Shown in pieces: positions 1 to 62,234 of a DNA stretch of 62,234 nucleotides (position 1 is the stretch's first letter; each line of letters opens with the position of its first letter). Where the stretch lies: the NCBI GenBank assembly GCA_020444205.1, contig JAHLLJ010000007.1, positions 1 to 62,234 of the forward strand. Direction: 5' to 3'. Source of the DNA: Deltaproteobacteria bacterium (GTDB lineage Bacteria > Desulfobacterota > Desulfarculia > Desulfarculales > Desulfarculaceae). Made by a program: the position numbers and the translations under genes. The notes under the pieces were generated by a model. It was not told where the DNA came from, did no database searches, and saw only the letters and a program-made list of their open reading frames with translations.

Positions 1-413
1 TCATGGGCTGCTACGGCATCGGGGTCACCCGCATCGTGGCCGCGGCCATCGAACAGGGCCACGACAAATGGGGCATAATCTTCCCCCTGGCCATTGCCCC
101 TTACTCAGTGGCCATTTTGCCCATGGCCGGAGACGGCGAGGTGATGGAAACGGCGGACAAGCTCTACGGCGAGCTCACAGCCGCGGGCATCGACGTGCTC
201 ATGGACGACCGCGACCTTCGGCCTGGGGTCAAATTCAAGGACGCCGACTTAATCGGCATCCCGCTCAGAGTCGTGGTGGGGGCCAAAGGGCTCAAAGAAG
301 GGGCCGTGGAGCTCAAGCACCGCCAGAGCGGCGACGTGGACATGATCCCCGTGGATGAGGCGGCGGGCCGCCTCATTGAAATGGTGCGCCAGGGCGGGGG
401 CCGGCCTCTGTAA
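1..413 (+). CDS. proS: Prolyl-tRNA synthetase, C-terminal part (5' end outside window)
   Basis: This is the last ~136 residues of a class II prolyl-tRNA synthetase, which charges tRNA-Pro with proline in the cytoplasm. The visible part opens with the class II motif 3 segment GCYGIGVTR (ATP binding) and continues into the anticodon-binding domain, with the typical stretch [11 protein letters not shown] and the later [20 protein letters not shown]. The reading frame is open at base 1, so the ATG at base 3 is an internal Met and not the start. A 97-bp gap separates it from the Rel/Spo gene on the same strand. Identification is from recognised family sequence. Confidence 0.93.
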
Positions 414-510
414 AGCACCGGTTGTGCAAGAGATGCTTGACCACGGCGCCCGCACGCGCAACAGTTGAATAAGCGGCAGTTAACCACAACCTAAATTAGA
501 GGCCTGGCGC

Positions 511-2664
511 TTGGCCCTGCAACGCATCAACGAAATCATAGACGCGGTCCGGGGATACCACCCCGGGGCCGACGTGGGCGCCATTCAAAAGGCCTATGTT
601 TTCTCCGCCAAGGTACACAAGGGACAGGTGCGCCGCTCGGGTGAGCCCTACCTCAGCCATCCCCTGGCCGTGGCCGCCCTTTTGGCTGAGATGCACACCG
701 ACGTGGCCAGCATCTGCGCTGCCCTGTTGCACGATGCGGTGGAGGACACCAACACCACCGTGGATGACGTGGCCAACCTTTTGGGCCGGGAGGTGGCTTT
801 GCTGGTCGACGGCGTGACCAAGATCACCCAGATCAGCGCCACCACCAAAACCGCCCAGCAAGCCGAGAACATGCGCAAGATGATCTTGGCCATGGCTAAC
901 GACATCCGCGTGTTACTCATCAAACTGGCCGACCGCTTGCACAACATGCGCACCCTGGGCTACATGCCCCCGGCCAAGCAACGTTCCATTGCCCAAGAAA
1001 CCCGCGATATCTACGCCCCCATGGCCCACCGCCTGGGTATCCGCCGCTGGCAGGCCGAGCTTGAGGATTGGACCCTCTACTTCCTGGAGCCCAACATCTA
1101 CCAGCGCATCAAGGACGGGGTGGCCACCCGCAAGAGCGAGCGGGAGCGCTTTATCGATGAAGTAAAGCAGGTGCTCCAGGAGCAGATGGCCGAACAGGGC
1201 ATTACCTGCAAGGTGGACGGACGGCCCAAGCACTTCTACAGCATCTACCGCAAAATGCAGCGCCGGGGCGTGGACATCGACCAGCTCTACGACCTCATCG
1301 CCTTTCGGGTGGTGGTGGATAAACTCCGGGACTGTTATGAGGCTCTGGGGGTGGTGCATAACGTGTGGAAGCCCATTCCCGGGCGCTTCCGCGACTACAT
1401 CGGCATGCCCAAGCCCAACATGTATCAGTCTTTGCACACCTCGGTGGTGGGGCCCATGGGCCAGCGCATGGAGATACAGATCCGCACCGATGAGATGCAC
1501 CGGGTGGCGGAGGAAGGCATCGCCGCCCATTGGCGCTACAAGGAACAGGGCGCGGGCGACGAGGCCGAGGAAGGGCGTTTCGCCTGGCTGCGCAAACTCA
1601 TGGAGTGGCAACGGGACCTGGAAGACCCCACCGAGTTCATGCAGTCGCTGAAAATGAACCTCTACCCGGGCGAGATATTCGTGTTCACCCCGGGCGGCGA
1701 GGTAAAGGCTCTGCCCCGTGGCTCCACCCCGGTGGACTTTGCCTACTCCATTCACACCGAGGTGGGCCACCAATGCGTGGGAGCCAGGGTAAACGGCCGC
1801 ATGGTGCCGCTAAAGAGCCAGCTCAGTACCGGCGACCAGGTGGAGATCATCACCCAGAATAACCACAAGCCCAGCAAGGACTGGCTGAACTTCGTGGCCA
1901 GCGGAAGGGCCCGCTCCAAAATACGCGCCTACATACGCGAGTCGGAGCGCTCCCGCTCGGTGAGCCTGGGCAGCGAGATTTTGGACAAGGAACTGCGCAA
2001 GCACAAGCTTACCCTGGCCTCGGTGCTTAAAGAAGGCAAGCTGGCCCCGGTGATGAGCGAGCTATCCTTCCAAGACAACGACCACCTGTTGGCCGCCGTG
2101 GCCTATGGCAAGGTGTCGCCTCGCCATATCGTAAATAAAATTCTCCCCCGCCCCGAGGCCAGTGAAGAAGAAAAACCTGGGCTCATCGAGCGTTCCCTAA
2201 AACGCCTGCGCCGCCGGCCGGCCCCGGAGGGCATCAAGGTAAAGGGCCTGGACGACATCCTGGTGCGCTTTGCCAAGTGCTGCAATCCCCTGCCCGGCGA
2301 CGAGGTGGTGGGCTACATCACCCGGGGGCGGGGGGTCACCATCCACCGGGCTGACTGCTCCCACGTGGCAGACCTTGACCCGGAGAGGCGGGTGGAGGTG
2401 GAGTGGGACCTGGCCAAGGAGGAGGTGCGCCCGGTGCGCATCCAGGTGATCAGCTCGGACCGGGCGGGCATCTTGGCCGACATGGCCGGAGTGATGAAAA
2501 AGCACGAGATCAATATCCTGGAAGCGGAGGTGAAAACCACCGAAGAACTCAAGGGCATCGCCACCTTCACCATTCAGGTGCACGACGCCAAGCAGCTTCA
2601 CCGGGTGCTAAAGGACATCGCCGGGCTCAAGGACATCCTTTCGGTGCGCAGGATGGACCACTGA
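511..2664 (+). CDS. Bifunctional (p)ppGpp synthetase/hydrolase (RelA/SpoT, Rsh)
   Basis: This 717-residue protein has the full long-RSH layout. The N-terminal HD hydrolase domain carries H50, the H74-D75 pair and E78-D79, so the hydrolase looks active. The synthetase domain (about 230-360) contains RPKHFYSIYRKM and the DLIAFRVVV segment. A TGS domain lies at about 389-450 and a C-terminal ACT domain at about 640-717. It makes and destroys the stringent-response alarmone (p)ppGpp. I chose the TTG at 511 because the family N-terminus begins about there (MALQRINEIIDAV) and there is no upstream in-frame ATG; the ribosome site is weak (GAGGCCTGGCG). It is the only Rsh gene in the window, so relA and spoT cannot be told apart by name. 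Confidence 0.93.
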   Translation: MALQRINEIIDAVRGYHPGADVGAIQKAYVFSAKVHKGQVRRSGEPYLSHPLAVAALLAEMHTDVASICAALLHDAVEDTNTTVDDVANLLGREVALLVDGVTKITQISATTKTAQQAENMRKMILAMANDIRVLLIKLADRLHNMRTLGYMPPAKQRSIAQETRDIYAPMAHRLGIRRWQAELEDWTLYFLEPNIYQRIKDGVATRKSERERFIDEVKQVLQEQMAEQGITCKVDGRPKHFYSIYRKMQRRGVDIDQLYDLIAFRVVVDKLRDCYEALGVVHNVWKPIPGRFRDYIGMPKPNMYQSLHTSVVGPMGQRMEIQIRTDEMHRVAEEGIAAHWRYKEQGAGDEAEEGRFAWLRKLMEWQRDLEDPTEFMQSLKMNLYPGEIFVFTPGGEVKALPRGSTPVDFAYSIHTEVGHQCVGARVNGRMVPLKSQLSTGDQVEIITQNNHKPSKDWLNFVASGRARSKIRAYIRESERSRSVSLGSEILDKELRKHKLTLASVLKEGKLAPVMSELSFQDNDHLLAAVAYGKVSPRHIVNKILPRPEASEEEKPGLIERSLKRLRRRPAPEGIKVKGLDDILVRFAKCCNPLPGDEVVGYITRGRGVTIHRADCSHVADLDPERRVEVEWDLAKEEVRPVRIQVISSDRAGILADMAGVMKKHEINILEAEVKTTEELKGIATFTIQVHDAKQLHRVLKDIAGLKDILSVRRMDH

Positions 2665-2741
2665 GGCGACCCGCCAAACAGCGGGCAAAAGCAAGCGGAG
2701 GACGCTGGCGCGCCCTCCGCAGAATTTTTTGGGGAAGCTTG

Positions 2742-2933
2742 TTAGGCGGGCTTGTTGATCACGCCAGAGCGCAGGCAACGAGTGCAAACCCTCACCCGGC
2801 GCACATGACCGTTTTCCACGGTGCGCACGCGCTGCAGGTTGGGATTGAAACGCCGCTTGGTTTTCCTGTGGGCGTGGCTCACATTGTTGCCCACCTGGGG
2901 CTTCTTACCGCAATATTCGCATACCTGGCTCAT
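2742..2933 (-). CDS. rpmB: 50S ribosomal protein L28
   Basis: A 63-residue basic protein of normal L28 length, beginning [20 protein letters not shown]. It keeps two CxxC pairs (CEYC near the N-terminus, CTRC near the C-terminus), the zinc-binding form of L28. The frame stays open 49 codons upstream of this ATG, but the start at 2933 is preceded by a good Shine-Dalgarno (GGGAGAGGA on the minus strand) and matches the family N-terminus. It stands alone on the minus strand, convergent with the Rel/Spo gene and divergent from infA. Confidence 0.95.
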
Positions 2934-3171
2934 AGCTCGTATCCTCTCCCGAAGCCGGGCCTCAAAATGGTCCAGCCCTGTGCTGAAGTCGGAAATATAC
3001 ACATCACTCGGGGGGTTGACAAGTATTTTTATACTAGATGTGCCGGCCGCGGCCTTGACGCCGCCCCCCGCCCGTGGCATAGTTGACCCGCCGCGTAACC
3101 TCTGGAAACTCCTGAGCAGCCGGGCGGCAAGTCCGGGCGGCGTATTGTTACTTTAAGACCAAGGAGGCAGC

Positions 3172-3390
3172 TTGAGCCGCGACGATCTTATTCACCTTGA
3201 GGGCCAGGTCACCCGCACCCTGGGCGGGGGACAGATGGAAGTGGTCACCGAGCAAGGGCATACCTTGCGCGCCGTGTTAAGCGGCAGGATGAAGCGATTC
3301 AAGATCAAGGTTCTCGTGGGAGACCGGGTTCGCGTCAGCGTTTCACCATACGACCTCACTCACGGACTAATCACCTACCGGCTCAAGTAA
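3172..3390 (+). CDS. infA: Translation initiation factor IF-1
   Basis: A 72-residue protein of standard IF-1 length, made of one S1/OB-fold domain with the family pattern LEGQVTRTL, LSGRMKRFKIKVLVGDRV and LITYR. It binds the A site of the 30S subunit during initiation. The start is TTG at 3172, supported by a strong AAGGAGG site eight bases upstream at 3161. It is a single gene, with rpmB divergent upstream and a convergent hypothetical downstream. Confidence 0.95.
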   Translation: MSRDDLIHLEGQVTRTLGGGQMEVVTEQGHTLRAVLSGRMKRFKIKVLVGDRVRVSVSPYDLTHGLITYRLK

Positions 3391-3420
3391 CAGATACCAG
3401 CCTGGTTCAGCCCAGCGGCC

Positions 3421-4524
3421 CTAATCCTCGGCCCTGGGCGCGGCCGTTCCCACCAAGGGTTCCATTACCACTCTGCGCACCAGGGTCCGGGCCTCGGCAT
3501 CTTTATAGCCAGAAAGTATCTCTTCCAGCTCTTCAGCCGCATCCACGGCCTTGCGCCAGCCGGCGAGGCGCGCCTTTTCCACCGCCTCCCAGTCGCCGTG
3601 GTCCATGAACCCTTGCACCGCGGGCACGATCTCAGGGAACAAGAGCTTTAAGAATCCGGCCTGCCATACCGGGTACAGGCCCAGGGCTCCTTGGCTCTGA
3701 TGGGCCGCTATTTGGGCCAGGCGCCCCTGTGGCCCGCAATCAGCCATAAGGTCCTTGATGCCCCGCACGAAATGCTCCACATCGCTGCCCGGATGCTCAC
3801 TAGCGGCCATGCCCAAGAGTTCCTGGGCCGGGGCGGCATCACCGGCCTCGCCCATCTCATGCCACAGCACCGCCTGCATCTCGCCTTCCAACACCGGCTC
3901 CAAGGCCTCCCACGAGGGGTTGGTGACCACCTCCCGGTAGTCGCGGCCATAGGCCTGCAAGGCAAAGCGTTTGAACCCGGTCTGGCTGGGCCGGGGATCG
4001 GCCAACAAATCCCACACCAGATAGGGAAAGGGCCCGCTCCGCAAAAAGATGTCGCTACCCTGACGCAAACCAGGCAGGAACAAGATGTCTTGGGTCAGCT
4101 CTTCGCCCAACTGGTGCACCACCAAGCCGTCGGTCTGCCAGATTTTTTCCTGGCGGGCCAGGAAAAACACCGGCGCGCCGCCTCCCACCACCCCGGCTCC
4201 ATAGAGCAGGCCCAGGGGGACCAGCACCTGGTTGATGCCCTCGGTGTCCCAAGGGTCATAGCTGCGGCCGTTCAGGCTCAGGGGCTGGGGTTCTTTTTCC
4301 AGGGCCTCTTCCCAAAGCTGTTCCCGCTCGCTGACCCACTCCAGCACCTGGCTGGTGTCCTGCTCCTGCCAAGGAGGCAGGCCCCTCTCCCATTTGTAGA
4401 GGTTGCGCAGGCGCAGCAGCAGGCCGCACAGGCTGAAGCGCCCGGCCACCGAAGCGTCGGCAATGGCGCAGTTGTCTTTCACCTGGGCCAGCAGGCCCTC
4501 AGGCGGTTGTGATGCCTGCGCCAT
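3421..4524 (-). CDS. Conserved hypothetical protein downstream of gamma-carbonic anhydrase
   Basis: A 367-residue soluble protein with no signal peptide or membrane segment; I do not recognise a characterised family. It is rich in Trp, Leu and acidic residues (for example LYKWERGLPPW, SYDPWDTEGINQ) and looks mostly helical in its C-terminal half. It follows the gamma-carbonic anhydrase gene on the same strand: the TGA of that gene is one base from the ATG used here, which implies translational coupling. A GTG six codons earlier (4542) would overlap the upstream gene by 17 bases; I prefer the ATG because GGCAGG lies just upstream of it. It may be a conserved deltaproteobacterial family, but I infer no function. 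Confidence 0.75.
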   Translation of the reverse strand: MAQASQPPEGLLAQVKDNCAIADASVAGRFSLCGLLLRLRNLYKWERGLPPWQEQDTSQVLEWVSEREQLWEEALEKEPQPLSLNGRSYDPWDTEGINQVLVPLGLLYGAGVVGGGAPVFFLARQEKIWQTDGLVVHQLGEELTQDILFLPGLRQGSDIFLRSGPFPYLVWDLLADPRPSQTGFKRFALQAYGRDYREVVTNPSWEALEPVLEGEMQAVLWHEMGEAGDAAPAQELLGMAASEHPGSDVEHFVRGIKDLMADCGPQGRLAQIAAHQSQGALGLYPVWQAGFLKLLFPEIVPAVQGFMDHGDWEAVEKARLAGWRKAVDAAEELEEILSGYKDAEARTLVRRVVMEPLVGTAAPRAED

Positions 4525-4525
4525 C

Positions 4526-5059
4526 TCAGGCCTGCCGCTCACCGGCAGCGATCATTTCCTTGTGCATGGCCATGGCCTTGAGGTAGCGCTCCATGGTGGC
4601 TACCGTGGCCTGGCGCTGCTCAGGGGTCACTGGCCTTATCACCTTGGCGGGAATACCCGCCACCATGGTGTCCGGCGGCACCACCATGCCCGGGGGCACC
4701 ACCGCGCCCGCGGCCACGATGGACCCCTCCCCCACCTGAGCCCGGTCCAGCACCACCGCGCCCATGGCGATGAGCACCTGGTCTTCCACGGTGCACGAAT
4801 GCAAAACCACCCGGTGCCCCACCACCACCTCGCTGCCTACCTGGGTGCCCTGGCCCTTGTGGGACACATGGATAATGGTTCCGTCCTGAAGGTTGGTTCT
4901 CGCACCCACCCGGATCCAGTTGATGTCGCCACGCAGAACGCTGCCGTACCACACGCTGACCTCGGGACCCAACTCCACGTCGCCCAGGACCACCGCGCCC
5001 GGCGCGATGAAGGCGCTGGGGTCCACTTGGGGCGTATTTCCATTGATTGATTCGATCAT
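4526..5059 (-). CDS. Gamma-carbonic anhydrase family protein (hexapeptide repeat)
   Basis: A 177-residue left-handed beta-helix protein. Hexapeptide repeats run from about residue 12 to 140, and the three zinc-ligand histidines of the gamma class are in place (H64 in IIHV, H82 and H87 in GHRVVLHSC), with the conserved RGD and GARTNLQDGT segments. The family (YrdA/PaaY/CaiE-like) trimerises and binds metal between subunits; some members hydrate CO2 and others have unknown or thioesterase-linked roles, so activity is not certain. It is the first gene of a two-gene minus-strand unit and is divergent from the M23 peptidase gene, with 135 bp between them. Confidence 0.9.
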   Translation of the reverse strand: MIESINGNTPQVDPSAFIAPGAVVLGDVELGPEVSVWYGSVLRGDINWIRVGARTNLQDGTIIHVSHKGQGTQVGSEVVVGHRVVLHSCTVEDQVLIAMGAVVLDRAQVGEGSIVAAGAVVPPGMVVPPDTMVAGIPAKVIRPVTPEQRQATVATMERYLKAMAMHKEMIAAGERQA

Positions 5060-5118
5060 AAAGTAATATTACGGCTATGAATGGTGCCCGGCAAGCAGCT
5101 AGACACAGGGTAGCGTCC

Positions 5119-5147
5119 TTGACAGTGACCCTGGCCTGCCCTAACCT
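5119..5147 (+). promoter_or_regulatory. Candidate sigma-70 promoter for the M23 peptidase gene
   Basis: TTGACA at 5119-5124 is followed after exactly 17 bases by TAACCT at 5142-5147. The -35 is a perfect consensus match and the -10 matches at four of six positions. It lies in the 135-bp divergent gap, about 50 bp before the peptidase start, with a ribosome site (AAGGGAGC) after it. Confidence 0.4.
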
Positions 5148-5194
5148 TTTTTCAACGACCTCCAACTCCTCTTATCACCAAGGGAGCAAACTAT

Positions 5195-6565
5195 ATGGCC
5201 CGTGGAAAAAGCCGCCTCTGGATGGTGATCCTCATCCTGATCCTGGCCCTCTTGGGAGCCGGGGCTTTTTATATTTGGCCCCATCTGGAGGGTAACCCTC
5301 CCCAGGTAGCCCTGGAAAAGCCCCTCAAGTATTTGGGCAAGAGCAACACCGTGTTTCTCAGGGTGAGCGATCAGGGTAGCGGCCTTTCCTGGGTGCGGGT
5401 CACCATGCTGCAAAATGAACGCAAGGGTGTGGTGCTCAACCAGGCTTTTGACGCCCCCGGCGCGCCGGTAGCCTCGCTCAAGCTGGCCATCAATCCCCTG
5501 GAGATGGGCATGCGCCAAGGCAAGGCCACCCTGGTGGTAGAGGCGGCGGACCGCTCCTGGAGCGACTGGATGAAGGGCAATTTGGTGGTCCAGGAGTTCC
5601 CGGTGATGGTGGATACCACCCCGCCCCGAGTAAGCTCCCTGAGCCAGATAGTGCGCATCAACCGGGGCGGCGCAGGGCTGGCCGCGTACACGGTCAACGA
5701 GGCCGACGCCCGGCACGGAGTCAAGGTTGGCGATCGCATCTATGTGGGCTGGTCGCCCTGGCCCCAGCAGCCCAACACGAAACTATGCTACTTCGCCTAT
5801 GCCGAGGACCAACCCAAGGGGGAAAATATCGACCTTTGGGCCGAGGACATGGCCGGCAACAAGGCCCTGCAGCCTTTGAACGTCAAGGTGCGCTGGAAAA
5901 AATTCCGCACCGACGTGATCAACCTGAACGACCGCTTCATGAACAAAGTGGCCGCCCGTTTCACCTCCTTGATCCCTCCGGACCGGCAGACATCCCTGGC
6001 CAAGTTCCTATGGGTCAATCAGGACCTTCGGCAGAAAAACAACGCCAAGATATCCCAGGAGTCCCTGCCCAGCCAGGCCTATCAGCTCTGGCAAAACACC
6101 TTGGAGCGTCCTCTGGGGGCTCGCAAGGCCGCCTTTGGCGATCGCCGCAAGTACGTGCTTAACAAAGAGGTGGTAAGCCGTAGCGTGCATCTGGGACAGG
6201 ACCTGGCCCATACCGAGCGCAGCCCGGTAAAGGCCGCGGGCAAAGGCATTGTGCGCTACGCCGCTGACCTGGGCATATACGGCAACTGCGTCATCCTCAG
6301 CCACGGCCAGGGCGTGGCCAGCCTTTACGGTCACCTCTCGGCCATCCGGGTCAAAAAGGGCGACGAGGTAAAGCGTGGCCAGGTTATCGGCTTGTCGGGC
6401 ATGACCGGCCTGGCCCTGGGCGACCACCTGCACTTCTCGGTGCTGGTGGGAGGGGTGTTTGTCAATCCCACCGAATGGTGGGACCCCCACTGGGTGAAGG
6501 ACAACATCCTGCTGCGCTTCAGCGAGGCCGGGCTGCCCCAACCCCTGCCACCGGCCCAACAGTAG
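5195..6565 (+). CDS. Membrane-anchored M23 family (LytM) peptidase
   Basis: This 456-residue protein has an N-terminal membrane anchor or uncleaved signal (residues 8-27, LWMVILILILALLGAGAFYI), a long beta-rich extracytoplasmic region, and a C-terminal LytM domain. The zinc site is intact: HxxxD at H332-D336 and HxH at H411-H413 (DHLHFS), plus the SLYGHLS strand. Such enzymes cut peptidoglycan cross-bridges, or act as EnvC-like activators when the site is lost; here it is complete, so an active endopeptidase is expected. The middle region resembles the beta-sandwich segments seen before M23 domains in long deltaproteobacterial members. The start has AAGGGAGC upstream. It is followed after 4 bp by the ChaN-like lipoprotein gene, so the two are probably co-transcribed. 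Confidence 0.9.
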   Translation: MARGKSRLWMVILILILALLGAGAFYIWPHLEGNPPQVALEKPLKYLGKSNTVFLRVSDQGSGLSWVRVTMLQNERKGVVLNQAFDAPGAPVASLKLAINPLEMGMRQGKATLVVEAADRSWSDWMKGNLVVQEFPVMVDTTPPRVSSLSQIVRINRGGAGLAAYTVNEADARHGVKVGDRIYVGWSPWPQQPNTKLCYFAYAEDQPKGENIDLWAEDMAGNKALQPLNVKVRWKKFRTDVINLNDRFMNKVAARFTSLIPPDRQTSLAKFLWVNQDLRQKNNAKISQESLPSQAYQLWQNTLERPLGARKAAFGDRRKYVLNKEVVSRSVHLGQDLAHTERSPVKAAGKGIVRYAADLGIYGNCVILSHGQGVASLYGHLSAIRVKKGDEVKRGQVIGLSGMTGLALGDHLHFSVLVGGVFVNPTEWWDPHWVKDNILLRFSEAGLPQPLPPAQQ

Positions 6566-6569
6566 GGCC

Positions 6570-7757
6570 TTGGGCTACCGGCGCTTACAACGTGGCTGTC
6601 TTGGCCTGGCTTTGTCCCTCATGGCCCTGGCCGTGGGCTGCGCAGGCATGAACTCCACGCCGCCCCGCGTCCTGGCGCCAGGGGACTATCTGGCCCCTCC
6701 GGACCCACATCCCCTGAGCCGGGATGAGCTTGAGGGCCGCTTGGCCAAGGCCAGGGTGGTGCTGGTGGGCGAGCGCCACGACCACCCGGGCCACCACGCC
6801 ATCCAACTGCAAGTGCTAAAGGCCCTGGCCGCCCAGGGCCCCTTGGTGGTGGGGGTGGAGTGGTTGCAACAGGACGCCCAGCCCGCGTGCGATGCCCTTT
6901 CCGCGGGCAAGATCACCCTGGAAGAGTTTCGCGCCCAGGTTAAATGGGAGCAGAACTGGGGCTTCCCATGGAAGATGGTGGCGCCGATCTTTGCTGAGGT
7001 GCGTTCTCAAAGCCTCACCCTGGTGGCACTCAATGCCCCCCAAAGCGTGGTGCGCCAGGTGGCAAGGGGCGGCCTAAAGTCGCTTACCACACAGCAGCGG
7101 GCCTCCATTGCTCCGGCGCTAAACCTGGATGACCCGGTCTATCGCAAAAAGGTGGCCCGTCAGTTCGCCTTTCACGGTGTAAAAGACCCTGAAGCCCAGG
7201 AGAACTTTTTCGCGGCCCAGGTGGTGCGTGACGAGACCATGGCTCATAACTTGGCCCTGCGCCTGGTTCCCTGGCCCGACGGCGGTAAACGTGGTCTGGT
7301 GTTGGCCGGAGCCGGGCATGTGGCCGGAGACATGGGCCTGCCCCCGCGCATCACCCGGCGTCTGCCCGGAGCGCGGCCCCTTACTATCCTGCCGGTAAGC
7401 GCCAAGGGCGCCCTAATGATGAACATGGCGGGGGAAAATGCTCCCGCAGACCTGTTGGCCGTGTCCACGCCCGCCCCGCCGCCTCCCCCGCGTTTGGGCT
7501 TGCTCTTGGGGGTGGAAAAGGGAGGCCTGGTGGTAAAACGGCTAATACCCGGCAGCCCGGCCCAAAAGGCCGGGGTTTTGCCTGGTGATCTATTGCTGGC
7601 CGTGGACAGCAAACCCTTGAAATCGCCCAAAGGTATTCACGACGCCATCAAGGCCGCGCCTTTTGCGCCACACACCTATCTCGTAGAACGCAACGGCCAC
7701 CGTTTGAGCATAGATATCACTTTGCCCCGGCCTGGGGCCGCCGCTGCTCCCAAGTAG
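6570..7757 (+). CDS. ChaN-family (haem-binding-like) lipoprotein with C-terminal PDZ domain
   Basis: A 395-residue lipoprotein: an N-terminal signal ends in the lipobox LAVGC (Cys24), followed by a linker. The ChaN/DUF399 domain spans about 50-270 (VVLVGERHDHPGHH, VVGVEWLQQDAQPACD, and a late GAGHVAGD). A Pro-rich hinge (STPAPPPPPR) leads to a PDZ domain (about 307-390; LLLGVEKGGLVVKRLIPGSP, AGVLPGDLLLAVDSKPL). ChaN in Campylobacter is an iron-regulated surface lipoprotein that binds haem; the PDZ addition suggests contact with another envelope protein. The TTG start at 6570 lies 4 bp after the M23 gene, so translational coupling is likely. Confidence 0.85.
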   Translation: MGYRRLQRGCLGLALSLMALAVGCAGMNSTPPRVLAPGDYLAPPDPHPLSRDELEGRLAKARVVLVGERHDHPGHHAIQLQVLKALAAQGPLVVGVEWLQQDAQPACDALSAGKITLEEFRAQVKWEQNWGFPWKMVAPIFAEVRSQSLTLVALNAPQSVVRQVARGGLKSLTTQQRASIAPALNLDDPVYRKKVARQFAFHGVKDPEAQENFFAAQVVRDETMAHNLALRLVPWPDGGKRGLVLAGAGHVAGDMGLPPRITRRLPGARPLTILPVSAKGALMMNMAGENAPADLLAVSTPAPPPPPRLGLLLGVEKGGLVVKRLIPGSPAQKAGVLPGDLLLAVDSKPLKSPKGIHDAIKAAPFAPHTYLVERNGHRLSIDITLPRPGAAAAPK

Positions 7758-7900
7758 CTGGTTGTACTCTAACCCCGTTTGAACTCTGACTTTTCCGTTG
7801 CGCCCCTCTGCTTGTTTTGATATAGATATTCTGTCGCGGGAACGCCCCACCCCACGGCGAATTCCGACGCAAGACGCACAATCGCAAGTTAGGAGAGGCA

Positions 7901-8212
7901 ATGGAGCTGAACGTCGTTGCCCAAGAAAACCAGGCAAGAATCGAAATCGCCGGCAACATTGACGAGCGTGGCGCCGAGGAGATGAAAAGGCGTTTCCTGG
8001 ATCTTGATCTCGGTGCGCTCAAAGAGGTGACCCTGGACTTCAGCGGAGTCACCTTTATCGGTAGTTCGGGTATCGGAAAGCTGCTTTTGCTGTATAAAAA
8101 CTTGGCCCCCCACGGCGGCACGGTGCATATAGACAATATGTCTAAAGATATCTACACCATGTTCAAGGTGGTCAAGCTGGACAAAATTTTTCAAATCTCA
8201 CTGGGCTCTTGA
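7901..8212 (+). CDS. STAS-domain anti-sigma factor antagonist-like protein
   Basis: A 103-residue single STAS domain (SpoIIAA/RsbV type) with the central LDFSGVTFIGSSGIGKLL. The phosphorylatable serine would be S55 or S56; the Asp that usually precedes it is Gly here. Members cycle between a phosphorylated and a free state and bind an RsbW-type kinase when unphosphorylated. A strong ribosome site (AGGAGAGG) precedes the ATG. The phosphatase and kinase partners are encoded about 335 bp downstream on the same strand, so it is the likely antagonist of that switch. Confidence 0.88.
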   Translation: MELNVVAQENQARIEIAGNIDERGAEEMKRRFLDLDLGALKEVTLDFSGVTFIGSSGIGKLLLLYKNLAPHGGTVHIDNMSKDIYTMFKVVKLDKIFQISLGS

Positions 8213-8547
8213 ACAGGACCTTTTTTTGCCTGCCCGCCAGATGTTTCCACCAGAGATTGCCTTCGACCGTGGGCTAAAGGCATTGCGCCCAGCCCTGTGT
8301 TGACCAACTCAAGCCATCCCCGGCCAAAACCAAGGCGTTGCCGACCGGCGCGTCAGTTCGTCTACTAACGCCCTCGTACCGCGCCGCGGTTCACTTATCA
8401 CCAAGCGTCCTCTCATCACCTTATGTTATAAGGACTATTGCGCCTTGCAGGGGCCACAGCCCAGACGCGCGGCGGCATACTAGGCGCAAACACTCCTTTG
8501 GGCGATGGCCAAGCGGGATTTAGTGCACCGATACGGAGGCGAATTGC
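8213..8547. other. 335-bp gap without a convincing gene
   Basis: It lies between the STAS gene and the phosphatase gene. A 61-codon frame at 8338-8523 has no ribosome site and no protein-like composition. A run of seven T residues just after the STAS stop has no clear hairpin before it. An AT-rich patch near 8421 (TTATGTTATAAGG) could hold a -10 element for the downstream pair, but no good -35 sits at the right distance. I see no structured RNA. Confidence 0.5.
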
Positions 8548-9732
8548 ATGAGCTATCTCTGGGAACGGGATCAAGGACAATGGGATTCGCCCGCGTGCAT
8601 CCTGGTGGTGGATGATTCCCCTTTAAATCGAAGCTTGCTCACCAACAGCCTGAACCAAGACGGCTACCGCTGTTGGGAAGCGTCCAATGGCCGCGAGGCC
8701 ATGAAAGCCTTGAGCCTGCATCCGGAGGTGGACCTAATCCTTTTGGATTTGATGATGCCGGAAATGGACGGCTTCGACTTTTTAAAGTGGCGCATGGACA
8801 ATCCCCATGCCCGGGAGGTGCCGGTCATTGTCAACAGTTCCTTGGATGACGTGGAGTCGCTGACCAAGGTTCTGGTCATGGATTGCTACGGCTATTTTGT
8901 AAAGCCGCTTTCCGAGGTGGACTTGGAGTTGGTGTTGCCGCTGAAGATCCGCAATGCGGTTAACAGCAGGCGCATGATGGCCGATTTGCGAGCCAAAAAC
9001 CAATTCATGGCCGAGGAGTTGGAGCTGGCCGCCCGCTACCAGCAATTCCTTTTGCCCAAGCAAATGCAGATGCCGGGGCTCGAGGCCGCCTGGCTGTTCA
9101 AACCCTGCCTCGGAGTCGGGGGCGACTACTTCGACTTTTTCGAGATTCCGGGTGGGGATTTTGGCTTGGTGGTGGCCGACGTTTCCGGTCACGGAATGGC
9201 CTCGGCCATGACTGCCAGCATCCTGAAGGCCCTGGTGCCCAGCTATCTGTACAACTACCCATCTCCAGCCGACATTTTGAAGCTGCTCAACCTGGACCTT
9301 CTGCGTCTCACCCCGGATGATGTCTTTGTCTCCACCTTTTTGGGCCGCTACAGCCCTGATGCCAAGTGCCTTACCTGGTGCCTAGCCGGCCATCCCTCCC
9401 CTCTGCTGCAAGAGCCCGGCGGCAGGGTGACTCCCCTGGAACAGTCCAGCCCTTTCTTGGGGGTGTTTTCAAATGACCATCCCCTGCTACAATATTTTGA
9501 TAGGCAATCATATTTGACCGTAGGCCAGCGCTTGGTCATATATACGGACGGTTTATTAGACGCGCCGGACGCTCAGGGCCTAGCAATGGGCCCGGAGCGC
9601 TTGGAGCTTTTACTTGAGCAACACCGAGTACTGACTGCCAGTCAGTTGGCCCAAAAGCTGGATGCGGAATTGAGTCAGTGCGACGGACAATACCTGCCCG
9701 ATGACGTTGCTGCGATCATCATGGATTTCTGA
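8548..9732 (+). CDS. Response regulator with PP2C/SpoIIE-type serine phosphatase output (RsbU-like)
   Basis: A 394-residue two-domain protein. The receiver domain (about 17-135) has the acid pocket D22-D23, phospho-acceptor D67 (LILLDLMMPEMDG) and the conserved FVKP lysine. After a helical linker comes a SpoIIE/PP2C domain (about 170-394) with the metal-binding motifs GGDYFDF, DVSGHGMASA, YTDGLLDA and the final DDVAAI. It would remove phosphate from the STAS protein when the receiver is phosphorylated, releasing it to bind the kinase. No sensor kinase is in the window. The next gene starts at the base after its stop, so the two are translationally coupled. Confidence 0.92.
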   Translation: MSYLWERDQGQWDSPACILVVDDSPLNRSLLTNSLNQDGYRCWEASNGREAMKALSLHPEVDLILLDLMMPEMDGFDFLKWRMDNPHAREVPVIVNSSLDDVESLTKVLVMDCYGYFVKPLSEVDLELVLPLKIRNAVNSRRMMADLRAKNQFMAEELELAARYQQFLLPKQMQMPGLEAAWLFKPCLGVGGDYFDFFEIPGGDFGLVVADVSGHGMASAMTASILKALVPSYLYNYPSPADILKLLNLDLLRLTPDDVFVSTFLGRYSPDAKCLTWCLAGHPSPLLQEPGGRVTPLEQSSPFLGVFSNDHPLLQYFDRQSYLTVGQRLVIYTDGLLDAPDAQGLAMGPERLELLLEQHRVLTASQLAQKLDAELSQCDGQYLPDDVAAIIMDF

Positions 9733-10599
9733 ATGACTTCCCAGCGACCCAACGAAGTTCCCGCCCTGCCCCTGGAGAACTACCACATCTTGGTGGTGGA
9801 CGATGAGTCCATGATCATCGAGTTGTTGGCCAGGCTTCTCTCTGAAAGAGGCTATGATGTCTCCACCGCCTATGACGGCAGAGAGGCCCTGGAATTCCTG
9901 CGAAGCCACGCCTGTGACTTGGTCATCAGCGATGTGCGCATGCCTCACCTGGACGGCTTGCAACTGCTCAAGGCTGTCAAGGACATGAATCCCCGCCTGC
10001 CGGTGATCATGATCAGCGGCTATGATGAAGCCGCCGTGGTGGTGGACGCGCTCAAGGCAGGGGCGGAAAACTTTTTGGCCAAACCCCTGGATCTGGACCT
10101 GTTGGACCAGGTAGTGGGCAAGACCCTAAGCCTGGCCTGTATCCGCCCCAAGCGATGCGCCCTACCCGCGGTGCATCAGACCACCACCATGCGGGCTCCC
10201 AGCCGTCCAGAGTGTGTGCATGACCTGGTTTATCAGATATCCCTGTCCGCGGTCGCGGTGGGTTTTTCCAAGCACGACCTGGAAAACAACCTCAAATTGG
10301 CGCTTGCCGAAGCCATTACCAATGCCATGGAGCATGGCAACCATTGGGATGAAAGCAAGTACGTGGAGGTGGAGGTCCTGCTGGACAGCGGTAGAATGCA
10401 AGCCACGGTGCGCGATCAGGGCCAGGGATTTAATCACGGCAAAATGTTTAACCCCACCTCCAATGAGCAGCTTTTAAGCGAACGGGGCCGGGGCATTTTT
10501 CTGGCCAACGCCATCATGGACAAAGTGACTTACAACCAAGCCGGCAACCAAGTCACCTTGGTTAAACACCGCATACCAGCGGCAGCCGATTGCGATTGA
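9733..10599 (+). CDS. Response regulator fused to RsbW-like HATPase (anti-sigma/serine kinase)
   Basis: A 288-residue protein with an N-terminal receiver (D23-D24, phospho-acceptor D67 in LVISDVRMPHLDG, FLAKPL lysine) and a C-terminal GHKL ATPase domain of the RsbW/SpoIIAB type: N-box EAITNAMEHGN, G1 VRDQGQGF, G2 GRGIFLANAIMD. There is no His phosphorylation domain, so it is a serine kinase/anti-sigma-like switch and not a sensor histidine kinase. It completes the STAS-phosphatase-kinase set, with both enzymes under receiver control. Its target (sigma factor or other partner) is not encoded nearby. Confidence 0.9.
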   Translation: MTSQRPNEVPALPLENYHILVVDDESMIIELLARLLSERGYDVSTAYDGREALEFLRSHACDLVISDVRMPHLDGLQLLKAVKDMNPRLPVIMISGYDEAAVVVDALKAGAENFLAKPLDLDLLDQVVGKTLSLACIRPKRCALPAVHQTTTMRAPSRPECVHDLVYQISLSAVAVGFSKHDLENNLKLALAEAITNAMEHGNHWDESKYVEVEVLLDSGRMQATVRDQGQGFNHGKMFNPTSNEQLLSERGRGIFLANAIMDKVTYNQAGNQVTLVKHRIPAAADCD

Positions 10600-10603
10600 C
10601 ATC

Positions 10604-11116
10604 ATGGCTATTCCCATTACACCCCGTTTTTGCGTCTCGTGCGGCGGCCCCTTGGTAAGCACCAAGGGTTTCAACCCTGGAGGCGCGCCTTATGCTTGCA
10701 CCGCCTGCGGCCTGCCGGTGTATGAAGATCCCAAGGTCGCCGCTGCGGTGGTGGTGGAAACCTCCGAGGGAGTGCTGTTGTTGCGCCGGGCCCAAAGGGA
10801 CCAGGCCCACGGCAAGTGGATTCTGCCCGGCGGCCACGTGGACCGGGGCGAGGTGGTGCCAGAAGCGGCCATGCGCGAGGTGGCCGAAGAAACCGGCCTG
10901 AGGGTGGAGTTGACCAGCTTGTTGGGGGTCTATTCCTATAATGGATATCCCTGGGTGCTGGTGGTCTACACCGCCACTGCCAACGGAGGCCGCTTGCAGT
11001 CCAGCCCCGAGGCCCTGGAGATGCAGGCCTTCGCGCCCCAGGAGTTGCCTTGGGACGAGTTGGGCTATGAATCAACCGCCCATGCCCTCAGAGATTATCT
11101 ATCGCAACTTTCCTGA
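10604..11116 (+). CDS. Nudix hydrolase with N-terminal zinc ribbon
   Basis: A 170-residue protein with an N-terminal four-Cys zinc ribbon (C10, C13, C32, C35) and a perfect Nudix box at residues 77-99 (G-x5-E-x7-REV-x-EE-x-GL). Nudix enzymes cut nucleoside diphosphates linked to another group; the ribbon-plus-Nudix layout recalls NudC/NADH pyrophosphatase-like proteins, but the protein is too short for full NudC and its substrate cannot be named. It starts 4 bp after the HATPase gene, so it may be co-transcribed with it. Confidence 0.88.
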   Translation: MAIPITPRFCVSCGGPLVSTKGFNPGGAPYACTACGLPVYEDPKVAAAVVVETSEGVLLLRRAQRDQAHGKWILPGGHVDRGEVVPEAAMREVAEETGLRVELTSLLGVYSYNGYPWVLVVYTATANGGRLQSSPEALEMQAFAPQELPWDELGYESTAHALRDYLSQLS

Positions 11117-11200
11117 ATACCGGTCTCTCTTGCCAAGGCTGCGTGCTGCTGGTATTTTCTCCTACCTGAGAATTTGCCATTTTTAGGAGATAGTTAGGTT

Positions 11201-12493
11201 ATGCAACTGAACCCAGAAAAGATCGCCGATCTAAGCCCGGAGCGGCTGGACAGCATTATGCGCCGGTCCATGCAGGACGTTTCGGAAATTTACAACTCCA
11301 CCAAGGCCATCTTGGACGACATCCGCCAGCGCGGCGACGCGGTCAACGTGGAGCATTACCTCAAGCTCAAGGGCGATCTGAAGGCCGAGGACTTCCTGGT
11401 CACTCCTCAGGAAATTGAGGATGCCTACCGCCAGGTCCCCGACGAGGTTGTGGAGCATCTCAAGATTGCCGCCAAAAATATCGTAACCTTCCACTCGGCT
11501 CAGTTGGACCGTCCTCAGTGGCAAATGGAAGTTATGCCCGGCATCATCGCCGGCCGCAAGAACACCCCCCTGGACTCGGCGGGCTGCTATGTACCCGGCC
11601 GCCGGGCGGCCTACCCTTCCAGCGTGCTCATGACCATTCTTCCCGCCGTGGTGGCTGGAGTTAAAAGAGTGGTGGTGACCACTCCGCCGGACGACGGCCT
11701 GAAGGCCAATGCCTACACCCTGGTGGCCTGCGACATTGCCGGGGTCAAGGAGGTATACAAGATCGGCGGCCCTTGGGCGGTGGGCGCCCTGGCCTATGGC
11801 ACCGACACCATCGAAAAGGTGGCCAAGATCGTGGGGCCAGGCAACAAGTACGTGACCGCCGCCAAAATGCTGGTTTACGGCCAGGTGGACATCGACTCTC
11901 CGGCCGGTCCTTCCGAGGCTTTGCTGTTGGCCGACTCCACCGGGCGGCCCGAGTTTTTGGCCCTGGATTTCCTGAGCCAAGTGGAGCACGACCCGGACGC
12001 GGCCGCGGTCATGGTCACCGACGACGCCGAGTTGGCCCAGGCGGTGTGCGACGAGATAGCGCGCCTGTACCCCACCATGCCCCGCACCGAGATTATGGAT
12101 CAGGCCCTGCGCTACTGCGCTATCTTGGTGGCCGAGGACATGGAGGCTGCCCTGGAGTTCACCAACCAGTACGCGGCCGAACACCTGGAAATCGTAACCG
12201 CCGATCCTTTCCTGACCCTGCAGAAGGTGCGCCACGCGGGCAGCATCTTCATGGGCCCCTGGGCTCCGGTTCCGGTGGGCGACTACGCCAGCGGCACCAA
12301 CCACGTGTTGCCCACCGGCCAGGCGGCGCTGAGCTTCAGCGGCCTTAGCGTTGACGATTTCATCAAAAAGCCCACCTACCAGTACCTGACCAAGGAGGGC
12401 CTGGCTTCCCTGGGCACCACCATCACCACCCTGGCCGAGGCCGAGGGGCTGCCCATCCACGCCATGTGCATTAAAAAGCGCCTGGAAAGCTAG
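11201..12493 (+). CDS. hisD: Histidinol dehydrogenase
   Basis: At 430 residues this is the usual length for HisD, the zinc enzyme that oxidises L-histidinol to L-histidine in two NAD-dependent steps. Recognisable segments include SAGCYVPGRRAAYPSSVLMT, GGPWAVGALAYGT, GPGNKYVTAAK, the Zn/base region SQVEHDPDA and the late NQYAAEHLE and GDYASGTNHVLPT. The ATG at 11201 has TAGGAGATAG upstream. No other his gene is adjacent, so it is an isolated histidine gene. A strong hairpin terminator follows 20 bp after the stop. Confidence 0.95.
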   Translation: MQLNPEKIADLSPERLDSIMRRSMQDVSEIYNSTKAILDDIRQRGDAVNVEHYLKLKGDLKAEDFLVTPQEIEDAYRQVPDEVVEHLKIAAKNIVTFHSAQLDRPQWQMEVMPGIIAGRKNTPLDSAGCYVPGRRAAYPSSVLMTILPAVVAGVKRVVVTTPPDDGLKANAYTLVACDIAGVKEVYKIGGPWAVGALAYGTDTIEKVAKIVGPGNKYVTAAKMLVYGQVDIDSPAGPSEALLLADSTGRPEFLALDFLSQVEHDPDAAAVMVTDDAELAQAVCDEIARLYPTMPRTEIMDQALRYCAILVAEDMEAALEFTNQYAAEHLEIVTADPFLTLQKVRHAGSIFMGPWAPVPVGDYASGTNHVLPTGQAALSFSGLSVDDFIKKPTYQYLTKEGLASLGTTITTLAEAEGLPIHAMCIKKRLES

Positions 12494-12514
12494 AAGCCAA
12501 ACCGCTAAACGCAA

Positions 12515-12549
12515 AACGCCGCCGGTCACGCGACCGGCGGCGTTTTTTG
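12515..12549 (+). terminator. Rho-independent terminator after hisD
   Basis: A perfect 13-bp stem (AACGCCGCCGGTC / GACCGGCGGCGTT) with a 4-base ACGC loop is followed by a T run. On the minus strand the arm is preceded by AAAA, so it may also stop the convergent OmpA-like gene. Confidence 0.88.
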
Positions 12550-12565
12550 TCCATGAAATCGGCGC

Positions 12566-13375
12566 TTAGGTGCCAGGCATCAACCATATCCCCACCGTGG
12601 GGCCTTTGTCTTTTTTCGGCCCTGACCGGCTGGGGGCGAACACGCTCATCCACTCTTGCTTTACCCCCGCTTCCTGCAGAGCCCGCAAAATGCTGAGGGC
12701 GCGCGCCATGGCCAAGCCGGTATTGTCTCCATAGCGGAGCGTGGAACCCTTTGCCGAGGGCTCTGCATCGACCGCGGTCTCCACCATCACCCGCGCCCCA
12801 GAGTGCTCAGCCAGACGGTGGGCTACATGTTTCAAAGATTGTCTGGCTGTTTGATCAAGTTCGGCGCTGCCCGGCGAGAAACCGACTCGGCCCAAAAGCA
12901 AACGCGTGGCCTTTTGGTGGGCCTGCGGTCCGGAATAGGATGCTGCCGGACCGGCTTTTTGGGACAGGCCGTGTAGTTCTCTGCGCAAAAGCGCCAGCTC
13001 CGCCATCAGGGCCGCTTTTTCCCGGCGGACCTCCAACAGACTGCCGGCAAGCGCACTGACCTCCTCGCGGAGCTTCAGCTCCTCTTCGCCGGCCTGGGCC
13101 GTCACGGAGATATTACGGTTTTCCGCTTGTGATACCTGGTAGTTACCCTTTCCGGCAAACCAAAGAAAATACCAAGCTGCCAACGCCAAAAGGACAATCA
13201 GGATAATTATCCAGGTGAGCGCGCCAGTCTTGGTAATCATGAACCGGTAGCGGCAGGCCCTACAGACGTAGGGCAAGATGCCCAACCGGCCCAGTAGGCT
13301 CTCCCAGGCACCACGCCTTCTAGACCTTCTGTATTCATCGCTTCCACAGGCAGGACAGGCCCGCGTCACTTTCAT
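12566..13375 (-). CDS. Zinc-ribbon / transmembrane / coiled-coil protein with OmpA-like C-terminus
   Basis: A 269-residue protein with an unusual layout. An N-terminal ribbon has CPAC and CRAC pairs (C8, C11, C38, C41), then one membrane span (about 53-73, WIIILIVLLALAAWYFLWF), a coiled coil (about 95-140, EELKLREEVSALAGSLLEVR) and a C-terminal OmpA/MotB-like region (about 165-265; GSAELDQTARQSLKHVAHRL, then LAMARALSILRALQEAGV). The ribbon would be cytoplasmic and the OmpA-like part periplasmic, where such domains bind peptidoglycan. The start has AGGGAAGGAAAT upstream. I know no named family with this combination. Confidence 0.75.
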   Translation of the reverse strand: MKVTRACPACGSDEYRRSRRRGAWESLLGRLGILPYVCRACRYRFMITKTGALTWIIILIVLLALAAWYFLWFAGKGNYQVSQAENRNISVTAQAGEEELKLREEVSALAGSLLEVRREKAALMAELALLRRELHGLSQKAGPAASYSGPQAHQKATRLLLGRVGFSPGSAELDQTARQSLKHVAHRLAEHSGARVMVETAVDAEPSAKGSTLRYGDNTGLAMARALSILRALQEAGVKQEWMSVFAPSRSGPKKDKGPTVGIWLMPGT

Positions 13376-13423
13376 TAATTTCCTTCCCTAAAATGTAACT
13401 AAACAGCGGACCCTTTGAATGAT

Positions 13424-13429
13424 ATTATA
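13424..13429 (-). promoter_or_regulatory. Candidate -10 element for the OmpA-like gene
   Basis: A perfect TATAAT is read on the minus strand inside an AT-rich patch, with about 40 bp left for the 5' leader before the ATG at 13375. No good -35 lies 16-18 bases upstream, so this is a weak call. Confidence 0.3.
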
Positions 13430-13650
13430 CTCAAAAACCAGCCACGCCGCTGATTCAATCCTGCCAATTAGCGCCTTTTATCAAATGTCAAGCATTATCA
13501 GACTCTGCATGCAAGAATTTTGCCTTTACCCGTCAGGGCCCTATATATATACTTGGGGCGCGGGAACTTGGCTCAAGGGCTGGGTATACGGGAGGCATAG
13601 CCCCCGGACCCGTGGGGAACGCCTTTCCGGGCGGCTAGTGAGGGAGTAGC

Positions 13651-14244
13651 TTGAAGCGTCTTAGATGGATCATCCTTGCCGTGCTGGCGGCTATAGTTGC
13701 CGGGGCCGGCGCGGCCGCCTTGCTGCACCAGCCCACCCAGCTACCGGTCCTCAAGGCCGGTGATGCTGCCCCTACTGATAGCGACGGCCGCCCTCGCCTC
13801 AGAGGACTTAACTACACCCATGTGGAAAACGGGGTGCGCAAGTGGAGCCTCAAGGCCGAAAGGGCCCGCTACGAAGAGAACACTGGCAAGGTCTATCTGG
13901 ACCAGGTGGCGGTGGAGTTCTACCAAAAAAACGGCGATCCCATATATCTTTCAGGTGATCAGGGCGTGTACAACCAAAAGACGCACACCATAACCTTGAA
14001 AGGTAATGTGGACGGTCGCACCGACGACGGCAACCAGTTGCTGACTTCGGTGATCACCTACCGGGAAAAGGACAAAACCGCCGAGACCGATGCCGAAGTC
14101 ACCATCCAGGGCGAGCGATACAAGGTGGTGGGCCAGGGCATGCAGGTCTTTGTGGAAAAAAACAAGATGATACTCAAACACAAGGTTCGCTCCACTTTCA
14201 CGCCAGAGGGGCATGGCCCGCCGCCCGGGGTGACCGTGGATTGA
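13651..14244 (+). CDS. lptC: LPS export ABC transporter periplasmic/inner-membrane protein LptC
   Basis: A 197-residue protein with one N-terminal membrane anchor (about 5-26) and a beta-jellyroll periplasmic domain of the LptC/OstA type (RARYEENTGKVYLDQVAVEF, SGDQGVYNQKTHTITLKGNV). LptC takes lipopolysaccharide from LptBFG and passes it to LptA. It begins with TTG at 13651, with GAGGGAG a few bases upstream. It heads the lptC-lptA-lptB-rpoN cluster; lptF and lptG are not in the window. Confidence 0.9.
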   Translation: MKRLRWIILAVLAAIVAGAGAAALLHQPTQLPVLKAGDAAPTDSDGRPRLRGLNYTHVENGVRKWSLKAERARYEENTGKVYLDQVAVEFYQKNGDPIYLSGDQGVYNQKTHTITLKGNVDGRTDDGNQLLTSVITYREKDKTAETDAEVTIQGERYKVVGQGMQVFVEKNKMILKHKVRSTFTPEGHGPPPGVTVD

Positions 14245-14282
14245 AATTGGATTTGTTTCATAAGTTCCAAGGGGAGAGGGTT

Positions 14283-14840
14283 ATGAGTCGACTGCCGTTT
14301 ATCGCCACCTTGCTGGCCTTGTGCCTGGTTGCCGCCGGCTCCGCGGGGGCCGCCACCATGCCCATGGCCTCCAACGACCAGCCCATCCATGTGGTGGCAG
14401 ACTCTTTAGAGGTGGACAATAAGGCCCAGGTCGCCAATTTCATCGGCAAGGTGAAGGCGGTCCAGGGCGACGTCAAGATCACCTGTGACAAGCTCAGCGT
14501 CTTTTACGACCAAGAAGGCCAAAAGAAGACCAAAGACGAGGCCAGCGAGGGGATGCTGGACGGCGGCGGCAAGGTGCGCAAAGTCGTGGCCTACGGTCAC
14601 GTGAAGGTGGTGCAAAAGGACCGCATCGCCGTGGGCCGCCAGGCCACCTACTGGGCCGGAGGCCGTAAAATGCTTTTGGAGGGCAAGGCCACCGTCTGGC
14701 GTGGCAAGAATCAGATATCCGGTGAGAAGATCACCGTGTTCTTGGATCAGGACCGCGCCGTGGTCCACGGAAAGCCCGGCAAGCGCGTCTCGGTGACCAT
14801 CACGCCCAAGAGCCTGGAAGCCAAAGAGAAGAAAAAGTAA
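14283..14840 (+). CDS. lptA: LPS transport periplasmic protein LptA
   Basis: A 185-residue secreted protein: a cleavable signal ([19 protein letters not shown]...AGA) and an OstA/LptA beta-jellyroll domain ([57 protein letters not shown]). It forms the periplasmic bridge that carries LPS from LptC to LptD. The frame is open 14 codons earlier and overlaps lptC, but the ATG at 14283 has a strong AAGGGGAGAGGG site and gives a proper signal peptide. Confidence 0.9.
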
Positions 14841-14845
14841 TACAA

Positions 14846-15568
14846 GTGCCCTGCCTTCGCCTGGAAAACATGGTTAAGATATACAGCGGCCGCCGCGTGG
14901 TGGACGGTGTGTCCTTGGAGTTGCACGACCGCGAAATCGTGGGTCTTTTGGGCCCCAACGGCGCGGGCAAGACCACCTCTTTTTATATGACCGTGGGTCT
15001 GATCCGGCCCAACGAGGGGCGGGTGCTTCTAGATGACCAGGACATAACCGAGCTCCCTATGTATCAGCGCGCCCGCCTAGGCATCAGCTACCTTCCCCAG
15101 GAGCCAAGCATCTTCCGTAAGTTGACCGTGGAGGAGAACGTACGGGGCATTTTGGAGACCCTGGATATCAGTGAAGTCGAAGAGGAGGCCCGCCTGGAAC
15201 GCCTGCTGAGCGATCTGGGCGTGTCCCATCTTAGGCGCAACCGAGCCTTCAGCCTCTCCGGTGGAGAGCGGCGCCGGGTGGAAATCACCCGTTTGCTGGT
15301 GACCGATCCCTGTTTCATTCTTTTGGACGAGCCCTTTGCGGGCATCGATCCCCTGGCGGTGGCTGATCTGCAAAACATCATCCGCCAACTAAAGGACCGG
15401 GGCATCGGAATACTCATCAGCGACCACAACGTGCGCGAGACCTTGGGCGTGTGCGACCGGGCGTATATCGTCAGCTCCGGCAGCTTGCTGGAGGAAGGCA
15501 CCCCCGAGGACATCGCGAACAGCGAAGTGGCGCGCCGCATCTATTTGGGAGAGCAGTTCAAGCTGTAA
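14846..15568 (+). CDS. lptB: LPS export ABC transporter ATP-binding protein LptB
   Basis: A 240-residue ABC ATPase with Walker [10 protein letters not shown]-loop, signature LSGGERRR and Walker [14 protein letters not shown]. The long match to LptB ([40 protein letters not shown]) is diagnostic. It powers extraction of LPS from the inner membrane with LptFG. The start is GTG at 14846, five bases after lptA, with only a weak ribosome site, which suggests coupling to lptA translation. Confidence 0.95.
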
Positions 15569-15574
15569 AACAAC

Positions 15575-17122
15575 ATGGCCCTGGAGATCAAACAAAGCCT
15601 AAAACTCAGCCAGCAACTGGTTATGACCCCCCAGTTGCAGCAAGCTATCAAGCTGTTGCAACTCAACCGCCTGGAGTTGGCCGAGACCATCAACCAGGAG
15701 CTCCTGGAAAATCCTCTTCTGGAAATCACCGAGGAAACCACCCAGGACGTGGAGCAGGCGGAGCTGGACGCCGGGGCTGAGCCCGAAAGCGACCTGGCCC
15801 TACGTTCCGACGGCCAAGAGGCCGAAGCCGCCGGCGAAGGCGAAGAGGCCTTGGCGGGTGATGCCCCCGCGGACGCTCCTCTGGAAAAAGAGGTAGAGGT
15901 AGACGGCCAAGTCAACGACGAGTTTGACTGGGAAAACTACCTGGGTGAGTATTCCTCCGGCGGTTCGGGCTACGAAAGCATTGTGCGCGAGGACAAGGAC
16001 GCGCCCGCTTACGAGAACATGCTCTCCAGCCCCCCTTCCCTGCGCGAGCACCTGCTGGAACAGCTCAGCATGACCACCCTGGGGCCTGAGGAGCTGCGCG
16101 TAGGCGAAATTATCATCGAGTCCCTGAACCCCGACGGCTACCTGCCCCTGGACGTGGAGGAGCTGGCCCAGGTTTCCGCGACCGACACCGATACCGCCGA
16201 GCGCACCCTCAAAGTAATCCAGGGGTTCGATCCCAGTGGGATTGCCGCCCGCGATCTACGCGAATGCCTATTGATCCAGTCCATGGAGCTTTATCCCGAA
16301 GACAAGATCCTGCACCGCATAATTTCCGATCACCTGCCCGACCTTGAGCGCCGGCGCTACCAGGCTATCGTTAAGAAGCTGAAGATCGACATGGACCGGG
16401 TGGCCCAGGCGTTGGACATCATTCGTTGTCTGGACCCCAGGCCCGGACAGGGCATGAACAACGAGCAGGCCCAGTACATCACCCCGGACATCTACGTCTA
16501 TAAGGTAGACGGCGAGTTCGTGATAATGCTCAACGAGGACGGCCTGCCCAAGCTGAGGGTGAATAATTTTTACCGCGAGTCCCTGGCCCTGGGGGGTGAC
16601 GCCGAGGCCAAGGAGTATGTGCGCGGCAAGCTCAGAAGTGCCCTGTGGCTCATCCGCTCCATCCACCAACGCCAGCGCACCATTTACAAGGTCACCGAGT
16701 CCATCATCAAGTTCCAGCGGGAGTTTTTTGAAAAGGGCATAACCAAGCTCAAGCCCCTGGTGCTCCGCGACGTGGCCGAGGATGTGGGCATGCACGAGTC
16801 CACCATCAGCCGGGTGACCACCAACAAGTACATGCACACCCCCCAAGGTGTTTTCGAGCTGAAATATTTCTTTAACAGCGGTATCAACCGTTTCCAGGGT
16901 CAGGCCATGGCCTCGGAGGCAGTGAAGGAACGCATCCGGCAGATAATCGCGGGCGAGGACTCGGCGAAACCCCTGTCGGATCAGGCCATCGCCGTGATGC
17001 TGGAGCGAGAAGACATCGACATTGCCCGGCGAACAGTGGCAAAGTATAGAGAGATGCTTGGCATACTCCCCTCTTCCCGGAGGCGCCAGCCCCTCAAGGG
17101 TTTGGGCAAGTCCAAGGGATAA
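15575..17122 (+). CDS. rpoN: RNA polymerase sigma-54 factor
   Basis: A 515-residue sigma-54. Region I is Gln/Leu-rich (LKLSQQLVMTPQLQQAIKLL), an acidic region II covers about 55-125, the core-binding and HTH region includes ESTISRVTTNKYMHTPQGVF, and the RpoN box ARRTVAKYREMLGI is at the C-terminus. It directs polymerase to -24/-12 promoters and needs AAA+ activators, none of which is in this window. It follows lptB by 6 bp and precedes hpf, ptsN and rapZ, the classic rpoN neighbourhood. Confidence 0.97.
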   Translation: MALEIKQSLKLSQQLVMTPQLQQAIKLLQLNRLELAETINQELLENPLLEITEETTQDVEQAELDAGAEPESDLALRSDGQEAEAAGEGEEALAGDAPADAPLEKEVEVDGQVNDEFDWENYLGEYSSGGSGYESIVREDKDAPAYENMLSSPPSLREHLLEQLSMTTLGPEELRVGEIIIESLNPDGYLPLDVEELAQVSATDTDTAERTLKVIQGFDPSGIAARDLRECLLIQSMELYPEDKILHRIISDHLPDLERRRYQAIVKKLKIDMDRVAQALDIIRCLDPRPGQGMNNEQAQYITPDIYVYKVDGEFVIMLNEDGLPKLRVNNFYRESLALGGDAEAKEYVRGKLRSALWLIRSIHQRQRTIYKVTESIIKFQREFFEKGITKLKPLVLRDVAEDVGMHESTISRVTTNKYMHTPQGVFELKYFFNSGINRFQGQAMASEAVKERIRQIIAGEDSAKPLSDQAIAVMLEREDIDIARRTVAKYREMLGILPSSRRRQPLKGLGKSKG

Positions 17123-17125
17123 AAA

Positions 17126-17159
17126 GGTCGTTGACAACGACCCGGCTGAGGGGTAAGGC
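17126..17159 (+). promoter_or_regulatory. Perfect palindrome overlapping a candidate promoter before hpf
   Basis: Bases 17126-17142 (GGTCGTTGACAACGACC) form a perfect 8-bp inverted repeat around one base. The palindrome contains TTGACA (17131-17136), and 17 bases later comes TAAGGC, a poor -10. It could be a promoter-operator for hpf or, because five A residues precede it, a hairpin terminator acting on the minus strand. The sequence does not decide between these. Confidence 0.3.
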
Positions 17160-17212
17160 ACATATTCACCAATTTGGCAGCTTAAGATTTTCTAGCAAGG
17201 AGAAGGCCAAAT

Positions 17213-17755
17213 ATGCAGATCCAGGTGACCTTCCGTCATGTTGATGCGTCCGAGGCAGTGAAGGAATATGCTCGGGAAAAGGTCGGGAAATTACAAAAGT
17301 ACCTGGATGGCCCCCTAGAGGCCAGTGTAACCCTTAGCGTGGAAAAGCACCGTCATCTAGCCGAGGTGAATATTATCGCCTCGGGCCTTAAAATCCACGG
17401 TAGCGAGACCACGGGGGATCTTTACTCCGCCATAGACCTGGTCATGGACAAGCTGGAAAAGCAGATTCGGCGCTACCGGGACAAGCTCAAGGACGTTAGC
17501 CGCCGGGCGCACAAGGAATTGGCCGAGCAGCCGGTCAAGGTGGACATTTTCGAGGCGGAGAGCCTGCCTGAAAAGTCTCCCCACGTCATTATGAGCCAAA
17601 GCATGACCGCCAAGCCCATGGATGCCGACGAGGCTGCCATGCAGCTCGATCTTTCCGAGGATGACTTTTTGGTGTTTATCAATGAGCGCACCAATTCGCT
17701 CAATGTCCTCTACCGCCGCGCCGACGGAAACTTCGGCCTGATTGAGCCGCAGTAA
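17213..17755 (+). CDS. hpf: Ribosome hibernation promoting factor, long form
   Basis: A 180-residue protein with the N-terminal HPF/RaiA domain (about 1-100; VTFRHVDASEAVKEYAREKV, DLYSAIDLVMDKLEKQI) and the C-terminal dimerisation domain of the long form (about 120-178; VIMSQSMTAKPMDADEAAMQ, NVLYRRADGNFGLIEP). The long form alone pairs 70S ribosomes into inactive 100S dimers in stationary phase. A clear ribosome site (AGCAAGGAGAAGG) precedes the ATG. Confidence 0.95.
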   Translation: MQIQVTFRHVDASEAVKEYAREKVGKLQKYLDGPLEASVTLSVEKHRHLAEVNIIASGLKIHGSETTGDLYSAIDLVMDKLEKQIRRYRDKLKDVSRRAHKELAEQPVKVDIFEAESLPEKSPHVIMSQSMTAKPMDADEAAMQLDLSEDDFLVFINERTNSLNVLYRRADGNFGLIEPQ

Positions 17756-17772
17756 ATCGAGGGTTCCGCCGG

Positions 17773-18234
17773 ATGAAGCTTACGGACATACTAACTTCCG
17801 AGCAGGTGGTGGCAGACCTGGGCGGCCGCGGCAAACGCGCGGTCATGGAAGAGTTGTGCCGCCCATTGGTGGCCGGCCATCCCCAGTTGGAAATCAGTAA
17901 ACTCATGGAGGTGTTGGTGGAGCGCGAAAAGCTCGGCTCCACCGGCATCGGCGACGGCATCGCCATACCCCACGGCAAGATGGTGGGCCTAGACAATCTG
18001 CTGCTCTCCTTTGGACGCTCCCGGGCAGGAGTGGATTTCGACTCCCTGGACGGCAAGCCCGCTCATTTGTTTTTCCTGGTGGTGGCTCCGGACAACAGCG
18101 CCGGCACCCACCTGAAGGCCTTGGCCCGCATAAGCCGCCTTTTGAAAAGCAACACAGTGCGTCAGCAGCTCATGGAAGCCTCAGACGCTCGCGAGATTTA
18201 TGAAATCATCGAGTCGCAAGACGAAGAGTTCTAA
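17773..18234 (+). CDS. ptsN: Nitrogen-regulatory PTS EIIA protein (PtsN-like)
   Basis: A 153-residue EIIA domain of the fructose/nitrogen class. The phosphorylated histidine is H67 in GDGIAIPHGK, and VDFDSLDGKPAHLFFLVVAP is typical. In PTS-Ntr the phosphate comes from EI-Ntr through NPr and the protein regulates rather than transports sugar. It lies 17 bp after hpf and before rapZ; EI and HPr genes are not in the window. Confidence 0.93.
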   Translation: MKLTDILTSEQVVADLGGRGKRAVMEELCRPLVAGHPQLEISKLMEVLVEREKLGSTGIGDGIAIPHGKMVGLDNLLLSFGRSRAGVDFDSLDGKPAHLFFLVVAPDNSAGTHLKALARISRLLKSNTVRQQLMEASDAREIYEIIESQDEEF

Positions 18235-18368
18235 CCCGGCCGGCAGCAAAACCTAGTCTCGAATTTAAATGGAGTGCCGCCCGGCCCGGATGGTTGCCCT
18301 GACAAGGCCATTGGCCAACGGGGCCAAGTTCCAGGCACCATAATGGACTCACGGCAGGCAAGCCTGAA

Positions 18369-19256
18369 ATGAGCAGCCAAGACCAGCAAGTCCCTGCCCG
18401 CTTCGTGGTGATAACCGGCCTTTCCGGCACGGGCAAATCCACCGCGTTAAAGGCCCTGGAAGACCTGGGCTACTACGCGGTGGACAACCTCCCGGTTCAG
18501 TTGCTTTCAGCCTTTGTAAAGCTGCCCCTTCGCCATGTGGGCGAAACCTTTCAGGCCGCCCTGGTCATGGACGTACGCGCTCATGATTTCGTGGAGCGCT
18601 TTCCCCGCACCTTCCTGCGGTTGGCCAACCAGGGGTACCATCTGGAGCTTCTTTATCTTGAGGCCTCCGACGAGGTCCTTATCCGCCGCTTTTCCCAGAC
18701 CCGCCGCCAGCATCCTCTGTCCGGCCTCGAGGGCTCTGTAGCCCAGGGATTGAACCGGGAGCGCTCCCTGTTGCAGCCAATCAAGGATATGTCCAACCAG
18801 ATCATCGACACCAGCCGCTACACCGTGCATGACCTGAAAGCCGAGATATTCAACCTCTACACCCAGAGCGATGAACCGGCTCCCATGCAGGTCAACTTCA
18901 TCACCTTTGGCTTCAAATATGGGATCGCTCAGGAGGCCGACTTGGTGATGGACGTGCGCTTTTTGGACAACCCCTATTTTGTCGATGAGTTGCGTATGCT
19001 TGACGGCCGCGATCCCCGGGTGGTAGATTTTGTTTTCCAGGGGCAGGAGTCCCAGGAATTCCTGAAGAAGTTCAAAGATCTGCTGGAATTTCTCATACCC
19101 TCCTACAAAAAGGAGGGCAAAACCCAGTTGACGGTGGCTCTGGGATGCACCGGGGGACACCACCGTTCCGTGGCCGTGGCCGAGTGGCTGGCCAGGAACC
19201 TCAACGTCTCTGGCGTTCGCCTGACCCTTCGTCATCGCGACATAGCCATGGAATAG
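18369..19256 (+). CDS. rapZ: RNase adapter protein RapZ (YvcJ family P-loop protein)
   Basis: A 295-residue P-loop protein with Walker A at residues 17-24 (GLSGTGKS), Walker B-like region ALVMDVRAHDF, and the conserved C-terminal domain (YGIAQEADLVMDVRFLDNPY, GCTGGHHRSVAVAEWLA). In E. coli it guides RNase E to the small RNA GlmZ; in other bacteria the role is less clear. An ATG with no strong ribosome site begins it 134 bp after ptsN. The EIIA-Man gene follows at 5 bp. Confidence 0.93.
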   Translation: MSSQDQQVPARFVVITGLSGTGKSTALKALEDLGYYAVDNLPVQLLSAFVKLPLRHVGETFQAALVMDVRAHDFVERFPRTFLRLANQGYHLELLYLEASDEVLIRRFSQTRRQHPLSGLEGSVAQGLNRERSLLQPIKDMSNQIIDTSRYTVHDLKAEIFNLYTQSDEPAPMQVNFITFGFKYGIAQEADLVMDVRFLDNPYFVDELRMLDGRDPRVVDFVFQGQESQEFLKKFKDLLEFLIPSYKKEGKTQLTVALGCTGGHHRSVAVAEWLARNLNVSGVRLTLRHRDIAME

Positions 19257-19261
19257 ATACT

Positions 19262-19660
19262 TTGATTGGACTAGTGATAATCACCCACGCCCGTCTGGGC
19301 CGTGAGTTGGTAAGCGCGGCCGAATTTATTTTGGGCAAGGTGGAGCAAGTGGCTACCGTCTCGGTGGACTCCAACACCGCCGCCGATAGCCTGCACACCC
19401 GCCTGGAGTCAGCTATCGCCAAGGTCGACTCCGGCCAAGGCGTCCTGATCCTCACCGACATGTTCGGTGGATCGCCCAACAATATTTCCCTGGCTTTTTT
19501 GGAAGAAGGCCGCCATGAGGTTGTCACCGGGGTCAACCTTCCCATGCTCATAAAAGCCGCCACCAGCCGCGAAGAGACCAGTTTGGATAAATTGGCTCAC
19601 ACCGTGTGCGAGGCCGGCCGTGACAGCATTTCAGCCGCCAGCGAGTTGCTCTCTACCTGA
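19262..19660 (+). CDS. PTS mannose-family EIIA component
   Basis: A 132-residue EIIA of the mannose class, beginning (M)IGLVIITHARLG with the phosphorylated His at position 9, and containing LILTDMFGGSPNNIS and GVNLPMLIKAA. The frame runs 39 codons further up into rapZ, but the TTG at 19262 gives the exact family N-terminus and sits 5 bp after the rapZ stop. No EIIB, EIIC or EIID follows; the next gene is rimI, so a regulatory role is more likely than sugar uptake. Confidence 0.9.
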   Translation: MIGLVIITHARLGRELVSAAEFILGKVEQVATVSVDSNTAADSLHTRLESAIAKVDSGQGVLILTDMFGGSPNNISLAFLEEGRHEVVTGVNLPMLIKAATSREETSLDKLAHTVCEAGRDSISAASELLST

Positions 19661-19679
19661 ACCCGAGCCCCCTCGGGGC

Positions 19680-20120
19680 ATGCGGGTTTCCCTGCGCCCC
19701 CTGGCCCGGGAGCACTTGGGCCAGGTGGCGGAAATCGAAAGAGCCTGCTTTAACAATCCCTGGCCCCGCAGCTTGTTCATGGAAGAGCTGTGCATGCCCA
19801 TGTCCATGGATTGGGTGGCCCTGGTGGGCAACCGAGTGGCCGCCTTCTGCTGCATGTGGTTGGTGTCGACGCAGGTCAAGGTTCAAAACATCGCGGTGCA
19901 CCCGGATTTCCAACACAAGGGCCTGGGCCGTTACCTTTTGCTGAGCTGCTTGGCCATGGCGCGCGAGCAAGGAGCCAGACAGGCTAGCCTGGAGGTTCGC
20001 ACCGGCAACATTGCCGCATTATCCCTATATTATTCCTTGGGTTTTTGCCTAGTAAAACGCATTGCCGGATACTATTACCCAGAAGGCGAAGACGCTCTTT
20101 TGCTTTGGCGAGACCTGTGA
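19680..20120 (+). CDS. rimI: Ribosomal-protein-alanine N-acetyltransferase (RimI-like GNAT)
   Basis: A 146-residue GNAT domain. The acetyl-CoA loop is QHKGLG in VHPDFQHKGLGRYLLLSC, and the RimI segment LEVRTGNIAALSLYYSLGF is diagnostic of N-terminal acetyltransferases acting on ribosomal protein S18. The frame is open back to a GTG at 19620 that overlaps the EIIA gene; I chose the ATG at 19680, which gives the normal RimI length, although its ribosome site is poor. Confidence 0.88.
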   Translation: MRVSLRPLAREHLGQVAEIERACFNNPWPRSLFMEELCMPMSMDWVALVGNRVAAFCCMWLVSTQVKVQNIAVHPDFQHKGLGRYLLLSCLAMAREQGARQASLEVRTGNIAALSLYYSLGFCLVKRIAGYYYPEGEDALLLWRDL

Positions 20121-20149
20121 TGGGGTGCTTTGCCAAACCGGGAAAATCC

Positions 20150-20178
20150 TTGACCCCGCCACTGGCGAAGTTTAAGTT
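20150..20178 (+). promoter_or_regulatory. Candidate promoter for the gap-pgk-tpiA-secG operon
   Basis: TTGACC at 20150-20155, a 17-base spacer, then TAAGTT at 20173-20178, in the 237-bp gap before gap. A strong AAGGAGG site precedes the gap ATG. Both boxes are imperfect. Confidence 0.35.
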
Positions 20179-20357
20179 TAGGTTACAGAGTACAACGGGT
20201 TGAAAAACCCTGCCCTGTGCATATAGCCCGTTCAGGGTGATCAATTTACCTACCTGGCTCCTTATTATCGGGCGCTGTCCCGGTAAGTCTAATTGGAGCC
20301 TGGCTTACATTTTTTAGTGCAGGCAGACCCACGCAAACCTTAAGGAGGTGCTGGGCA

Positions 20358-21365
20358 ATGGCGGTTAAAGTCGGCATTAACGGTTTTGGACGCATCGGGC
20401 GCCTGGCAGCCCGCATTCTGGGCCAGGGGCATTCTGATTTGGAGCTGGTGGCAATAAACGCCCGGGCAGATACGGCCCAACTGGCTCACTTGCTGCAATA
20501 CGATTCCGTGCATCGCACTTACGACCGCGAGGTTGGCTTTGAGGGCGACGAGATTATCCTCGACGGCAAGCGGGTGGCAATCACCCGCCAGGCAAGCCCT
20601 AATCAGTGCCAGTGGGGACAGGTCGGGGCCGAGCTGGTCCTGGAAACCACCGGCAAGTTCAAGATGCGCGAGGAAAACCTGGGTCACATCCAGGCCGGAG
20701 CCAAAAAGGTGGTGATGGGCGCTCCTGGCAAGGACCCGGACGTAACCATCGTCATGGGGGTAAACGACGGCATCTATGACGCCGCCGAGCACTTGGTGGT
20801 CTCCAACGCCTCGTGCACCACCAACTGCCTGGCTCCGGTGGCCAAGGTGCTAAACGACACATTTGGCATCGAACACGGTCTGATGACCACCACCCACGCC
20901 TACACCATGAGCCAGCGCATCCTGGACGGCAGCTCCAAGGACATCCGCCGGGCCAGAGCCGCGGCCATGAGCATGATTCCCACCACCACCGGCGCGGCCA
21001 AGGCGGTGACTCTGGTCATCCCCGAACTCAAGGGCAAGCTGGACGGCATTGCCATTCGCGTGCCCACCCCGGACGTCTCTTTGGTGGATTTGACCTGCCG
21101 CCTGGGCACCGACCTCACCGCCGAGGCGGTCAACGATGCTCTGCGCGCCGCCGCCGAAGGGCCCATGAAAGGGGTGCTCAAAGTCACTGAGGTGCCCCTG
21201 GTGTCTATCGACTACACCGGATGCCCCTTCTCCTCGGTGGTGGATGCTCCTCTCACCCAGGTCATTGGAGAGCGCATGGTCAAGGTGCTGTCTTGGTATG
21301 ACAATGAAATGGGCTATGCTTCGCGCCTGATCGATTTGGCGGCTATGGTGGCCCGAAGCATGTAG
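20358..21365 (+). CDS. gap: Glyceraldehyde-3-phosphate dehydrogenase, type I
   Basis: A 335-residue GAPDH with the Rossmann motif NGFGRIGR (8-15), the catalytic Cys153 in SNASCTTNCLAP, the partner His in THAYT, and the late WYDNEMGYASRL. It oxidises glyceraldehyde-3-phosphate with phosphate in glycolysis/gluconeogenesis. After VAIN the residue that is usually the NAD-selective Asp is Ala35, followed by Arg36 (INARAD); this may relax or shift cofactor use towards NADP. It leads an operon with pgk and tpiA. Confidence 0.95.
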   Translation: MAVKVGINGFGRIGRLAARILGQGHSDLELVAINARADTAQLAHLLQYDSVHRTYDREVGFEGDEIILDGKRVAITRQASPNQCQWGQVGAELVLETTGKFKMREENLGHIQAGAKKVVMGAPGKDPDVTIVMGVNDGIYDAAEHLVVSNASCTTNCLAPVAKVLNDTFGIEHGLMTTTHAYTMSQRILDGSSKDIRRARAAAMSMIPTTTGAAKAVTLVIPELKGKLDGIAIRVPTPDVSLVDLTCRLGTDLTAEAVNDALRAAAEGPMKGVLKVTEVPLVSIDYTGCPFSSVVDAPLTQVIGERMVKVLSWYDNEMGYASRLIDLAAMVARSM

Positions 21366-21450
21366 AGCGGCTTTGGTAACAAGTTGTGATCAATGGCGGC
21401 GCCAAGTGGAGGGCTTGAACGCAGCCTAATCGTGGTGGAGGGTCGCAGGC

Positions 21451-22662
21451 GTGAAATATATTAACCAATTGGACCTGGCAGGCAAGCGGGTGTTGGTCCG
21501 GGTGGACTTCAACGTCCCCCTGGATGAGGAAGGCAACATAACCGACGACAACCGCATCCGGGCCGCCTTGCCTACCATCAACTATGCCCTGGACGAGGAC
21601 GCCAAGGTAATCGTGGCCAGCCACATGGGCCGGCCCAAGGGCAAGCGAAATGAAAAATACTCCATGGCCCCGGTGGCACGCCGCCTGGGCCGTTTGCTCA
21701 AAAAGGAAGTCATAACCGCACCTGATTGCGTGGGCCCGGAAGTGGAGGAGCTGGTCAGCTCCATGAAGCCCGGCCAAGTGATGATGCTGGAGAACCTGCG
21801 TTTCCACAAGGGCGAGACCGACAACGACCCCGAGTTCGGCAAGGCCCTGGCCTTGTTGTGCGATGTGTACGTGGACGACGCCTTTGCCGTGGCCCACCGG
21901 GAAAACGCCTCGGTGGTGGCGGTGGTTGACTTTGCCCAGGAGAGCGTGGCCGGCTTCACCATGAAAAAGGAGTTGGACTACTTCCGGAGGGCCATGATCG
22001 ACCCGGCCCGGCCCCTGGCCGCGGTGCTGGGCGGGGCTAAGGCCATGACCAAGCTGCCCGCCCTGGAAAACCTCATGGAGCATGCCGACAAGATCCTCAT
22101 CGGCGGGGCCATGGCCAACACCTTCCTGATGAGCGTGGGCATCGATGTTGGCAAAAGCCTTTACGAGCCCGAGCTGGTGCCCGTTGCCAACGTGCTTTTA
22201 AAAAACGCCAAGGCAGCCGGGGTGAAAATGTACATCCCGGTGGATTGCGTGGTGGCCGACCGCTATGACCGCAAGGCCGAGACCAAGCTGGTAACCGTGC
22301 AGGACGTGCCCTCCGAATGGATGATTATGGATATCGGCCCGGCCACCAGCACCTTGTACCGCGAGGCGCTCAGGGACTGCAAAACCATCATCTGGAACGG
22401 GCCCATGGGCGCCTTTGAAATGGACGCCTTTTCCCGGGGCACCTACAACATGGTCTCCACCGTGGCTCAGACCTACGCCCTTACCATCATCGGCGGCGGA
22501 GACACCGACGTGGCGGTGAGCAACGCCGGTGAGAGCGAAAACATCAGCTACATATCCACCGGCGGCGGCGCCTACCTGGCCCTGTTGACCGGTGAAACCC
22601 TGCCCGCGGTGGAGGCCCTGGGCGGCTACACCGGCCTGGAAAACGGCGGCCACGCCGCCTAG
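21451..22662 (+). CDS. pgk: Phosphoglycerate kinase
   Basis: A 403-residue enzyme of normal length with the family segments [61 protein letters not shown] and the C-terminal IGGGDT nucleotide site. It transfers phosphate from 1,3-bisphosphoglycerate to ADP. The start is GTG at 21451 after GTGGAGGG. It lies between gap and tpiA. Confidence 0.96.
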
Positions 22663-22678
22663 CGCACAGGGAGAGAGC

Positions 22679-23431
22679 ATGTCGCGCAAACTCATGATCG
22701 CCGGCAACTGGAAACTTCACCTCACCGTGGAAGAGGCGGTGTCCCTGGCCGGCGGCATAGCCTCGGGCCTGGCTCGCGAGGACCTGGATGTTCTGGTTAT
22801 CCCAGGCTTTTTGGCTCTGGAACCGGTAGCCCTGTCCCTAAGCTCCAGCCCGGTGCTGGTGGGAGGCCAAAATATCTTTTGGGAAGACCAAGGGGCCTTT
22901 ACCGGCGAGGTCAGCGGCCCTCAGCTAAAGGCGGCCGGTGCCCGCTACGCCTTGGTGGGGCACAGCGAACGGCGCCAATACTTCGGCGAGACCGAAAAGA
23001 CCTGCAACCTGCGCCTGAATGCCGCCCTGAGGGCTGGTTTGCGGCCCATTCTATGCGTGGGTGAAACCCAAAGCGAGCGCGAGGCTGATCAGACCGAGGG
23101 CGTCTTGGAGAGCCAACTGGCCGGCGGACTGGCCGGTCTGCAAGCCGGACAGATGGAATTGGTTACCATCGCCTATGAACCGGTATGGGCCATCGGCACC
23201 GGCCTGACCGCCACTGAGGAGCAGGCCGCCCAGGCGCACGCATATCTACGGGGTTGGATAGAGGCCCGATTTGACAAAGGTGTTGCGAACTCTACCAGAA
23301 TCCTGTATGGAGGTAGTGTCAATCCGGCCAACGCGGCCGGTCTTTTAAATCAACCCGAGGTCGATGGGGCCCTGGTGGGCGGCGCCTCCCTAAAGGCGGA
23401 CAGCTTCCTGGGCATCATCCAAGCGGCGTAG
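22679..23431 (+). CDS. tpiA: Triosephosphate isomerase
   Basis: A 250-residue TIM barrel with all catalytic elements: Lys in AGNWKLH, His in GHSERR, the Glu in YEPVWAIGTG, and the phosphate loop ILYGGSVNP. It interconverts dihydroxyacetone phosphate and glyceraldehyde-3-phosphate. The frame is open upstream into pgk, but the ATG at 22679 has GGGAGAGAG before it and matches the family N-terminus. The pgk stop is 16 bp upstream. Confidence 0.96.
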   Translation: MSRKLMIAGNWKLHLTVEEAVSLAGGIASGLAREDLDVLVIPGFLALEPVALSLSSSPVLVGGQNIFWEDQGAFTGEVSGPQLKAAGARYALVGHSERRQYFGETEKTCNLRLNAALRAGLRPILCVGETQSEREADQTEGVLESQLAGGLAGLQAGQMELVTIAYEPVWAIGTGLTATEEQAAQAHAYLRGWIEARFDKGVANSTRILYGGSVNPANAAGLLNQPEVDGALVGGASLKADSFLGIIQAA

Positions 23432-23449
23432 TTAGAGAAAAATATAAGC

Positions 23450-23800
23450 ATGACCACAGTTACCCTGATAGTCCATCTCCTGGCCAGCATAACCCTGGTC
23501 TTGGTGGTTTTGTTGCAAACCGGCAAGGGCGCCTCGGTAGGCGCGGCCTTTGGCGGCAGCTCCCAGACCGTCTTCGGCAGCACCGGCGCGGCCACTTTCC
23601 TCAGCAAAATGACGACGGTAGTGGCCATCGTGTTCATGCTCACCTCCCTGGGCCTGGCCGTGTTCGGCCATACCGTGGGAGGGCCCTCCTCGGTTATGGA
23701 GGGACGCACCGCAGCTCCCGCGGCCAAGACCGCGCCGGCTCCGGCAAAACCGGCAGCCCCCGCGCCGGCCAACAACTCGTCCGCTCCTGCTGCCAAGTAG
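23450..23800 (+). CDS. secG: Preprotein translocase subunit SecG
   Basis: A 116-residue membrane protein with two spans (about 3-22 and 53-73) joined by the conserved QTGKGASVGAAFGG loop and GSTGAATFL. It assists SecYE in protein export. The C-terminus is a long Ala/Pro tail (AAPAAKTAPAPAKPAAPAPA) after the second span, common in this family. It lies 18 bp after tpiA, the usual tpiA-secG pair, and is followed by a tRNA-Leu gene. Confidence 0.93.
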   Translation: MTTVTLIVHLLASITLVLVVLLQTGKGASVGAAFGGSSQTVFGSTGAATFLSKMTTVVAIVFMLTSLGLAVFGHTVGGPSSVMEGRTAAPAAKTAPAPAKPAAPAPANNSSAPAAK

Positions 23801-23830
23801 GACGGTACGCGTTATAATCATGTGCAGCTT

Positions 23831-23915
23831 GCCGTCGTGGTGGAATAGGTAGACACGCCGTCTTGAGGGGGCGGTGGGGCGACCCGTGCCGGTTCAAATC
23901 CGGCCGACGGCACCA
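23831..23915 (+). tRNA. tRNA-Leu, anticodon GAG
   Basis: An 85-base class II tRNA with encoded CCA. Acceptor arms GCCGTCG and CGACGGC pair fully; the anticodon stem CCGTC/GGCGG closes the loop TTGAGGG, with anticodon GAG at 23865-23867. There is a long variable arm and a T-arm with GGTTCAAATCC. A terminator follows. Confidence 0.95.
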
Positions 23916-23930
23916 CTTAAAATAATAAAA

Positions 23931-23966
23931 CCGGGCGCTTGCCAACAGGCAGGCGCCCGGTTTTTT
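23931..23966 (+). terminator. Terminator after tRNA-Leu(GAG)
   Basis: CCGGGCGC and GCGCCCGG arms (extended by TTGCC/GGCA) form a strong hairpin followed by TTTTTT. On the minus strand it is followed by TTTTATTATTTT, so it probably also ends the convergent hydrolase transcript. Confidence 0.9.
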
Positions 23967-23981
23967 ATCCAGAAGTTGAGG

Positions 23982-24815
23982 TTACTCACCCTTGGGCTCG
24001 CCCGCATACCTGGCGATCCACCCGGTGAGCAAGCTCATGAATGCCTGCTTGGCATACTTCTCATTCCAGGGTTCATGCCCGCACCTGGCCAGCTCATGGT
24101 ATTGCAGGTGTGGTATGTAACGGCCCAGTCTCTCCTGGGTTTCCCGACCTGGATGCGGGTCCTCTGCGCCGTGAATCATCAGAGTAGGCACCCGGATGCT
24201 GGCGAAAATCTGAGGCTCGATTTTTTCCTCTTGCAGACGAAGCACATCGTCCCAGGTCTGGTTATGGCCTAGATAGTCCACGATCATGCCGCCTTCCCGA
24301 TTGTCTCTAAGGCCCGCATAGGTGCTTGCCTGAGTGACAATGCGCCCTACTTCCGCCAAGGTGCTTTTTTCACTGCCTCGGGGCGACTCCAGTTCTCGTA
24401 ACAAGGCTGCCAGCCGCCTTTGCTGGGGTTCGTCCAAGCGTTGCATCATTCGCTCATGAAACATTTTGCGTGTTTCTTGGTCATAGGTGCCGCACCCGAT
24501 CAACACCAAGGCGGCCGGGGCGTCAGGATGACGGGCGGCAAGGGAAAGCCCCAACATGGCACCCCAGGACCAGCCGACAATCACCGCCTTTTCAGGCAAA
24601 ACCTTCAGTAGATCACTCACGTGCCGGGTGACGGTCAGTGGTTGGTTCCCAGCTGTGCGTTGCAGCGGCTCCAAGACATGAAAATATTGGCCCAGCTCCT
24701 GGGCCAAGCCCAAAGCCGAACCAGGTGCTCCAGGACCGCCGTGCAACACCACCACGGGACCGGCGTTGTTAAGGCTCCCATGCTCCCGAACCGTTATTAC
24801 ATTGGCCTTTTCCAA
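23982..24815 (-). CDS. Alpha/beta hydrolase, proline iminopeptidase-like
   Basis: A 277-residue alpha/beta hydrolase with the oxyanion-hole motif HGGPGAPG, nucleophile elbow GWSWGAMLG, an acid in HGAEDPHPG and the catalytic His in RCGHEPW. The HGGPG motif is the mark of the prolyl iminopeptidase (S33) group, but many relatives have other substrates. It is a single gene with no signal peptide, convergent with the tRNA and divergent from the SGNH-like gene across an AT-rich 128-bp gap. Confidence 0.85.
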   Translation of the reverse strand: MEKANVITVREHGSLNNAGPVVVLHGGPGAPGSALGLAQELGQYFHVLEPLQRTAGNQPLTVTRHVSDLLKVLPEKAVIVGWSWGAMLGLSLAARHPDAPAALVLIGCGTYDQETRKMFHERMMQRLDEPQQRRLAALLRELESPRGSEKSTLAEVGRIVTQASTYAGLRDNREGGMIVDYLGHNQTWDDVLRLQEEKIEPQIFASIRVPTLMIHGAEDPHPGRETQERLGRYIPHLQYHELARCGHEPWNEKYAKQAFMSLLTGWIARYAGEPKGE

Positions 24816-24943
24816 CTTTTTCCAGCCTTTTTCTGTGATGCCAAGCTATTAAAAATTGTGTTCATTCAGCATAAAATATAAACAAGATTTCTATGGGTTT
24901 GTGCTAATATTGAATATTATTAAAAATGAATTAATGCCTGCTC

Positions 24944-25750
24944 ATGTTATATTGCCTGACCACTGAACACTTCTGGCAGCTCAAACTGTCCCAGCCTCCT
25001 GTCAACGACATAGTCTTGGCCGGCAATTCCCGTGTGTTTCTGGGGCTTTCCCCGCGTCATATGGGTAAGGTCTATGGCAGTTACAGAATTCTTAATTTCG
25101 GCTTTGTCGCCTGCTCGTTGGACCGCCGGTATCTGGAACACGCGGCCAGTTTGCTGGACGCCAACAGCAGCAGACCCATCTTGATTTTGGGTATCTGTCC
25201 TCATGCCCTTATGAAACCAAGCTCGGCCAATGGATATGTGTATTGGTCTTCGCAAAGCTTGCCCGAGAGAAACACTCTACTTCGCCAAATCTGGTACGAC
25301 AATTTTTCCGGTAAGGCCTTTATCAAGACCAACGCGCGGAATCTACTTAACCTGTCCAGGGGCCGGCCCTTGAACCGCTATTTTGCCGATGGCTGGGAAG
25401 CGTGCCTCCCGGTGCGTAAGCAGCAAGATGAATATATAAAGGCAAGCATAAGAGTAGCCCAACACAAACGCGTTCGCCGGCGTATGGTGGATGAATTCCT
25501 GCAAGTGGTGTCAGAGTTTCATCAAAACGGTATAACCGTCATCGCCTATCGCCCTCCGAGCCACGTCCGCATGCGTCAAGAAGAAGAAGGTCCCAGCGGC
25601 CTGGACTTTCAAGATCTGGCCAAGCGTTTCACACAGGCTGGGGGGACCTGGCTTGAGGTGAACCCCGAGGCTTACCAGACCTATGATGGCGCCCACCTGG
25701 CTTATCCCGCGGCTATACGCCTATCCCGGGATTTGGCCAGATATTTATAA
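24944..25750 (+). CDS. SGNH-hydrolase-like protein of unknown role
   Basis: A 268-residue protein. IVLAGNSRVFLGLSP near the start resembles block I of GDSL/SGNH hydrolases, with Ser in GNSR, and TYDGAHLAYPAA near the end resembles the DxxH block. It has no clear signal peptide or membrane span, whereas relatives that act on cell-surface glycans usually have an N-terminal anchor. The region around it is markedly more AT-rich than the rest of the window, and no good ribosome site precedes the ATG, so it may be transferred or 5'-truncated. The family assignment is from motif resemblance only. Confidence 0.6.
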   Translation: MLYCLTTEHFWQLKLSQPPVNDIVLAGNSRVFLGLSPRHMGKVYGSYRILNFGFVACSLDRRYLEHAASLLDANSSRPILILGICPHALMKPSSANGYVYWSSQSLPERNTLLRQIWYDNFSGKAFIKTNARNLLNLSRGRPLNRYFADGWEACLPVRKQQDEYIKASIRVAQHKRVRRRMVDEFLQVVSEFHQNGITVIAYRPPSHVRMRQEEEGPSGLDFQDLAKRFTQAGGTWLEVNPEAYQTYDGAHLAYPAAIRLSRDLARYL

Positions 25751-25961
25751 TGATAAAATAGTTACTAAATATCAAGATATTACACTTTATTATTAATGTT
25801 ACTTATTAACTAATCAAAACCGCCAAGCTACCGCTTTCAAGTTCACCATGGAAACTTACGGCAAATATGCCCTCTCACCGCGAGTCCTATCAGAGGTACC
25901 ACCCTTCCCCTGCTCTGCTGCCTGTGCTACAAAAATCAAGCACCCTTAGCCGGAGAAGCTC

Positions 25962-26609
25962 ATGCAGATATCCGAGGCAATGAAAGCCCGTCAAAGCTGC
26001 CGTGTGTTCAAAGACCAAGCTGTTGCCCAAGAAACCCTTGAAAACCTCTTGAGCCTCACCTGCCGGGCTCCCAGCGCCATAAATCTTCAACCTTGGCAGT
26101 TCACCGTGGTCCGAGACGAGGAAGTGCCTCGCCTGGGTAAGAAACTCACCCGGGCCTACGCGGAACGGGGCATCTCCTGCGGGCCGGACAACACTCAGCC
26201 CCTGCCGGAAATCTATCTGGAGCGTCAAAAGGAGCTCAACCGGGTCATGGGCCCGGCCATGGAGCAGGCCGGTGTGGATCGCAACTTCATCAACACCGGA
26301 TCCTTGACATTTTACGGAGCTCCGGCAGTGGTAGTGGCCACCTTGGATGGAGCCTTTCCTCCGGAACGCTCCTTGGACCTGGGTTTCGCCCTGGGCTGGC
26401 TGCTGTTGGCCGCGGCCGAGTTGGGCCTGGATACCTGCCCGGTGGGCCTGGTCTGCTCTTACGGAGATATTATCAAGGATTTCTTGAACATCGATCCCAA
26501 CCGCCGGGTGGTGCTCACCGTGGCGGTGGGTTATGCCGACCCTGACTCGCCGCTGAACCAGGTGCGTACGCCCCGGGCTCCCCTGGATGAGGTGGTGCGC
26601 TGGTATTAG
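25962..26609 (+). CDS. Nitroreductase family protein
   Basis: A 215-residue FMN-dependent nitroreductase with the N-terminal flavin motif MKARQSCRVF, CRAPSAINLQPWQF and the later FALGWLLLAAAELGLDTCPV. Family members reduce nitro groups, quinones or flavins with NAD(P)H; the substrate is unknown. A ribosome site (GCCGGAGAAG) precedes the ATG. It stands alone, with a 211-bp AT-rich gap upstream and a 427-bp gap downstream. Confidence 0.88.
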   Translation: MQISEAMKARQSCRVFKDQAVAQETLENLLSLTCRAPSAINLQPWQFTVVRDEEVPRLGKKLTRAYAERGISCGPDNTQPLPEIYLERQKELNRVMGPAMEQAGVDRNFINTGSLTFYGAPAVVVATLDGAFPPERSLDLGFALGWLLLAAAELGLDTCPVGLVCSYGDIIKDFLNIDPNRRVVLTVAVGYADPDSPLNQVRTPRAPLDEVVRWY

Positions 26610-27036
26610 CCTGGCGCCAATGCAAAACGCGGACATGGTCGGCAACGCCGTATGTCGGTGATCCCGACGTTGCCATGCGCGCGGCCATCATAGCGCCATT
26701 GGCCGAGGCAAATCTCAGGTGAGCATAGGGCTAATGCATGTCTGGTCAATGAATTGACAGCTTGCCCTATCTACCTGAAACTTTGCCTGATCAGGCCTTC
26801 ATTCAGAGTTGGGACAGCCCCAAACCCAACCTCCATTATGATTATGAGCCCAAAATGCCAACCACGCCCGTGCCTGGGTCTGGCCTTGCCATTCCCTTCG
26901 CCGCAAAAAAACCAAGTTTTGCTGGGCTTAGCTCCGCATTAAAAGTAAGATTGGCTGTCATTATTGCGTGGTTGGCGGGTCCGGGAACCCGGCGCAAAGC
27001 AAACCCCTATAGCGCAACACAAACCAGGAAAAACCG
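26610..27036. other. 427-bp gap without a convincing gene
   Basis: It lies between the nitroreductase and glf genes. A 106-codon frame at 26762-27082 runs into the glf start in another frame and has low-complexity, non-family composition; I do not accept it. No terminator hairpin or tRNA is evident. It probably holds the glf promoter, but I see no consensus pair. Confidence 0.5.
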
Positions 27037-28200
27037 ATGTACGATGCGATGGTGGTGGGTGCGGGCTTATCCGGGTTGGTGATGGCTGAAAGGCTGTGCA
27101 ACCAACTCGGCTGGCGTTGCTTGCTCATCGACCGCAGGGAGCACCTTGGGGGCAACTGCTATGACGCACCGGACCGAAACGGCGTCTTGACCCACCTCTA
27201 CGGCCCCCACTACTTCCGCACCAACACCCCGGAGTTGGTCAACTACCTAAGCAGGTTCACCGCCTGGCACCGGACCAGGTACACCGTCAGGTCCTTCACT
27301 GGTGGCCGGTACTGGAGCTTTCCCATCAACTTGAAGACTTTCGAGCAGTTGGTGGGCAGGGAGTCCAGCCAGGAGGAGTTTCGCCGCTGGCTGGATGAAC
27401 GCAGGCAGCCCATCGTTGAGCCGCAAAACTCCGAGGAGGTGATGCTGGCCTCGGTGGGGGCGGAGTTTTACGAGAAGTTTTTCAAGGGCTATACCAAGAA
27501 GCAGTGGAACAAGGAGCCGCGGCACCTTCATCCGTCGGTGTGCGGGCGCATACCCATCCGGACCACCCGGGAAGACGGTTATTTCGACGATAGCTTTCAG
27601 GCCATGCCCCAGGAAGGCTACACGGCCATGTTTAATCGCATGGTGGATAGCTGCGAAGCCAACCTGGAAGTGAGGCTCGGCCTGGACTTCCGGCAGGCCA
27701 AGGAGGCTTTCAAATACCGCCATTTGTTTTACACTGGGCCCATAGACGAGTACTTCCAGGCATGTTACGGCCGCCTGGAGTATCGTTCCTTGCGCTTTGA
27801 GGTGGATTCGCACAGTGCCCAGAGCCTGGCCCGGCAGGGCAAAAGCGGCTTTTGGCAACCGTATCTTCAGGTGAACTACCCCAATTCACAGCAGTACACC
27901 CGCATCGTGGAGATAAAGCACGCCACCAGGCAAAACACGCCGCACACCAACGTGGTTCGCGAATACCCCCAAGACTACAACCACGCCAACGAGCCCTATT
28001 ACCCGGTCCCAACCCACCGAAACCTCGCGCTCTACAAGGAATACGCCGCCCTCGCCTCCAGGGAAAAGGAGGTAACCTTCCTGGGGCGCTTGGCGACCTA
28101 TGCTTACTTGAACATGGACCAGGCCGTGGCTCAGGCACTGCTGGCTTTTGAGACCAAGTTTTTAGCTCACCCCCAAAAGCGCGCGCCCCGCCTCGCCTGA
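27037..28200 (+). CDS. glf: UDP-galactopyranose mutase
   Basis: A 387-residue flavoenzyme with the FAD motif VGAGLSGLVMAERL, LGGNCYD, the substrate-binding FKGYTKKQW and an Arg-containing IPIRTTREDGYFDD. It converts UDP-galactopyranose to UDP-galactofuranose for surface polysaccharide. The following glycosyltransferase gene, 35 bp away on the same strand, supports a role in LPS or capsule decoration. Confidence 0.94.
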   Translation: MYDAMVVGAGLSGLVMAERLCNQLGWRCLLIDRREHLGGNCYDAPDRNGVLTHLYGPHYFRTNTPELVNYLSRFTAWHRTRYTVRSFTGGRYWSFPINLKTFEQLVGRESSQEEFRRWLDERRQPIVEPQNSEEVMLASVGAEFYEKFFKGYTKKQWNKEPRHLHPSVCGRIPIRTTREDGYFDDSFQAMPQEGYTAMFNRMVDSCEANLEVRLGLDFRQAKEAFKYRHLFYTGPIDEYFQACYGRLEYRSLRFEVDSHSAQSLARQGKSGFWQPYLQVNYPNSQQYTRIVEIKHATRQNTPHTNVVREYPQDYNHANEPYYPVPTHRNLALYKEYAALASREKEVTFLGRLATYAYLNMDQAVAQALLAFETKFLAHPQKRAPRLA

Positions 28201-28235
28201 ACTTTGAGGACCAGCGCTCTAGAGAAACATACGTC

Positions 28236-29414
28236 ATGGACAAACCCCTCAAGCCGCTCATCGTATATTTCGCGCCCTGGACCTACTGGGAGCGTGAAAA
28301 CCGCAGCCATCCCCTGGCCCGAGCCCTGGCCGAGCAGGGTCACCACGTGCTCTATGTGAACTACCCCCTGGGGCGGCGCTATCTCAGCCGGGTCAAGAGC
28401 ATCTTTCGCCGGCGCCCCTTTGTGCCAATCCAGGAGAGGCTGCACATGACCGTGGGAGGCCCGGTACTGCCCACCTATTACTGGCGGGACATGCTATACA
28501 TACCCCCGCAAGGGCCTTCCTGGGGGCAGAATGCTTTCATCGAGTTTCTGGTCCGTATCATTAGGCAGGAGCCATTCCATGGTAGGGAGCTGATCGTCCT
28601 GTCCAGCCGTATGATCTCCCAGCCTTTTGTGCGCCGGATGCAACCTTCGGTTTACGCCATCGACATAGAGGACCCGTGGTCCCATTTCGCGGACGAATGG
28701 AAGACACCTCGGGAAGATCTGCTGCCGGCGCTGAGGCAGTTCTGCGGGGAAGCGGATGTTGTTTTTGCCAATGGCCATCAAATAGCCGAGGCCTCGGAAA
28801 GGGATTTTTTAGACGTTAAGCCTCAAATACTGCTCAACGGGGTGGACCTCGGCAAGTTCTCTGCCGACCCATCCATCCCCAGGCCTCAAGATTATCCCCC
28901 CGGCCCCAGCATTTTGTTCTCAGGCACGGTGCATGAGCGGATCGACTTCGACCTGCTGAAGCCGGCTTTCAAGGCTTTCCCCCAGGTCAGCTTCGTCTTC
29001 CTGGGCGTGATTTTCTCCCATTTTCAGGCCCAGGCCAAAAAGCTGCACGCCTTATACCCTAACGTCCATTTCTTGGGGCACCGCGAGGTGGAGGAGCTTT
29101 CCGCCTATTTGCAGCAGGCCGACCTATTCATGATCCCCTCGTGCCTGGACGAGGCCTGGACCAGAGCCTTTCCAGCCAAGCTGTTCGAGTATTTCATTTT
29201 CGGCAAAGAGACCATCTCCACCTTTGCCATCAAGGACATACCCCCGGAGTACCAGTTCGCGATAAGGGTGGCCCCGGACTCTGAAAGCTTTATCCGCCAT
29301 CTTAGGGAGGGTCTGAAGGGCTGCCCGCGCGGGGACCAGATAGCTGCCTATGGCCGGCAACAGGATTGGCATGCGCGGGCGGCGCAGGTGACAAAGAGCC
29401 TGGGCCTGGCCTAA
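28236..29414 (+). CDS. Family 1 (GT-B) glycosyltransferase
   Basis: A 392-residue GT-B protein. The N-domain begins LIVYFAPWTYWERENRSH and includes the ADVVFANGHQIAEASE segment typical of TuaH/WbpH-like enzymes; the C-domain has ILFSGTVHERIDFDLL, VHFLGHREVEELSAYLQQAD and the donor-binding PAKLFEYFIFGK. It would add a sugar in surface polysaccharide synthesis; being next to glf suggests galactofuranose, which is inference. No signal or membrane segment is visible. Confidence 0.88.
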   Translation: MDKPLKPLIVYFAPWTYWERENRSHPLARALAEQGHHVLYVNYPLGRRYLSRVKSIFRRRPFVPIQERLHMTVGGPVLPTYYWRDMLYIPPQGPSWGQNAFIEFLVRIIRQEPFHGRELIVLSSRMISQPFVRRMQPSVYAIDIEDPWSHFADEWKTPREDLLPALRQFCGEADVVFANGHQIAEASERDFLDVKPQILLNGVDLGKFSADPSIPRPQDYPPGPSILFSGTVHERIDFDLLKPAFKAFPQVSFVFLGVIFSHFQAQAKKLHALYPNVHFLGHREVEELSAYLQQADLFMIPSCLDEAWTRAFPAKLFEYFIFGKETISTFAIKDIPPEYQFAIRVAPDSESFIRHLREGLKGCPRGDQIAAYGRQQDWHARAAQVTKSLGLA

Positions 29415-29605
29415 GCGGAAGTCCTCAAAGGCTTAAAAGTACATTTAGCGAATAATTCCGGATACTTCAGCGTTAAGCACCGCACTGTTGCGTATGGCCT
29501 GGGCCGCCAAGTTTTTGAAGCCTGATTATTTTTTGTAATTCCCCCTATTCAGCTTTAAAGTGGGCATGAGAGGCGGAACAAGGTCGCCTTGAGGAGCAAA
29601 AAATC

Positions 29606-29884
29606 ATGAGGAAATGCTGCGGCAACAATTGGCAGGATTGGGGCTCTGAGGCGATTTTCGAGATTGAGTGCCCGGCCTGTGGCCGTTTGGTGGAGTTCTT
29701 CAAAGACGAGATTACGCGCAATTGCCCTGACTGCAAAGAAACTATCAAAAACAATAGCCAGGACTATGGTTGCGGCCAGTGGTGCTCGGCCAACTCGCCT
29801 CACCAGCGTAACCTTTGTCCTAAGTTCAAGAGTTCCAAGCACAGGTTTTACGGAGGGTCCTGGCCGACTACAGGTTTGTATTAA
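29606..29884 (+). CDS. Small Cys-rich zinc-ribbon protein
   Basis: A 92-residue protein with several metal-binding pairs: CC at 4-5, CPAC (23-26), CPDC (40-43), then C56 and C60 in YGCGQWC and a final Cys. The pattern CPACGRLVEFFKDEITRNCPDC resembles the Cys-rich N-terminal module found with HD-type phosphohydrolases in anaerobes; here no HD domain follows. The ATG is preceded by GAGGAG. Its last 25 residues differ in character, so a truncated ancestor is possible. Confidence 0.65.
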   Translation: MRKCCGNNWQDWGSEAIFEIECPACGRLVEFFKDEITRNCPDCKETIKNNSQDYGCGQWCSANSPHQRNLCPKFKSSKHRFYGGSWPTTGLY

Positions 29885-30050
29885 CAGCCTTGTTGGGCTG
29901 TTGGAATCGGGCCTTTTCAACTTACGACAGTTTTTTCTATTGCTTACGGCCTGCTCGTTTACCCACCCAAAACCAGCTCACCTTTAAATTTCCCAATACA
30001 CACCCTCCGGCTGTCTTTTCATGAAATAACCGGAAGGTGCCCTTGAACGT

Positions 30051-30080
30051 AAAAAGCCTCCGCCTAGCAGGCGGAGGCCC
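30051..30080 (-). terminator. Terminator of the 30.1-30.5 kb minus-strand gene
   Basis: Read on the minus strand, GCCTCCGCCT and AGGCGGAGGC form a perfect 10-bp stem with a 3-base loop, followed by TTTTT. It lies 21 bp after the stop of the hypothetical gene. Confidence 0.88.
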
Positions 30081-30100
30081 TAAAACGCTGAAAAGCGTGT

Positions 30101-30520
30101 CTAGCGTATCATGCCGGTCACTTCAGTGTTCACCACCGCGTAGATTTCTTCGTCGGTTCCAAAGATATCCACCACCGAGCGATGGTCGATCAACTTCTCG
30201 ATAATAAAGGCGGTGACGTAGAGGCTGATGCGGTTGGCCTGGGGAACCAGGTTGCGGAAGTTGGCGATGGCGTATTGGATGTCAAAATCCTCGGCATTGA
30301 GCAAAGAGCCAAGGCAACCGGCCAATTGCTCTTCCACGTCCCGCTGGCTCTTGGTCTCGATGAGGTTGGCGTTTACCAGCTTCATGGCCAGCTTTTGGGC
30401 CAATTCGTCCACGCAGTCGCCGAGTTGCATCAGTTGCCGGGTCCAGGCCGACTGCCGGGAGCTTTCCAGGCGGGAGATCAAATTCTCCTCGCGATAATTG
30501 GTATGAAAGTCTCCGCCCAT
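30101..30520 (-). CDS. Conserved hypothetical protein
   Basis: A 139-residue, mostly helical acidic protein with no signal peptide, Cys motif or membrane span. I do not recognise a family. Leu-rich amphipathic stretches (LMQLGDCVDELAQKLAMKLV, LYVTAFIIEKLIDH) suggest a helical bundle. It is divergent from the gene at 30676 and has its own terminator, so it is a single transcription unit. Confidence 0.7.
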   Translation of the reverse strand: MGGDFHTNYREENLISRLESSRQSAWTRQLMQLGDCVDELAQKLAMKLVNANLIETKSQRDVEEQLAGCLGSLLNAEDFDIQYAIANFRNLVPQANRISLYVTAFIIEKLIDHRSVVDIFGTDEEIYAVVNTEVTGMIR

Positions 30521-30675
30521 CTCTTTTATCTTCCTCCGAAGCGCCTAGGCCCCGGCTCTGGGTGTGGTCTGTTTTGGCGTCGCTACCGGCGCTGCCGCAA
30601 ACCCGTTATACTTGGACTTTATTAACACCCGTTCCCCTACCGCGCAACGAATACTTGCATGGCTAAAGGAAAAAA

Positions 30676-31392
30676 ATGACGGATGATCCATATTTGCGTC
30701 CCACGCCTCCCTGGCTGGAAGATGAAGTGCTCATGCTGGAAAACAGCGGTGAAATGCCGGAGGTGGTTCTGGCGGAGAGCCTGCATCATCTAGGCTCTCT
30801 TCCGCCAGATGATGAAGATATTCTACGTGCCGCGGCAGTACGCGGCTACCTGAAAATTATCGAACGCGACTTAGACTACAATAATATGGGTCTGCCCCCT
30901 TTTCGGGGCCTTGGCCGGGCCGGGCAAAACCTGGTCCGCCTTTTCGCCTTTTTAAGGCGTATGGGCTGGCCGCCCCCGGCTGGAACCAAACAGGAGATTG
31001 CCGGTCGTTTAAGCGCCTTTTTAATGGCTGAGCAGCAGGCCTTGGAGCGAGGCCGCCCTTACGCTGGAGCCACTCGCGAGCAGGTTGAAACAATAGCGAA
31101 ATTACTAAGCCTAGATCTGACGCCTTTCAATGGGCTTATGAGTCGCTTGGACGCCCTGCCCGCCCCGGACTTTTGGGGGCTGAGAGCGCTGAAGCGTTTG
31201 GATGCGGCTCACGGACATTTTAAAAGGCGCAAGGAATCCCAGGGCAAGGCCCTCCTGGAGGTCTTGGACCGCCAGGGGCAACCCGTGGAGGCGGCGGAGC
31301 TCCCCCTGACCGCGGCCACTGATGATGAAGACCCGGATTGCCGCCAGCGGGTGGAAATGGTGTGGAGGCTAATTCCCTTGCCCGAAGCCTAA
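30676..31392 (+). CDS. Conserved hypothetical protein
   Basis: A 238-residue soluble protein, helical by composition, with the short motif PPFRGLGRAGQNLVR in its first half and a charged C-terminus. There are no recognisable catalytic motifs and no signal peptide. The ribosome site (AAAGGAAAAAA) is adequate. Its stop lies one base before the stop of the convergent parvulin-TPR gene. Confidence 0.7.
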   Translation: MTDDPYLRPTPPWLEDEVLMLENSGEMPEVVLAESLHHLGSLPPDDEDILRAAAVRGYLKIIERDLDYNNMGLPPFRGLGRAGQNLVRLFAFLRRMGWPPPAGTKQEIAGRLSAFLMAEQQALERGRPYAGATREQVETIAKLLSLDLTPFNGLMSRLDALPAPDFWGLRALKRLDAAHGHFKRRKESQGKALLEVLDRQGQPVEAAELPLTAATDDEDPDCRQRVEMVWRLIPLPEA

Positions 31393-31393
31393 G

Positions 31394-32863
31394 TTATTTC
31401 GCCTTCTTGGCGCGGTGGGGAGCTATGGCATTGAGCAGGCCCTGGGGAACCCGGTAGCCCAGTTCCAAAGCACGGTCCGCGGATTTGGCGGCCTCGTCCC
31501 AGTCGCCCTTGAGGGCATAGGCCCCGGCCATGTTGCTGTAGGCCGGAGCGAAGTTGGGGCTAATGGCCAGAGCCTTGACATACTCGTCGATGGCCTGGTT
31601 GAGTTTCTTCTGGGCCACAAACAAGTTGCCAAGGTTGACGTGAGCGTCAGGATAGCTCGGGTTTAGGGAAAGGGCCTTTTTGTACATTTTTTCGGCCTCG
31701 TTGGGCCGTTTGGTATATAGGTACACCAGCCCCAAATTGTTGTAGGCTTGGTCGTTGAAGGGGTCCAGGACTATGGTCTGCTTGAACTGGCGCTCAGCGG
31801 ACTTCATGTCGCGGGCGTAAAAGGACATCATGCCGAGCTGATAGTGCGCCTGGGCGAAATCGGGGTTGAGTTGTACCGCCCTTTCCATGTACTCGCGAGC
31901 CTGGTTGGGCTTATTGTCCTCGGCGGCCATCAGACCCAGGCTAACGTAGGCCCGGGCCGATTTGGGGTTACGGGACAACACCTCTTTCTCGATGATCTTT
32001 TTGGCTTCCTGTCGCTTGCCCTGACCGGCCAGCATGTTGGCCGCGAAAAGCTCTCCTTGCCAGAAGGCCGGGTCCGCCTGTTTACAAGCCAGGAATTTCT
32101 TCAGGGCGCTGTCGCTGTCGTTCTCGGTAATGGCCAGGAAACCCTCGGCAAACAACTTGACTGCCTTGGTTTTGACTTCCCCGCTGATGGCCTGACGGGT
32201 CATTTCCAGCAAAAACGCCGCGCTGTCCTCGCGGGGGTTATCTCCCAGGGCATTGGAGAAGTTGCTCTCGCCCTGCTTGAACTTGCCGGCGATAAGCGCC
32301 TCCACCCCAGCCAGAACCTTGCGCCGGGCAACCAAGTACGGCGCTTCGGTGGCAGTTTGCGGAGCAGGGGCGGGAGCGACGGTTTCCGGAGCAGCGGAGT
32401 CGGTGCCCAAGGAGGGTGAAGAGGCCGAAAAGCGGGTGGAATCTTCCAAGCTCTTGAATTTGCCTGTTTGAAAAGCCGGGGCCGCAGGCGCGGCTGCTGC
32501 GGCCTTTGCGGGCTGGTCAAAGCGCATCAGGATGGTATAGCCCTCTTCGGTAGGGATGACCTTGCTGGGCTTGTTGGGTGGCAGACCTTTCAGGGCGGCG
32601 CGAAATTCGCTACGCAGGCGCGTATATGGGACCTTACCCAGGCGGCCGCCCCGGAAGGAGGCGGGACCCACTGAGTTACGCTTGGCCAGGGTTTCAAAGC
32701 TCGCGCCCTTGCCCAGTTCCTTGGCCAACTGATTGGCCAGGTCTTTTTGCTTTACGGTGATTATCCCCAGGTCAACCTTTGCATCGCTTTGAGCCATAGC
32801 CGGCAGGGTGAAAGCCAATAGGAACAAGGCCAAGCTCAAAATCGTGGCTAAACGCATTTTCAT
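31394..32863 (-). CDS. Secreted parvulin-like plus TPR protein
   Basis: A 489-residue protein with a cleavable signal (about 1-24, LATILSLALFLLAFTLPAMA), then a PpiC/SurA-like parvulin region (about 30-117; LAKRNSVGPASFRGGRLGKV, EFRAALKGLPPNKPSKVI, EGYTILMRFD), an Ala/Pro-rich linker, and at least five TPR repeats from about 300 to 480 (for example ARAYVSLGLMAAEDNKPNQA, PDAHVNLGNLFVAQKKLNQA). The parvulin part keeps the EGY..I strand, so it may isomerise prolyl bonds or only bind chains. TPRs point to an envelope chaperone or assembly role. It is divergent from yedE. Confidence 0.8.
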   Translation of the reverse strand: MKMRLATILSLALFLLAFTLPAMAQSDAKVDLGIITVKQKDLANQLAKELGKGASFETLAKRNSVGPASFRGGRLGKVPYTRLRSEFRAALKGLPPNKPSKVIPTEEGYTILMRFDQPAKAAAAAPAAPAFQTGKFKSLEDSTRFSASSPSLGTDSAAPETVAPAPAPQTATEAPYLVARRKVLAGVEALIAGKFKQGESNFSNALGDNPREDSAAFLLEMTRQAISGEVKTKAVKLFAEGFLAITENDSDSALKKFLACKQADPAFWQGELFAANMLAGQGKRQEAKKIIEKEVLSRNPKSARAYVSLGLMAAEDNKPNQAREYMERAVQLNPDFAQAHYQLGMMSFYARDMKSAERQFKQTIVLDPFNDQAYNNLGLVYLYTKRPNEAEKMYKKALSLNPSYPDAHVNLGNLFVAQKKLNQAIDEYVKALAISPNFAPAYSNMAGAYALKGDWDEAAKSADRALELGYRVPQGLLNAIAPHRAKKAK

Positions 32864-33108
32864 GAAGTAGTTTCTCCTCTGGAGAGTCCCCGTATTTATA
32901 ACCGACCGGTCATGATTTTTACCTGTCCCCGCCGGGAGCTGTCAATTTATTTCCACAATTCCGCATCCATGGCGGGGGTTGATAATTTGGCCTTAACATA
33001 TCATAATTCAGACACTATCGCCGCTTAACCCGTTTAAGCGCCTGGCATGATACTTAAGACGCCGGCGGGTTGCTCTTACCCCTATGGTTATGTCCCCGGG
33101 AGGTTTGC

Positions 33109-34278
33109 ATGGGTGTTTTGGTGGAGAAGTTCAAAGAGGGCTACTCCGTACTATTCGATCGTAACTGGCCGCTTTGGGTGGGCGGCGTCTTGATAGCCTT
33201 GCTGGGTATCATTTGTATGGCCGCCGGCCGCCCTTGGGGTGTTGCCGGTGGCCTCAGGGTATGGAGCGATTGGCTCTTCTATTGGATCGGCCTGTACAGT
33301 AGTGCACCCACCCACGCCTTCTTTTTCAGCAACGCCTCCATCCTCACCTGGGGCCTGCTTTTCGGAGCTTTTGGCGCCGCCCTGATGTCCAGACAGTTCG
33401 CCTGGCGCAACGCCCCTAAATTGGAACTTTTCAAGGGCCTGATCGGCGGCGTGTTCATGGGAGTGGGCTCGGTGATGGCCGGCGGCTGCAACGTGGGTGG
33501 TTTTTACACCGCGCTGGCCGCCGGTTCGGTTTCCGGCTTCGCCATGATGGTCGGGCTCTTGGTGGGGGCGCTGATCGGCCTCAAGTACTTGATGTGGGAG
33601 ATCGAGCACCTCACCAGCAAGCCGCCCAAGCAAAAGCCCGCCAAGGAGGGTGGCATTGACTGGCCCAAGGTGCAGCCTTGGCTGGGGGGAATTTTCTTCC
33701 TGTTTTTGGTGGGATGGGCCTACTGCATGTCCTTCAGGGCCTATACCCAGGAGGCGGTGCTGATGCTCACCGCCGTGGGCATAGGCATTGTCATCCAGCG
33801 TTGCCGTTTCTGCTTTGTCCGCTCCTTCCGCGACCCTTTCATGACCGGCGAGGCCGTGGCCACCCGGGCGGTGGCTCTGAGCGTCATCCTGTCGGTGTTC
33901 GGCTTCTTCGCCATAAAATGGTTCCGGGCAGACTGGCAGATGATCTACATCTACCACCACTGGATCGGCGGCCTGGTGGGCGGGGTGATCTTTGGTATCG
34001 GCATGCTTCTGGCCGGTGGCTGCGGCTCGGGCTCGGTATGGCGGGCCGGTGAAGGCCAGTTCAAGCTCATCCTGGCGGTGCTCACCTTCTCCATGAGCAA
34101 CAGCTTGTTTAAAAACTTCATCTGGACCAAGGACGTGGCCAACTCCTGGGGCAAGCCCATTTTCCTCGCTGCGGTCACCGATTACTTCTGGGCCATTGTA
34201 ATCACCGCGGTGGTGATGTTGGTCTGGTGGGCGGTCATGGCCTGGAACGAAGAAACCGACAGCCTTACAATGGTATAA
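33109..34278 (+). CDS. yedE: YedE/YeeE family sulfur- or selenium-compound transporter
   Basis: A 389-residue polytopic membrane protein (about nine or ten spans) with the two family motifs VMAGGCNVGGFYTALAAG and LLAGGCGSGSVWRAGEGQ, whose Cys residues lie in the pore in thiosulfate-transporting relatives. The preferred substrate (thiosulfate, selenium species) cannot be read from sequence. The frame is open 13 codons earlier, but the ATG at 33109 has GGGAGG upstream. The adjacent tusA-like gene 44 bp downstream is the usual partner and supports a sulfur/selenium role. Confidence 0.88.
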   Translation: MGVLVEKFKEGYSVLFDRNWPLWVGGVLIALLGIICMAAGRPWGVAGGLRVWSDWLFYWIGLYSSAPTHAFFFSNASILTWGLLFGAFGAALMSRQFAWRNAPKLELFKGLIGGVFMGVGSVMAGGCNVGGFYTALAAGSVSGFAMMVGLLVGALIGLKYLMWEIEHLTSKPPKQKPAKEGGIDWPKVQPWLGGIFFLFLVGWAYCMSFRAYTQEAVLMLTAVGIGIVIQRCRFCFVRSFRDPFMTGEAVATRAVALSVILSVFGFFAIKWFRADWQMIYIYHHWIGGLVGGVIFGIGMLLAGGCGSGSVWRAGEGQFKLILAVLTFSMSNSLFKNFIWTKDVANSWGKPIFLAAVTDYFWAIVITAVVMLVWWAVMAWNEETDSLTMV

Positions 34279-34322
34279 GGCTTACCGATTTAATAGGTAA
34301 CTACCAAAAAGGAGAGACTAGC

Positions 34323-34559
34323 ATGGCCGAATGGACGCCTGATGAGGTCTTGGATGCCCGTGGTTTGAGCTGCCCCATGCCCATCCTTAAGACCAAAAAA
34401 GTAATGAAGAAACTGAAATCCGGGCAGATCCTGGAGATCCAGGGCACCGACCCGGGCACCCGCAACGACCTTCCCGCCTTTACCGAGCGCTCCGGCGACG
34501 AGTTCCTGGGCGAGGAGCAGCAGGACGGCTACATCAGCTTCTTTCTTAAAAAGGCCTAA
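34323..34559 (+). CDS. TusA/SirA-like sulfurtransferase
   Basis: A 78-residue TusA-like protein with the family signature DARGLSCPMPILKTKKVMKK, whose Cys carries persulfide sulfur (or selenium) in relatives. The later GTDPGTRNDLPAF is also typical. The ATG at 34323 has AAAGGAGAG upstream. It is co-directional with yedE and followed by a terminator, so the two form a closed unit. Confidence 0.92.
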   Translation: MAEWTPDEVLDARGLSCPMPILKTKKVMKKLKSGQILEIQGTDPGTRNDLPAFTERSGDEFLGEEQQDGYISFFLKKA

Positions 34560-34586
34560 GCGAGCGTCACGCCAGTGACGAACTTA

Positions 34587-34620
34587 GGGCCGGTCCATGG
34601 CGGACCGGCCCTTGTCTTTT
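34587..34620 (+). terminator. Terminator after yedE-tusA
   Basis: GGGCCGGTCC and GGACCGGCCC form a perfect 10-bp stem followed by CTTGTCTTTTTC. A smaller hairpin (CGTCAC/GTGACG) lies just before it at 34565-34580. Confidence 0.82.
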
Positions 34621-34632
34621 TCAGGGTTGGAC

Positions 34633-35028
34633 CTAATAAAGGCTCAGGTGGGTGTGATCCTTGGTAAGGAAGAAGGACGACTGCTTCACCTTGTCGGCCC
34701 GTTCGCTGAAGCTGATAACTATCTTGTCCGGGCAATCCACCCATTCCAGGTCCTTGAGGCGGGGCAGCTCCACCAGCGGATCTATTACAAAGGCTATTTC
34801 CACCTTGGGCAGCTCGCCGGAGCCGTCCACTCCCACCAAGTCCACCCCCCCACGGGTGGAACGGGGCGGTTTCCAGCCAGCCAAAGGAGTTAGCCCCATA
34901 TCCTTGACCGCTTGATATAAAAGGCAGACCAAGCCTTGACGAATCACCGCCTCCTGACGCATGGTCTGGGGAATGGCGTCTATTTCCCGGCGCATGGCCT
35001 CGGCCAGTTGCGTCAACTGCTCATTCAT
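34633..35028 (-). CDS. Hypothetical protein, possible nuclease-like fold
   Basis: A 131-residue soluble protein. A helical N-terminus is followed by GGVDLVGVDGSGELPKVEIA and then PDKIVISFSE. The spacing D...(E)xA between strands recalls PD-(D/E)xK nuclease-like folds, but there is no Lys in the expected place, so this is only a suggestion. It is convergent with tusA and divergent from the multihaem cytochrome operon. Confidence 0.6.
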   Translation of the reverse strand: MNEQLTQLAEAMRREIDAIPQTMRQEAVIRQGLVCLLYQAVKDMGLTPLAGWKPPRSTRGGVDLVGVDGSGELPKVEIAFVIDPLVELPRLKDLEWVDCPDKIVISFSERADKVKQSSFFLTKDHTHLSLY

Positions 35029-35068
35029 GTTCGCCCCTCCAGGTAAATGCCTGGGAGTAGCCTAACTC

Positions 35069-37255
35069 ATGGCCAACAGCGAGTCAAAAACCCAGCGCAC
35101 TTCCGGCAGCCCGGCCTGGCCCCTGGCCTTTGCCCTGGCTGCCGCCGCCCTTTGCGCCGCGTTGGTTTTGGCCTGGTGGGCCCAGGGAGACCGCCCCTGG
35201 CAACGGGAGGTGTCGGCCATCAACCAGGCGCGGGGCGAGTTGCTCAAACAACAGTTGTTGGCCGCGGGCCTGGCCCCGCAACGAGCCGCAGCCAGGGCCC
35301 GGGAGGTGGCCCAAGAGCCACCAAGGGTGGTGGAGGTGACCCCCAGCGCCTTTGACCGGCCCGAGCGCTGCCTCACCTGCCACCAGGGCTTGGAGCAGAT
35401 CAGCCCCTCGCACCCGGTGGAGGCCATGGGCTGCGTGTCCTGCCACGGCGGCCAGGGACTAGCCCTGACCAAGGACCAGGCTCACCAAGGGCTCATCGGT
35501 GGGCGCAATCCCAGCGACTTGACTTTTGCCTGGGCATCTTGTGGGGGGCGCGGCGCGGCAGCCGGGCGCTGCCACGCTGGGCGCGAGAACCAGGCGGCGG
35601 ACATGGTATACCGGGTGGAGCGCACCATCATGGCCACCATGACCGGGGTGATCACCAGCCTGCGGGTGGCCTGGGGCGCCCAGGGCGACTTCACCACCCG
35701 CCTGGCCACCACAGCCATCAGCGATCCGCGCAGGCCCTCCCCCGCCCCGCCGCGCACCTTGGCTTCGCTGCTGATGATTCCGGCAGGTCCTCCAGCCGGG
35801 CCCAATCCGGCCCAGGTGGCGGACGAACAATGGAACAAGTTCTGCGCCCGTTGCCATTTGCGAGCCTCGCGCGACGCCGGGCTTTCGGTGCACGGCCAGG
35901 GCTGCGCGGCCTGTCACGGCAGCCGGGTGCCCTCGGGCCGCTACCTGGGCCAAGACGCCAGCCTGAACCGCGAGCAAAGCGGCCACGCCGCCTATCACAA
36001 GCTGCACGAAACCCCTCCCGAGGACAATTGCTTGCGCTGCCACAACCGCTCCGGCCGCTTAGGCCTTAACTATCGCGGCTGGGTGGAGGACGAGAACGGC
36101 CGAACCCCTTGGCCCACGGGACACCCCAACCACACCCTAAGCGGTGGCCGGGGAGTGCACCAGCTACTCCCGGATGTGCACCGGGCCAAAGGCATGGCTT
36201 GCGTGGATTGCCACTCCGGACGGGAAGTAATGGGCGACGCAAGGCTCTACGCACGCATGCGCTTTCAAACCGAGGTTACCTGCGCTACCTGCCACGGCAG
36301 GGCTGACGGCCCTCCCCGTTTGGGAGCGCCAGATGACTACGCCATGTACGAAGCCACCTACGGCCCGCTCAAGAGCGGCCCGGCTTTAAACCGCGACGAT
36401 CGCCTGGCCCTAAGCGCCAAGGGCCGTCCCCTGAGCAACCTGCGCCAGCAGGGCGGAAAACTGGTGCTGCTCTCTCGCAGTCAACCAGGTAAAAAGCATA
36501 CCGTGCCCTTGGTGAACGCTGACCAGCGCCACCGTCTGCCTGGGCACCAGCGCCTGGCCTGCCAGGCCTGCCATAGCCGCTGGACCCCCCAGTGCTACGG
36601 GTGCCACGACTATCGCCAGGCCTCTGGCTCCATGTGGAGCTATGCGGCCCAGGGCTTCACGCCAGGGCATTGGAAAGAAAGTCGCGACCAGTACCGCTTT
36701 AGCGACCCCGTTCTGGGAGTAGACTCGCAGGACAAGGTGCGTCCTTTTGTGCCCGGCTGCCAGGTAATCTACACCGCCAACGGCCCGGACGGGGCTCCCC
36801 TGCCCGGCCACGCCCTGGAGCAGCCCCGGACCAAAGCCATCATGAACAGCATTGTGTCCACCCCACTCAGCCCTCACACCACCCGAACCGAGGTGCGCCC
36901 TTGCGAGGCCTGCCACCTTAGCGGCAAGGCCTTGGGCCTGGGTAGCGGGCCGCGTCCCTTGGGCAAGTTAACGGCCATATCCTTGGCCGACCTTCAGGGC
37001 GTGGGCTTCCCGGCTGACTGGGAGACCCTGATGGACCAGCAAGGCCGTCCAATCCAAGGCCAGACCCATGAGGGAGCCCGGCCGCTCAACACCAAAGAGC
37101 TGCGCCGGGTGCTGGCCTTTGGCCGCTGCCTGCCCTGCCACCGCCGGCCGGACGACCCGGTGCTGGCCGACCCGGCCAAGGCCTGGAAACGCATCCTGCC
37201 GGGTGGCGATCTGGAGGCCAAGCATAAGCTCATGGAAGCCAAGGCCCTCAAATGA
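35069..37255 (+). CDS. Large multihaem c-type cytochrome (11 CxxCH plus one CX9CH site)
   Basis: A 728-residue exported protein with an N-terminal signal anchor (about 14-34). Eleven CxxCH sites are visible in order: CLTCH, CVSCH, CARCH, CAACH, CLRCH, CVDCH, CATCH, CQACH, CYGCH, CEACH, CLPCH. A twelfth site is non-standard: C158 and C168-H169 enclose nine residues, at the place where the downstream paralogue has a normal CGSCH. It is expected to move electrons in the periplasm. Its TGA overlaps the ATG of the next cytochrome gene, so the two are coupled. No hydroxylamine-, nitrite- or sulfite-reductase signature is evident, and the acceptor is unknown. Confidence 0.88.
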   Translation: MANSESKTQRTSGSPAWPLAFALAAAALCAALVLAWWAQGDRPWQREVSAINQARGELLKQQLLAAGLAPQRAAARAREVAQEPPRVVEVTPSAFDRPERCLTCHQGLEQISPSHPVEAMGCVSCHGGQGLALTKDQAHQGLIGGRNPSDLTFAWASCGGRGAAAGRCHAGRENQAADMVYRVERTIMATMTGVITSLRVAWGAQGDFTTRLATTAISDPRRPSPAPPRTLASLLMIPAGPPAGPNPAQVADEQWNKFCARCHLRASRDAGLSVHGQGCAACHGSRVPSGRYLGQDASLNREQSGHAAYHKLHETPPEDNCLRCHNRSGRLGLNYRGWVEDENGRTPWPTGHPNHTLSGGRGVHQLLPDVHRAKGMACVDCHSGREVMGDARLYARMRFQTEVTCATCHGRADGPPRLGAPDDYAMYEATYGPLKSGPALNRDDRLALSAKGRPLSNLRQQGGKLVLLSRSQPGKKHTVPLVNADQRHRLPGHQRLACQACHSRWTPQCYGCHDYRQASGSMWSYAAQGFTPGHWKESRDQYRFSDPVLGVDSQDKVRPFVPGCQVIYTANGPDGAPLPGHALEQPRTKAIMNSIVSTPLSPHTTRTEVRPCEACHLSGKALGLGSGPRPLGKLTAISLADLQGVGFPADWETLMDQQGRPIQGQTHEGARPLNTKELRRVLAFGRCLPCHRRPDDPVLADPAKAWKRILPGGDLEAKHKLMEAKALK

Positions 37256-39057
37256 AGCGGGTGTTGCTCATAGTCTTGACCCTGTTGGCCTTGGGCGGCG
37301 CTGCTTTGGCGCATGGTGCGGCCCAGCCGGATCAGGGGTGCGTTGCCTGCCATCCCAAGTTCACCGCGCCCATGCCACCGGCGGATCAAGGCCACGCCCT
37401 GGCCTGCACCCAGTGCCACCTGGGCCACGGCCAGGCCAAGCAGGCTGAAGCAGCCCACCAGGGCATGGTGAAAAGTCCTTCAGCCCTGGATCAGGCAGAG
37501 CGTGCTTGCGGATCCTGCCACAAGGGCTGGCCCGCCAAGGTGAAGCTCTCTCCCATGGCCACCAACATGGGAATCATCGCCCAGACCCGTTATCTGTGGG
37601 GAGCCCAGGACACGGCAACGCCCCTGTTCGCAATACGCGAGACCGGTCCCCTGGCGGCCATGCCTGATCCGCAAAAGTCGGGCCGGCCGGTAGACGACTT
37701 TTTGCGCCGCCGCTGCCTGCGCTGCCATCTGTGGAACCAGGGCGCGGATACCAAGGGCGCGCGGCGCTCGGCGGGGTGTTCCGCCTGTCACCGTCCTTAT
37801 GGCCAAGAGGGCCAAGCTCCCCAGGGGCACGGCCTGACCAAGAAGGTGACGGTGAGCCAGTGCCTTACCTGTCACTCCGGATGCGGGGCCGGGACAGAGT
37901 ATGCTGGGCGCACCGCCCGCGATGCCACCGTGTCGGCCCGTTTTTTGGCCACCCGGCGCGACCAACCAGAATTAATTCAGGACCGCACCTGGCGTCCCAT
38001 GCGTCCGGACCTGCACTTCCAGGCGGGCCTGGCCTGTTTGGATTGCCACCCGCGTAGCGAGGTGATGGGCGACGGCAAGCTACGCTCCGCTGGATTGCAG
38101 CAGGTGGGCCTGCGCTGCTCTTCTTGCCATGGTGAGCTGGGCAAGAAGCCGCCTAATAAAGTGGTCACCGCCCACGGCGCTGCGCTGAGCAACCTGTCTT
38201 GGCAAGGCGGCAAGCTGCTGCTAAGCGGCAAGCTGGACGGCAAGCAGCGCTCCGTGCCCCTCATCGCTCGGGCCGATGCGCCGGTGGCCCACCGCATCGC
38301 CGAGCACAACAAGGTAGCGTGTCACGCCTGCCACGCCTCCTACAATCCCGGCGTTTGGGGCATGCAGGTGCTTATGGAGACCAGCACCGGCTATGCAACG
38401 CATGCGCGAATCGCCGCCCAGGGTGATCCCCAGGTATATAACCTGCTGAGCCGGGCCCTGACCCAGAGAGGCCGCGCGGTGAGCCCGCCCCAAACCCATG
38501 ATTATCTGAACGGTCAGATGCGCCTCGGTGTGTGGCTGCTCTCGCCCTGGTTCCGGCGCTATGAATGGCGAGTATATGGCTTGGGGCCGGAGGGGCGCAC
38601 CTATCTGCTCAACCCGCGCTTTCAATACGTGCTCACCTTGAAGAACCCCAATGGCAAGCTGACTATGCAGGCCCAGGTGCCCAACCCCGGCTTGGGGGTG
38701 ACCCCTTGGAATCCCCACACCACGGCCAAGGCCACGGTGAGCTGCGCGGACTGCCACGGCTCGGCCCGGGCCTTGGGACTGGGGCTAACTTTTGTGCGTG
38801 AGGGCAAGAAAAAAGGCGAGCCGATCAAACTGGCCCCGGAGCTGTGGCTGCCCGGCGGCGAGGGCCTGACTCTGCGCGGGGGGTGGACCAAGGTGGTGGA
38901 TTTGCAGGGACGGGCCTTGCAGCAGCTCCTGGTGCCCGGCTCCCGGCCTTACAACCAGGAAGAACTGCGCCGTTTGTTGCAGCCGGGCAAGAGCTACCAG
39001 CGCTGGCTGCTCAAAGCCATGGAAGAAGACTGGGCCCTTAAAAAGCCCACCAGGTGA
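37252..39057 (+). CDS. Multihaem c-type cytochrome (10 CxxCH)
   Basis: A 601-residue secreted protein with a cleavable signal (about 1-20, RVLLIVLTLLALGGAALAHG) and ten CxxCH sites: CVACH, CTQCH, CGSCH, CLRCH, CSACH, CLTCH, CLDCH, CSSCH, CHACH, CADCH. Long stretches parallel the upstream cytochrome (for example the block after the third site, MATNMGIIAQTRYLWGAQ against MATMTGVITSLRVAWGAQ, and the GGKLxL..VPL block), so the pair arose by duplication. The ATG overlaps the upstream TGA. Its 3' end overlaps the convergent subunit IV-like gene by 20 bp. Confidence 0.9.
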   Translation: MKRVLLIVLTLLALGGAALAHGAAQPDQGCVACHPKFTAPMPPADQGHALACTQCHLGHGQAKQAEAAHQGMVKSPSALDQAERACGSCHKGWPAKVKLSPMATNMGIIAQTRYLWGAQDTATPLFAIRETGPLAAMPDPQKSGRPVDDFLRRRCLRCHLWNQGADTKGARRSAGCSACHRPYGQEGQAPQGHGLTKKVTVSQCLTCHSGCGAGTEYAGRTARDATVSARFLATRRDQPELIQDRTWRPMRPDLHFQAGLACLDCHPRSEVMGDGKLRSAGLQQVGLRCSSCHGELGKKPPNKVVTAHGAALSNLSWQGGKLLLSGKLDGKQRSVPLIARADAPVAHRIAEHNKVACHACHASYNPGVWGMQVLMETSTGYATHARIAAQGDPQVYNLLSRALTQRGRAVSPPQTHDYLNGQMRLGVWLLSPWFRRYEWRVYGLGPEGRTYLLNPRFQYVLTLKNPNGKLTMQAQVPNPGLGVTPWNPHTTAKATVSCADCHGSARALGLGLTFVREGKKKGEPIKLAPELWLPGGEGLTLRGGWTKVVDLQGRALQQLLVPGSRPYNQEELRRLLQPGKSYQRWLLKAMEEDWALKKPTR

Positions 39058-39397
39058 GCCCGGCCCAGGCCAGGAGCACCGCCCAGGCGGCCAGGTCGAT
39101 CCAGGACGGACGGGTGTAGGCGGGCAGCGCCGGGGCGGGGCGTTTGGCCAGCCAGGGTAAGGCAGCCAAAAGGGCCAAGGCCAGGGCGGGCAGCAGCAGC
39201 CCACCGATGCTGACCGGCAGATGGCGCAGCAACTCCTGCAGGCCCAGAAATATCCATGGGGCCTGGGCTTGATCAGCCGGGCCGCTGGACACTGGAGCCA
39301 AGGGGTAGAACACCGCGGCCAGGCCCAACAGGGCCAGGGCGATGAGGCTGGCCAACCCCTCTTTCTTGACCAGGTTGCTGCGAGTGGATTCGGTCAT
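39038..39397 (-). CDS. Cytochrome b C-terminal domain / b6f subunit IV-like membrane protein
   Basis: A 119-residue protein with three membrane spans (about 15-32, 58-82, 98-117). The segment APWIFLGLQELLRHLP matches the Qo-loop region of subunit IV/cytochrome b, where the canonical motif is PEWY; here it reads A46-P-W-I49, so the proton-accepting Glu is missing. It is on the opposite strand from the Rieske and cytochrome b genes, starts 94 bp from the Rieske gene and ends inside the 3' end of the cytochrome operon. It probably completes the split cytochrome b of that complex. Confidence 0.75.
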   Translation of the reverse strand: MTESTRSNLVKKEGLASLIALALLGLAAVFYPLAPVSSGPADQAQAPWIFLGLQELLRHLPVSIGGLLLPALALALLAALPWLAKRPAPALPAYTRPSWIDLAAWAVLLAWAGLTWWAF

Positions 39398-39491
39398 GTG
39401 TGAATTTTAGCCCGCTCAGCCGGCAGGTACAAGCGCCCCTCCCCTGGTGCTGTGGTATAAATTTTAAGAGACCATCCCCACAGGAGGCACC

Positions 39492-39974
39492 TTGCCCCAA
39501 TCCCCAGCCACAACCGCGCCGGACCGACCCAGCCGCAGAGGCGTGCTCAAGCTGCTGTACGCTTGCATTTGGCTGTCCCTGGTGGGGGCGGTGGGCCTGG
39601 GCCTGGGCGCGGTGCTGCGCTTGATCAGCTCTGGGAGCGGCGCGTCACAGGCACAACCGGTGGAGTTCAACCAACCAGGCGATTTGGCCGTGGGTCAGGC
39701 CCGGGACGGCGGCCCGGTGGCCCTGGTGCGCGACGTCCAGGGCTATTTCGCCTTGAGCCTGGTTTGCCCCCACCTTGGCTGCCGCCCGGCCTGGCACCAA
39801 GACAAAGGCCGCTTTCTTTGCCCTTGTCACGGCTCAATGTTCGCCCAGGACGGGGGGCGCATCTCCGGCCCCGCTCCCAAGGGCCTCAGCCACGTGGCCC
39901 TAAAGGCCAGGGGCAACAAGCTGGTGGCCTACCCAAACCAAACGGTGGACCCGGCCACCCGGTTGCGAGCTTGA
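39492..39974 (+). CDS. Rieske [2Fe-2S] iron-sulfur protein
   Basis: A 160-residue protein with an N-terminal membrane anchor (about 20-44; LKLLYACIWLSLVGAVGLGL) and a Rieske domain. Cluster ligands are in CPHLGC and CPCHGS, with the Gly/Pro loop GGRISGPAPKG. It takes electrons from quinol oxidation in bc1/b6f-type complexes. The start is TTG at 39492 with ACAGGAGG upstream. The cytochrome b gene follows after 3 bp. Confidence 0.92.
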   Translation: MPQSPATTAPDRPSRRGVLKLLYACIWLSLVGAVGLGLGAVLRLISSGSGASQAQPVEFNQPGDLAVGQARDGGPVALVRDVQGYFALSLVCPHLGCRPAWHQDKGRFLCPCHGSMFAQDGGRISGPAPKGLSHVALKARGNKLVAYPNQTVDPATRLRA

Positions 39975-39977
39975 GCC

Positions 39978-40604
39978 ATGGCCAAGCCGGGATTTTTGGA
40001 GCACATACATCCGCCGCGCATCCCGCCGGAGCGCACCTGCTTTACCTCCACCTTTTGTTTGGGCGGGTTGTCCTTTTTGCTGTTTCTGGTGCTGGGCGGC
40101 ACGGGTGTGGTGTTGATGTTCTCCTATGTGCCCACGCCCCAAGGCGCGGCGGCCTTTTTCGCTCAGGAAGCAGGCGACCTGCCCTTTGCCTGGTTCTTTA
40201 GGCGGCTGCATTTCCTGGCGGGCCAGGCCATGGTCATTACCCTGCTGCTGCACCTGGCCCGGGTGCTGGCCGCCAGGGCCTACCTTCCCCCCCGCTCTCT
40301 CAACTGGCTGGTGGGCCTGATCCTGCTCCTGCTAACTCTGGCCCTGGACTTGTCGGGTTATGTGCTGCGCTGGGACGCGGCCACCCAGGGAGCGGCTACG
40401 GTGGCTGCGGGAGTAGTGGGCGAGATTCCGGCCGTCGGGCCCCTGTTCAAGCGTCTATTGTTGGGAGGGCCCACCCTGGGCGAGGCCGGGCTGCTGCGCT
40501 TTTACGTGCTGCATTGCCTGGCCCTGCCCGTGCTCACCTTGGTGCTCAGCCTGTATCACTTCTGGCGCATCCGCAAGGACGGGCGGCCCACTTCCGGGCT
40601 ATAG
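39978..40604 (+). CDS. b6-type cytochrome b (N-terminal four-helix half)
   Basis: A 208-residue membrane protein with four main spans. The bis-His ligands for two b haems are H78/H92 (RRLHFLAGQAMVITLLLHLA) and H179/H194 (VLHCLALPVLTLVLSLYHF), with b6-like spacing. Cys27 in TFCLGG aligns with the b6 cysteine (in FYCLGG) that holds the extra high-spin haem ci, so this haem may be present. Length and helices match b6, not full cytochrome b; the C-terminal half is the separate minus-strand gene at 39038-39397. It follows the Rieske gene by 3 bp. Confidence 0.88.
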   Translation: MAKPGFLEHIHPPRIPPERTCFTSTFCLGGLSFLLFLVLGGTGVVLMFSYVPTPQGAAAFFAQEAGDLPFAWFFRRLHFLAGQAMVITLLLHLARVLAARAYLPPRSLNWLVGLILLLLTLALDLSGYVLRWDAATQGAATVAAGVVGEIPAVGPLFKRLLLGGPTLGEAGLLRFYVLHCLALPVLTLVLSLYHFWRIRKDGRPTSGL

Positions 40605-40620
40605 GTTTTATCAGCGGGAT

Positions 40621-41028
40621 TTATTTGAGCAAGATGTAGTTCACCTGAGCCACGGCCACCAGGTTCCCAGGGTCATCAAACAATTCCACGGAAACCGGAC
40701 ACATAGTACGCCCCACCTTGATGGTGCGGGCAGCCACGGTTAGGTCGGTGAGGCAGGGGGCCAAAAAGCGGATGTTCATATCCGTGGTGGTGAGCTTCGC
40801 CTCCGCGCCGGTCTGAGTGAGGATGGCAAAGCAGGCCGCGCTGTCGGCCACGGTCATCAACAGGCCGCCGTGAAAGGATTCGAACACCCCGTCATAGGCA
40901 GGCTTGCGGGCCACCTTGATGCGGCATAGGCCCGGCTCCAACTCCAACACCTGCATGCCCAGGGTGTCTACGATGGGAATGGCCGCCACCCTCTCCAGGA
41001 TGGCCTTTTGCAAAGCTTGTTCGAGCAT
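40621..41028 (-). CDS. PaaI-type hotdog thioesterase
   Basis: A 135-residue hotdog-fold protein with the family motif FHGGLLMTVADSAACFAILT and MNIRFLAPCL. Such enzymes hydrolyse acyl- or aryl-CoA thioesters; the substrate is unknown. It lies 2 bp downstream of ribF on the same strand, so they are probably co-transcribed. It is convergent with the cytochrome b gene. Confidence 0.88.
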   Translation of the reverse strand: MLEQALQKAILERVAAIPIVDTLGMQVLELEPGLCRIKVARKPAYDGVFESFHGGLLMTVADSAACFAILTQTGAEAKLTTTDMNIRFLAPCLTDLTVAARTIKVGRTMCPVSVELFDDPGNLVAVAQVNYILLK

Positions 41029-41030
41029 TC

Positions 41031-41990
41031 CTAGACCTTTTTTCCGTTGTGGGCCTTTGCCCAGGGGTCCAGAACCTCAATGGCCCGGGCAATGTCCTTG
41101 CCAATCTGGCTTTTGAGTTCTTCAGGGGATTCAAAGCGCTTTTCGCCCCGCAAGCGCTCCACAAAGTGCAGGCGGATGTCCTGGCCGTAGAGGTCGCCGT
41201 CAAAGTCTAGGAGATGGGTTTCCACGCTCAAGGCACCATCGTCAAAGGTGGGGTTGTTACCGATATTGTTGGCGCCCTTTAGAAAACGGCCGTCGGCCAG
41301 CTCCACCAACACCGCGTAAACTCCCGGCCCGGGGAGCAATTCGTCGCTCACCCTCAAGTTGGCGGTGGGGAAGCCCAGCAAGCGCCCTCCCCGGCCGTGA
41401 CCAGCCACCACCCGGCCGGCCACCTGGTAGTGGCGGCCCAAGAGATGCCTGGCCGCCTCCATGTTGCCGTCGGCCACTTCCTGGCGCACCCTGGTGGAGC
41501 TTACCGGACGTCCATCAATGATGACCGGACCCACCACGTGCACCTGGAAGCCCCACTTCTCACCCTTGGAGCGCAGCAGGTCCAGATCGCCCAAGCCTTT
41601 GTGGCCAAAAGCGAAATCATAACCCACCACCACCTCGGCGGCCTCCAGACGGCCAACCAGGAGCTTGTCCACAAAGGCGTCGGCGCTCAGGCCGGCGAAA
41701 TGCTGGTCAAATCTCAGGCAAAGGGTCATATCCAACCCATACTCAGCCATCAACTGGAGCTTCTGTTCCAGGGGAGTGATCAACGGAAGGTTCACCGCCG
41801 GGCGCAGCACCCGAATGGGATGAGGCTCAAAGGTCATGGCCAGAGCAGTGCCCTGAAGCGCTTCAGCCCTTTCCACGGCCTTGGCGAACAGAGCTTGATG
41901 CCCCAGGTGTACCCCGTCGAAGTTGCCGATGGTTATCACCGGCTGGGGGAGGCGCTCCCTCAGTTCTTCCAGACCCATCACTACTTGCAT
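41031..41990 (-). CDS. ribF: Bifunctional riboflavin kinase / FAD synthetase
   Basis: A 319-residue protein with an N-terminal nucleotidyltransferase domain (VITIGNFDGVHLGHQALF, VVGYDFAFGHKGLGD, SSTRVRQ) and a C-terminal flavokinase domain (VAGHGRGGRLLGFPTANL, NIGNNPTF, DLYGQDIRLHFVERLR). It makes FMN and FAD from riboflavin. An ATG nine codons earlier (42017) has no ribosome site; I chose 41990 because MQVVMGLEELRERLP matches the usual start of RibF. Confidence 0.93.
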   Translation of the reverse strand: MQVVMGLEELRERLPQPVITIGNFDGVHLGHQALFAKAVERAEALQGTALAMTFEPHPIRVLRPAVNLPLITPLEQKLQLMAEYGLDMTLCLRFDQHFAGLSADAFVDKLLVGRLEAAEVVVGYDFAFGHKGLGDLDLLRSKGEKWGFQVHVVGPVIIDGRPVSSTRVRQEVADGNMEAARHLLGRHYQVAGRVVAGHGRGGRLLGFPTANLRVSDELLPGPGVYAVLVELADGRFLKGANNIGNNPTFDDGALSVETHLLDFDGDLYGQDIRLHFVERLRGEKRFESPEELKSQIGKDIARAIEVLDPWAKAHNGKKV

Positions 41991-42138
41991 GGACGCCGCT
42001 TTCCGTTTCTCCCGCATGGTTAAAAATTGGGCGTTTTAGGCCCACAAACCCACTTGACAAGCATGGGTGGTGATTATAGACTTCGCCCTGTTATTTGACA
42101 AGTTCGCACGGCTTAAGGGCTTTTAGCGAACTTACCCG

Positions 42139-42225
42139 GCCGAAGTGGCGGAACTGGTAGACGCGCTAGGTTCAGGGTCTAGTACCCTTACGGGTGTGGG
42201 AGTTCGAGTCTCCCCTTCGGCACCA
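42139..42225 (+). tRNA. tRNA-Leu, anticodon CAG (integration target)
   Basis: An 87-base class II tRNA with encoded CCA. Acceptor arms GCCGAAG/CTTCGGC pair fully; stem CTAGG/TCTAG closes loop TTCAGGG with anticodon CAG at 42173-42175; the T-arm is GGGAG-TTCGAGT-CTCCC. Its last 17 bases are repeated at 52638-52654, so the element used it as attB and restored the full gene on integration. The integrase gene overlaps its 3' half on the other strand. Confidence 0.96.
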
Positions 42226-43417
42226 TAAAAAGAATTTGGCCGCAATCCTCAGGGGTTGCGGCTTTTTCTTTATGGCTGGGTGCGGATAGGTGCGTGGCGG
42301 GTGCGAGGGTATCCAACTGGTTTACGGCGTCCCGGTTGCTGCCGGGGATCAGGTGCCCGTAAATATCCACCGTGATTTTGATGCTGCTATGTCCTAGTTG
42401 CTCCTTTACGTAGGTCACGGGCTGTCCCAGGGTCAACAACTGGGTGGCAAACGAGTGCCGAATATCATGAAAACGCCGATCAGGCAGCCCCGCCTTGCGC
42501 AGGGTCCGCTTGTAGTAATGGCGGATGCTGTTCTGGGCTATCGGCATTCCATCGCGGTGAAATATCCAAGGCACCACCTCGCCAAGCCCCGCCTGCATGG
42601 CCTCCCGTTTGCGCCGGGCGTTTAGCTCGCGCAGGGCCTCCACCACCTGGGCGGACATATCTACCCGTCTTTCCCGGCCAGTTTTGGTCCCGCTGGTGCG
42701 TCCGTTCTTGTATGACCTGCGGACCACCAACAGGCAGTTGTGCCAGTCAACATCTCCCCATTGCAAGGCAAGCAACTCACCCAGGCGCATGCCCGTTCTG
42801 AAAGCCACCAGGAATAACGGATAATGGTTTGGGTAATACTCCAGGCATTTGCCCAGAAACACCTGGGTCTCTTCCGGTGTGAAGGCCTGCCCCACCGTGG
42901 CCTTTTTCTGGCGGTGAATATTCATGCGCTTGGTCACGCCCTTGGCGGGGTTGCCGGATATCAACTCGGCCTCTTCCGCATAGCCCATGACCCCGCTGAT
43001 CGCGTCCTTGATGATGCTCACGGAACTCTTGCTAAGCCCCTGCCGGAAGTAGAACATCAACACGTCCCGGACGTGGCGCTTTTTGATCTGATCTAGGCGC
43101 ATCTTGCCCAGGCGGGGCACCACCTTGTTCTTTAGAACCTGGCTGTAGCGTTCATAGGTGCTTTGCCGGCAGAAGTTTTTGACATAATCCGCAAGCCAGA
43201 GTTGCGAATAATCCGCAAAGGTGGGCAGGGGTTCATCCTTGGGAGCATCAAGGTTGTGTTCATTAAGCACCAGCTTGGCCCGGATGATGGTGGCAGCTTC
43301 CTCCGCCTTATCTCTAGGCCCCACCTTGCGGCTGGATCGCTTGCCCTGGTGGTTGACGAAAATCCAATATTCCCCTGAGCCTTTGACCTTTTCTCGTACA
43401 GTTACGCCCATAGGCAT
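42188..43417 (-). CDS. int: Tyrosine recombinase (integrase)
   Basis: A 409-residue phage-type integrase with an N-terminal arm-binding region, a SAM-like core-binding domain (about 65-160) and a catalytic domain with R211 (FRTGMRLGELLALQW), H317-x-x-R320 (HDIRHSFAT), H343 (LGHSS) and nucleophile Y353 (DIYGH). The ATG has GGAGGGATT upstream. Its 3' end runs through attL into the tRNA gene, so the last residues (MVPKGRLELPHP) are encoded by the attachment site and the tRNA. In the excised circle the frame would instead read MVPKGRTGG and stop. It is the last gene of the element in the direction of transcription. Confidence 0.96.
   Translation of the reverse strand: MPMGVTVREKVKGSGEYWIFVNHQGKRSSRKVGPRDKAEEAATIIRAKLVLNEHNLDAPKDEPLPTFADYSQLWLADYVKNFCRQSTYERYSQVLKNKVVPRLGKMRLDQIKKRHVRDVLMFYFRQGLSKSSVSIIKDAISGVMGYAEEAELISGNPAKGVTKRMNIHRQKKATVGQAFTPEETQVFLGKCLEYYPNHYPLFLVAFRTGMRLGELLALQWGDVDWHNCLLVVRRSYKNGRTSGTKTGRERRVDMSAQVVEALRELNARRKREAMQAGLGEVVPWIFHRDGMPIAQNSIRHYYKRTLRKAGLPDRRFHDIRHSFATQLLTLGQPVTYVKEQLGHSSIKITVDIYGHLIPGSNRDAVNQLDTLAPATHLSAPSHKEKAATPEDCGQILFMVPKGRLELPHP
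42209..42225 (+). repeat. attL core (17-bp direct repeat, left copy)
   Basis: TCTCCCCTTCGGCACCA, made of the 3' T-stem strand, the acceptor strand and ACCA of tRNA-Leu(CAG). It is identical to 52638-52654; matching stops at the base before it in both copies. Confidence 0.92.
42239..42267 (+). terminator. Terminator for tRNA-Leu(CAG), inside the integrase gene
   Basis: GCCGCAATCC and GGGTTGCGGC pair with one G-T and are followed by TTTTTCTTT on the plus strand. It begins 13 bp after the tRNA CCA and lies within the integrase coding sequence on the other strand, so the element supplies a new terminator to the tRNA it interrupted. Confidence 0.8.
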
Positions 43418-43508
43418 AATCCCTCCGGTTTAATGAGCCACCCCGTCCTAGCACTCGGTGATTGGGTAGCAAAGCTCTTCTGGCCAGAACGGGATGGCAT
43501 TGTGTTTT

Positions 43509-43718
43509 CTAGTCCAACCACTCAAAACCCAACTCACCATCTTCGTTGTACTGGTGCTCCCCGCAGAGACCTTTTGCCGGGGTTACAGGCCATACGGCCA
43601 ATCCGCTTGCAGGAAGAGGTGGAAAGCGTCTGCATTGCCCAGAATCTGTTTTGGATTCATCGGGCTTCCAAAACACACAGTTTCCACAGTGGTTTGACCA
43701 TATTTTTGCCGCTACCAT
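43509..43718 (-). CDS. Small Cys-rich protein (phage-type CxxCxFW family)
   Basis: A 69-residue protein with CGNCVFWKPDE, GQCRRFPPLP, AVWPVTPAKGLCGEHQ: four Cys arranged as CxxC...C...C, with the CRR-PP and WP-T features of small metal-binding proteins often seen in phages and genomic islands. The ATG has GGGAGGTGGGAA upstream. It lies between the terminase and integrase, where satellites often carry accessory genes. Function unknown. Confidence 0.72.
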   Translation of the reverse strand: MVAAKIWSNHCGNCVFWKPDESKTDSGQCRRFPPLPASGLAVWPVTPAKGLCGEHQYNEDGELGFEWLD

Positions 43719-43862
43719 TTCCCACCTCCCGGCATTTGGTTATGGGCAGACGCGAGAACGTTTTAAAATATCGTTTTTGAGCCGGCACACTGCAAGGACG
43801 CCCCCTAGGCGCTCTAGCACTACTTCCATCCTACCCACGCAAAGACCACTCTGCGGTCAAGT

Positions 43863-44240
43863 CTATTTTGAACGATTAACAATTAGGCCCAGGATTTTGA
43901 GTTGCCGCTCAGCCTCTTCAGCCGATTTTACATCATACTCTCCGCTTTTAACTCCTTTATATAATAGGAAATATAGAACACTTGCATACTTAACCGTGTT
44001 TGCAATATCTTCCTCACTTTTGGACTGGGGGCTATCTAAGTACATGTTTATTTCCATATCGGCATTCCTGTATGCCCGCTCAAGATCGATCATTCTCGCG
44101 TTGTTATCTATTGCAGACTGCAAAGCGTACAGAGCGCGGTAAGCGTCTTTAGCCGATTGAGCCCAGGCAAGATTAGCTGAGACAATGAGTGCCACCAACA
44201 GTACCAATGTAATTCTAAGACCCTTGTTTGCCTTCTCCAT
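43863..44240 (-). CDS. Small secreted protein of unknown function (element cargo candidate)
   Basis: A 125-residue protein with a clear signal peptide (about 1-27, LRITLVLLVALIVSANLAWA) and a helical mature part (KDAYRALYALQSAIDNNARM and later). AAGGGGGACAAACC precedes the ATG. A secreted host-type protein is unusual among packaging genes, so it may be cargo. I do not recognise a family. Confidence 0.7.
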   Translation of the reverse strand: MEKANKGLRITLVLLVALIVSANLAWAQSAKDAYRALYALQSAIDNNARMIDLERAYRNADMEINMYLDSPQSKSEEDIANTVKYASVLYFLLYKGVKSGEYDVKSAEEAERQLKILGLIVNRSK

Positions 44241-44419
44241 GGTTTGTCCCCCTTGTGTAGTTACGGCAGGCGGCTAAGTTTAACATTAAAAATACCCAAC
44301 AAAAAAGATATGCGGCGGATGCCACCATCCCCCAAAATGAACCCCGCAGGCAGGGCCGCCCGGAAGGATGGAGGCTTGGACGCCGCCGCTCGCCCTGGAG
44401 AGTGCCGGGCTGAATAACG

Positions 44420-46042
44420 TCATATGGTCATCACCAACGGTTCGCTAAAGTCATATTCAACAGGCTTTTTCTCTCTTGCATGCAGGCCCATGGCCATGAC
44501 CAGGGACACGAGTCCGTCAACGCGCTCAATTGATTTATCTTTAGCAATCTTGCGGCTCCCAGCTGGATCGACCTGGACAACCGCATTCGCGCAATTCCAG
44601 GTGAGCACCGGGTTTCCGCCATGCCTAATTTTCTGATTCAGGATCGCGGCCTCAAGCGCGTCAGTCGCCGCCCCCATGTCCTTGAAGCCTTGGCCCCAAG
44701 GTACAAGAGGCAAGCTGATCCCCTCATCGGCCAGAATCACTTGTAGGTCCTCAATTCGCCAACGGTCGAACGCAAGGCCCTTTAGGTCGTACAAGGCCGC
44801 GATTTCGCCCAGCCGGTAAGCAATGGCCCTACGGTTGATCGCCCTGCCCTCGGTTGCTTCAATTAGCCCCTTCGCATGCCAGGTGCGATAAGGCACTTTG
44901 TCGTGGTCCTCGCGCTCAGCAAGGCTTTCACCAGGCACCCAGAAAAAAGGCAGGACCGCCCCTTCATCCTCGGGAAAGAACAGCACCAGGGCCGTTAGAT
45001 CGCGGGTAGAGCCAAGATCAAGTCCAGCCCAGCAAGGCCGCCCTACCAGGGCCGCAGGGTCCACCTTGCCCGCGCATGCGTCCCAGTCGGGACCTGCAAT
45101 AAACCTAGTGTCGGCTTCCACCGGTTGGTTCAAGTAGAGATTGCGGAATACGCTTTCTTTGGCCGGAATACGTTGAGCCTGGGCCGCGAATTGCCTCATT
45201 TCTTCAAGAGACCGGAAGTCTCCAAGGGCGGGGTTGCAGGCCTTCCACACTTTTTTGTCCCAGGGGTCCGCGTCCAAGGGGGCGCTGAAGATGACCGGCA
45301 AAAAAGATTCGTCCTGGACCACGCCGTCAAGCACTTGTTGGCCGTAGTTCACCAACTCCGTCATTACGTGGTGGGTGTCTGAGGATTGCGTGCTAATGAC
45401 CACAAACAAGGGCTCCGCCCTGGCCCCTACACCTGTGTCCAAATTGTCGTAAAGGTGCCGGTTGCGAGCCTGTGCCAGTTCGTCATAGACCACAAACGAA
45501 GGTGACAAGCCATGCGCCTTACGATCATCGCTCGACAGCGCCATGTAGACGCTGCCGGTTAGGTCATCCTCCAGGGTTTTGCGGAAGCGTTGTATATTGA
45601 CGCGGGCATTAAATTCCGGGACAGCTGAGATTATGGCTTCAAGCTCATTGAAAATAATACCAGCTTGGTCTCTGTCACTTGCCGCAGAATAAACTTGTCC
45701 CCGTGGCTCAGCTTCCGGCCCAATGAGGTGGCAAAGGGCCAGAGCCGCCGCCAGAGCGGTCTTGCCATTTTTCCGAGGGAAAGTTAACAGTGCCTTACGT
45801 ACCACGCGCACACCGCGCTTAGTGCGGTAAAGGGCACGTATGATTTTCTTCTGCCAAGGCCTAAGGCGGAAAAGCCGCCCGGCGTGCATTCCGCTGGTTA
45901 TTGGCAGAGACTCAACGAAAAGGACAACCCTTTGGGCCCTGGTCAGCCCTGGTTTTTCCCATAAAAAGCAGTATTCGCCAGAGACCTTAGGCCCATCCTG
46001 GACCGTTTTAGTTGGCCCTGCTTTTGGCCCTCGCCGCCCCAT
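44420..46042 (-). CDS. terL: Terminase large subunit
   Basis: A 540-residue packaging motor with Walker A-like PRKNGKT (89-95), Walker B with catalytic acid FVVYDELAQA (D187-E188), and a nuclease domain with WAGLDLGSTRDLTALV and later AFDRW and IERVDG. It cuts and pumps DNA into heads. Its first residues, MGRRGPKAGPTK, look like the start of P27-type small terminases and not like a typical large subunit; no separate small-terminase gene is recognisable. It begins 2 bp after the HNH gene. Confidence 0.94.
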   Translation of the reverse strand: MGRRGPKAGPTKTVQDGPKVSGEYCFLWEKPGLTRAQRVVLFVESLPITSGMHAGRLFRLRPWQKKIIRALYRTKRGVRVVRKALLTFPRKNGKTALAAALALCHLIGPEAEPRGQVYSAASDRDQAGIIFNELEAIISAVPEFNARVNIQRFRKTLEDDLTGSVYMALSSDDRKAHGLSPSFVVYDELAQARNRHLYDNLDTGVGARAEPLFVVISTQSSDTHHVMTELVNYGQQVLDGVVQDESFLPVIFSAPLDADPWDKKVWKACNPALGDFRSLEEMRQFAAQAQRIPAKESVFRNLYLNQPVEADTRFIAGPDWDACAGKVDPAALVGRPCWAGLDLGSTRDLTALVLFFPEDEGAVLPFFWVPGESLAEREDHDKVPYRTWHAKGLIEATEGRAINRRAIAYRLGEIAALYDLKGLAFDRWRIEDLQVILADEGISLPLVPWGQGFKDMGAATDALEAAILNQKIRHGGNPVLTWNCANAVVQVDPAGSRKIAKDKSIERVDGLVSLVMAMGLHAREKKPVEYDFSEPLVMTI

Positions 46043-46044
46043 GG

Positions 46045-46410
46045 TTATATTACTCTGTCCTTGGGGCCATCCACCGGTGGTACAGACTCAGTTGCGAGCG
46101 ATTCTTTGCCCGTATTCCACCAATGGTCCACGTCCAATGGCCGACCCGTCTGAGGGTCCACGCGCCGGTCTCGCGGCGCATTGAATGCTCCGTTGTCCTC
46201 ACGATTCGTCTTGCGAGAATGGCATGAAGCACAAAGACTTTGCAGGTTGTCCCAATCATAAGGATCGCCGCCTTTGGCTATGGCGACAATGTGGTCAACT
46301 TGCGTGGCGACGGTTGGCTTGATGCAGTGTTCACATAGGGGATTTGCCCGCAGCTTAGCTGCTCTTAAGCGCTTCCAACTCGCGCGAGAATATGAGAAGC
46401 GAGAAGACAC
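46045..46410 (-). CDS. HNH endonuclease
   Basis: A 121-residue HNH nuclease with CEHC, the HNH core VDHIVAIAKGGDPYDWDNLQ and CASCHSRKT. In HK97-type systems an HNH protein next to terminase assists cos cleavage and packaging. The GTG start overlaps the stop of the 59-residue protein by one base (TAGTG), and the large terminase follows after 2 bp, so all three are coupled. Confidence 0.92.
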   Translation of the reverse strand: MSSRFSYSRASWKRLRAAKLRANPLCEHCIKPTVATQVDHIVAIAKGGDPYDWDNLQSLCASCHSRKTNREDNGAFNAPRDRRVDPQTGRPLDVDHWWNTGKESLATESVPPVDGPKDRVI

Positions 46411-46589
46411 TACCTAGCACGCCCGCGTAGCCATTGCAGGGCATCTGGCAAGGTGCTCCCCTTGGCCACCTTGAGTTGTCCTTTGGCCATAGCAGTCGCG
46501 ATACGCGCGACAGCGGCCTTGGCTTGAGTCCTGCTCCAGCCGCTCTCCCTCAATGCACGCTCTAGGGCTCGCTTCTCCAAATAATCCAT
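46410..46589 (-). CDS. 59-residue protein upstream of HNH nuclease
   Basis: A short, basic, helical protein (begins MDYLEKRALERALRESGWSR, ends LQWLRGRAR) that I translated directly from the minus strand. It has a good ribosome site (AAGGATAGGG) and its TAG overlaps the GTG of the HNH gene. The first half resembles the helix-rich DNA-binding termini of Fis-like proteins only loosely. Its place just before HNH and the large terminase is where a small terminase would be expected, but it is shorter than known ones. Confidence 0.65.
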   Translation of the reverse strand: MDYLEKRALERALRESGWSRTQAKAAVARIATAMAKGQLKVAKGSTLPDALQWLRGRAR

Positions 46590-46718
46590 TCCCTATCCTT
46601 TCTGGTATTGTGGTTTGTAAGGGTTAAACATCTTGGCTTTCCTTTCATTGCCTTCAAGCGGCTCAACTGTGTTGAGCGTTATATTTCCGGGAGATAGTAA
46701 ATTTATAAGAGTTATAGT

Positions 46719-46812
46719 TTGTGGTAATCTATTTCCCACGGTTGGGTAATCTATTTCCCATGTTGGGTAATCCATTTCCCACTTTCGTATTGGTTGGGTC
46801 ATTTATTTCCCA
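46719..46812 (-). repeat. Four iteron-like direct repeats, candidate replication origin
   Basis: Four copies of about 20 bases (consensus GTTGGGTAATCTATTTCCCA) start at 46719, 46741, 46762 and 46793. The inner two differ at one base; the outer two carry a few changes. They lie directly after the Rep candidate gene and next to an AT-rich stretch (46680-46720) that could unwind. Spacing of 21-22 bp for the first three is about two helical turns, as for iterons. A 69-codon frame across the repeats (46593-46802) encodes a repetitive WExDYPT peptide and ends in the ribosome site of the next gene; I treat it as a by-product, though translation cannot be excluded. Confidence 0.7.
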
Positions 46813-46814
46813 AC

Positions 46815-47525
46815 TTACATTACATGAGCGTTCGCGTAATTTAATGAGTGCTCATTACATGCGCCGAGCATCACTCGGTAGGCTCCCTTCACTTCGGGCA
46901 TGTCCCCAATCAAGCCAACCTCATGCAAGCTCTGGAGGGCACCGCCAACTGATCTGCGATCTACGCCTGCCCATTGTGCTAGCCTGGTAAGGCTTTCATA
47001 GTTGACCCGCCTGCAAATATCCCACCGCCTATTTTGTAGGTGCTCCTCTAAATCATCTTCATGAACCCAGCCGCCCCCGTAATCGGTATCTCCATCACCA
47101 TAGATTTTTGCCTTCCAGCGTAGAACCGGGTACAAAGCTCTCCCCACTGGAGTGCATCTACTCCACATACCAGAGTCTATTACTGAGTAGAAAAACGGCA
47201 GGAATCTATCGGTACCGTGTGCAGTAAAATCAGCGGTCAGTTTACGATGGTAGACATTAAAGGGGCCGCCCCTAGGATTCCGCTTTTTTGATATTGCGAT
47301 AAGATCATAGGCAACCAGTTCGTTTGTAGCCCTACGGACGGCCAAGCGGCTTTTTAGCCCGGCCTTTAAACCAAGAGTTTCCTGGCTTGGCCATGCCAAA
47401 CCTTCGCGATTAACATGCCTAAAGATAGTCATGAGCACTGCTTTGGCTGGCAGGCTTAGAACTGTCCAGGTGCGATCTTCGAATATCCACAATGGGAGCA
47501 AAAAATATTGACCATTTGGTGCCAA
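46815..47525 (-). CDS. Candidate replication initiator with two winged-helix segments
   Basis: A 236-residue protein with an N-terminal winged-helix region (about 22-75; LSLPAKAVLMTIFRHVNREG, WPSQETLGLKAGL) and a second HTH-like region near the C-terminus (about 178-210; LTRLAQWAGVDRRSVGGALQ). Two such domains are the plan of Rep_3-type iteron-binding initiators, and iteron-like repeats follow the gene at once. The TTG start at 47525 has GAGG upstream. A 16-base palindrome (46842-46857, TAATGAG/CTCATTA) lies in its 3' coding end. The Rep role is inference from domain plan and context; no catalytic motif is present. Confidence 0.6.
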   Translation of the reverse strand: MAPNGQYFLLPLWIFEDRTWTVLSLPAKAVLMTIFRHVNREGLAWPSQETLGLKAGLKSRLAVRRATNELVAYDLIAISKKRNPRGGPFNVYHRKLTADFTAHGTDRFLPFFYSVIDSGMWSRCTPVGRALYPVLRWKAKIYGDGDTDYGGGWVHEDDLEEHLQNRRWDICRRVNYESLTRLAQWAGVDRRSVGGALQSLHEVGLIGDMPEVKGAYRVMLGACNEHSLNYANAHVM

Positions 47526-47543
47526 TAGAACAACCTCGCGTTG

Positions 47544-47777
47544 TTAACTCAATCCCGCCATGACCTCATTGACGATCTCATTAACGCCTTCACCGGCATC
47601 AACCGCATAACCCAGCAACCACTCGTCTAGTTGATCCCGATTAACCAGCACGGCCCCGCCTACCCGTGAGTGAGGCAAGCCAGCCTTGAGCCAATCGCGG
47701 ACCGTTCTCTCACTTACATCACATAAGAGAGCTACGGACTTTGCCCGTAACCAGGCTTTGTCACGCGGCGGTAGCAT
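47544..47777 (-). CDS. Excisionase/AlpA-like HTH protein
   Basis: A 77-residue MerR-type single-HTH protein (LRAKSVALLCDVSERTVRDW, then VGGAVLVNRDQLDEWLLG), the form of excisionases and AlpA activators. I use the ATG at 47777, preceded by GTGAGGGCG, which overlaps the portal stop by 17 bp; the frame is open to 47810. It would steer excision or control the element's promoters. Confidence 0.78.
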   Translation of the reverse strand: MLPPRDKAWLRAKSVALLCDVSERTVRDWLKAGLPHSRVGGAVLVNRDQLDEWLLGYAVDAGEGVNEIVNEVMAGLS

Positions 47778-48951
47778 CGCCCTCACCATCAAACGAATCG
47801 CCGCCCTCACGAGGATTCCAAGATTCTATTAAGCGCACCTCGTTAACCGACAAAACTTTATGTTTCAGCGCAATTTCATGTGTCTTCCAACGGGTTTCGG
47901 GATCGCCTCTTAATAGCCCTGACAAGTCGAATTCGACGGCATGATTCTTACGTGCTTCCGAGCTAAAGCAGGAGCGCATAATCTCGGCTTCTAATTTTCT
48001 AATCCAGGGCGTCAAGGTATGCTGGGCAAACCACAAACTGGCTTGCGCAGAGTTCGTGAATGTGTTGTGCGTGTAGTCGCCAATCAACGGAGGCGGGACC
48101 GCATAAATCCTGGCTAATTCCTCGACCGTAAAACGCCTGCTGGCTAACAATTCCATGTCTTCCGGGCTGATCGATAGCGGCTTGACCTTCATGCCCTGGT
48201 CTGCCAAGATTGCCCGTCCGGCATTCTTTGAGCCTTGGTAAAAAGTTTTAAGTTGGCCCTTTAAAGCGTCACGGGCTTCCTGTGATAACTTCCCTTCCAA
48301 CTCCATGGCCAGGCTTGGAGTCGCCATGTTTCGGTGCGTGGCTTCAACGTGTTCACTCAGAGCCCATGCGGCCCGCAGAGTGGCCGCAGCCCGGCTTAGG
48401 CGGGAACGGCCCAACACACCATCATCGGAGCGGTCCTTAAGAAAAAGAACATCCTCGGGTAGTAAACGAATCGTTGCGCCAGCCCTGCCCCAAAGCCCTA
48501 TGGGGTCCGCGAAGTCGAACACCGTGCGGTGCGAGGGAAGCACCTGGACATTGACTTGAGACCATGGAAGGAAACGAAGCTCAGACAATACACCGCGACC
48601 GTCCCGCACGGTCCAGGCCAAACCGTTGCCAGCCAAGAGGGCAGATGCAACAAGGCTTGATACGAAGTCGGGCCAGCTTTGATACTCGGACACGCCGTCT
48701 CTCACCATGCGGGCAAGGGCGTGATCCTTTAAAACGTCCCGGCCGTTTTCGCTTAAACCGAAGACCCAAAACGGCAAGGCGCTTATAGCCCCCGCAATAG
48801 CATTGGTGCATCCCAACACGGCGGCCAAGTTTTCAGCCGCCCCCGCGTTTACGTCCGCTCCCGGCGGGGACCACATGATCTCTTGCCACAACGGCGCGAC
48901 GGTTCGCTGCTCTTCTCTTCCTCGTTTGAAAAGCCGCTGGATTATGCCCAT
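47761..48951 (-). CDS. HK97-family phage portal protein
   Basis: A 396-residue portal of the HK97 gp3 class, with NLAAVLGCTNAIAGAISALP, ALLAGNGLAWTVRD, and the C-terminal block RRFTVEELARIYAVPPPLIG and NSAQASLWFAQHTLTPWIRK. It forms the dodecameric ring through which DNA enters the head. Its ATG overlaps the protease TGA by one base (TGATG on the minus strand). Confidence 0.95.
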   Translation of the reverse strand: MGIIQRLFKRGREEQRTVAPLWQEIMWSPPGADVNAGAAENLAAVLGCTNAIAGAISALPFWVFGLSENGRDVLKDHALARMVRDGVSEYQSWPDFVSSLVASALLAGNGLAWTVRDGRGVLSELRFLPWSQVNVQVLPSHRTVFDFADPIGLWGRAGATIRLLPEDVLFLKDRSDDGVLGRSRLSRAAATLRAAWALSEHVEATHRNMATPSLAMELEGKLSQEARDALKGQLKTFYQGSKNAGRAILADQGMKVKPLSISPEDMELLASRRFTVEELARIYAVPPPLIGDYTHNTFTNSAQASLWFAQHTLTPWIRKLEAEIMRSCFSSEARKNHAVEFDLSGLLRGDPETRWKTHEIALKHKVLSVNEVRLIESWNPREGGDSFDGEGDATAA

Positions 48952-49469
48952 CAGATGATCTCCATGCGGCGTATGGCTAGGGCAAGGCGCACGGGAGCCT
49001 TAGATCGGGCCTGCACACTCGTCTTGTAGGCTGGCTCTCCCCCCGAAATAACGCTGATCTCGGCAAGCTCCAGTGAGGTCAGATCGCGCCGCTTGCCGTT
49101 CCAACGCTCACCGCCGGGATTCACCCGAAAGCCAATGCTCATTCCCGCCAAGTCCCCGCGCTCTGCCAGAGCCAACAGGTCCGCCCCCAAGGTGGTCTGA
49201 GGCAGATCGACCTCAAAGCCCAACCCCGCCGGAGTTTCAGCCAAGCGCAAGGTCTTGGAGCGAGTCCGCCCCAGGAGCTTTGAGGGGTCATGGTCTGCTA
49301 GGCAGGCCACGTCTGGGCCTTTCGCCAGACAGGCGGAAAAGGCCCCTGGCAGCACTCTCTCCTCGAAGTCCAGAATCCGGGCAGGCTGATTGAAGGGCAC
49401 GGCTAAGCCCGTCAGCTTCCGCCCCAATGCCCTGATTTCTTCGGCTACTCGCCGTTCAATGTTTTCCAT
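48951..49469 (-). CDS. HK97-family prohead protease
   Basis: A 172-residue head maturation protease. The core LTGLAVPFNQPARILDFEER, catalytic His in CLADHDPSKLLGRT and catalytic Ser in LAGMSIGF are present. The frame extends upstream without a clear ribosome site; the ATG at 49469 is preceded by GCGGGATGAGC, and alternatives at 49475 and 49493 are possible. It cuts the capsid delta domain during maturation. It lies between the capsid and portal genes. Confidence 0.92.
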   Translation of the reverse strand: MENIERRVAEEIRALGRKLTGLAVPFNQPARILDFEERVLPGAFSACLAKGPDVACLADHDPSKLLGRTRSKTLRLAETPAGLGFEVDLPQTTLGADLLALAERGDLAGMSIGFRVNPGGERWNGKRRDLTSLELAEISVISGGEPAYKTSVQARSKAPVRLALAIRRMEII

Positions 49470-49624
49470 GCTCATCCCGCATTGGCTGCTCATCAGGCCA
49501 GGGCCGCCACACCCTAGCGACCGGGCGGGGCAGGCCCCGCCACGGTTTCGCATGCCCCGTGCTGACCAAGACCGCCACCGGCCAGGCGCGGGAGGGGAGA
49601 GAGCCCCCGCTGGGACATGCGGCT

Positions 49625-50884
49625 TTATCCACGTTCGTCCAGCACCACGAAGGGAGAAACCGTTGCACCACCGTTGTAGGGAGTTTGGGCAGAGGACCAA
49701 ATGGGCTGGCCTCCAACCCGCCAGATGTAGCGGAAGAGCGTTTCCGCATAATCAAATCTGAGGTGGATTGAAGACTGCCCCTGAATCCCGGAACGCTCGA
49801 CGACAAGGAATTGGCTAAGGTCCGCGAGAATGATGTCGCCCTGCTCACCAAGGGCCGGGAGCTGCTCAACCGTGATGACCGGGCGGCCAAACAGCGAAGC
49901 ATAGGGAGTGGCGGAAGCACCGCCAGCGGGCATAAATACAGGCTGCCCGGCAACCCCGACACCCAAGGTCATCTGATAGAGCTGCGTTTCCGTGCCAGGG
50001 CCAACGAGCCACACGGCCTTGCCCCGGCCACGCGGCCAGAGCCGCGCCCACATGGCCAGACAGTTTTCATAAACAATGGTGTCCGCATCCTGGCCAATCT
50101 CCTTGGCCACGCTCACCAGCGAGGGAGAGTTCAGAATGCCGAGCATTTCGCCCGTGCCAGTGCCGTTGATGACCTCATTGACGGCTGCGAATTCAAGCTC
50201 CGCACGAGCGAGGGTGGGAATGGTGGTGCCAAGGGCCGGTGCATCGTCAAGCAGTTCATCAGTGGCGGGCACCATGACCACCAGCTTGTCGGCCTTCACG
50301 GAGAGCCGCTTGAAGGCCGACAAGCTTTTGGTGATCTGGTCGCCCTCGGGCACCCGATAGGCCAAGGTGCCACCGTGGCGGCTACCATCCACGCGGCTGC
50401 TCTCGTCCACATAAGGGAACTGGATATTGCCTGTCTGGCTTGGAACCCTCTGACACAAGTTCAGGACCGGGTTGGCCTCCAAGATTGGCTGGAGCAAGAG
50501 GTTTGACTGCTCAGGTGGCACAACAAAGCCACCATCCGAACCAATGCCCTCAGACATGCCGTAGGCACGGGTCTCCAACCCACGACCGCCCGGGGTCATC
50601 TGGTGGGCGACCGACTGAAGGAACTGCCCGGCGCGCAGCTCGGCAGGCTCCTGGGGCTCCCGCTGTTCACCCACCGGAGAGCCCTGGGTCCGGCGGTCAA
50701 TGTCATCCTGCTTGGCCTGGGCGCTAACAAGCGAATCTAGACGCCCGATCTCCTCGGTTAAGGCCTGGTGCCGGGTTTCCTGCTCTGCCGACAGGTAGCC
50801 GTCCGCACCCGCAGGGGCCGCCAGGATCGCCTTGCCCTCTTCGGCAAGCCGGGTTCTTTTCTCTAAAAGTTCGTGAAGCTTCAT
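49625..50884 (-). CDS. HK97-family major capsid protein
   Basis: A 419-residue capsid protein with an N-terminal coiled-coil delta (scaffold) domain (about 1-70; EKRTRLAEEGKAILAAP, EIGRLDSLVSAQ), a likely cleavage region near 100, and the HK97 fold beginning GSDGGFVVPPE and continuing VLNLCQRVPSQTGNIQFPYV and FEFAAVNE-like E-loop/P-domain segments. It builds the head. It is transcribed before protease and portal, the reverse of the usual phage order. The ATG has GGAGACGAG upstream, inside a hairpin. Confidence 0.95.
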   Translation of the reverse strand: MKLHELLEKRTRLAEEGKAILAAPAGADGYLSAEQETRHQALTEEIGRLDSLVSAQAKQDDIDRRTQGSPVGEQREPQEPAELRAGQFLQSVAHQMTPGGRGLETRAYGMSEGIGSDGGFVVPPEQSNLLLQPILEANPVLNLCQRVPSQTGNIQFPYVDESSRVDGSRHGGTLAYRVPEGDQITKSLSAFKRLSVKADKLVVMVPATDELLDDAPALGTTIPTLARAELEFAAVNEVINGTGTGEMLGILNSPSLVSVAKEIGQDADTIVYENCLAMWARLWPRGRGKAVWLVGPGTETQLYQMTLGVGVAGQPVFMPAGGASATPYASLFGRPVITVEQLPALGEQGDIILADLSQFLVVERSGIQGQSSIHLRFDYAETLFRYIWRVGGQPIWSSAQTPYNGGATVSPFVVLDERG

Positions 50885-50910
50885 GGACTCGTCTCCGTAT
50901 GCGAGACGAG
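50885..50910 (-). promoter_or_regulatory. Hairpin enclosing the capsid gene ribosome site
   Basis: On the minus strand CTCGTCTC and GAGACGAG form a perfect 8-bp stem with a 7-base loop, three bases before the capsid ATG. The 3' arm contains most of the Shine-Dalgarno GGAG, so folding would hide it. Confidence 0.45.
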
Positions 50911-50975
50911 CCCGAGTTTGGGGTGGTCTGGCTGGTTTTCAGGCGGGGCCCCTTAGGGGCGCGGCCAATCGATTG

Positions 50976-51122
50976 CTATCTTTTGGGCAAAAACGCCCTG
51001 ATTGTTGCCAAAACTGCTCTATAAGCGTCAAGATTATGCCGTTGAAGAGCCCGTAACAGGGCCCCAGGATCAGTTTTTTCGCTTTTGGTGGGCCGTTGGC
51101 CCTGAGTGGGCACGCTACTCAT
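50976..51122 (-). CDS. 48-residue ORF coupled to the MerR-like gene
   Basis: A short basic protein (MSSVPTQGQRPTKSEKTDPG to the end FLPKR). Its ATG overlaps the last codons of the MerR-like gene (ATGAGTAG), a common coupling arrangement, with GGTGAAGAAG upstream. Too small to classify; it lies between regulator and capsid. Confidence 0.45.
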   Translation of the reverse strand: MSSVPTQGQRPTKSEKTDPGALLRALQRHNLDAYRAVLATIRAFLPKR

Positions 51123-51654
51123 CTTCTTCACCATCAAACAGATCAAGGTTTCGGAAAACTTCTTCAACCACCCGGTTAGCGACCAGCGTGGATAACACAA
51201 CCACACCTGCGGCAACTAGCTCGTCAGCTCTGTTGTCAACGTGCGCGGGCAGTTTTTGGATGTAGTAATCCCAGCCACCCTGGGCCTGTTCGCTTGGCCA
51301 GAACAGAACGAGAGAAAGTCGCGTAGAGGCAAAGAACATTTCGACGGGAACGTTTCTGTAAACTCTCGCCACTCCACCCGCCCCAAAACTGTGCGCGGAC
51401 AGGAAGTCTTCAGCAATTTCAAACGCCCGAGCCACGGGAACGCAGGAGGAAATGAGGTGCCTAGACAATGCGGCACGTACAACGTCCAGCACCGAAAAAC
51501 GACGCCAGCTTGCCCCCTCCCTCTTTTCCTCGGCATCAAACCCGATACCATAGCGCTTTCCACGATCCAACCAACCGCGTAAGGTCTTGGGGGGAACACC
51601 GGCAGCTAAGGCGGCCTCCGTAAATGTGAACCGTCCCTCGGTCATCTGGTTCAT
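51115..51654 (-). CDS. MerR-type HTH protein (element regulator candidate)
   Basis: A 179-residue protein with a MerR-like N-terminal HTH (FTFTEAALAAGVPPKTLRGW, then RRFSVLDVVRAALSRHL) and an unassigned C-terminal part. A ribosome site (GGAGGGC) precedes the ATG. Just upstream lies a 21-bp inverted repeat that suits a dimeric regulator. It could switch the packaging genes that follow on the same strand. Confidence 0.72.
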   Translation of the reverse strand: MNQMTEGRFTFTEAALAAGVPPKTLRGWLDRGKRYGIGFDAEEKREGASWRRFSVLDVVRAALSRHLISSCVPVARAFEIAEDFLSAHSFGAGGVARVYRNVPVEMFFASTRLSLVLFWPSEQAQGGWDYYIQKLPAHVDNRADELVAAGVVVLSTLVANRVVEEVFRNLDLFDGEEDE

Positions 51655-51696
51655 TTTTAAGCCCTCCGAACAATCAGACTCATAAAAACTTCCACT

Positions 51697-51717
51697 ATGG
51701 TGTCACTTTTACACCAT
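51697..51717. promoter_or_regulatory. Candidate operator upstream of the MerR-like gene
   Basis: ATGGTGT-7-ACACCAT is a perfect 7-bp inverted repeat with a 7-base spacer, 43 bp before the gene start. Size and symmetry fit a MerR-dimer site. Confidence 0.45.
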
Positions 51718-51784
51718 CCAGTATGGGGGTGGCAACCCGCTTTGGGCACTTTTCGGCACTTTTTTGACGCTCAGGGCGTTTTTT

Positions 51785-51822
51785 TTCAAAAAAATCGCCC
51801 CGGCCAAGCGGCCAGGGCGATT
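51785..51822 (-). terminator. Terminator of the tandem-RHH gene
   Basis: On the minus strand a strong GC-rich hairpin (ATCGCCCTGGCCG / CGGCCGGGGCGAT-like arms around CTTGG) is followed by a run of seven T residues. It separates the RHH gene from the MerR-to-integrase block. Confidence 0.8.
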
Positions 51823-51879
51823 AGTCGGTATTCAAAATGAAAAGCGGCAAGACGGTGGACATAGAGACCAGAAAGGGGA

Positions 51880-52443
51880 TCAGGTACTAAAACCCCCTAA
51901 ATATTTAAAAATCTCACGCAAAAATAACAATTCCATTTTGGCCCTCAATTTTTCAACATGGTATCTTCTGATATATGTGATACACGCCAGAAGATTCTCA
52001 ACGATATCTCCCGGGTCCATTTGGTACTGGTCCTTATACTCCTTTGCTTTCAGTTCCAACCTTTTCCAGGTTTTGTGGCTCACCTCAACCTTAACCTCTT
52101 TGTCCCCGAAGCCATTCTCTATGTTATATATACCGGCTAACGAATATTGCTCATCAATACACTTAATGGCATCATCTTCTTGTGTCTGTTCATCTTCTTG
52201 TGTTTGTTCATCTTTTTGTGTTTGTTCCTCTTTTTGTGTTTGTTCCTCTTCTTGGTGGCCTGGTGTTTTTCCTCCGGACGCACGTGCTCTGAGAGGAATT
52301 TCGCAAAAATCAAGCAAGGCTGTAATCAAGTCCCCATGAGATAAGACAAGCCCAGGACGCCCCTTCTTAATTTCTTCTGCTAATTCAGTTAATTTTGTCT
52401 CTGACCTTTGGCTAATCCGAATGGTCCGTTTTTCCTCGCTCAT
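51880..52443 (-). CDS. Protein with two ribbon-helix-helix-like ends and an EQTQ-repeat linker
   Basis: A 187-residue protein. The N-terminal part (about 5-48; RTIRISQRSETKLTELAEEI, DLITALLDFCE) and the C-terminal part (about 115-165; KEVKVEVSHKTWKRLELKAK, DIVENLLACITYI) both read as strand-helix-helix like CopG/RHH DNA-binding units. Between them is an acidic Gln-rich linker with four EQTQ repeats encoded by an 18-bp tandem repeat. It is the first gene of the element, has a good ribosome site (AGGGGGTGAGAA) and its own terminator, and may be the master repressor. No known family is recognised. Confidence 0.65.
   Translation of the reverse strand: MSEEKRTIRISQRSETKLTELAEEIKKGRPGLVLSHGDLITALLDFCEIPLRARASGGKTPGHQEEEQTQKEEQTQKDEQTQEDEQTQEDDAIKCIDEQYSLAGIYNIENGFGDKEVKVEVSHKTWKRLELKAKEYKDQYQMDPGDIVENLLACITYIRRYHVEKLRAKMELLFLREIFKYLGGFST
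52175..52246 (-). repeat. 18-bp tandem repeat, four units
   Basis: Four full 18-bp units at 52175, 52193, 52211 and 52229 and a partial fifth, encoding EQTQ followed by two acidic or Lys residues in the linker of the RHH-like protein. Length is a multiple of three, so copy number can change without breaking the frame. Confidence 0.85.
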
Positions 52444-52480
52444 TTCTCACCCCCTAGTGGTGGGCAACATTGCCATATTG

Positions 52481-52512
52481 ACTATATAGTTCATGGGTAA
52501 TTACGATTGCAA
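52481..52512 (-). promoter_or_regulatory. Candidate promoter of the tandem-RHH gene
   Basis: On the minus strand TTGCAA (52512-52507) and TATATA (52488-52483) are 18 bp apart, leaving about a 33-bp leader. The -10 lies in the perfect palindrome ACTATATAGT (52481-52490), a possible autoregulatory site. Confidence 0.4.
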
Positions 52513-52637
52513 CCCTATCGCGGGCCTTGCAAATCGCGGAAATCGGGTGCGGGTAGGTGCATTTTTGGTGCAAAAAACACCCACCCCCTAAGGGGTGAGT
52601 GTTAATGATATCAACAGGTTACCGCCTAACCTCCGGT

Positions 52638-52654
52638 TCTCCCCTTCGGCACCA
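52638..52654 (+). repeat. attR core (17-bp direct repeat, right copy)
   Basis: Identical to the last 17 bases of tRNA-Leu(CAG) but with no tRNA body upstream, as expected for the far end of a tRNA-targeting element. Confidence 0.92.
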
Positions 52655-52660
52655 AAGCAC

Positions 52661-52700
52661 AAAAAGCGCCAATCCCATTCATGGGGTTGGCGCTTTTGCA
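52661..52700 (+). terminator. Original terminator of tRNA-Leu(CAG), displaced to the right of attR
   Basis: AAAAAGCGCCAA and TTGGCGCTTTT arms (extended by CCC/GGG) form a strong hairpin with a T run, 7 bp after the attR core. Before integration it would have followed the tRNA CCA directly. Confidence 0.82.
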
Positions 52701-52856
52701 TGAAATTACCCCCAAAAGGTTTTTTAAGGCCTAACGTAACCAATTTGTCCGGCAAATCATCTAATATTAGCTTTTACTGATAGTAATTAATAGCTATACT
52801 CTGGCATATAGAGACAACAGCACTGTTCGGCAAAGCCGCATAAGGAGATAAATAGC

Positions 52857-53600
52857 GTGGTCCGCGCAACAAATGCATGTCTGGCATGTCTACTGCTTGT
52901 TTTGGTGGGGGTGCTTCCGGCCAGGGCGGATATCATCCAGACCCAAACCTGGGGTTCATTGATCCCCCCTGAGACCGTATCGCTTACTTTCAACAAGTAC
53001 GACGGCAGCCTTGGTGATCTCACCGGCATAGCAATCGAGTTGAGCATCAGCACTGTTGGCGGCTTGGCCGAGGTGGACAACGAAAGCGCTTCAGCGGTTT
53101 CGGAAACAGTCAGCTTTGGTACTTCCGGGGAGTTGGATTATTTCGGCTCCACAGTGACCGTCCCGCTGCAGTTGGCGCTCACCACCACCCAGGCTTATGT
53201 GTCTCAAACCTTTACCCTGGACCCTGATGACGGCGACGGTATAGGCGTGCAGAGTGGTGGCGGCGATTATGCCTCGTTGGCCGGCGGCACGGTGACCAAC
53301 TCCGCCTCTGCCGACGTCAATTCCGGGGTGTGGTCAGAATACGTTGGTACGGGTACTTACGACATCCTGCTGAACATCTCCACCTTCTTGGAATTAAGTG
53401 CTTCTGGCGGAGTGTCCCAGGGCAGTACCCCACCCGATGCCAGCGGTTATGTCACCGTGACCTACAAGGGCGTAAACGCACCCTCCGAAGGTGCCCCTGA
53501 GCCGGCCAGCCTGCTTTTGCTGAGCAGCAGCCTGGGCGGATTGGCTCTCTGGCGTTACCGGCGAAAGCGCCACGGTCATCGGATCGATAATCAAGCCTAA
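52857..53600 (+). CDS. PEP-CTERM-sorted exported protein
   Basis: A 247-residue exported protein with a signal peptide (about 1-24, CLACLLLVLVGVLPARA), a beta-rich mature domain (IIQTQTWGSLIPPETVSLTF, like choice-of-anchor domains) and a C-terminal PEP-CTERM signal: PEPASLLLLSSSLGGLALW followed by basic RYRRKR. PEP-CTERM proteins are cut by exosortase and tied to exopolysaccharide-producing systems; exosortase is not in the window. The start is GTG at 52857 after AAGGAGA. It lies just outside attR and has host-like composition. Confidence 0.88.
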   Translation: MVRATNACLACLLLVLVGVLPARADIIQTQTWGSLIPPETVSLTFNKYDGSLGDLTGIAIELSISTVGGLAEVDNESASAVSETVSFGTSGELDYFGSTVTVPLQLALTTTQAYVSQTFTLDPDDGDGIGVQSGGGDYASLAGGTVTNSASADVNSGVWSEYVGTGTYDILLNISTFLELSASGGVSQGSTPPDASGYVTVTYKGVNAPSEGAPEPASLLLLSSSLGGLALWRYRRKRHGHRIDNQA

Positions 53601-53672
53601 TTAAGCGCAACATCGTAAAGTAAAACCAGCCGTCCTCTCCCCCTTGGAGCCAGGGCGGTTGTTTTGTGTTTT

Positions 53673-54440
53673 ATGGAATTACCCATGTCCCCAAATATTA
53701 GCCCAACCAGTCCCAAGCTTTTGGCCTGCTTATCGCTGCTGGCCCTGCTTCTGCTGTTACCTTGCTTGGGCACTCCGCCTGCCTTGGCCCAGCCGTCGGA
53801 CAAAGATCTGGACCCAGGTGTGAAAATGAACTTCCTGATCATGGAGGGGGGTTATTTTCGCATCGAGCCGGAGCAGTATATGCGCGAGGGGATCCAGGCA
53901 TCCATAGTGGACAACTATCCCTTGGCCGTGTACCTGCTCAGCAAGGCCATCGACTCCGGCGGCCTGTCTTTGGACAACCTTTCGCGGGCCTACGTGGCCC
54001 GGGGCATCTCTTACCAGGGCATGGGAAAGCTCAAAGAGGCGGTGCGTGACCAGGCCAAAGCCCTGGAGGCCGCGCCCTCCAGCCCCACGGCCCATTATCA
54101 CCTGGCCAACGCGCTCAAGGATATTAACAAGACCACCGAGGCCATCATCGCCTTGAACCAGGCGGTCACCCTAAAGCCCAACTACGCCAAGGCCTATCTG
54201 TTGAGGGGACGCATCTGGATGCAGCGGGGCGACTATGCCTTGGCGGAAAAAAACTTCGGCAAGTGCATATCCTACGATTCCAGTGTCTCCGAGGCCTTTT
54301 TGCAGCGCGGCCAAGCCAGGCGCAAGCTGGGTGATCTGGACGGAGCCATGGCTGATTTCAAGGAGTACTCCCTACGCAACCCCTTGGATGACAAGGTCAA
54401 GCAGTTCATCATCAAACTGGAGTATGAGCGCAAGGGCTAA
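53673..54440 (+). CDS. Exported TPR-repeat protein
   Basis: A 255-residue protein with a hydrophobic signal (about 15-38, LLACLSLLALLLLLPCLGTP) and four or more TPR units from about 95 to 235 (AYVARGISYQGMGKLKEAVR, AHYHLANALKDINKTTEAII, AYLLRGRIWMQRGDYALAEK, AFLQRGQARRKLGDLDGAMA). The start is uncertain: ATG 53673 or ATG 53685. It probably scaffolds envelope proteins; no partner can be named. Convergent with the DUF1847-like gene, 5 bp apart. Confidence 0.8.
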   Translation: MELPMSPNISPTSPKLLACLSLLALLLLLPCLGTPPALAQPSDKDLDPGVKMNFLIMEGGYFRIEPEQYMREGIQASIVDNYPLAVYLLSKAIDSGGLSLDNLSRAYVARGISYQGMGKLKEAVRDQAKALEAAPSSPTAHYHLANALKDINKTTEAIIALNQAVTLKPNYAKAYLLRGRIWMQRGDYALAEKNFGKCISYDSSVSEAFLQRGQARRKLGDLDGAMADFKEYSLRNPLDDKVKQFIIKLEYERKG

Positions 54441-54445
54441 AGACT

Positions 54446-55165
54446 CTACGAGCCCTCCCCCTCTTCCCCTGCATCGTCCATTTTCAGCTTGGCGTAATAG
54501 ACGTCGGACAAATAAATCGCAGCCAAGGGGTTGTGTCCGGTCACCCTATCTTTTACCGCCAGCACCGTGGTGGGGGCCTTGGCATGGCTCAAAAACAGCG
54601 AGTCATGCCCCACGCACAGCCCCAACAGCACGTTAAGATCAGTACCAGCGCGGTTCATCAGCTCGGCTTGAAACACCGGGTTGCAAACCGACTCAAAGCC
54701 ACCTTGGCGAATCTTGTCCTCATCGCTCAGGCCCAGCATCTCCTTGGGCGTGGCTCCGGCCTTGCACAGGGCTGACACCACATCCAACCCCTTGCCCTTG
54801 AATATCTCCTCCACCTTGGCCGCTTCGTTGACCAGGCCCAGGCAAAAGGCCAGGCCCAGCTTGGTGTAGCCCATGCGGTGGGCGAACTCCCATATCTCCT
54901 GGATGCGGGTCTTGCTGGGCTGCAATACATAGGGCCTCTGGTGCCGGTTCGCATAGCAGGCCGCCTCTTGCAAGGATGCCTGGCGGGCGAACTCCATGAC
55001 CTTGGGATCGTCATATTTGGCGTTGGCCGCCTGCAGGGCCTCTGCCTGCTCCTGGGTGGGACAGTTGTTGCCACCTACCCCATCCGGGGTCACGCAGGCC
55101 CGTTTGGACGTGGCCACACGACAAGAAGCGCAAGTGGGGTCCGAGGCCTTTTCCTTCTTTCCCAT
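54446..55165 (-). CDS. DUF1847-like Cys-rich metal-binding protein
   Basis: A 239-residue protein whose N-terminus has CASCRVATSKRAC and NNCP, a Cys cluster typical of DUF1847 proteins, followed by LGLAFCLGLVNEAAKVEEIF, SVCNPVFQAELMN and LGLCVGHDSLFLSHAKAPTT, the strongest family match. DUF1847 proteins occur mainly in anaerobes and are thought to bind metal or Fe-S; function unknown. The frame is open 15 codons upstream, but the ATG at 55165 has GGGAGGAAA before it. Confidence 0.82.
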   Translation of the reverse strand: MGKKEKASDPTCASCRVATSKRACVTPDGVGGNNCPTQEQAEALQAANAKYDDPKVMEFARQASLQEAACYANRHQRPYVLQPSKTRIQEIWEFAHRMGYTKLGLAFCLGLVNEAAKVEEIFKGKGLDVVSALCKAGATPKEMLGLSDEDKIRQGGFESVCNPVFQAELMNRAGTDLNVLLGLCVGHDSLFLSHAKAPTTVLAVKDRVTGHNPLAAIYLSDVYYAKLKMDDAGEEGEGS

Positions 55166-55517
55166 GAACGATTTCCTCCCCAGTTTCAGTATGAATATTG
55201 GTAAAGCCACCGGCTCCTGCTTGTGCGCAAAGACCCTGAAAACCCAGGGGCGTCTTTGCTATGATAAAAGCCTGGCCGGTATTCAATTTCACTACCTTAG
55301 CACACACTGTCCCCGACCAGTCGGATTACAGGTAGGGTCTTCACCCGCCGAATTGGGGGTTACCCCCCATGGCCAGGAGGAAAAACCTTTATCTACAATT
55401 TTCACGAGCCTTTCACCGCTCTCAGTTCCCCTCGGCGCGGCGCCGCCGAAGGATTGAGCCGTGGTTTATTTAGTATCAGCCAGCGTCGCCGCAATAGCGG
55501 CGGGAAAGGATCGAGAT

Positions 55518-57416
55518 ATGGCCACCTATGAGGAGGTGTTCCGGCGCAGCATGGATGATCCCGACGGATTTTGGGGGGAAGCGGCGGAAAATATCACCTG
55601 GGTAAAAAAGTGGGACAAGGTACTAGACGACAGCAACAAGCCCTTTTACCGCTGGTTTACCGGAGGGGAGCTGAACACCTGCTATAATGCCGTGGACCGC
55701 CATGTATTGGCGGGCCGCGGCGATCAGGCGGCCATCATCTACGACAGCCCGGTTAGCGACACTGTCCAGAGAATAACCTACTCCCAGTTCCAGGACCAAG
55801 TTTCCCGTCTGGCCGGCGGCCTAGTCTCCTTGGGGGTGAAAAAGGGCGACACCGTGGTCATCTACATGCCCATGGTTCCCCAGGCCCTAACGGCCATGCT
55901 GGCCTGCGCCCGCATCGGAGCCGTTCACTCGGTGGTGTTCGGCGGCTTCGCGCCCAAAGAGCTGGCCATCCGCATCGACGATGCCAAGCCCAGGGCCATC
56001 ATCAGCGCTTCCTGCGGCATTGAGGGCAAAAAGATCATTGCCTACAAGCCGCTTTTGGACCGGGCCATCGAGCTGGCCGCTCACAAGCCAAGCAATTGCA
56101 TCATCCTCAAGCGGCCCCAGGCCGAGGCTGAGATGACCTCCGGCCGGGACGTGGACTACGACGAGCTTCTGGAGAAATCCCAGCCCGCCGACTGCGTAAC
56201 CCTGGCGGCCACCGACCCCTTGTACATCCTCTACACCTCGGGCACCACCGGAGTGCCCAAGGGCATTGTGCGCGACAACGGCGGCCACGCGGTGGCCATG
56301 TACTGGACCATGAAAAACATCTACGACGTGGAGCCCGGCGACGTATACTGGGCGGCCAGCGACGTTGGCTGGGTGGTGGGCCACTCCTACATCGTCTACG
56401 CCCCTCTAATTTACGGCTGCACCACCATCGTCTACGAGGGCAAGCCGGTGGGCACCCCGGACGCCGGGGCCTTCTGGCGGGTGATCGACCAGCACAAGGT
56501 CAAGGTGCTGTTCACCGCGCCCACCGCCTTCAGGGCCATCAAGCGCGAGGACTCCAAGGGTGAGCACCTCAAAAAATACGACCTGAGCAATTTTGACGCC
56601 CTATACCTGGCCGGCGAGCGCACCGACCCGGACACCTACCAGTGGGCCGCCGACCTATTGCAGCGGCCGGTCATCGACCATTGGTGGCAGACCGAGACCG
56701 CCTGGGCCATCGCGGGCAACTGCCGGGGGATCGAGCTTCTGCCCATCAAGCCGGGCTCCGCCACCAAACCGGCCCCCGGCTTTAACGTGAAAATACTCTC
56801 GCCGGACAACGAGGAGATGCCGCCCAATGAGCCGGGCGTGGTGGCGGTTAAGCTGCCTCTGCCGCCCGGCACCCTGCCCACCCTGTGGCAGGCGGACCAG
56901 CGCTTTTTGGAGTCCTATTTGAACCCCTTCCCCGGCTACTACTTCACCGGCGACGAGGGCTACATTGACGACGACGGCTACGTGTTCATCATGGGCCGGG
57001 TGGACGACGTTATCAACGTGGCCGGCCACCGTCTGTCCACCGGAGCCATGGAAGAGGTCATAGCCACCCATACCGATGTAGCCGAGTGCGCGGTCATCGG
57101 CGCGGCCGACTCGTTCAAGGGTCAGCTGCCGGTGGGCTTCGTGGTGCTCAAGGCGGGGGTGGACCGTCAGGCCGAGGAGCTGCAAGCCGAGCTGGTGCAG
57201 ATGATGCGCGACCAGATCGGCGCGGTGGCCTCGTTCAAGAAGGTGGCCGTGGTGGCCCGCCTGCCCAAGACCCGCTCGGGCAAGATCCTCAGGGGCACCA
57301 TGCGCAAGATTGCCGACGGGGCCAAATACACCGCCCCCTCCACCATCGACGATCCAGTGAGCCTGGATGAGATCGGCGTGGCCCTCAAGGGCATCGGCTA
57401 CCCACAAAGCGAGTAG
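55518..57416 (+). CDS. Propionyl/acetyl-CoA synthetase (AMP-forming)
   Basis: A 632-residue AMP-forming acyl-CoA synthetase with the P-loop YTSGTTGVPKGIVRDNGG, WAASDVGWVVGHSYIVYAPL, TETAWAIAGN and the C-terminal catalytic Lys in RSGKILRGT. The N-terminal AIIYDSPVSDTVQRITYSQF and overall pattern are closer to propionyl-CoA synthetase (PrpE) than to Acs, but substrate choice cannot be proved here. The frame is open 19 codons upstream; the ATG at 55518 follows GGAAAGGATCGAG. A strong terminator follows. Confidence 0.92.
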   Translation: MATYEEVFRRSMDDPDGFWGEAAENITWVKKWDKVLDDSNKPFYRWFTGGELNTCYNAVDRHVLAGRGDQAAIIYDSPVSDTVQRITYSQFQDQVSRLAGGLVSLGVKKGDTVVIYMPMVPQALTAMLACARIGAVHSVVFGGFAPKELAIRIDDAKPRAIISASCGIEGKKIIAYKPLLDRAIELAAHKPSNCIILKRPQAEAEMTSGRDVDYDELLEKSQPADCVTLAATDPLYILYTSGTTGVPKGIVRDNGGHAVAMYWTMKNIYDVEPGDVYWAASDVGWVVGHSYIVYAPLIYGCTTIVYEGKPVGTPDAGAFWRVIDQHKVKVLFTAPTAFRAIKREDSKGEHLKKYDLSNFDALYLAGERTDPDTYQWAADLLQRPVIDHWWQTETAWAIAGNCRGIELLPIKPGSATKPAPGFNVKILSPDNEEMPPNEPGVVAVKLPLPPGTLPTLWQADQRFLESYLNPFPGYYFTGDEGYIDDDGYVFIMGRVDDVINVAGHRLSTGAMEEVIATHTDVAECAVIGAADSFKGQLPVGFVVLKAGVDRQAEELQAELVQMMRDQIGAVASFKKVAVVARLPKTRSGKILRGTMRKIADGAKYTAPSTIDDPVSLDEIGVALKGIGYPQSE

Positions 57417-57437
57417 GCGCACAACAACACCCAAAAC

Positions 57438-57474
57438 AACCGCCCCGGGCCGTAGTGCCTGGGGCGGTTTTTTG
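57438..57474 (+). terminator. Terminator after the acyl-CoA synthetase gene
   Basis: AACCGCCCCGGGC and GCCTGGGGCGGTT arms pair with one mismatch and are followed by TTTTTTG. On the minus strand the mirror T run is weaker. Confidence 0.88.
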
Positions 57475-57522
57475 CCTGAAATGCTTTGCCCTCTGTTTGG
57501 ATGGCAGCCTAGTCAAAGAAAA

Positions 57523-58191
57523 TCATAACTGCCACTGGGAGCGAATTGGTTCGTCGATGTCTTTTTCATGCTGCACTATCGCGGCAATTGCCGCCTTCAG
57601 CCCCTCCACCTGGGTTTCCAGCGACATGCTGGGCATGCCTATATTGGCCTCCAAGGCGGCGGTCGCCGGCAAAGAAGGCAGGTGGATCCATCCCGCCCGG
57701 ATGTGCAGCTTGCGCTGGGCAATATAATGGAGCACGCCGTACATCAGCAGGTTGCAGCCAAAGGTCCCGGCGGTGTCGGAGATGTCGCTGGGGATGCCCG
57801 CTCGGCGCATGGCCTTGACCATGGCTCGTATGGGCAGGGTCGCGCGGTAGGCTACCGGCCCTCCGGATACTATCTCTTTGCCTTGGGGCCGAGAGCCGAC
57901 TTCATCACCCATATCGTAGCGGGTTGCGTCGATTAGATTCTGGGCAAGTCGTTCAACAGTCAGCATGCTGCGGCCGTTAAACTCTCCCAGCATGATCACG
58001 ATATCAGGCGATATCCTGTCTATCTCCTTGGTCACCGCATCAATCATTTCCGCAAAAATACTAGGCGCGATTACCGTATTGATGGTCGCCTGGGTCACGG
58101 TTTTACCATCCAGCGCCTTGGCCACTGCCTCGGCTGGATTAGCCGAGCTGCCGGCCCAATCGCCAAAACCTGATATCAGTATCTTATGCAC
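57523..58191 (-). CDS. Pyroglutamyl-peptidase I (C15) family protein
   Basis: A 222-residue C15 peptidase: N-terminal ILISGFGDWAGSSANPAEAV, and the catalytic triad E80 (GRSMLTVERLAQN), C146 (SDTAGTFGCNLLMYG) and H170 (AGWIHLPSLP) all present. It removes N-terminal pyroglutamate from peptides in the cytoplasm. The usual GGR before the catalytic Glu is NGR here and the Cys motif differs slightly (FGCN for YLCN), so the substrate pocket may be altered. Single gene, convergent with the synthetase. Confidence 0.88.
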   Translation of the reverse strand: MHKILISGFGDWAGSSANPAEAVAKALDGKTVTQATINTVIAPSIFAEMIDAVTKEIDRISPDIVIMLGEFNGRSMLTVERLAQNLIDATRYDMGDEVGSRPQGKEIVSGGPVAYRATLPIRAMVKAMRRAGIPSDISDTAGTFGCNLLMYGVLHYIAQRKLHIRAGWIHLPSLPATAALEANIGMPSMSLETQVEGLKAAIAAIVQHEKDIDEPIRSQWQL

Positions 58192-58354
58192 TTGCTACCG
58201 CCTCCCAGTTCCCCGTCTATATAACTCTTGAGAATTCTAGTTTATTATAGCAACTGTTGAGGTTGCGGTTTTTACACCACGCCTTGCGCCTCCCCTTACC
58301 TGGCCCTATGTTTATTAGCGTTGTCTGATTGAGCAATCTCTGCTGGGAAGTGAT

Positions 58355-59269
58355 ATGCAGCGCCTTTGGGACCTGATTCGCGATCGCAACTTCGTCTTTC
58401 TCGCCGCCCTGGTGCTTGGCTTGGCCGCGGGCCACGGCGCGGTCTATACCCAGCGCCTGGTGGTGCCCGCTCTAGCCGTGGTCATGACCTTGGCCACCCT
58501 TTCCATTTCCGGCCAGATTTTCAAATACCCCCGCGTGCTCATTCGCCCGGCCCTGACCGGCCTGATCTTGAGCTATATCTTGCAGGGCGGGGTGATTCTG
58601 CTCTTGGCCTGGTGGCTGGTTGACGATCCTGCCTATTTCCAGGGACTGGTGGTGTTGGCCGCGGTGCCCCCGGCGGTGGTGGTGATGCCCTTGGCCGTGG
58701 TTTTGGACGGTGACCCTGACTACAGTCTGGTGGCCCTGTCCGGGGCCTACCTGGGTGGTCTGGTGCTGATACCGCTTACTTTTTTAGCCTTTTTTGGAAG
58801 CGAACATCTTTTCCGCCACGAGCTATTCATCATCGTGCTTATGCTCATCGCCGCGCCCATGGCTATCTCGCGCTTTCTCATTTGGCGCGGCTGGGAGGGG
58901 CCTCTCCTGCGTTGGCGGGGGGGTATCACCAACTGGGGTTTTTTCCTGGCCCTGTACACCATTGTGGGCCTAAACCGTCATGTATTCCTGCATGAGCCTT
59001 GGGCCCTGCTCCACCTGATCTTTCTGGCCCTGGCCAGCAGTCTGATTTTGGGCGAATTGGTGATGTGGGTTGCCCGCCGCCGGGGAGTGCGCTTGCGCCG
59101 AGCCAAGGCTCTGATGATGATTGCCAGCATGAAAAATTACGGCCTGGCCTCGGGCCTGTGCCTGGCCCTGTTCGGCTCGGCCGCCGCAGTGCCCACCACC
59201 GTGGCCACCATCGTCTTTGTGCCTTATTTGTTGTGGATAAGCTGGCGGCTGAAGGTAGGTAGGTCTTAG
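58355..59269 (+). CDS. BASS/AEC-like membrane transporter
   Basis: A 304-residue polytopic protein with about ten spans (for example LAALVLGLAAGHGAVYTQRL, LSISGQIFKYPRVLIRPALT, MKNYGLASGLCLALFGSAAA). The last block (ASMKNYGLASGLC...PTTVATIVF) matches the bile-acid:sodium symporter superfamily pattern. The substrate cannot be named. Convergent with the acyl-CoA ligase gene, with repeat copy 1 between them. Confidence 0.75.
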   Translation: MQRLWDLIRDRNFVFLAALVLGLAAGHGAVYTQRLVVPALAVVMTLATLSISGQIFKYPRVLIRPALTGLILSYILQGGVILLLAWWLVDDPAYFQGLVVLAAVPPAVVVMPLAVVLDGDPDYSLVALSGAYLGGLVLIPLTFLAFFGSEHLFRHELFIIVLMLIAAPMAISRFLIWRGWEGPLLRWRGGITNWGFFLALYTIVGLNRHVFLHEPWALLHLIFLALASSLILGELVMWVARRRGVRLRRAKALMMIASMKNYGLASGLCLALFGSAAAVPTTVATIVFVPYLLWISWRLKVGRS

Positions 59270-59328
59270 AAAAAAGTCGGGGCAACCTTCCACCGGCCTT
59301 TGTCTTTCTAGTGCTCAACAATTACGGC

Positions 59329-59452
59329 GGCACAGCCAGGCGTCGACAGACAAGGCGTCTGGCTAGCGAGGGCCGGAGGCGTAGCCTAAGCTACGTCGAG
59401 GCCCGAGCGAAGCCAGCAACGCAGTATGCCGGCGTCTGGCGCAGCCGCCCGC
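59329..59452. repeat. Intergenic structured repeat, copy 1
   Basis: About 124 bp between the convergent transporter and ligase genes, directly after the ligase stop. It matches copy 2 (60807-60927) without gaps over 87 bp from GGC-CAGCCAGGC to GCAACGCAGTATGCCGG. It contains local hairpins such as CAGAC/GTCTG and GTAGC/GCTAC. Confidence 0.75.
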
Positions 59453-60736
59453 CTAGTCCCACTTGCGGCGGTCGTCAATAACCTTACACCCCTCCGGCAA
59501 ACTGCCCGGCTCATTAAAGTTCACCTGGCCCTTGACCCGGAGCACTTCCTTGATCTCCTTTTCCAGGCCTGCCCGGAGCATCTCCCGGTCCGCAGAGGGC
59601 TCGGCCAGCTCGCAGACCAAAGTCATCACATCCTGGTTGGCCTCGCGGGTTACCACCAGTTGGAACATGTTCACCTGAGGGAACTTGGCCGCCACCTGCT
59701 GTACGCCCGAGGGGTGCACGAACATGCCCCTGACCTTGGTGACCTGGTCTACCCGGCCCATGATGCGGGTCAGCTTGGGGCTGGTGCGGCCGCAGGCGCA
59801 GGTGTCGGTGGTATAGGATGATAGGTCTCCGGTGCCAAAGCGAATAAGGGGATAGGCCTTGTCGAATATGGTGGCCACCACCTCACCGGGCTCTCCCTCG
59901 GGAACCGGCTGACCGGTTTCAGGGTCCACTATCTCCACCACGCAGTCCTGGGCAAAGTGCATACCGCCCATGTGGTAGCACTCATAGGAAAGGCAGCCCA
60001 CGTCGGCGGTGCCGTAGCTTTGGCGAATTATCATGCCCAGGCGCTCCTGCAGGGAAGCCCTGAGGCTCTCGGGCAGCATCTCCGCGGCCACAAAGGCCAC
60101 TTGCAGATTCAAATCGCGCAAAAGGTCCAAGCCCATTACCTCGGCCTTGTCGGCCAAGGCAGCCAGGAAACTGGGGGTGCCCAGGTAGCCCTGCACCTGG
60201 AGATCCTTCATTATCTGCACCTGAAGCTCGGTGTTGCCCACGCCGGTGGGAACCGACACCGCGTCCATCAGGTTCAAGGCCTCGTCCAGGTAAAATGCAA
60301 AAGGCACCATGTTGAAGTTAAAGGTGACCTGGGCCACGTCGCCGGGCCGGAAACCGGCGGCGAAAAATGCCTGGGTCCAGCGGTCATCGCTAAAGCGCTT
60401 TTCACCGGGCTCGTAAATGGGGCCTGGCGATACGTAGATGCGCCTCATCTTGGAAAGAGGCACCCCCACCAGTCCGCCAAAAGGCAAATCCTTTTGTTGC
60501 AGCTCCACCAGCTCGCCCTTTTCGGTAATGGGCAGCTTGGCCAACTCAGCCACGCTGGTCACGTCGCCGGGCTCGGCTCCCACCGAGGCCATCTTGTCCT
60601 TGAAGGCCGGGGCGTTGGCATAGGCATGGGCCACTATCTCGGCCACCTTGGAGTCCAGGTACTCTTGACGCGCCTGGGGATCGATGGTCTCCAGTTCCGG
60701 CCGCCAATATCCCTTGATTCGCTCTTGTTCGGACAT
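59453..60736 (-). CDS. Phenylacetate-CoA ligase-like AMP-binding enzyme
   Basis: A 427-residue AMP-forming ligase of the PaaK group (SKVAEIVAHAYANAPAFKDK, LGTPSFLAALADKAEVMGLD, YGTADVGCLSYEC, LIRFGTGDLSSYTTDTCACG, RIMGRVDQVTKVRGMFVHPS). The P-loop-like segment reads YVSPGPIYEPG in place of the usual Thr/Ser-Gly-rich SSGTTG, as in a deltaproteobacterial subgroup. It would activate an aromatic or other acid; context with a branched-chain amino acid type ABC transporter suggests an imported acid. It is third in the livK-livF-ligase unit. Confidence 0.85.
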   Translation of the reverse strand: MSEQERIKGYWRPELETIDPQARQEYLDSKVAEIVAHAYANAPAFKDKMASVGAEPGDVTSVAELAKLPITEKGELVELQQKDLPFGGLVGVPLSKMRRIYVSPGPIYEPGEKRFSDDRWTQAFFAAGFRPGDVAQVTFNFNMVPFAFYLDEALNLMDAVSVPTGVGNTELQVQIMKDLQVQGYLGTPSFLAALADKAEVMGLDLLRDLNLQVAFVAAEMLPESLRASLQERLGMIIRQSYGTADVGCLSYECYHMGGMHFAQDCVVEIVDPETGQPVPEGEPGEVVATIFDKAYPLIRFGTGDLSSYTTDTCACGRTSPKLTRIMGRVDQVTKVRGMFVHPSGVQQVAAKFPQVNMFQLVVTREANQDVMTLVCELAEPSADREMLRAGLEKEIKEVLRVKGQVNFNEPGSLPEGCKVIDDRRKWD

Positions 60737-60806
60737 CGCTCCCCTCTCAATCCAAAAACCAGGGCCAGTGGTGCAAGCCGGAGCAGTCGACCCCTTGACT
60801 TATATG

Positions 60807-60927
60807 GGCGCAGCCAGGCATGGGTAGACCAGGCATCTGACAAGAAACGGCCAAAGGCGTAGGTTGACCCACGTCTAGGCCGGGCCGCTGCCGGCAACGC
60901 AGTATGCCGGTGGCCGGCTGGGCCCGT
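60807..60927. repeat. Intergenic structured repeat, copy 2
   Basis: About 121 bp after the livF stop and before the ligase start. It aligns to copy 1 with the same 87-bp spacing between the shared end blocks, about two-thirds identical, with some paired changes in the hairpin arms. Confidence 0.75.
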
Positions 60928-61731
60928 CTAAGTCAGCCAGCGCTTGCGCCGCTTGTAATGCTTCACGTCGCGGTAGGAGCGCTTGGTGCCCACGTCGGTC
61001 ATGCCCAGGTAAAACCGCTTGACGTCCTCGTTGTTCTTGAGCTTGTCGGTGGTGTCGTCCAGGACGATCTTGCCGTTTTCCATGATGTAGCCATGGTCGG
61101 CGATGTTGAGTGCCATGCGGGCGTTCTGCTCAACCAGAAGGATGGTGGTGCCCAGCTCCTTGTTGAGCTTGACGATGATATCAAATATCTCGCTGACCAG
61201 CAGAGGGCTCAGGCCCAGAGAGGGCTCGTCAAGCATCATCAGGCGAGGCTTGGCCATCATGCCCCTGCCGATAACCAGCATCTGCTGCTCGCCTCCGCTG
61301 AGGTAGCCGGCCAAGCCGTTCTCGCGCTCCTTGAGGCGGGGGAAGTAGTGGTAGACCTGATTGATGCGCTTGTCCAACTCACCCCGGCTGCAACGCTGGG
61401 TGTGGGCCGCGGCTACCAGATTTTCCTTGGCCGTGAGATCCTCGAATACCCGGCGGCCTTCCATTACCTGGAAGATGCCCCGCTTGACGATGTCCTCCGG
61501 CTCCATACCGTTGATCTTGTCGCCGCCGAACTCGATGGTCCCGTCGGTGACCTCCCCCTCTTCGGTCTTGAGCAGGCCACTGATGGCCTTGAGGGTGGTG
61601 GTTTTACCGGCCCCGTTGGCCCCCAAGACAGCAACGATCTGGCCTTCTTCCACGGTGAGCGACATGCCCTTGAGCACCAGGATCACGTCGTCGTAGATGA
61701 CCTCGATGTTGTTTACCGACAACAGCGGCAT
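60928..61731 (-). CDS. livF: Branched-chain amino acid-type ABC transporter ATP-binding protein (LivF)
   Basis: A 267-residue ABC ATPase with Walker A GANGAGKT, signature LSGGEQQM, Walker B LMMLDEPSLGLSP and the LivF-type tail AELGTTILLVEQNARMALNI-like segment, ending in a basic extension (RDVKHYKRRKRWLT) that most LivF proteins lack. The frame is open 19 codons upstream; the ATG at 61731 follows AAGGAAGACG. It follows livK; livH, livM and livG are not seen and probably lie beyond the window. Confidence 0.93.
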   Translation of the reverse strand: MPLLSVNNIEVIYDDVILVLKGMSLTVEEGQIVAVLGANGAGKTTTLKAISGLLKTEEGEVTDGTIEFGGDKINGMEPEDIVKRGIFQVMEGRRVFEDLTAKENLVAAAHTQRCSRGELDKRINQVYHYFPRLKERENGLAGYLSGGEQQMLVIGRGMMAKPRLMMLDEPSLGLSPLLVSEIFDIIVKLNKELGTTILLVEQNARMALNIADHGYIMENGKIVLDDTTDKLKNNEDVKRFYLGMTDVGTKRSYRDVKHYKRRKRWLT

Positions 61732-61758
61732 CGCGTCTTCCTTCTGGCGGTTATGACA

Positions 61759-61784
61759 GGCGGGAGGCCCGGGGGCCTCCCGCC
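61759..61784 (-). promoter_or_regulatory. Intercistronic hairpin between livK and livF
   Basis: A perfect 12-bp GC stem (GGCGGGAGGCCC / GGGCCTCCCGCC) with a 2-base loop and no T run. Such hairpins after the binding-protein gene commonly protect its mRNA from 3' decay and set a higher level than for the downstream ABC genes. Confidence 0.7.
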
Positions 61785-61794
61785 GCATGGTTTG

Positions 61795-62234
61795 TTACCA
61801 GCCGATGTATTCCTTCTGGCGCGGGAAGTTCACATCCTTGACCAGATAGATCTTGCCGTCCTTGATGCCACCAATAGCCATGGTGGTGTTGGGGCGGTGG
61901 TCGGTGGAGGTGTAGGTGATGGGGGCGCACAGCCCGCCGGTATTAAAGTCCTTGAGGGTCTCCAAGGCGGCCTTGAGGCCCGGGCCGTTGAGCTTGCCCG
62001 CGGCCTTGGCCTTTTTCAGGCCCTCGACCATGACCATCATAGACACCCAGCTCTTGACGTAGTGCAGGGTGTAGGGCTTGCCGCCGGCCGAAGCCACCAC
62101 GTCCTTCATGCCGGGCACGTCGGCGCCAAAGGGCGCCACGGGCAGCATACCAAAGGCGCGGCCTTCGGCGGCCTTGCCAGCCAGGCGCGACAGGTTCTCG
62201 TCAAAGCCCCAGCAGTTGATCATGAACTTGGTGC
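61795..62234 (-). CDS. ABC transporter substrate-binding protein, C-terminal part (LivK-like; 5' end outside window)
   Basis: About 146 residues from the C-terminal half of a type I periplasmic binding protein of the Leu/Ile/Val family: MINCWGFDENLSRLAGKAAE, GKPYTLHYVKSWVSMMVMVE, LKDFNTGGLCAPITYTSTDH, RPNTTMAIGGIKDGKIYLVK. It captures the substrate in the periplasm for the LivHMGF-type transporter. The frame is open at the window edge; the ATG at 62223 is internal. It is upstream of livF on the same strand. Confidence 0.9.
   Translation of the reverse strand, partial: TKFMINCWGFDENLSRLAGKAAEGRAFGMLPVAPFGADVPGMKDVVASAGGKPYTLHYVKSWVSMMVMVEGLKKAKAAGKLNGPGLKAALETLKDFNTGGLCAPITYTSTDHRPNTTMAIGGIKDGKIYLVKDVNFPRQKEYIGW

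Follow-up and report, generated by a model that had tools for sequence, protein, structure and literature searches.

The window is a stretch of 62,234 nucleotides of contig JAHLLJ010000007.1 from a bacterium of the Desulfarculaceae. It contains the gene for a multihaem cytochrome, P0001, in which the third haem attachment site has nine residues between its cysteines. The gene lies between two sulfur genes and a Rieske/cytochrome-b module. The features of the locus are:

33070-34278, + strand: YedE/TsuA-type sulfur transporter (PF04143, E 2.6e-44)
34227-34559, + strand: TusA-type sulfurtransferase (PF01206, E 2e-23)
35069-37255, + strand: P0001, ExtM-related dodecahaem cytochrome of 728 aa, with 11 CxxCH and 1 CX9CH (NF040943, E 1.2e-107)
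35483-35485, + strand: H139 of P0001, nearly invariant (kept in 110 of 111 rows), 19 residues ahead of the haem-3 site; candidate distal ligand
35540-35575, + strand: CX9CH haem-3 attachment site of P0001 (C158, C168, H169); C...CH in 117 of 117 covering family rows
36758-36760, + strand: C564 of P0001 in PGCQ, a non-haem cysteine; some relatives have Met or a selenocysteine-like UGA here
37252-39057, + strand: P0002, a paralogous decahaem cytochrome with CxxCH at the equivalent site (NF040943, E 1.2e-51, below the cut-off)
39038-39397, - strand: small membrane protein resembling cytochrome b6/f subunit IV (PetD) (PF00032, E 3.8e-5, which passes the cut-off)
39492-39974, + strand: Rieske iron-sulfur protein, probably in an ExtO-like role (PF00355, E 1.9e-10)
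39978-40604, + strand: ExtP-related cytochrome b (NF040969, E 3e-59, 200 bits, under the 290-bit cut-off; PF00033, E 1.4e-35)

The P0001 reading frame is open throughout. The codon of C158 is at 35540-35542 and those of C168-H169 are at 35570-35575, and the residues between the two cysteines are GGRGAAAGR. The original prediction of a nine-residue separation is correct. It had also described a normal CxxCH in the downstream paralogue, which is found at the aligned place in P0002 (CGSCH, residues 86-90, 37507-37521) and is followed by the PMATNMGIIA...WGAQ block as claimed. A hydrophobic segment spans approximately residues 19-37 of P0001. The AlphaFold model of the protein has a mean pLDDT of 82.7. 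In fold searches of the PDB, no match reached an E-value below 0.001 and the hits were limited to short helices, so no solved structure could be used to place haem 3; the lack of a usable match says nothing for or against a particular fold. A PDB sequence search gave only local matches to haem motifs, the best being NrfA (E 4.5e-5).

The best curated family for P0001 is NF040943 (ExtM), with an E-value of 1.2e-107. The score of 360.7 bits is below the equivalog cut-off of 800 bits, so P0001 does not qualify as an ExtM equivalog; this cut-off is exceeded in only 8 of 395 genomes of the phylum. In Pfam, the matches were confined to general families of multihaem cytochromes. All twelve haem sites of P0001 align one-to-one and in the same order with the twelve CxxCH of the Geobacter-type ExtM proteins above the cut-off (8 of 8), which places P0001 in a broad ExtM-related superfamily and makes the stretched site the third haem in ExtM order. 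By profile score and haem order, P0001 is a distant relative of ExtM. P0002 is a second ExtM-like protein and is more distant from the NF040943 profile than P0001. In the available part of the source, ExtM is the 12-haem protein of the extHIJKLMNOPQS cluster, which also encodes a Rieske protein and a cytochrome b and has been linked to selenite/tellurite reduction (PMC5877670).

In a first search, 16 of 60 related genomes were matched and 13 had an orthologue covering the haem-3 site. Orthologues within the genus are CX9CH, while relatives beyond it have CX9, CX8 (genome G009), CX6 or CX4. For the wider family, 186 ORFs with at least five CxxCH were collected, with L087-L107 excluded as duplicates; removal of contained copies left 127, the A1 profile matched 123, and the 119 above 60 bits were aligned. 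Two of these rows do not cover haem 3, and the alignment of six ExtN-like rows is less certain at this site. The 117 covering rows all retain C...CH, with a spacing of CX2 in 56, CX3 in 1, CX4 in 39, CX6 in 3, CX8 in 1 and CX9 in 17. The remaining eleven haem sites are CX2CH, save for four CX4CH at haem 1, one at haem 4 and rows without CH in the column. The earlier suggestion that the site is kept but stretched agrees with this alignment, in which the haem-3 site is conserved and its loop varies in length. It has the two cysteines and the CH histidine of an expanded c-type motif (CXnCH, n above 2), and in P0001 the site has probably been kept at a very unusual cysteine spacing. The spacer that separates the motif from the MAT block is also longer in the stretched proteins (usually 17 residues vs 10), and their loops are 64% Gly/Ala/Pro/Ser.

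The CX9CH form occurs in 17 distinct sequences from independent assemblies and two lineages, including the genome of the named isolate Desulfocarbo indianensis. Since C...CH is kept at varying spacings in many relatives, the motif is neither a sequencing error nor strain-specific. Nothing was found in favor of a sequencing or assembly error, the probability of which is negligible given this recurrence. The alignment of homologues that had been proposed as a check also rules out an insertion specific to one strain. Among the 395 phylum genomes, which were scanned with alignment A1, 58 match at E 1e-60 or better and 17 have a spacing of six or more; the scan added no new stretched lineage.

A quick LG+G4 tree of 114 of the 117 rows (three short rows left out, haem-3 columns removed) suggests that the spacing changed at least nine times, with a long-branch warning and uncertain deep joins. 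The 21 rows with a spacing of at least six fall into two groups on the tree: one is a Desulfarculia-like clade, in which a single CX4 row is nested, and the other is a four-genome family. CX2/CX4 ancestors within the family may have given rise to longer loops, whose length then changed again in the stretched lineages. Chloroflexota relatives (L050-L053) have CX3CH or CX4CH at haem 3, and Rieske and cytochrome-b homologues adjoin the gene in L050 and L051. One ExtM-like gene (L115/L194, genome G341) lacks an intact N-terminal half and has a TAA inside the match, suggesting a broken gene or an assembly fault. The viral contigs searched contained no relative, and the matches in 13 plasmid records were all weak and partial.

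Every one of the 21 family members with a spacing of at least six has the equivalents of C158 and C168-H169, which goes beyond chance. The loop letters vary from lineage to lineage, and the codons of the motif show synonymous variation (TGT/TGC, CAC/CAT). Loss of haem 3, with C158...CH left as a relic, is highly improbable. A cofactor cannot be shown by sequence alone, but a relic would decay, and here the site is invariant in 21 stretched proteins down to approximately 35-45% identity. The haem-free relic was rejected on this invariance and on the near-invariance of H139, which is kept as well and could be the distal ligand of haem 3.

The haem could also be held by a single thioether, with C168 bonded, H169 ligating and C158 kept for a disulfide, a metal site or a similar role. 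A loop of this length is a long one to close around the two vinyl groups, and c-type haems held by a single cysteine are known. However, at every spacing in the series from 2 to 9, C158 stays invariant along with C168-H169, and this covers CX2CH and CX4CH sites, at which attachment by two thioethers is the rule. Counted from the first CxxCH, the 21 stretched proteins have only 30 cysteines outside haem motifs in 12,803 residues, and apart from C564 there is no invariant free cysteine that could serve as a partner. A single thioether is therefore unlikely. In the preferred reading, the third haem would be attached through both C158 and C168 with H169 as the proximal ligand, and the nine-residue Gly/Ala-rich loop would bulge out between the cysteines.

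The non-haem cysteine C564 lies at a conserved position. Ten of the 119 aligned relatives (L118, L119, L120, L121, L126, L127, L137, L139, L140 and L147) have an in-frame TGA exactly at the PGCQ cysteine (PGUQ), with homology on both sides. A hairpin lies just 3' of the TGA in most of them, with a fold z-score below -0.8 in nine of the ten and +0.56 in the exception; eight Cys-coding controls have z-scores of -1.1 to +1.1. SelB is present in all ten genomes and also in the Cys-coding ones. This ExtM-related multihaem family likely has a selenocysteine-containing branch. Seven further relatives, mostly labelled betaproteobacterial, have Met at this position (L043, L044, L045, L046, L048, L049 and L055). 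The occurrence of Cys, Sec and Met at a single position would be in keeping with a role as haem axial ligand or in catalysis.

The maturation of haem 3 was addressed by a survey of cytochrome c synthase genes in 31 genomes, 20 of which carry the stretched motif, using the PF01578 and ResB profiles. The original prediction had hinted at a dedicated lyase, but no CcsA-, CcsB- or CcmF-type gene was found to track the motif in these genomes. The precedents for a dedicated synthase are the Wolinella and Shewanella CX15CH proteins MccA and SirA, as far as the available parts of the sources describe them (PMC10663686, PMC6976685). Three of the 20 stretched-motif genomes (G000, G009 and G010) have a third, weak PF01578 match, and G115 has four matches. 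Against this, 15 of the 20 have just two matches and G197 has one. The non-carriers G013 and G008 have similar sets (two and three matches), G015 has one and G012 none, and the third CcsA-like gene also occurs in G008, a genome without an orthologue. The contig of the window has no PF01578 match.

In most genomes one of the PF01578 matches is, by position, CcsA beside CcsB. The second CcsA-like gene, which is present in non-carriers too, adjoins hemA in both genomes checked (G006 and G009) and is presumably HemX-like. Paralogues of this hemA-neighbor type narrowly exceed the NCBIfam CcsB cut-off of 187.6 bits (191.3 in G006 and 194.7 in G000), so there may be a second synthase. ResB is a single locus in nearly all of the surveyed genomes; it is absent from G197 and truncated by the end of a contig in G000, the window's own genome (82% complete). 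A dedicated synthase was rejected as the default reading since no synthase gene tracks the motif, and it is unlikely. The housekeeping System II synthase is most likely the agent that attaches haem 3, being the simplest one when no lyase tracks the motif. Its CcsB-CcsA would attach this haem plus the other eleven.

The block of YedE, TusA, P0001, P0002, PetD-like, Rieske and cytochrome-b genes is kept in four Desulfarculaceae loci (L031, L033, L034 and L037). Parts of it occur in L032 and L038-L040, some of which are cut by contig ends. In Desulfocarbo (L035) the YedE, TusA, Rieske and cytochrome-b genes are missing beside the cytochrome pair; therefore, the neighborhood is not universal, and the linked Rieske and ExtP-like cytochrome-b genes seen at the P0001 locus are not a feature of every member of the superfamily. 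P0002 and the Rieske gene are separated by the PetD-like gene, which is encoded on the opposite strand and is found at this position in several relatives as well. A TPR protein that gives weak PpiC-type matches close to its N-terminus (31394-32863, - strand) and a DUF7826 protein (30676-31392, + strand) adjoin the sulfur genes, and both genes are conserved there in four Desulfarculaceae loci.

The Rieske/cytochrome-b module and the TusA and YedE genes adjoining P0001 suggest that electrons from quinol travel through the periplasm to a compound of sulfur or selenium, which is put forward tentatively. P0001 would be a membrane-anchored periplasmic dodecahaem cytochrome, and electrons would pass from quinol via the adjacent module and P0001 toward the sulfur or selenium compound. 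The loop beside haem 3 may aid the docking of a substrate or partner.

Taken as a whole, the best explanation is that P0001 is an ExtM-related, membrane-anchored dodecahaem cytochrome with haem 3 attached through C158 and C168, matured by CcsB-CcsA and serving a quinol-to-sulfur/selenium path; this account is fairly probable. A more specific version, in which the haem-3 series of CX2, 3, 4, 6, 8 and 9 is matured by the general CcsB-CcsA throughout and the loop lies near a sulfur/selenium substrate or partner site, in line with a proposal made for the OmcZ loop, has somewhat less than an even chance. If true, this would mean that System II can handle as many as nine loop residues with no dedicated enzyme. 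A graded spacing series at one site of one family allows a direct test of the limits on cysteine spacing in haem attachment. The same series lets one test whether long motifs truly need dedicated synthases, as stated in the available part of a review (PMC10663686), and a cultured carrier of CX9CH exists in Desulfocarbo indianensis. Haem-motif counters may stop at short spacings (n = 2 to 5, PMC12545173; 2 to 4, PMC10734462); such counters would miss stretched sites and understate the haem number.

The original prediction mentioned expanded motifs such as CX15CH in MccA, and these are documented (PMC10663686, PMC6976685, each in its available part). It regarded CX9CH as new, and the open-licence papers searched include no haem paper naming CX9CH in that notation, the sole mention being an unrelated rat study. 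Stretched haem motifs are thus known and the CX9CH spacing itself was not found in print. CX3CH and CX4CH have been counted as haem motifs (PMC10734462); 39 of 117 relatives have CX4CH at the homologous haem-3 site, whereas the stretched spacing of the P0001 type is 6-9. Haem 1 of Geobacter OmcZ (CX14CH) also has a loop between its cysteines, of 14 residues and seen by cryo-EM (PMC9473688). In the available text, removal of this loop is reported to suppress the reduction of soluble acceptors (PMC11208441); the available parts of these accounts mention no dedicated synthase (PMC9473688, PMC11208441). Unlike P0001, OmcZ is an extracellular, filament-forming octahaem protein and is unrelated by its description. 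The sulfite reductases MccA and SirA (CX15CH/CX12NKGCH) resemble P0001 in having a stretched motif in a multihaem cytochrome with a link to sulfur compounds. The match of P0001 to MccA (4rkm) by sequence profile is weak (E 0.45). As far as the available parts of the sources go, MccA and SirA need a dedicated synthase (PMC10663686, PMC6976685), and CXXCK and CX15CH motifs come with dedicated synthases (PMC10663686, PMC6976685, PMC3601427). The closest likeness is to Geobacter ExtM, which shares with P0001 the twelve haem sites in the same order and the adjoining Rieske and ExtP-like cytochrome-b genes. P0001 differs from ExtM in having CX9CH rather than CX2CH at haem 3, a score of 360.7 vs the 800-bit cut-off, a hydrophobic N-terminal segment and a second ExtM-like cytochrome alongside.

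Follow-up and report, generated by a model that had tools for sequence, protein, structure and literature searches.

The window, i.e. the whole stretch of 62,234 nucleotides analysed here (contig JAHLLJ010000007.1 of a Deltaproteobacteria bacterium of the Desulfarculaceae), contains at a tRNA-Leu gene an island of about 10.4 kb that has 17 bp of the tRNA-Leu 3′ end repeated at its two boundaries. The following features were located at its ends and on both sides of the replication region:

42209 to 42225, plus strand: att repeat TCTCCCCTTCGGCACCA, the 3′ end of tRNA-Leu (42139 to 42225)
42188 to 43417, minus strand: tyrosine integrase (PF00589, E 3e-29)
44420 to 46589, minus strand: packaging genes downstream of the repeat array, encoding a 59-aa protein (p59), an HNH endonuclease and the large terminase (TerL)
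47544 to 47810, minus strand: AlpA/excisionase-like HTH_17 protein directly upstream of rep (HTH_17, E 6e-9; TIGR01764 at cut-off)
47761 to 50884, minus strand: portal, prohead protease and major capsid protein (PF04860, PF04586, PF05065)
52638 to 52654, plus strand: second att repeat at the opposite end of the element

Read along the minus strand, the island encodes a 187-aa protein, a MerR-like regulator, the capsid protein, the prohead protease and the portal protein, followed by the AlpA-like HTH protein, Rep, the array, p59, the HNH endonuclease and the large terminase, and finally by two small unknown proteins and the tyrosine integrase. The 187-aa ORF at the element end (51880 to 52443) contains a run of internal EEQTQ/DEQTQ repeats and has no family match of weight. 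The terminase is related to those of HK97-type cos phages, with about 39–41% identity to phage homologues. No clear small terminase subunit (TerS) was found; p59 is the only candidate, and the AlpA-like ORF weakly matches a TerS PHROG. The conserved p59 protein (59 to 66 aa; 46410 to 46589 in the window), which always lies between the array and the HNH gene in the three islands compared below, has a weak HTH_8/Fis-like match and might serve as a terminase subunit of very small size or as a regulator. No helicase, loader or primase was recognised in the element.

Capsid-forming PICIs have a mean size of 14 kb and are reported mainly from Enterobacteriaceae, Lactobacilli, Enterococci and others (PMC10803314). 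The island shares with them a site-specific integrase, an AlpA-like regulator and its own HK97-type capsid module with terminase, and no tail genes were recognised among the proteins scanned; it differs from them in its size of 10.4 kb and in its initiator. By its looks, the stretch from 42209 to 52654 is a capsid-forming phage satellite from a host group absent from the published list.

Between the AlpA-like gene and the p59 gene the following features were found, where L015 and L021 denote two related islands:

46815 to 47525, minus strand: rep, a 236-aa tandem winged-helix protein with TTG start, the proposed initiator
46795 to 46812, minus strand: iteron copy 1, nearest to rep, TGGGAAATAAATGACCCA, kept in L015 and L021
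46764 to 46781, minus strand: iteron copy 2, TGGGAAATGGATTACCCA, kept in L015 and L021
46743 to 46760, minus strand: iteron copy 3, TGGGAAATAGATTACCCA, kept in L015 and L021
46721 to 46738, minus strand: iteron copy 4 with degenerate right end, TGGGAAATAGATTACCAC, same degeneration in L015
46678 to 46737, no strand assigned: AT-rich stretch of 70% A+T, the proposed unwinding element, overlapping iteron copy 4
46661 to 46677, no strand assigned: inverted repeat GCTCAAC-N3-GTTGAGC beyond the AT-rich stretch

Since rep is encoded on the minus strand, the array (46718 to 46812) is located 3′ of the gene; it starts 2 bp beyond the rep stop codon, and its far end reaches the least stable DNA of the element. 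A repeat search yielded four copies of 21 nt (46718–46738, 46740–46760, 46761–46781 and 46792–46812), which are 81–100% identical to the reference copy and have spacings of 22, 21 and 31, so that the four direct repeats of the original prediction were recovered within 1 bp. Counted outward from rep the spacings are 31, 21 and 22 bp, i.e. about three and about two turns of DNA, and all iteron copies would therefore lie on the same face of the helix. The iteron core on the Rep strand is TGGGAAATARATKACCCA, with the fourth copy degenerate at its right end; it is a broken palindrome that matches its own reverse complement at 14 of 18 positions. Past the rep stop codon the repeat score was 46, whereas dinucleotide shuffles (two sets of 20) reached at most 18, and three phased copies were found at none of 496 control gene ends. 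As expected of an iteron-type origin, at least three phased direct repeats of about 20 bp thus adjoin the proposed initiator gene. When the whole genome was searched for the core, three exact matches and one with two mismatches were obtained in the array; the best match elsewhere also had two mismatches, and the genome totals at up to three mismatches equalled those of a reversed-pattern control. The best matches of the genome thus all fall in the array, which is unique to this site. Single matches to the iteron in 23 other viral contigs lie in stretches without a Rep-profile match and were taken as chance. A 69-aa ORF across the repeats (46593 to 46802) was rejected as a gene, as its frame stops after 24 codons in L015 and it has no Pfam match.

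The AT-rich stretch predicted beside the repeats was borne out as well: no 60-mer of the element is less stable than 46678 to 46737, which is tied with one other and belongs to the five least stable of the window, so that easily melted AT-rich DNA adjoins the array in the manner of iteron origins. Among 19 relatives with Rep homologues (see below), the DNA after the array is within the top 10% of AT-richness of its own locus in 17 and more AT-rich than the DNA before the array in 16. No exact DnaA box (TTWTNCACA) is present within the element; such boxes are common at iteron-type origins, though not universal. Iteron plasmids often have a second array with a purely controlling function, and the array could accordingly be an incompatibility or titration locus that is bound by Rep and merely restrains it, with the true origin elsewhere in the element. 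A pattern search, however, found no second array in the element, and an AT-rich tract adjoins the array in nearly all relatives, which makes a mere titration locus highly improbable.

In L021 the inverted repeat beyond the AT-rich stretch has paired changes in its two arms and is still perfect (GCCCAAC-N3-GTTGGGC); in L015 it is broken, and its arm length in the window is no better than that of some shuffles. Inverted repeats occur at the corresponding place in many relatives. A terminator or conserved hairpin past the AT-rich tract was rejected, because the inverted repeats of the relatives are not clearly beyond shuffles and the one in L015 is broken.

The N-terminal half of Rep matches Pfam HTH_36 (E 4e-11), and an hhalign comparison of the two halves of the protein, taken from a split alignment of 12 sequences, showed them to be homologous (probability 98.3, E 1.2e-14), in agreement with the two winged-helix segments that had been predicted for it. 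All 12 Rep homologues are tandem winged-helix (HTH_36) proteins. In comparison with PHROG, Rep matched several replication-initiation families, of which the O-like one was best (E 2.7e-8); the match to PHROG 391 and the other matches are confined to the first domain, and none covers most of the protein. Rep_3 initiators such as RepE and π use two winged helices, in RepE arranged as a pseudo-dimer, on iterons of 20–22 bp, and the original prediction had assigned the origin to this type. The general layout is indeed alike, and support was obtained for an iteron origin served by a cognate initiator with two winged helices, but the assignment to Rep_3 had to be dropped: none of the 12 homologues matched PF01051 at E ≤ 0.1, and a genome search gave no Rep_3 match in the window's genome. 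Likewise, the 12 homologues gave no match to RepA_N (PF06970). The AlphaFold model of Rep, built from three sequences, reached a pLDDT of 42 and was too poor for fold comparison. No Rep homologue was found in 72,556 plasmids or 50,697 phages, and scans of the genome contig collection gave no relative. Since neither a free plasmid nor a sequenced phage with Rep was found, autonomous replication is undocumented by any known replicon.

The islands L015 and L021 allowed us to analyse which protein goes with the repeats. L015, on an IMG/VR contig, has the gene order of the window and is likewise located at tRNA-Leu, while in the third island, L021, the capsid genes have moved behind the terminase. 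Both carry four copies of the repeat with the phasing seen in the window. The repeats of the window and L015 are nearly identical; in L021 the right half is changed in all four copies and GGGAAATA is kept. Rep identity follows this pattern, with about 81–82% between window and L015, 55% between window and L021 and 58% between L015 and L021. For the same pairs in the same order, the identities of p59 (66, 66 and 91%), AlpA (none, 82% and none) and HNH endonuclease (58, 77 and 61%) are unlike the repeat pattern. TerL (94, 86 and 89%) does track it; no TerL relatives were found beside the distant arrays. The three islands have recombined, and the repeats track Rep and not AlpA, p59 or HNH. Capsid, integrase and AlpA differ strongly among the three islands, whereas Rep, array, p59, HNH and TerL stay together; the arrangement is therefore not the random decay of a single prophage.

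More distant Reps were obtained by profile searches of genomes of the same phylum; they are full-length homologues of 17–32% identity. At the rep end of nearly all first-found homologues there are three to seven repeats, each array with its own sequence and often extending over the stop codon. Before scoring, it was predicted that all new homologues would pass a 16-mer test. Of 20 found, 19 were scored as full-length, and 7 of these passed, compared to 3 of 131 control gene ends (p 2e-5); the all-pass prediction thus failed, and the enrichment of arrays at rep ends is nonetheless real. A phased-chain test, which was devised post hoc, was positive for 10 of the 11 homologues found first and for 8 of the 20 new ones (p 1e-12 for the latter versus controls), in contrast to none of the 496 control gene ends; it detected no phased array in the remaining 12 new homologues. 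One homologue, in L113, is broken by a TAG stop, has no phased array and is apparently a decaying copy. Absence of the repeats from otherwise similar elements had been named as the outcome that would speak against the original prediction; both close relatives and many of the distant ones have them.

The distant Reps are located on other integrative elements, mostly without recognised packaging genes nearby, and several of these (L018, L080, L082 and L137) consist of an integrase, Rep and few other genes. The relative L016 has a phage capsid gene (L016:6709–7926) and a small terminase gene (L016:6086–6394), and with its capsid gene it indicates that capsid-bearing members are not confined to the close relatives of the window. 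In L137, Rep is 30% identical overall to that of the window and has similar recognition helices, and the iteron, TGGGAAATAGATGCCCA, differs little from the window's; besides Rep, the genes recognised in its surroundings are limited to those for an integrase and an ERCC4 nuclease, and no terminase adjoins. A gene for an ERCC4-type nuclease follows the array in two small integrase-Rep elements (L080:8451–8981 and L137:1839–2438), where the nuclease perhaps processes replication intermediates.

These relatives bear on two further functions of the repeats that the window itself would suggest. Because the array is directly upstream of the packaging genes and HTH_36 is found in transcription regulators too, Rep could be a regulator and the repeats operators controlling the downstream p59-HNH-terminase operon. 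However, the downstream genes vary among relatives (packaging genes, the ERCC4 nuclease or no annotated gene near), whereas the array is constantly at the rep 3′ end with AT-rich DNA beside nearly every copy of it, and the PHROG matches of Rep are to replication proteins. A purely regulatory function is accordingly improbable; it is possible that the array serves as both origin and operator. The position of the repeats upstream of p59, HNH and a terminase of HK97-type cos kinship would also suit a cos or packaging recognition site for p59 or another terminase component. Such a site is exceedingly unlikely, because p59 is nearly the same in L015 and L021 and yet their repeats differ, and because the array occurs also in relatives without a related terminase, including L137 with its near-identical repeat.

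Taken together, the repeats are very probably iterons that are bound by the adjacent Rep and that form, with the AT-rich tract, the replication origin of the island. The two homologous winged helices and the broken-palindrome iteron are coherent with this reading. From the arrangement we infer a course of events in which the island would excise and circularise, Rep would then bind to the phased iterons, and the Rep-iteron complex would open the adjoining AT-rich DNA, where a helicase from the host or a helper phage would be loaded for replication. As no helicase, loader, primase or exact DnaA box is recognisable in the element, such functions would be supplied from elsewhere.

The layout is already known from tested origins in lambda and PICIs, and the initiator is outside the standard plasmid families tested. 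In lambda, as in the island, four iterons are followed at once by an AT-rich tract, and the N-terminal domain of Rep is O-like according to PHROG. The lambda origin is situated inside the O gene (PMC7466680), whereas the origin of the island follows rep and no P-like loader was recognised; moreover, Rep has a second winged helix in place of the C-terminal part of O, and the similarity is restricted to one domain. In PICIs the origin is located directly 3′ of rep and comprises iterons and an AT-rich region (PMC6092414). The PICI-like character that had been proposed for the island stands with regard to this layout, to the integrative satellite nature and to AlpA. It does not extend to the initiator: EcCICFT073 and other E. 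coli PICIs have Pri-Rep and an AT-rich region with a set of iterons on either side (PMC6092414), whereas the island has a single array and no primase or helicase match. RepA of PLE, a RepA_N protein, is a satellite initiator without helicase or primase that is associated with semi-palindromic direct repeats (PMC7145576); an own helicase or primase is absent in both systems, but Rep of the island has no RepA_N match and two tandem winged helices. HTH_36 Reps with predicted two-copy iteron-like repeats at the oriVs have been described for Paracoccus plasmids (PMC3832669), and, compared by description only, initiator domain and iteron-like repeats are alike. No published description of the present protein-array combination was found in the literature searched.

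With regard to the wider family, we consider it possible rather than probable that these proteins form an undescribed, phylum-wide family of tandem HTH_36 initiators. Such a family would provide integrative elements, whether or not they have capsid genes, with a portable replicon fixed 3′ of the gene, and each winged helix would read one half of the semi-palindromic iteron, the second domain the left half, which is conserved, and the first domain the right half, which is variable. The helix sequence IHRN and the half-site ATGCAC are common to L019 and L020, and between the window and L021 the second helix is shared together with GGGAAATA. The more similar two Reps are overall, the more similar are their iterons, and in the non-redundant set a Mantel test gave no significant sign of a recognition-helix code in addition to this correlation. 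The second domain as reader of the left half is therefore a lead only, as the test adds nothing significant once near-duplicates are removed. If true, half-site reading would let origin specificity evolve half by half.

For satellite-like islands, the origin proposed here would provide a concrete replicon beyond the groups in which capsid-forming satellites are mainly reported, with one cassette of initiator and iterons serving elements that have capsid genes as well as elements that lack them. As Reps and iterons occur in a natural series, the specificity of the initiator is open to direct testing, and the rep-array cassette is a ready handle in the search for related islands.
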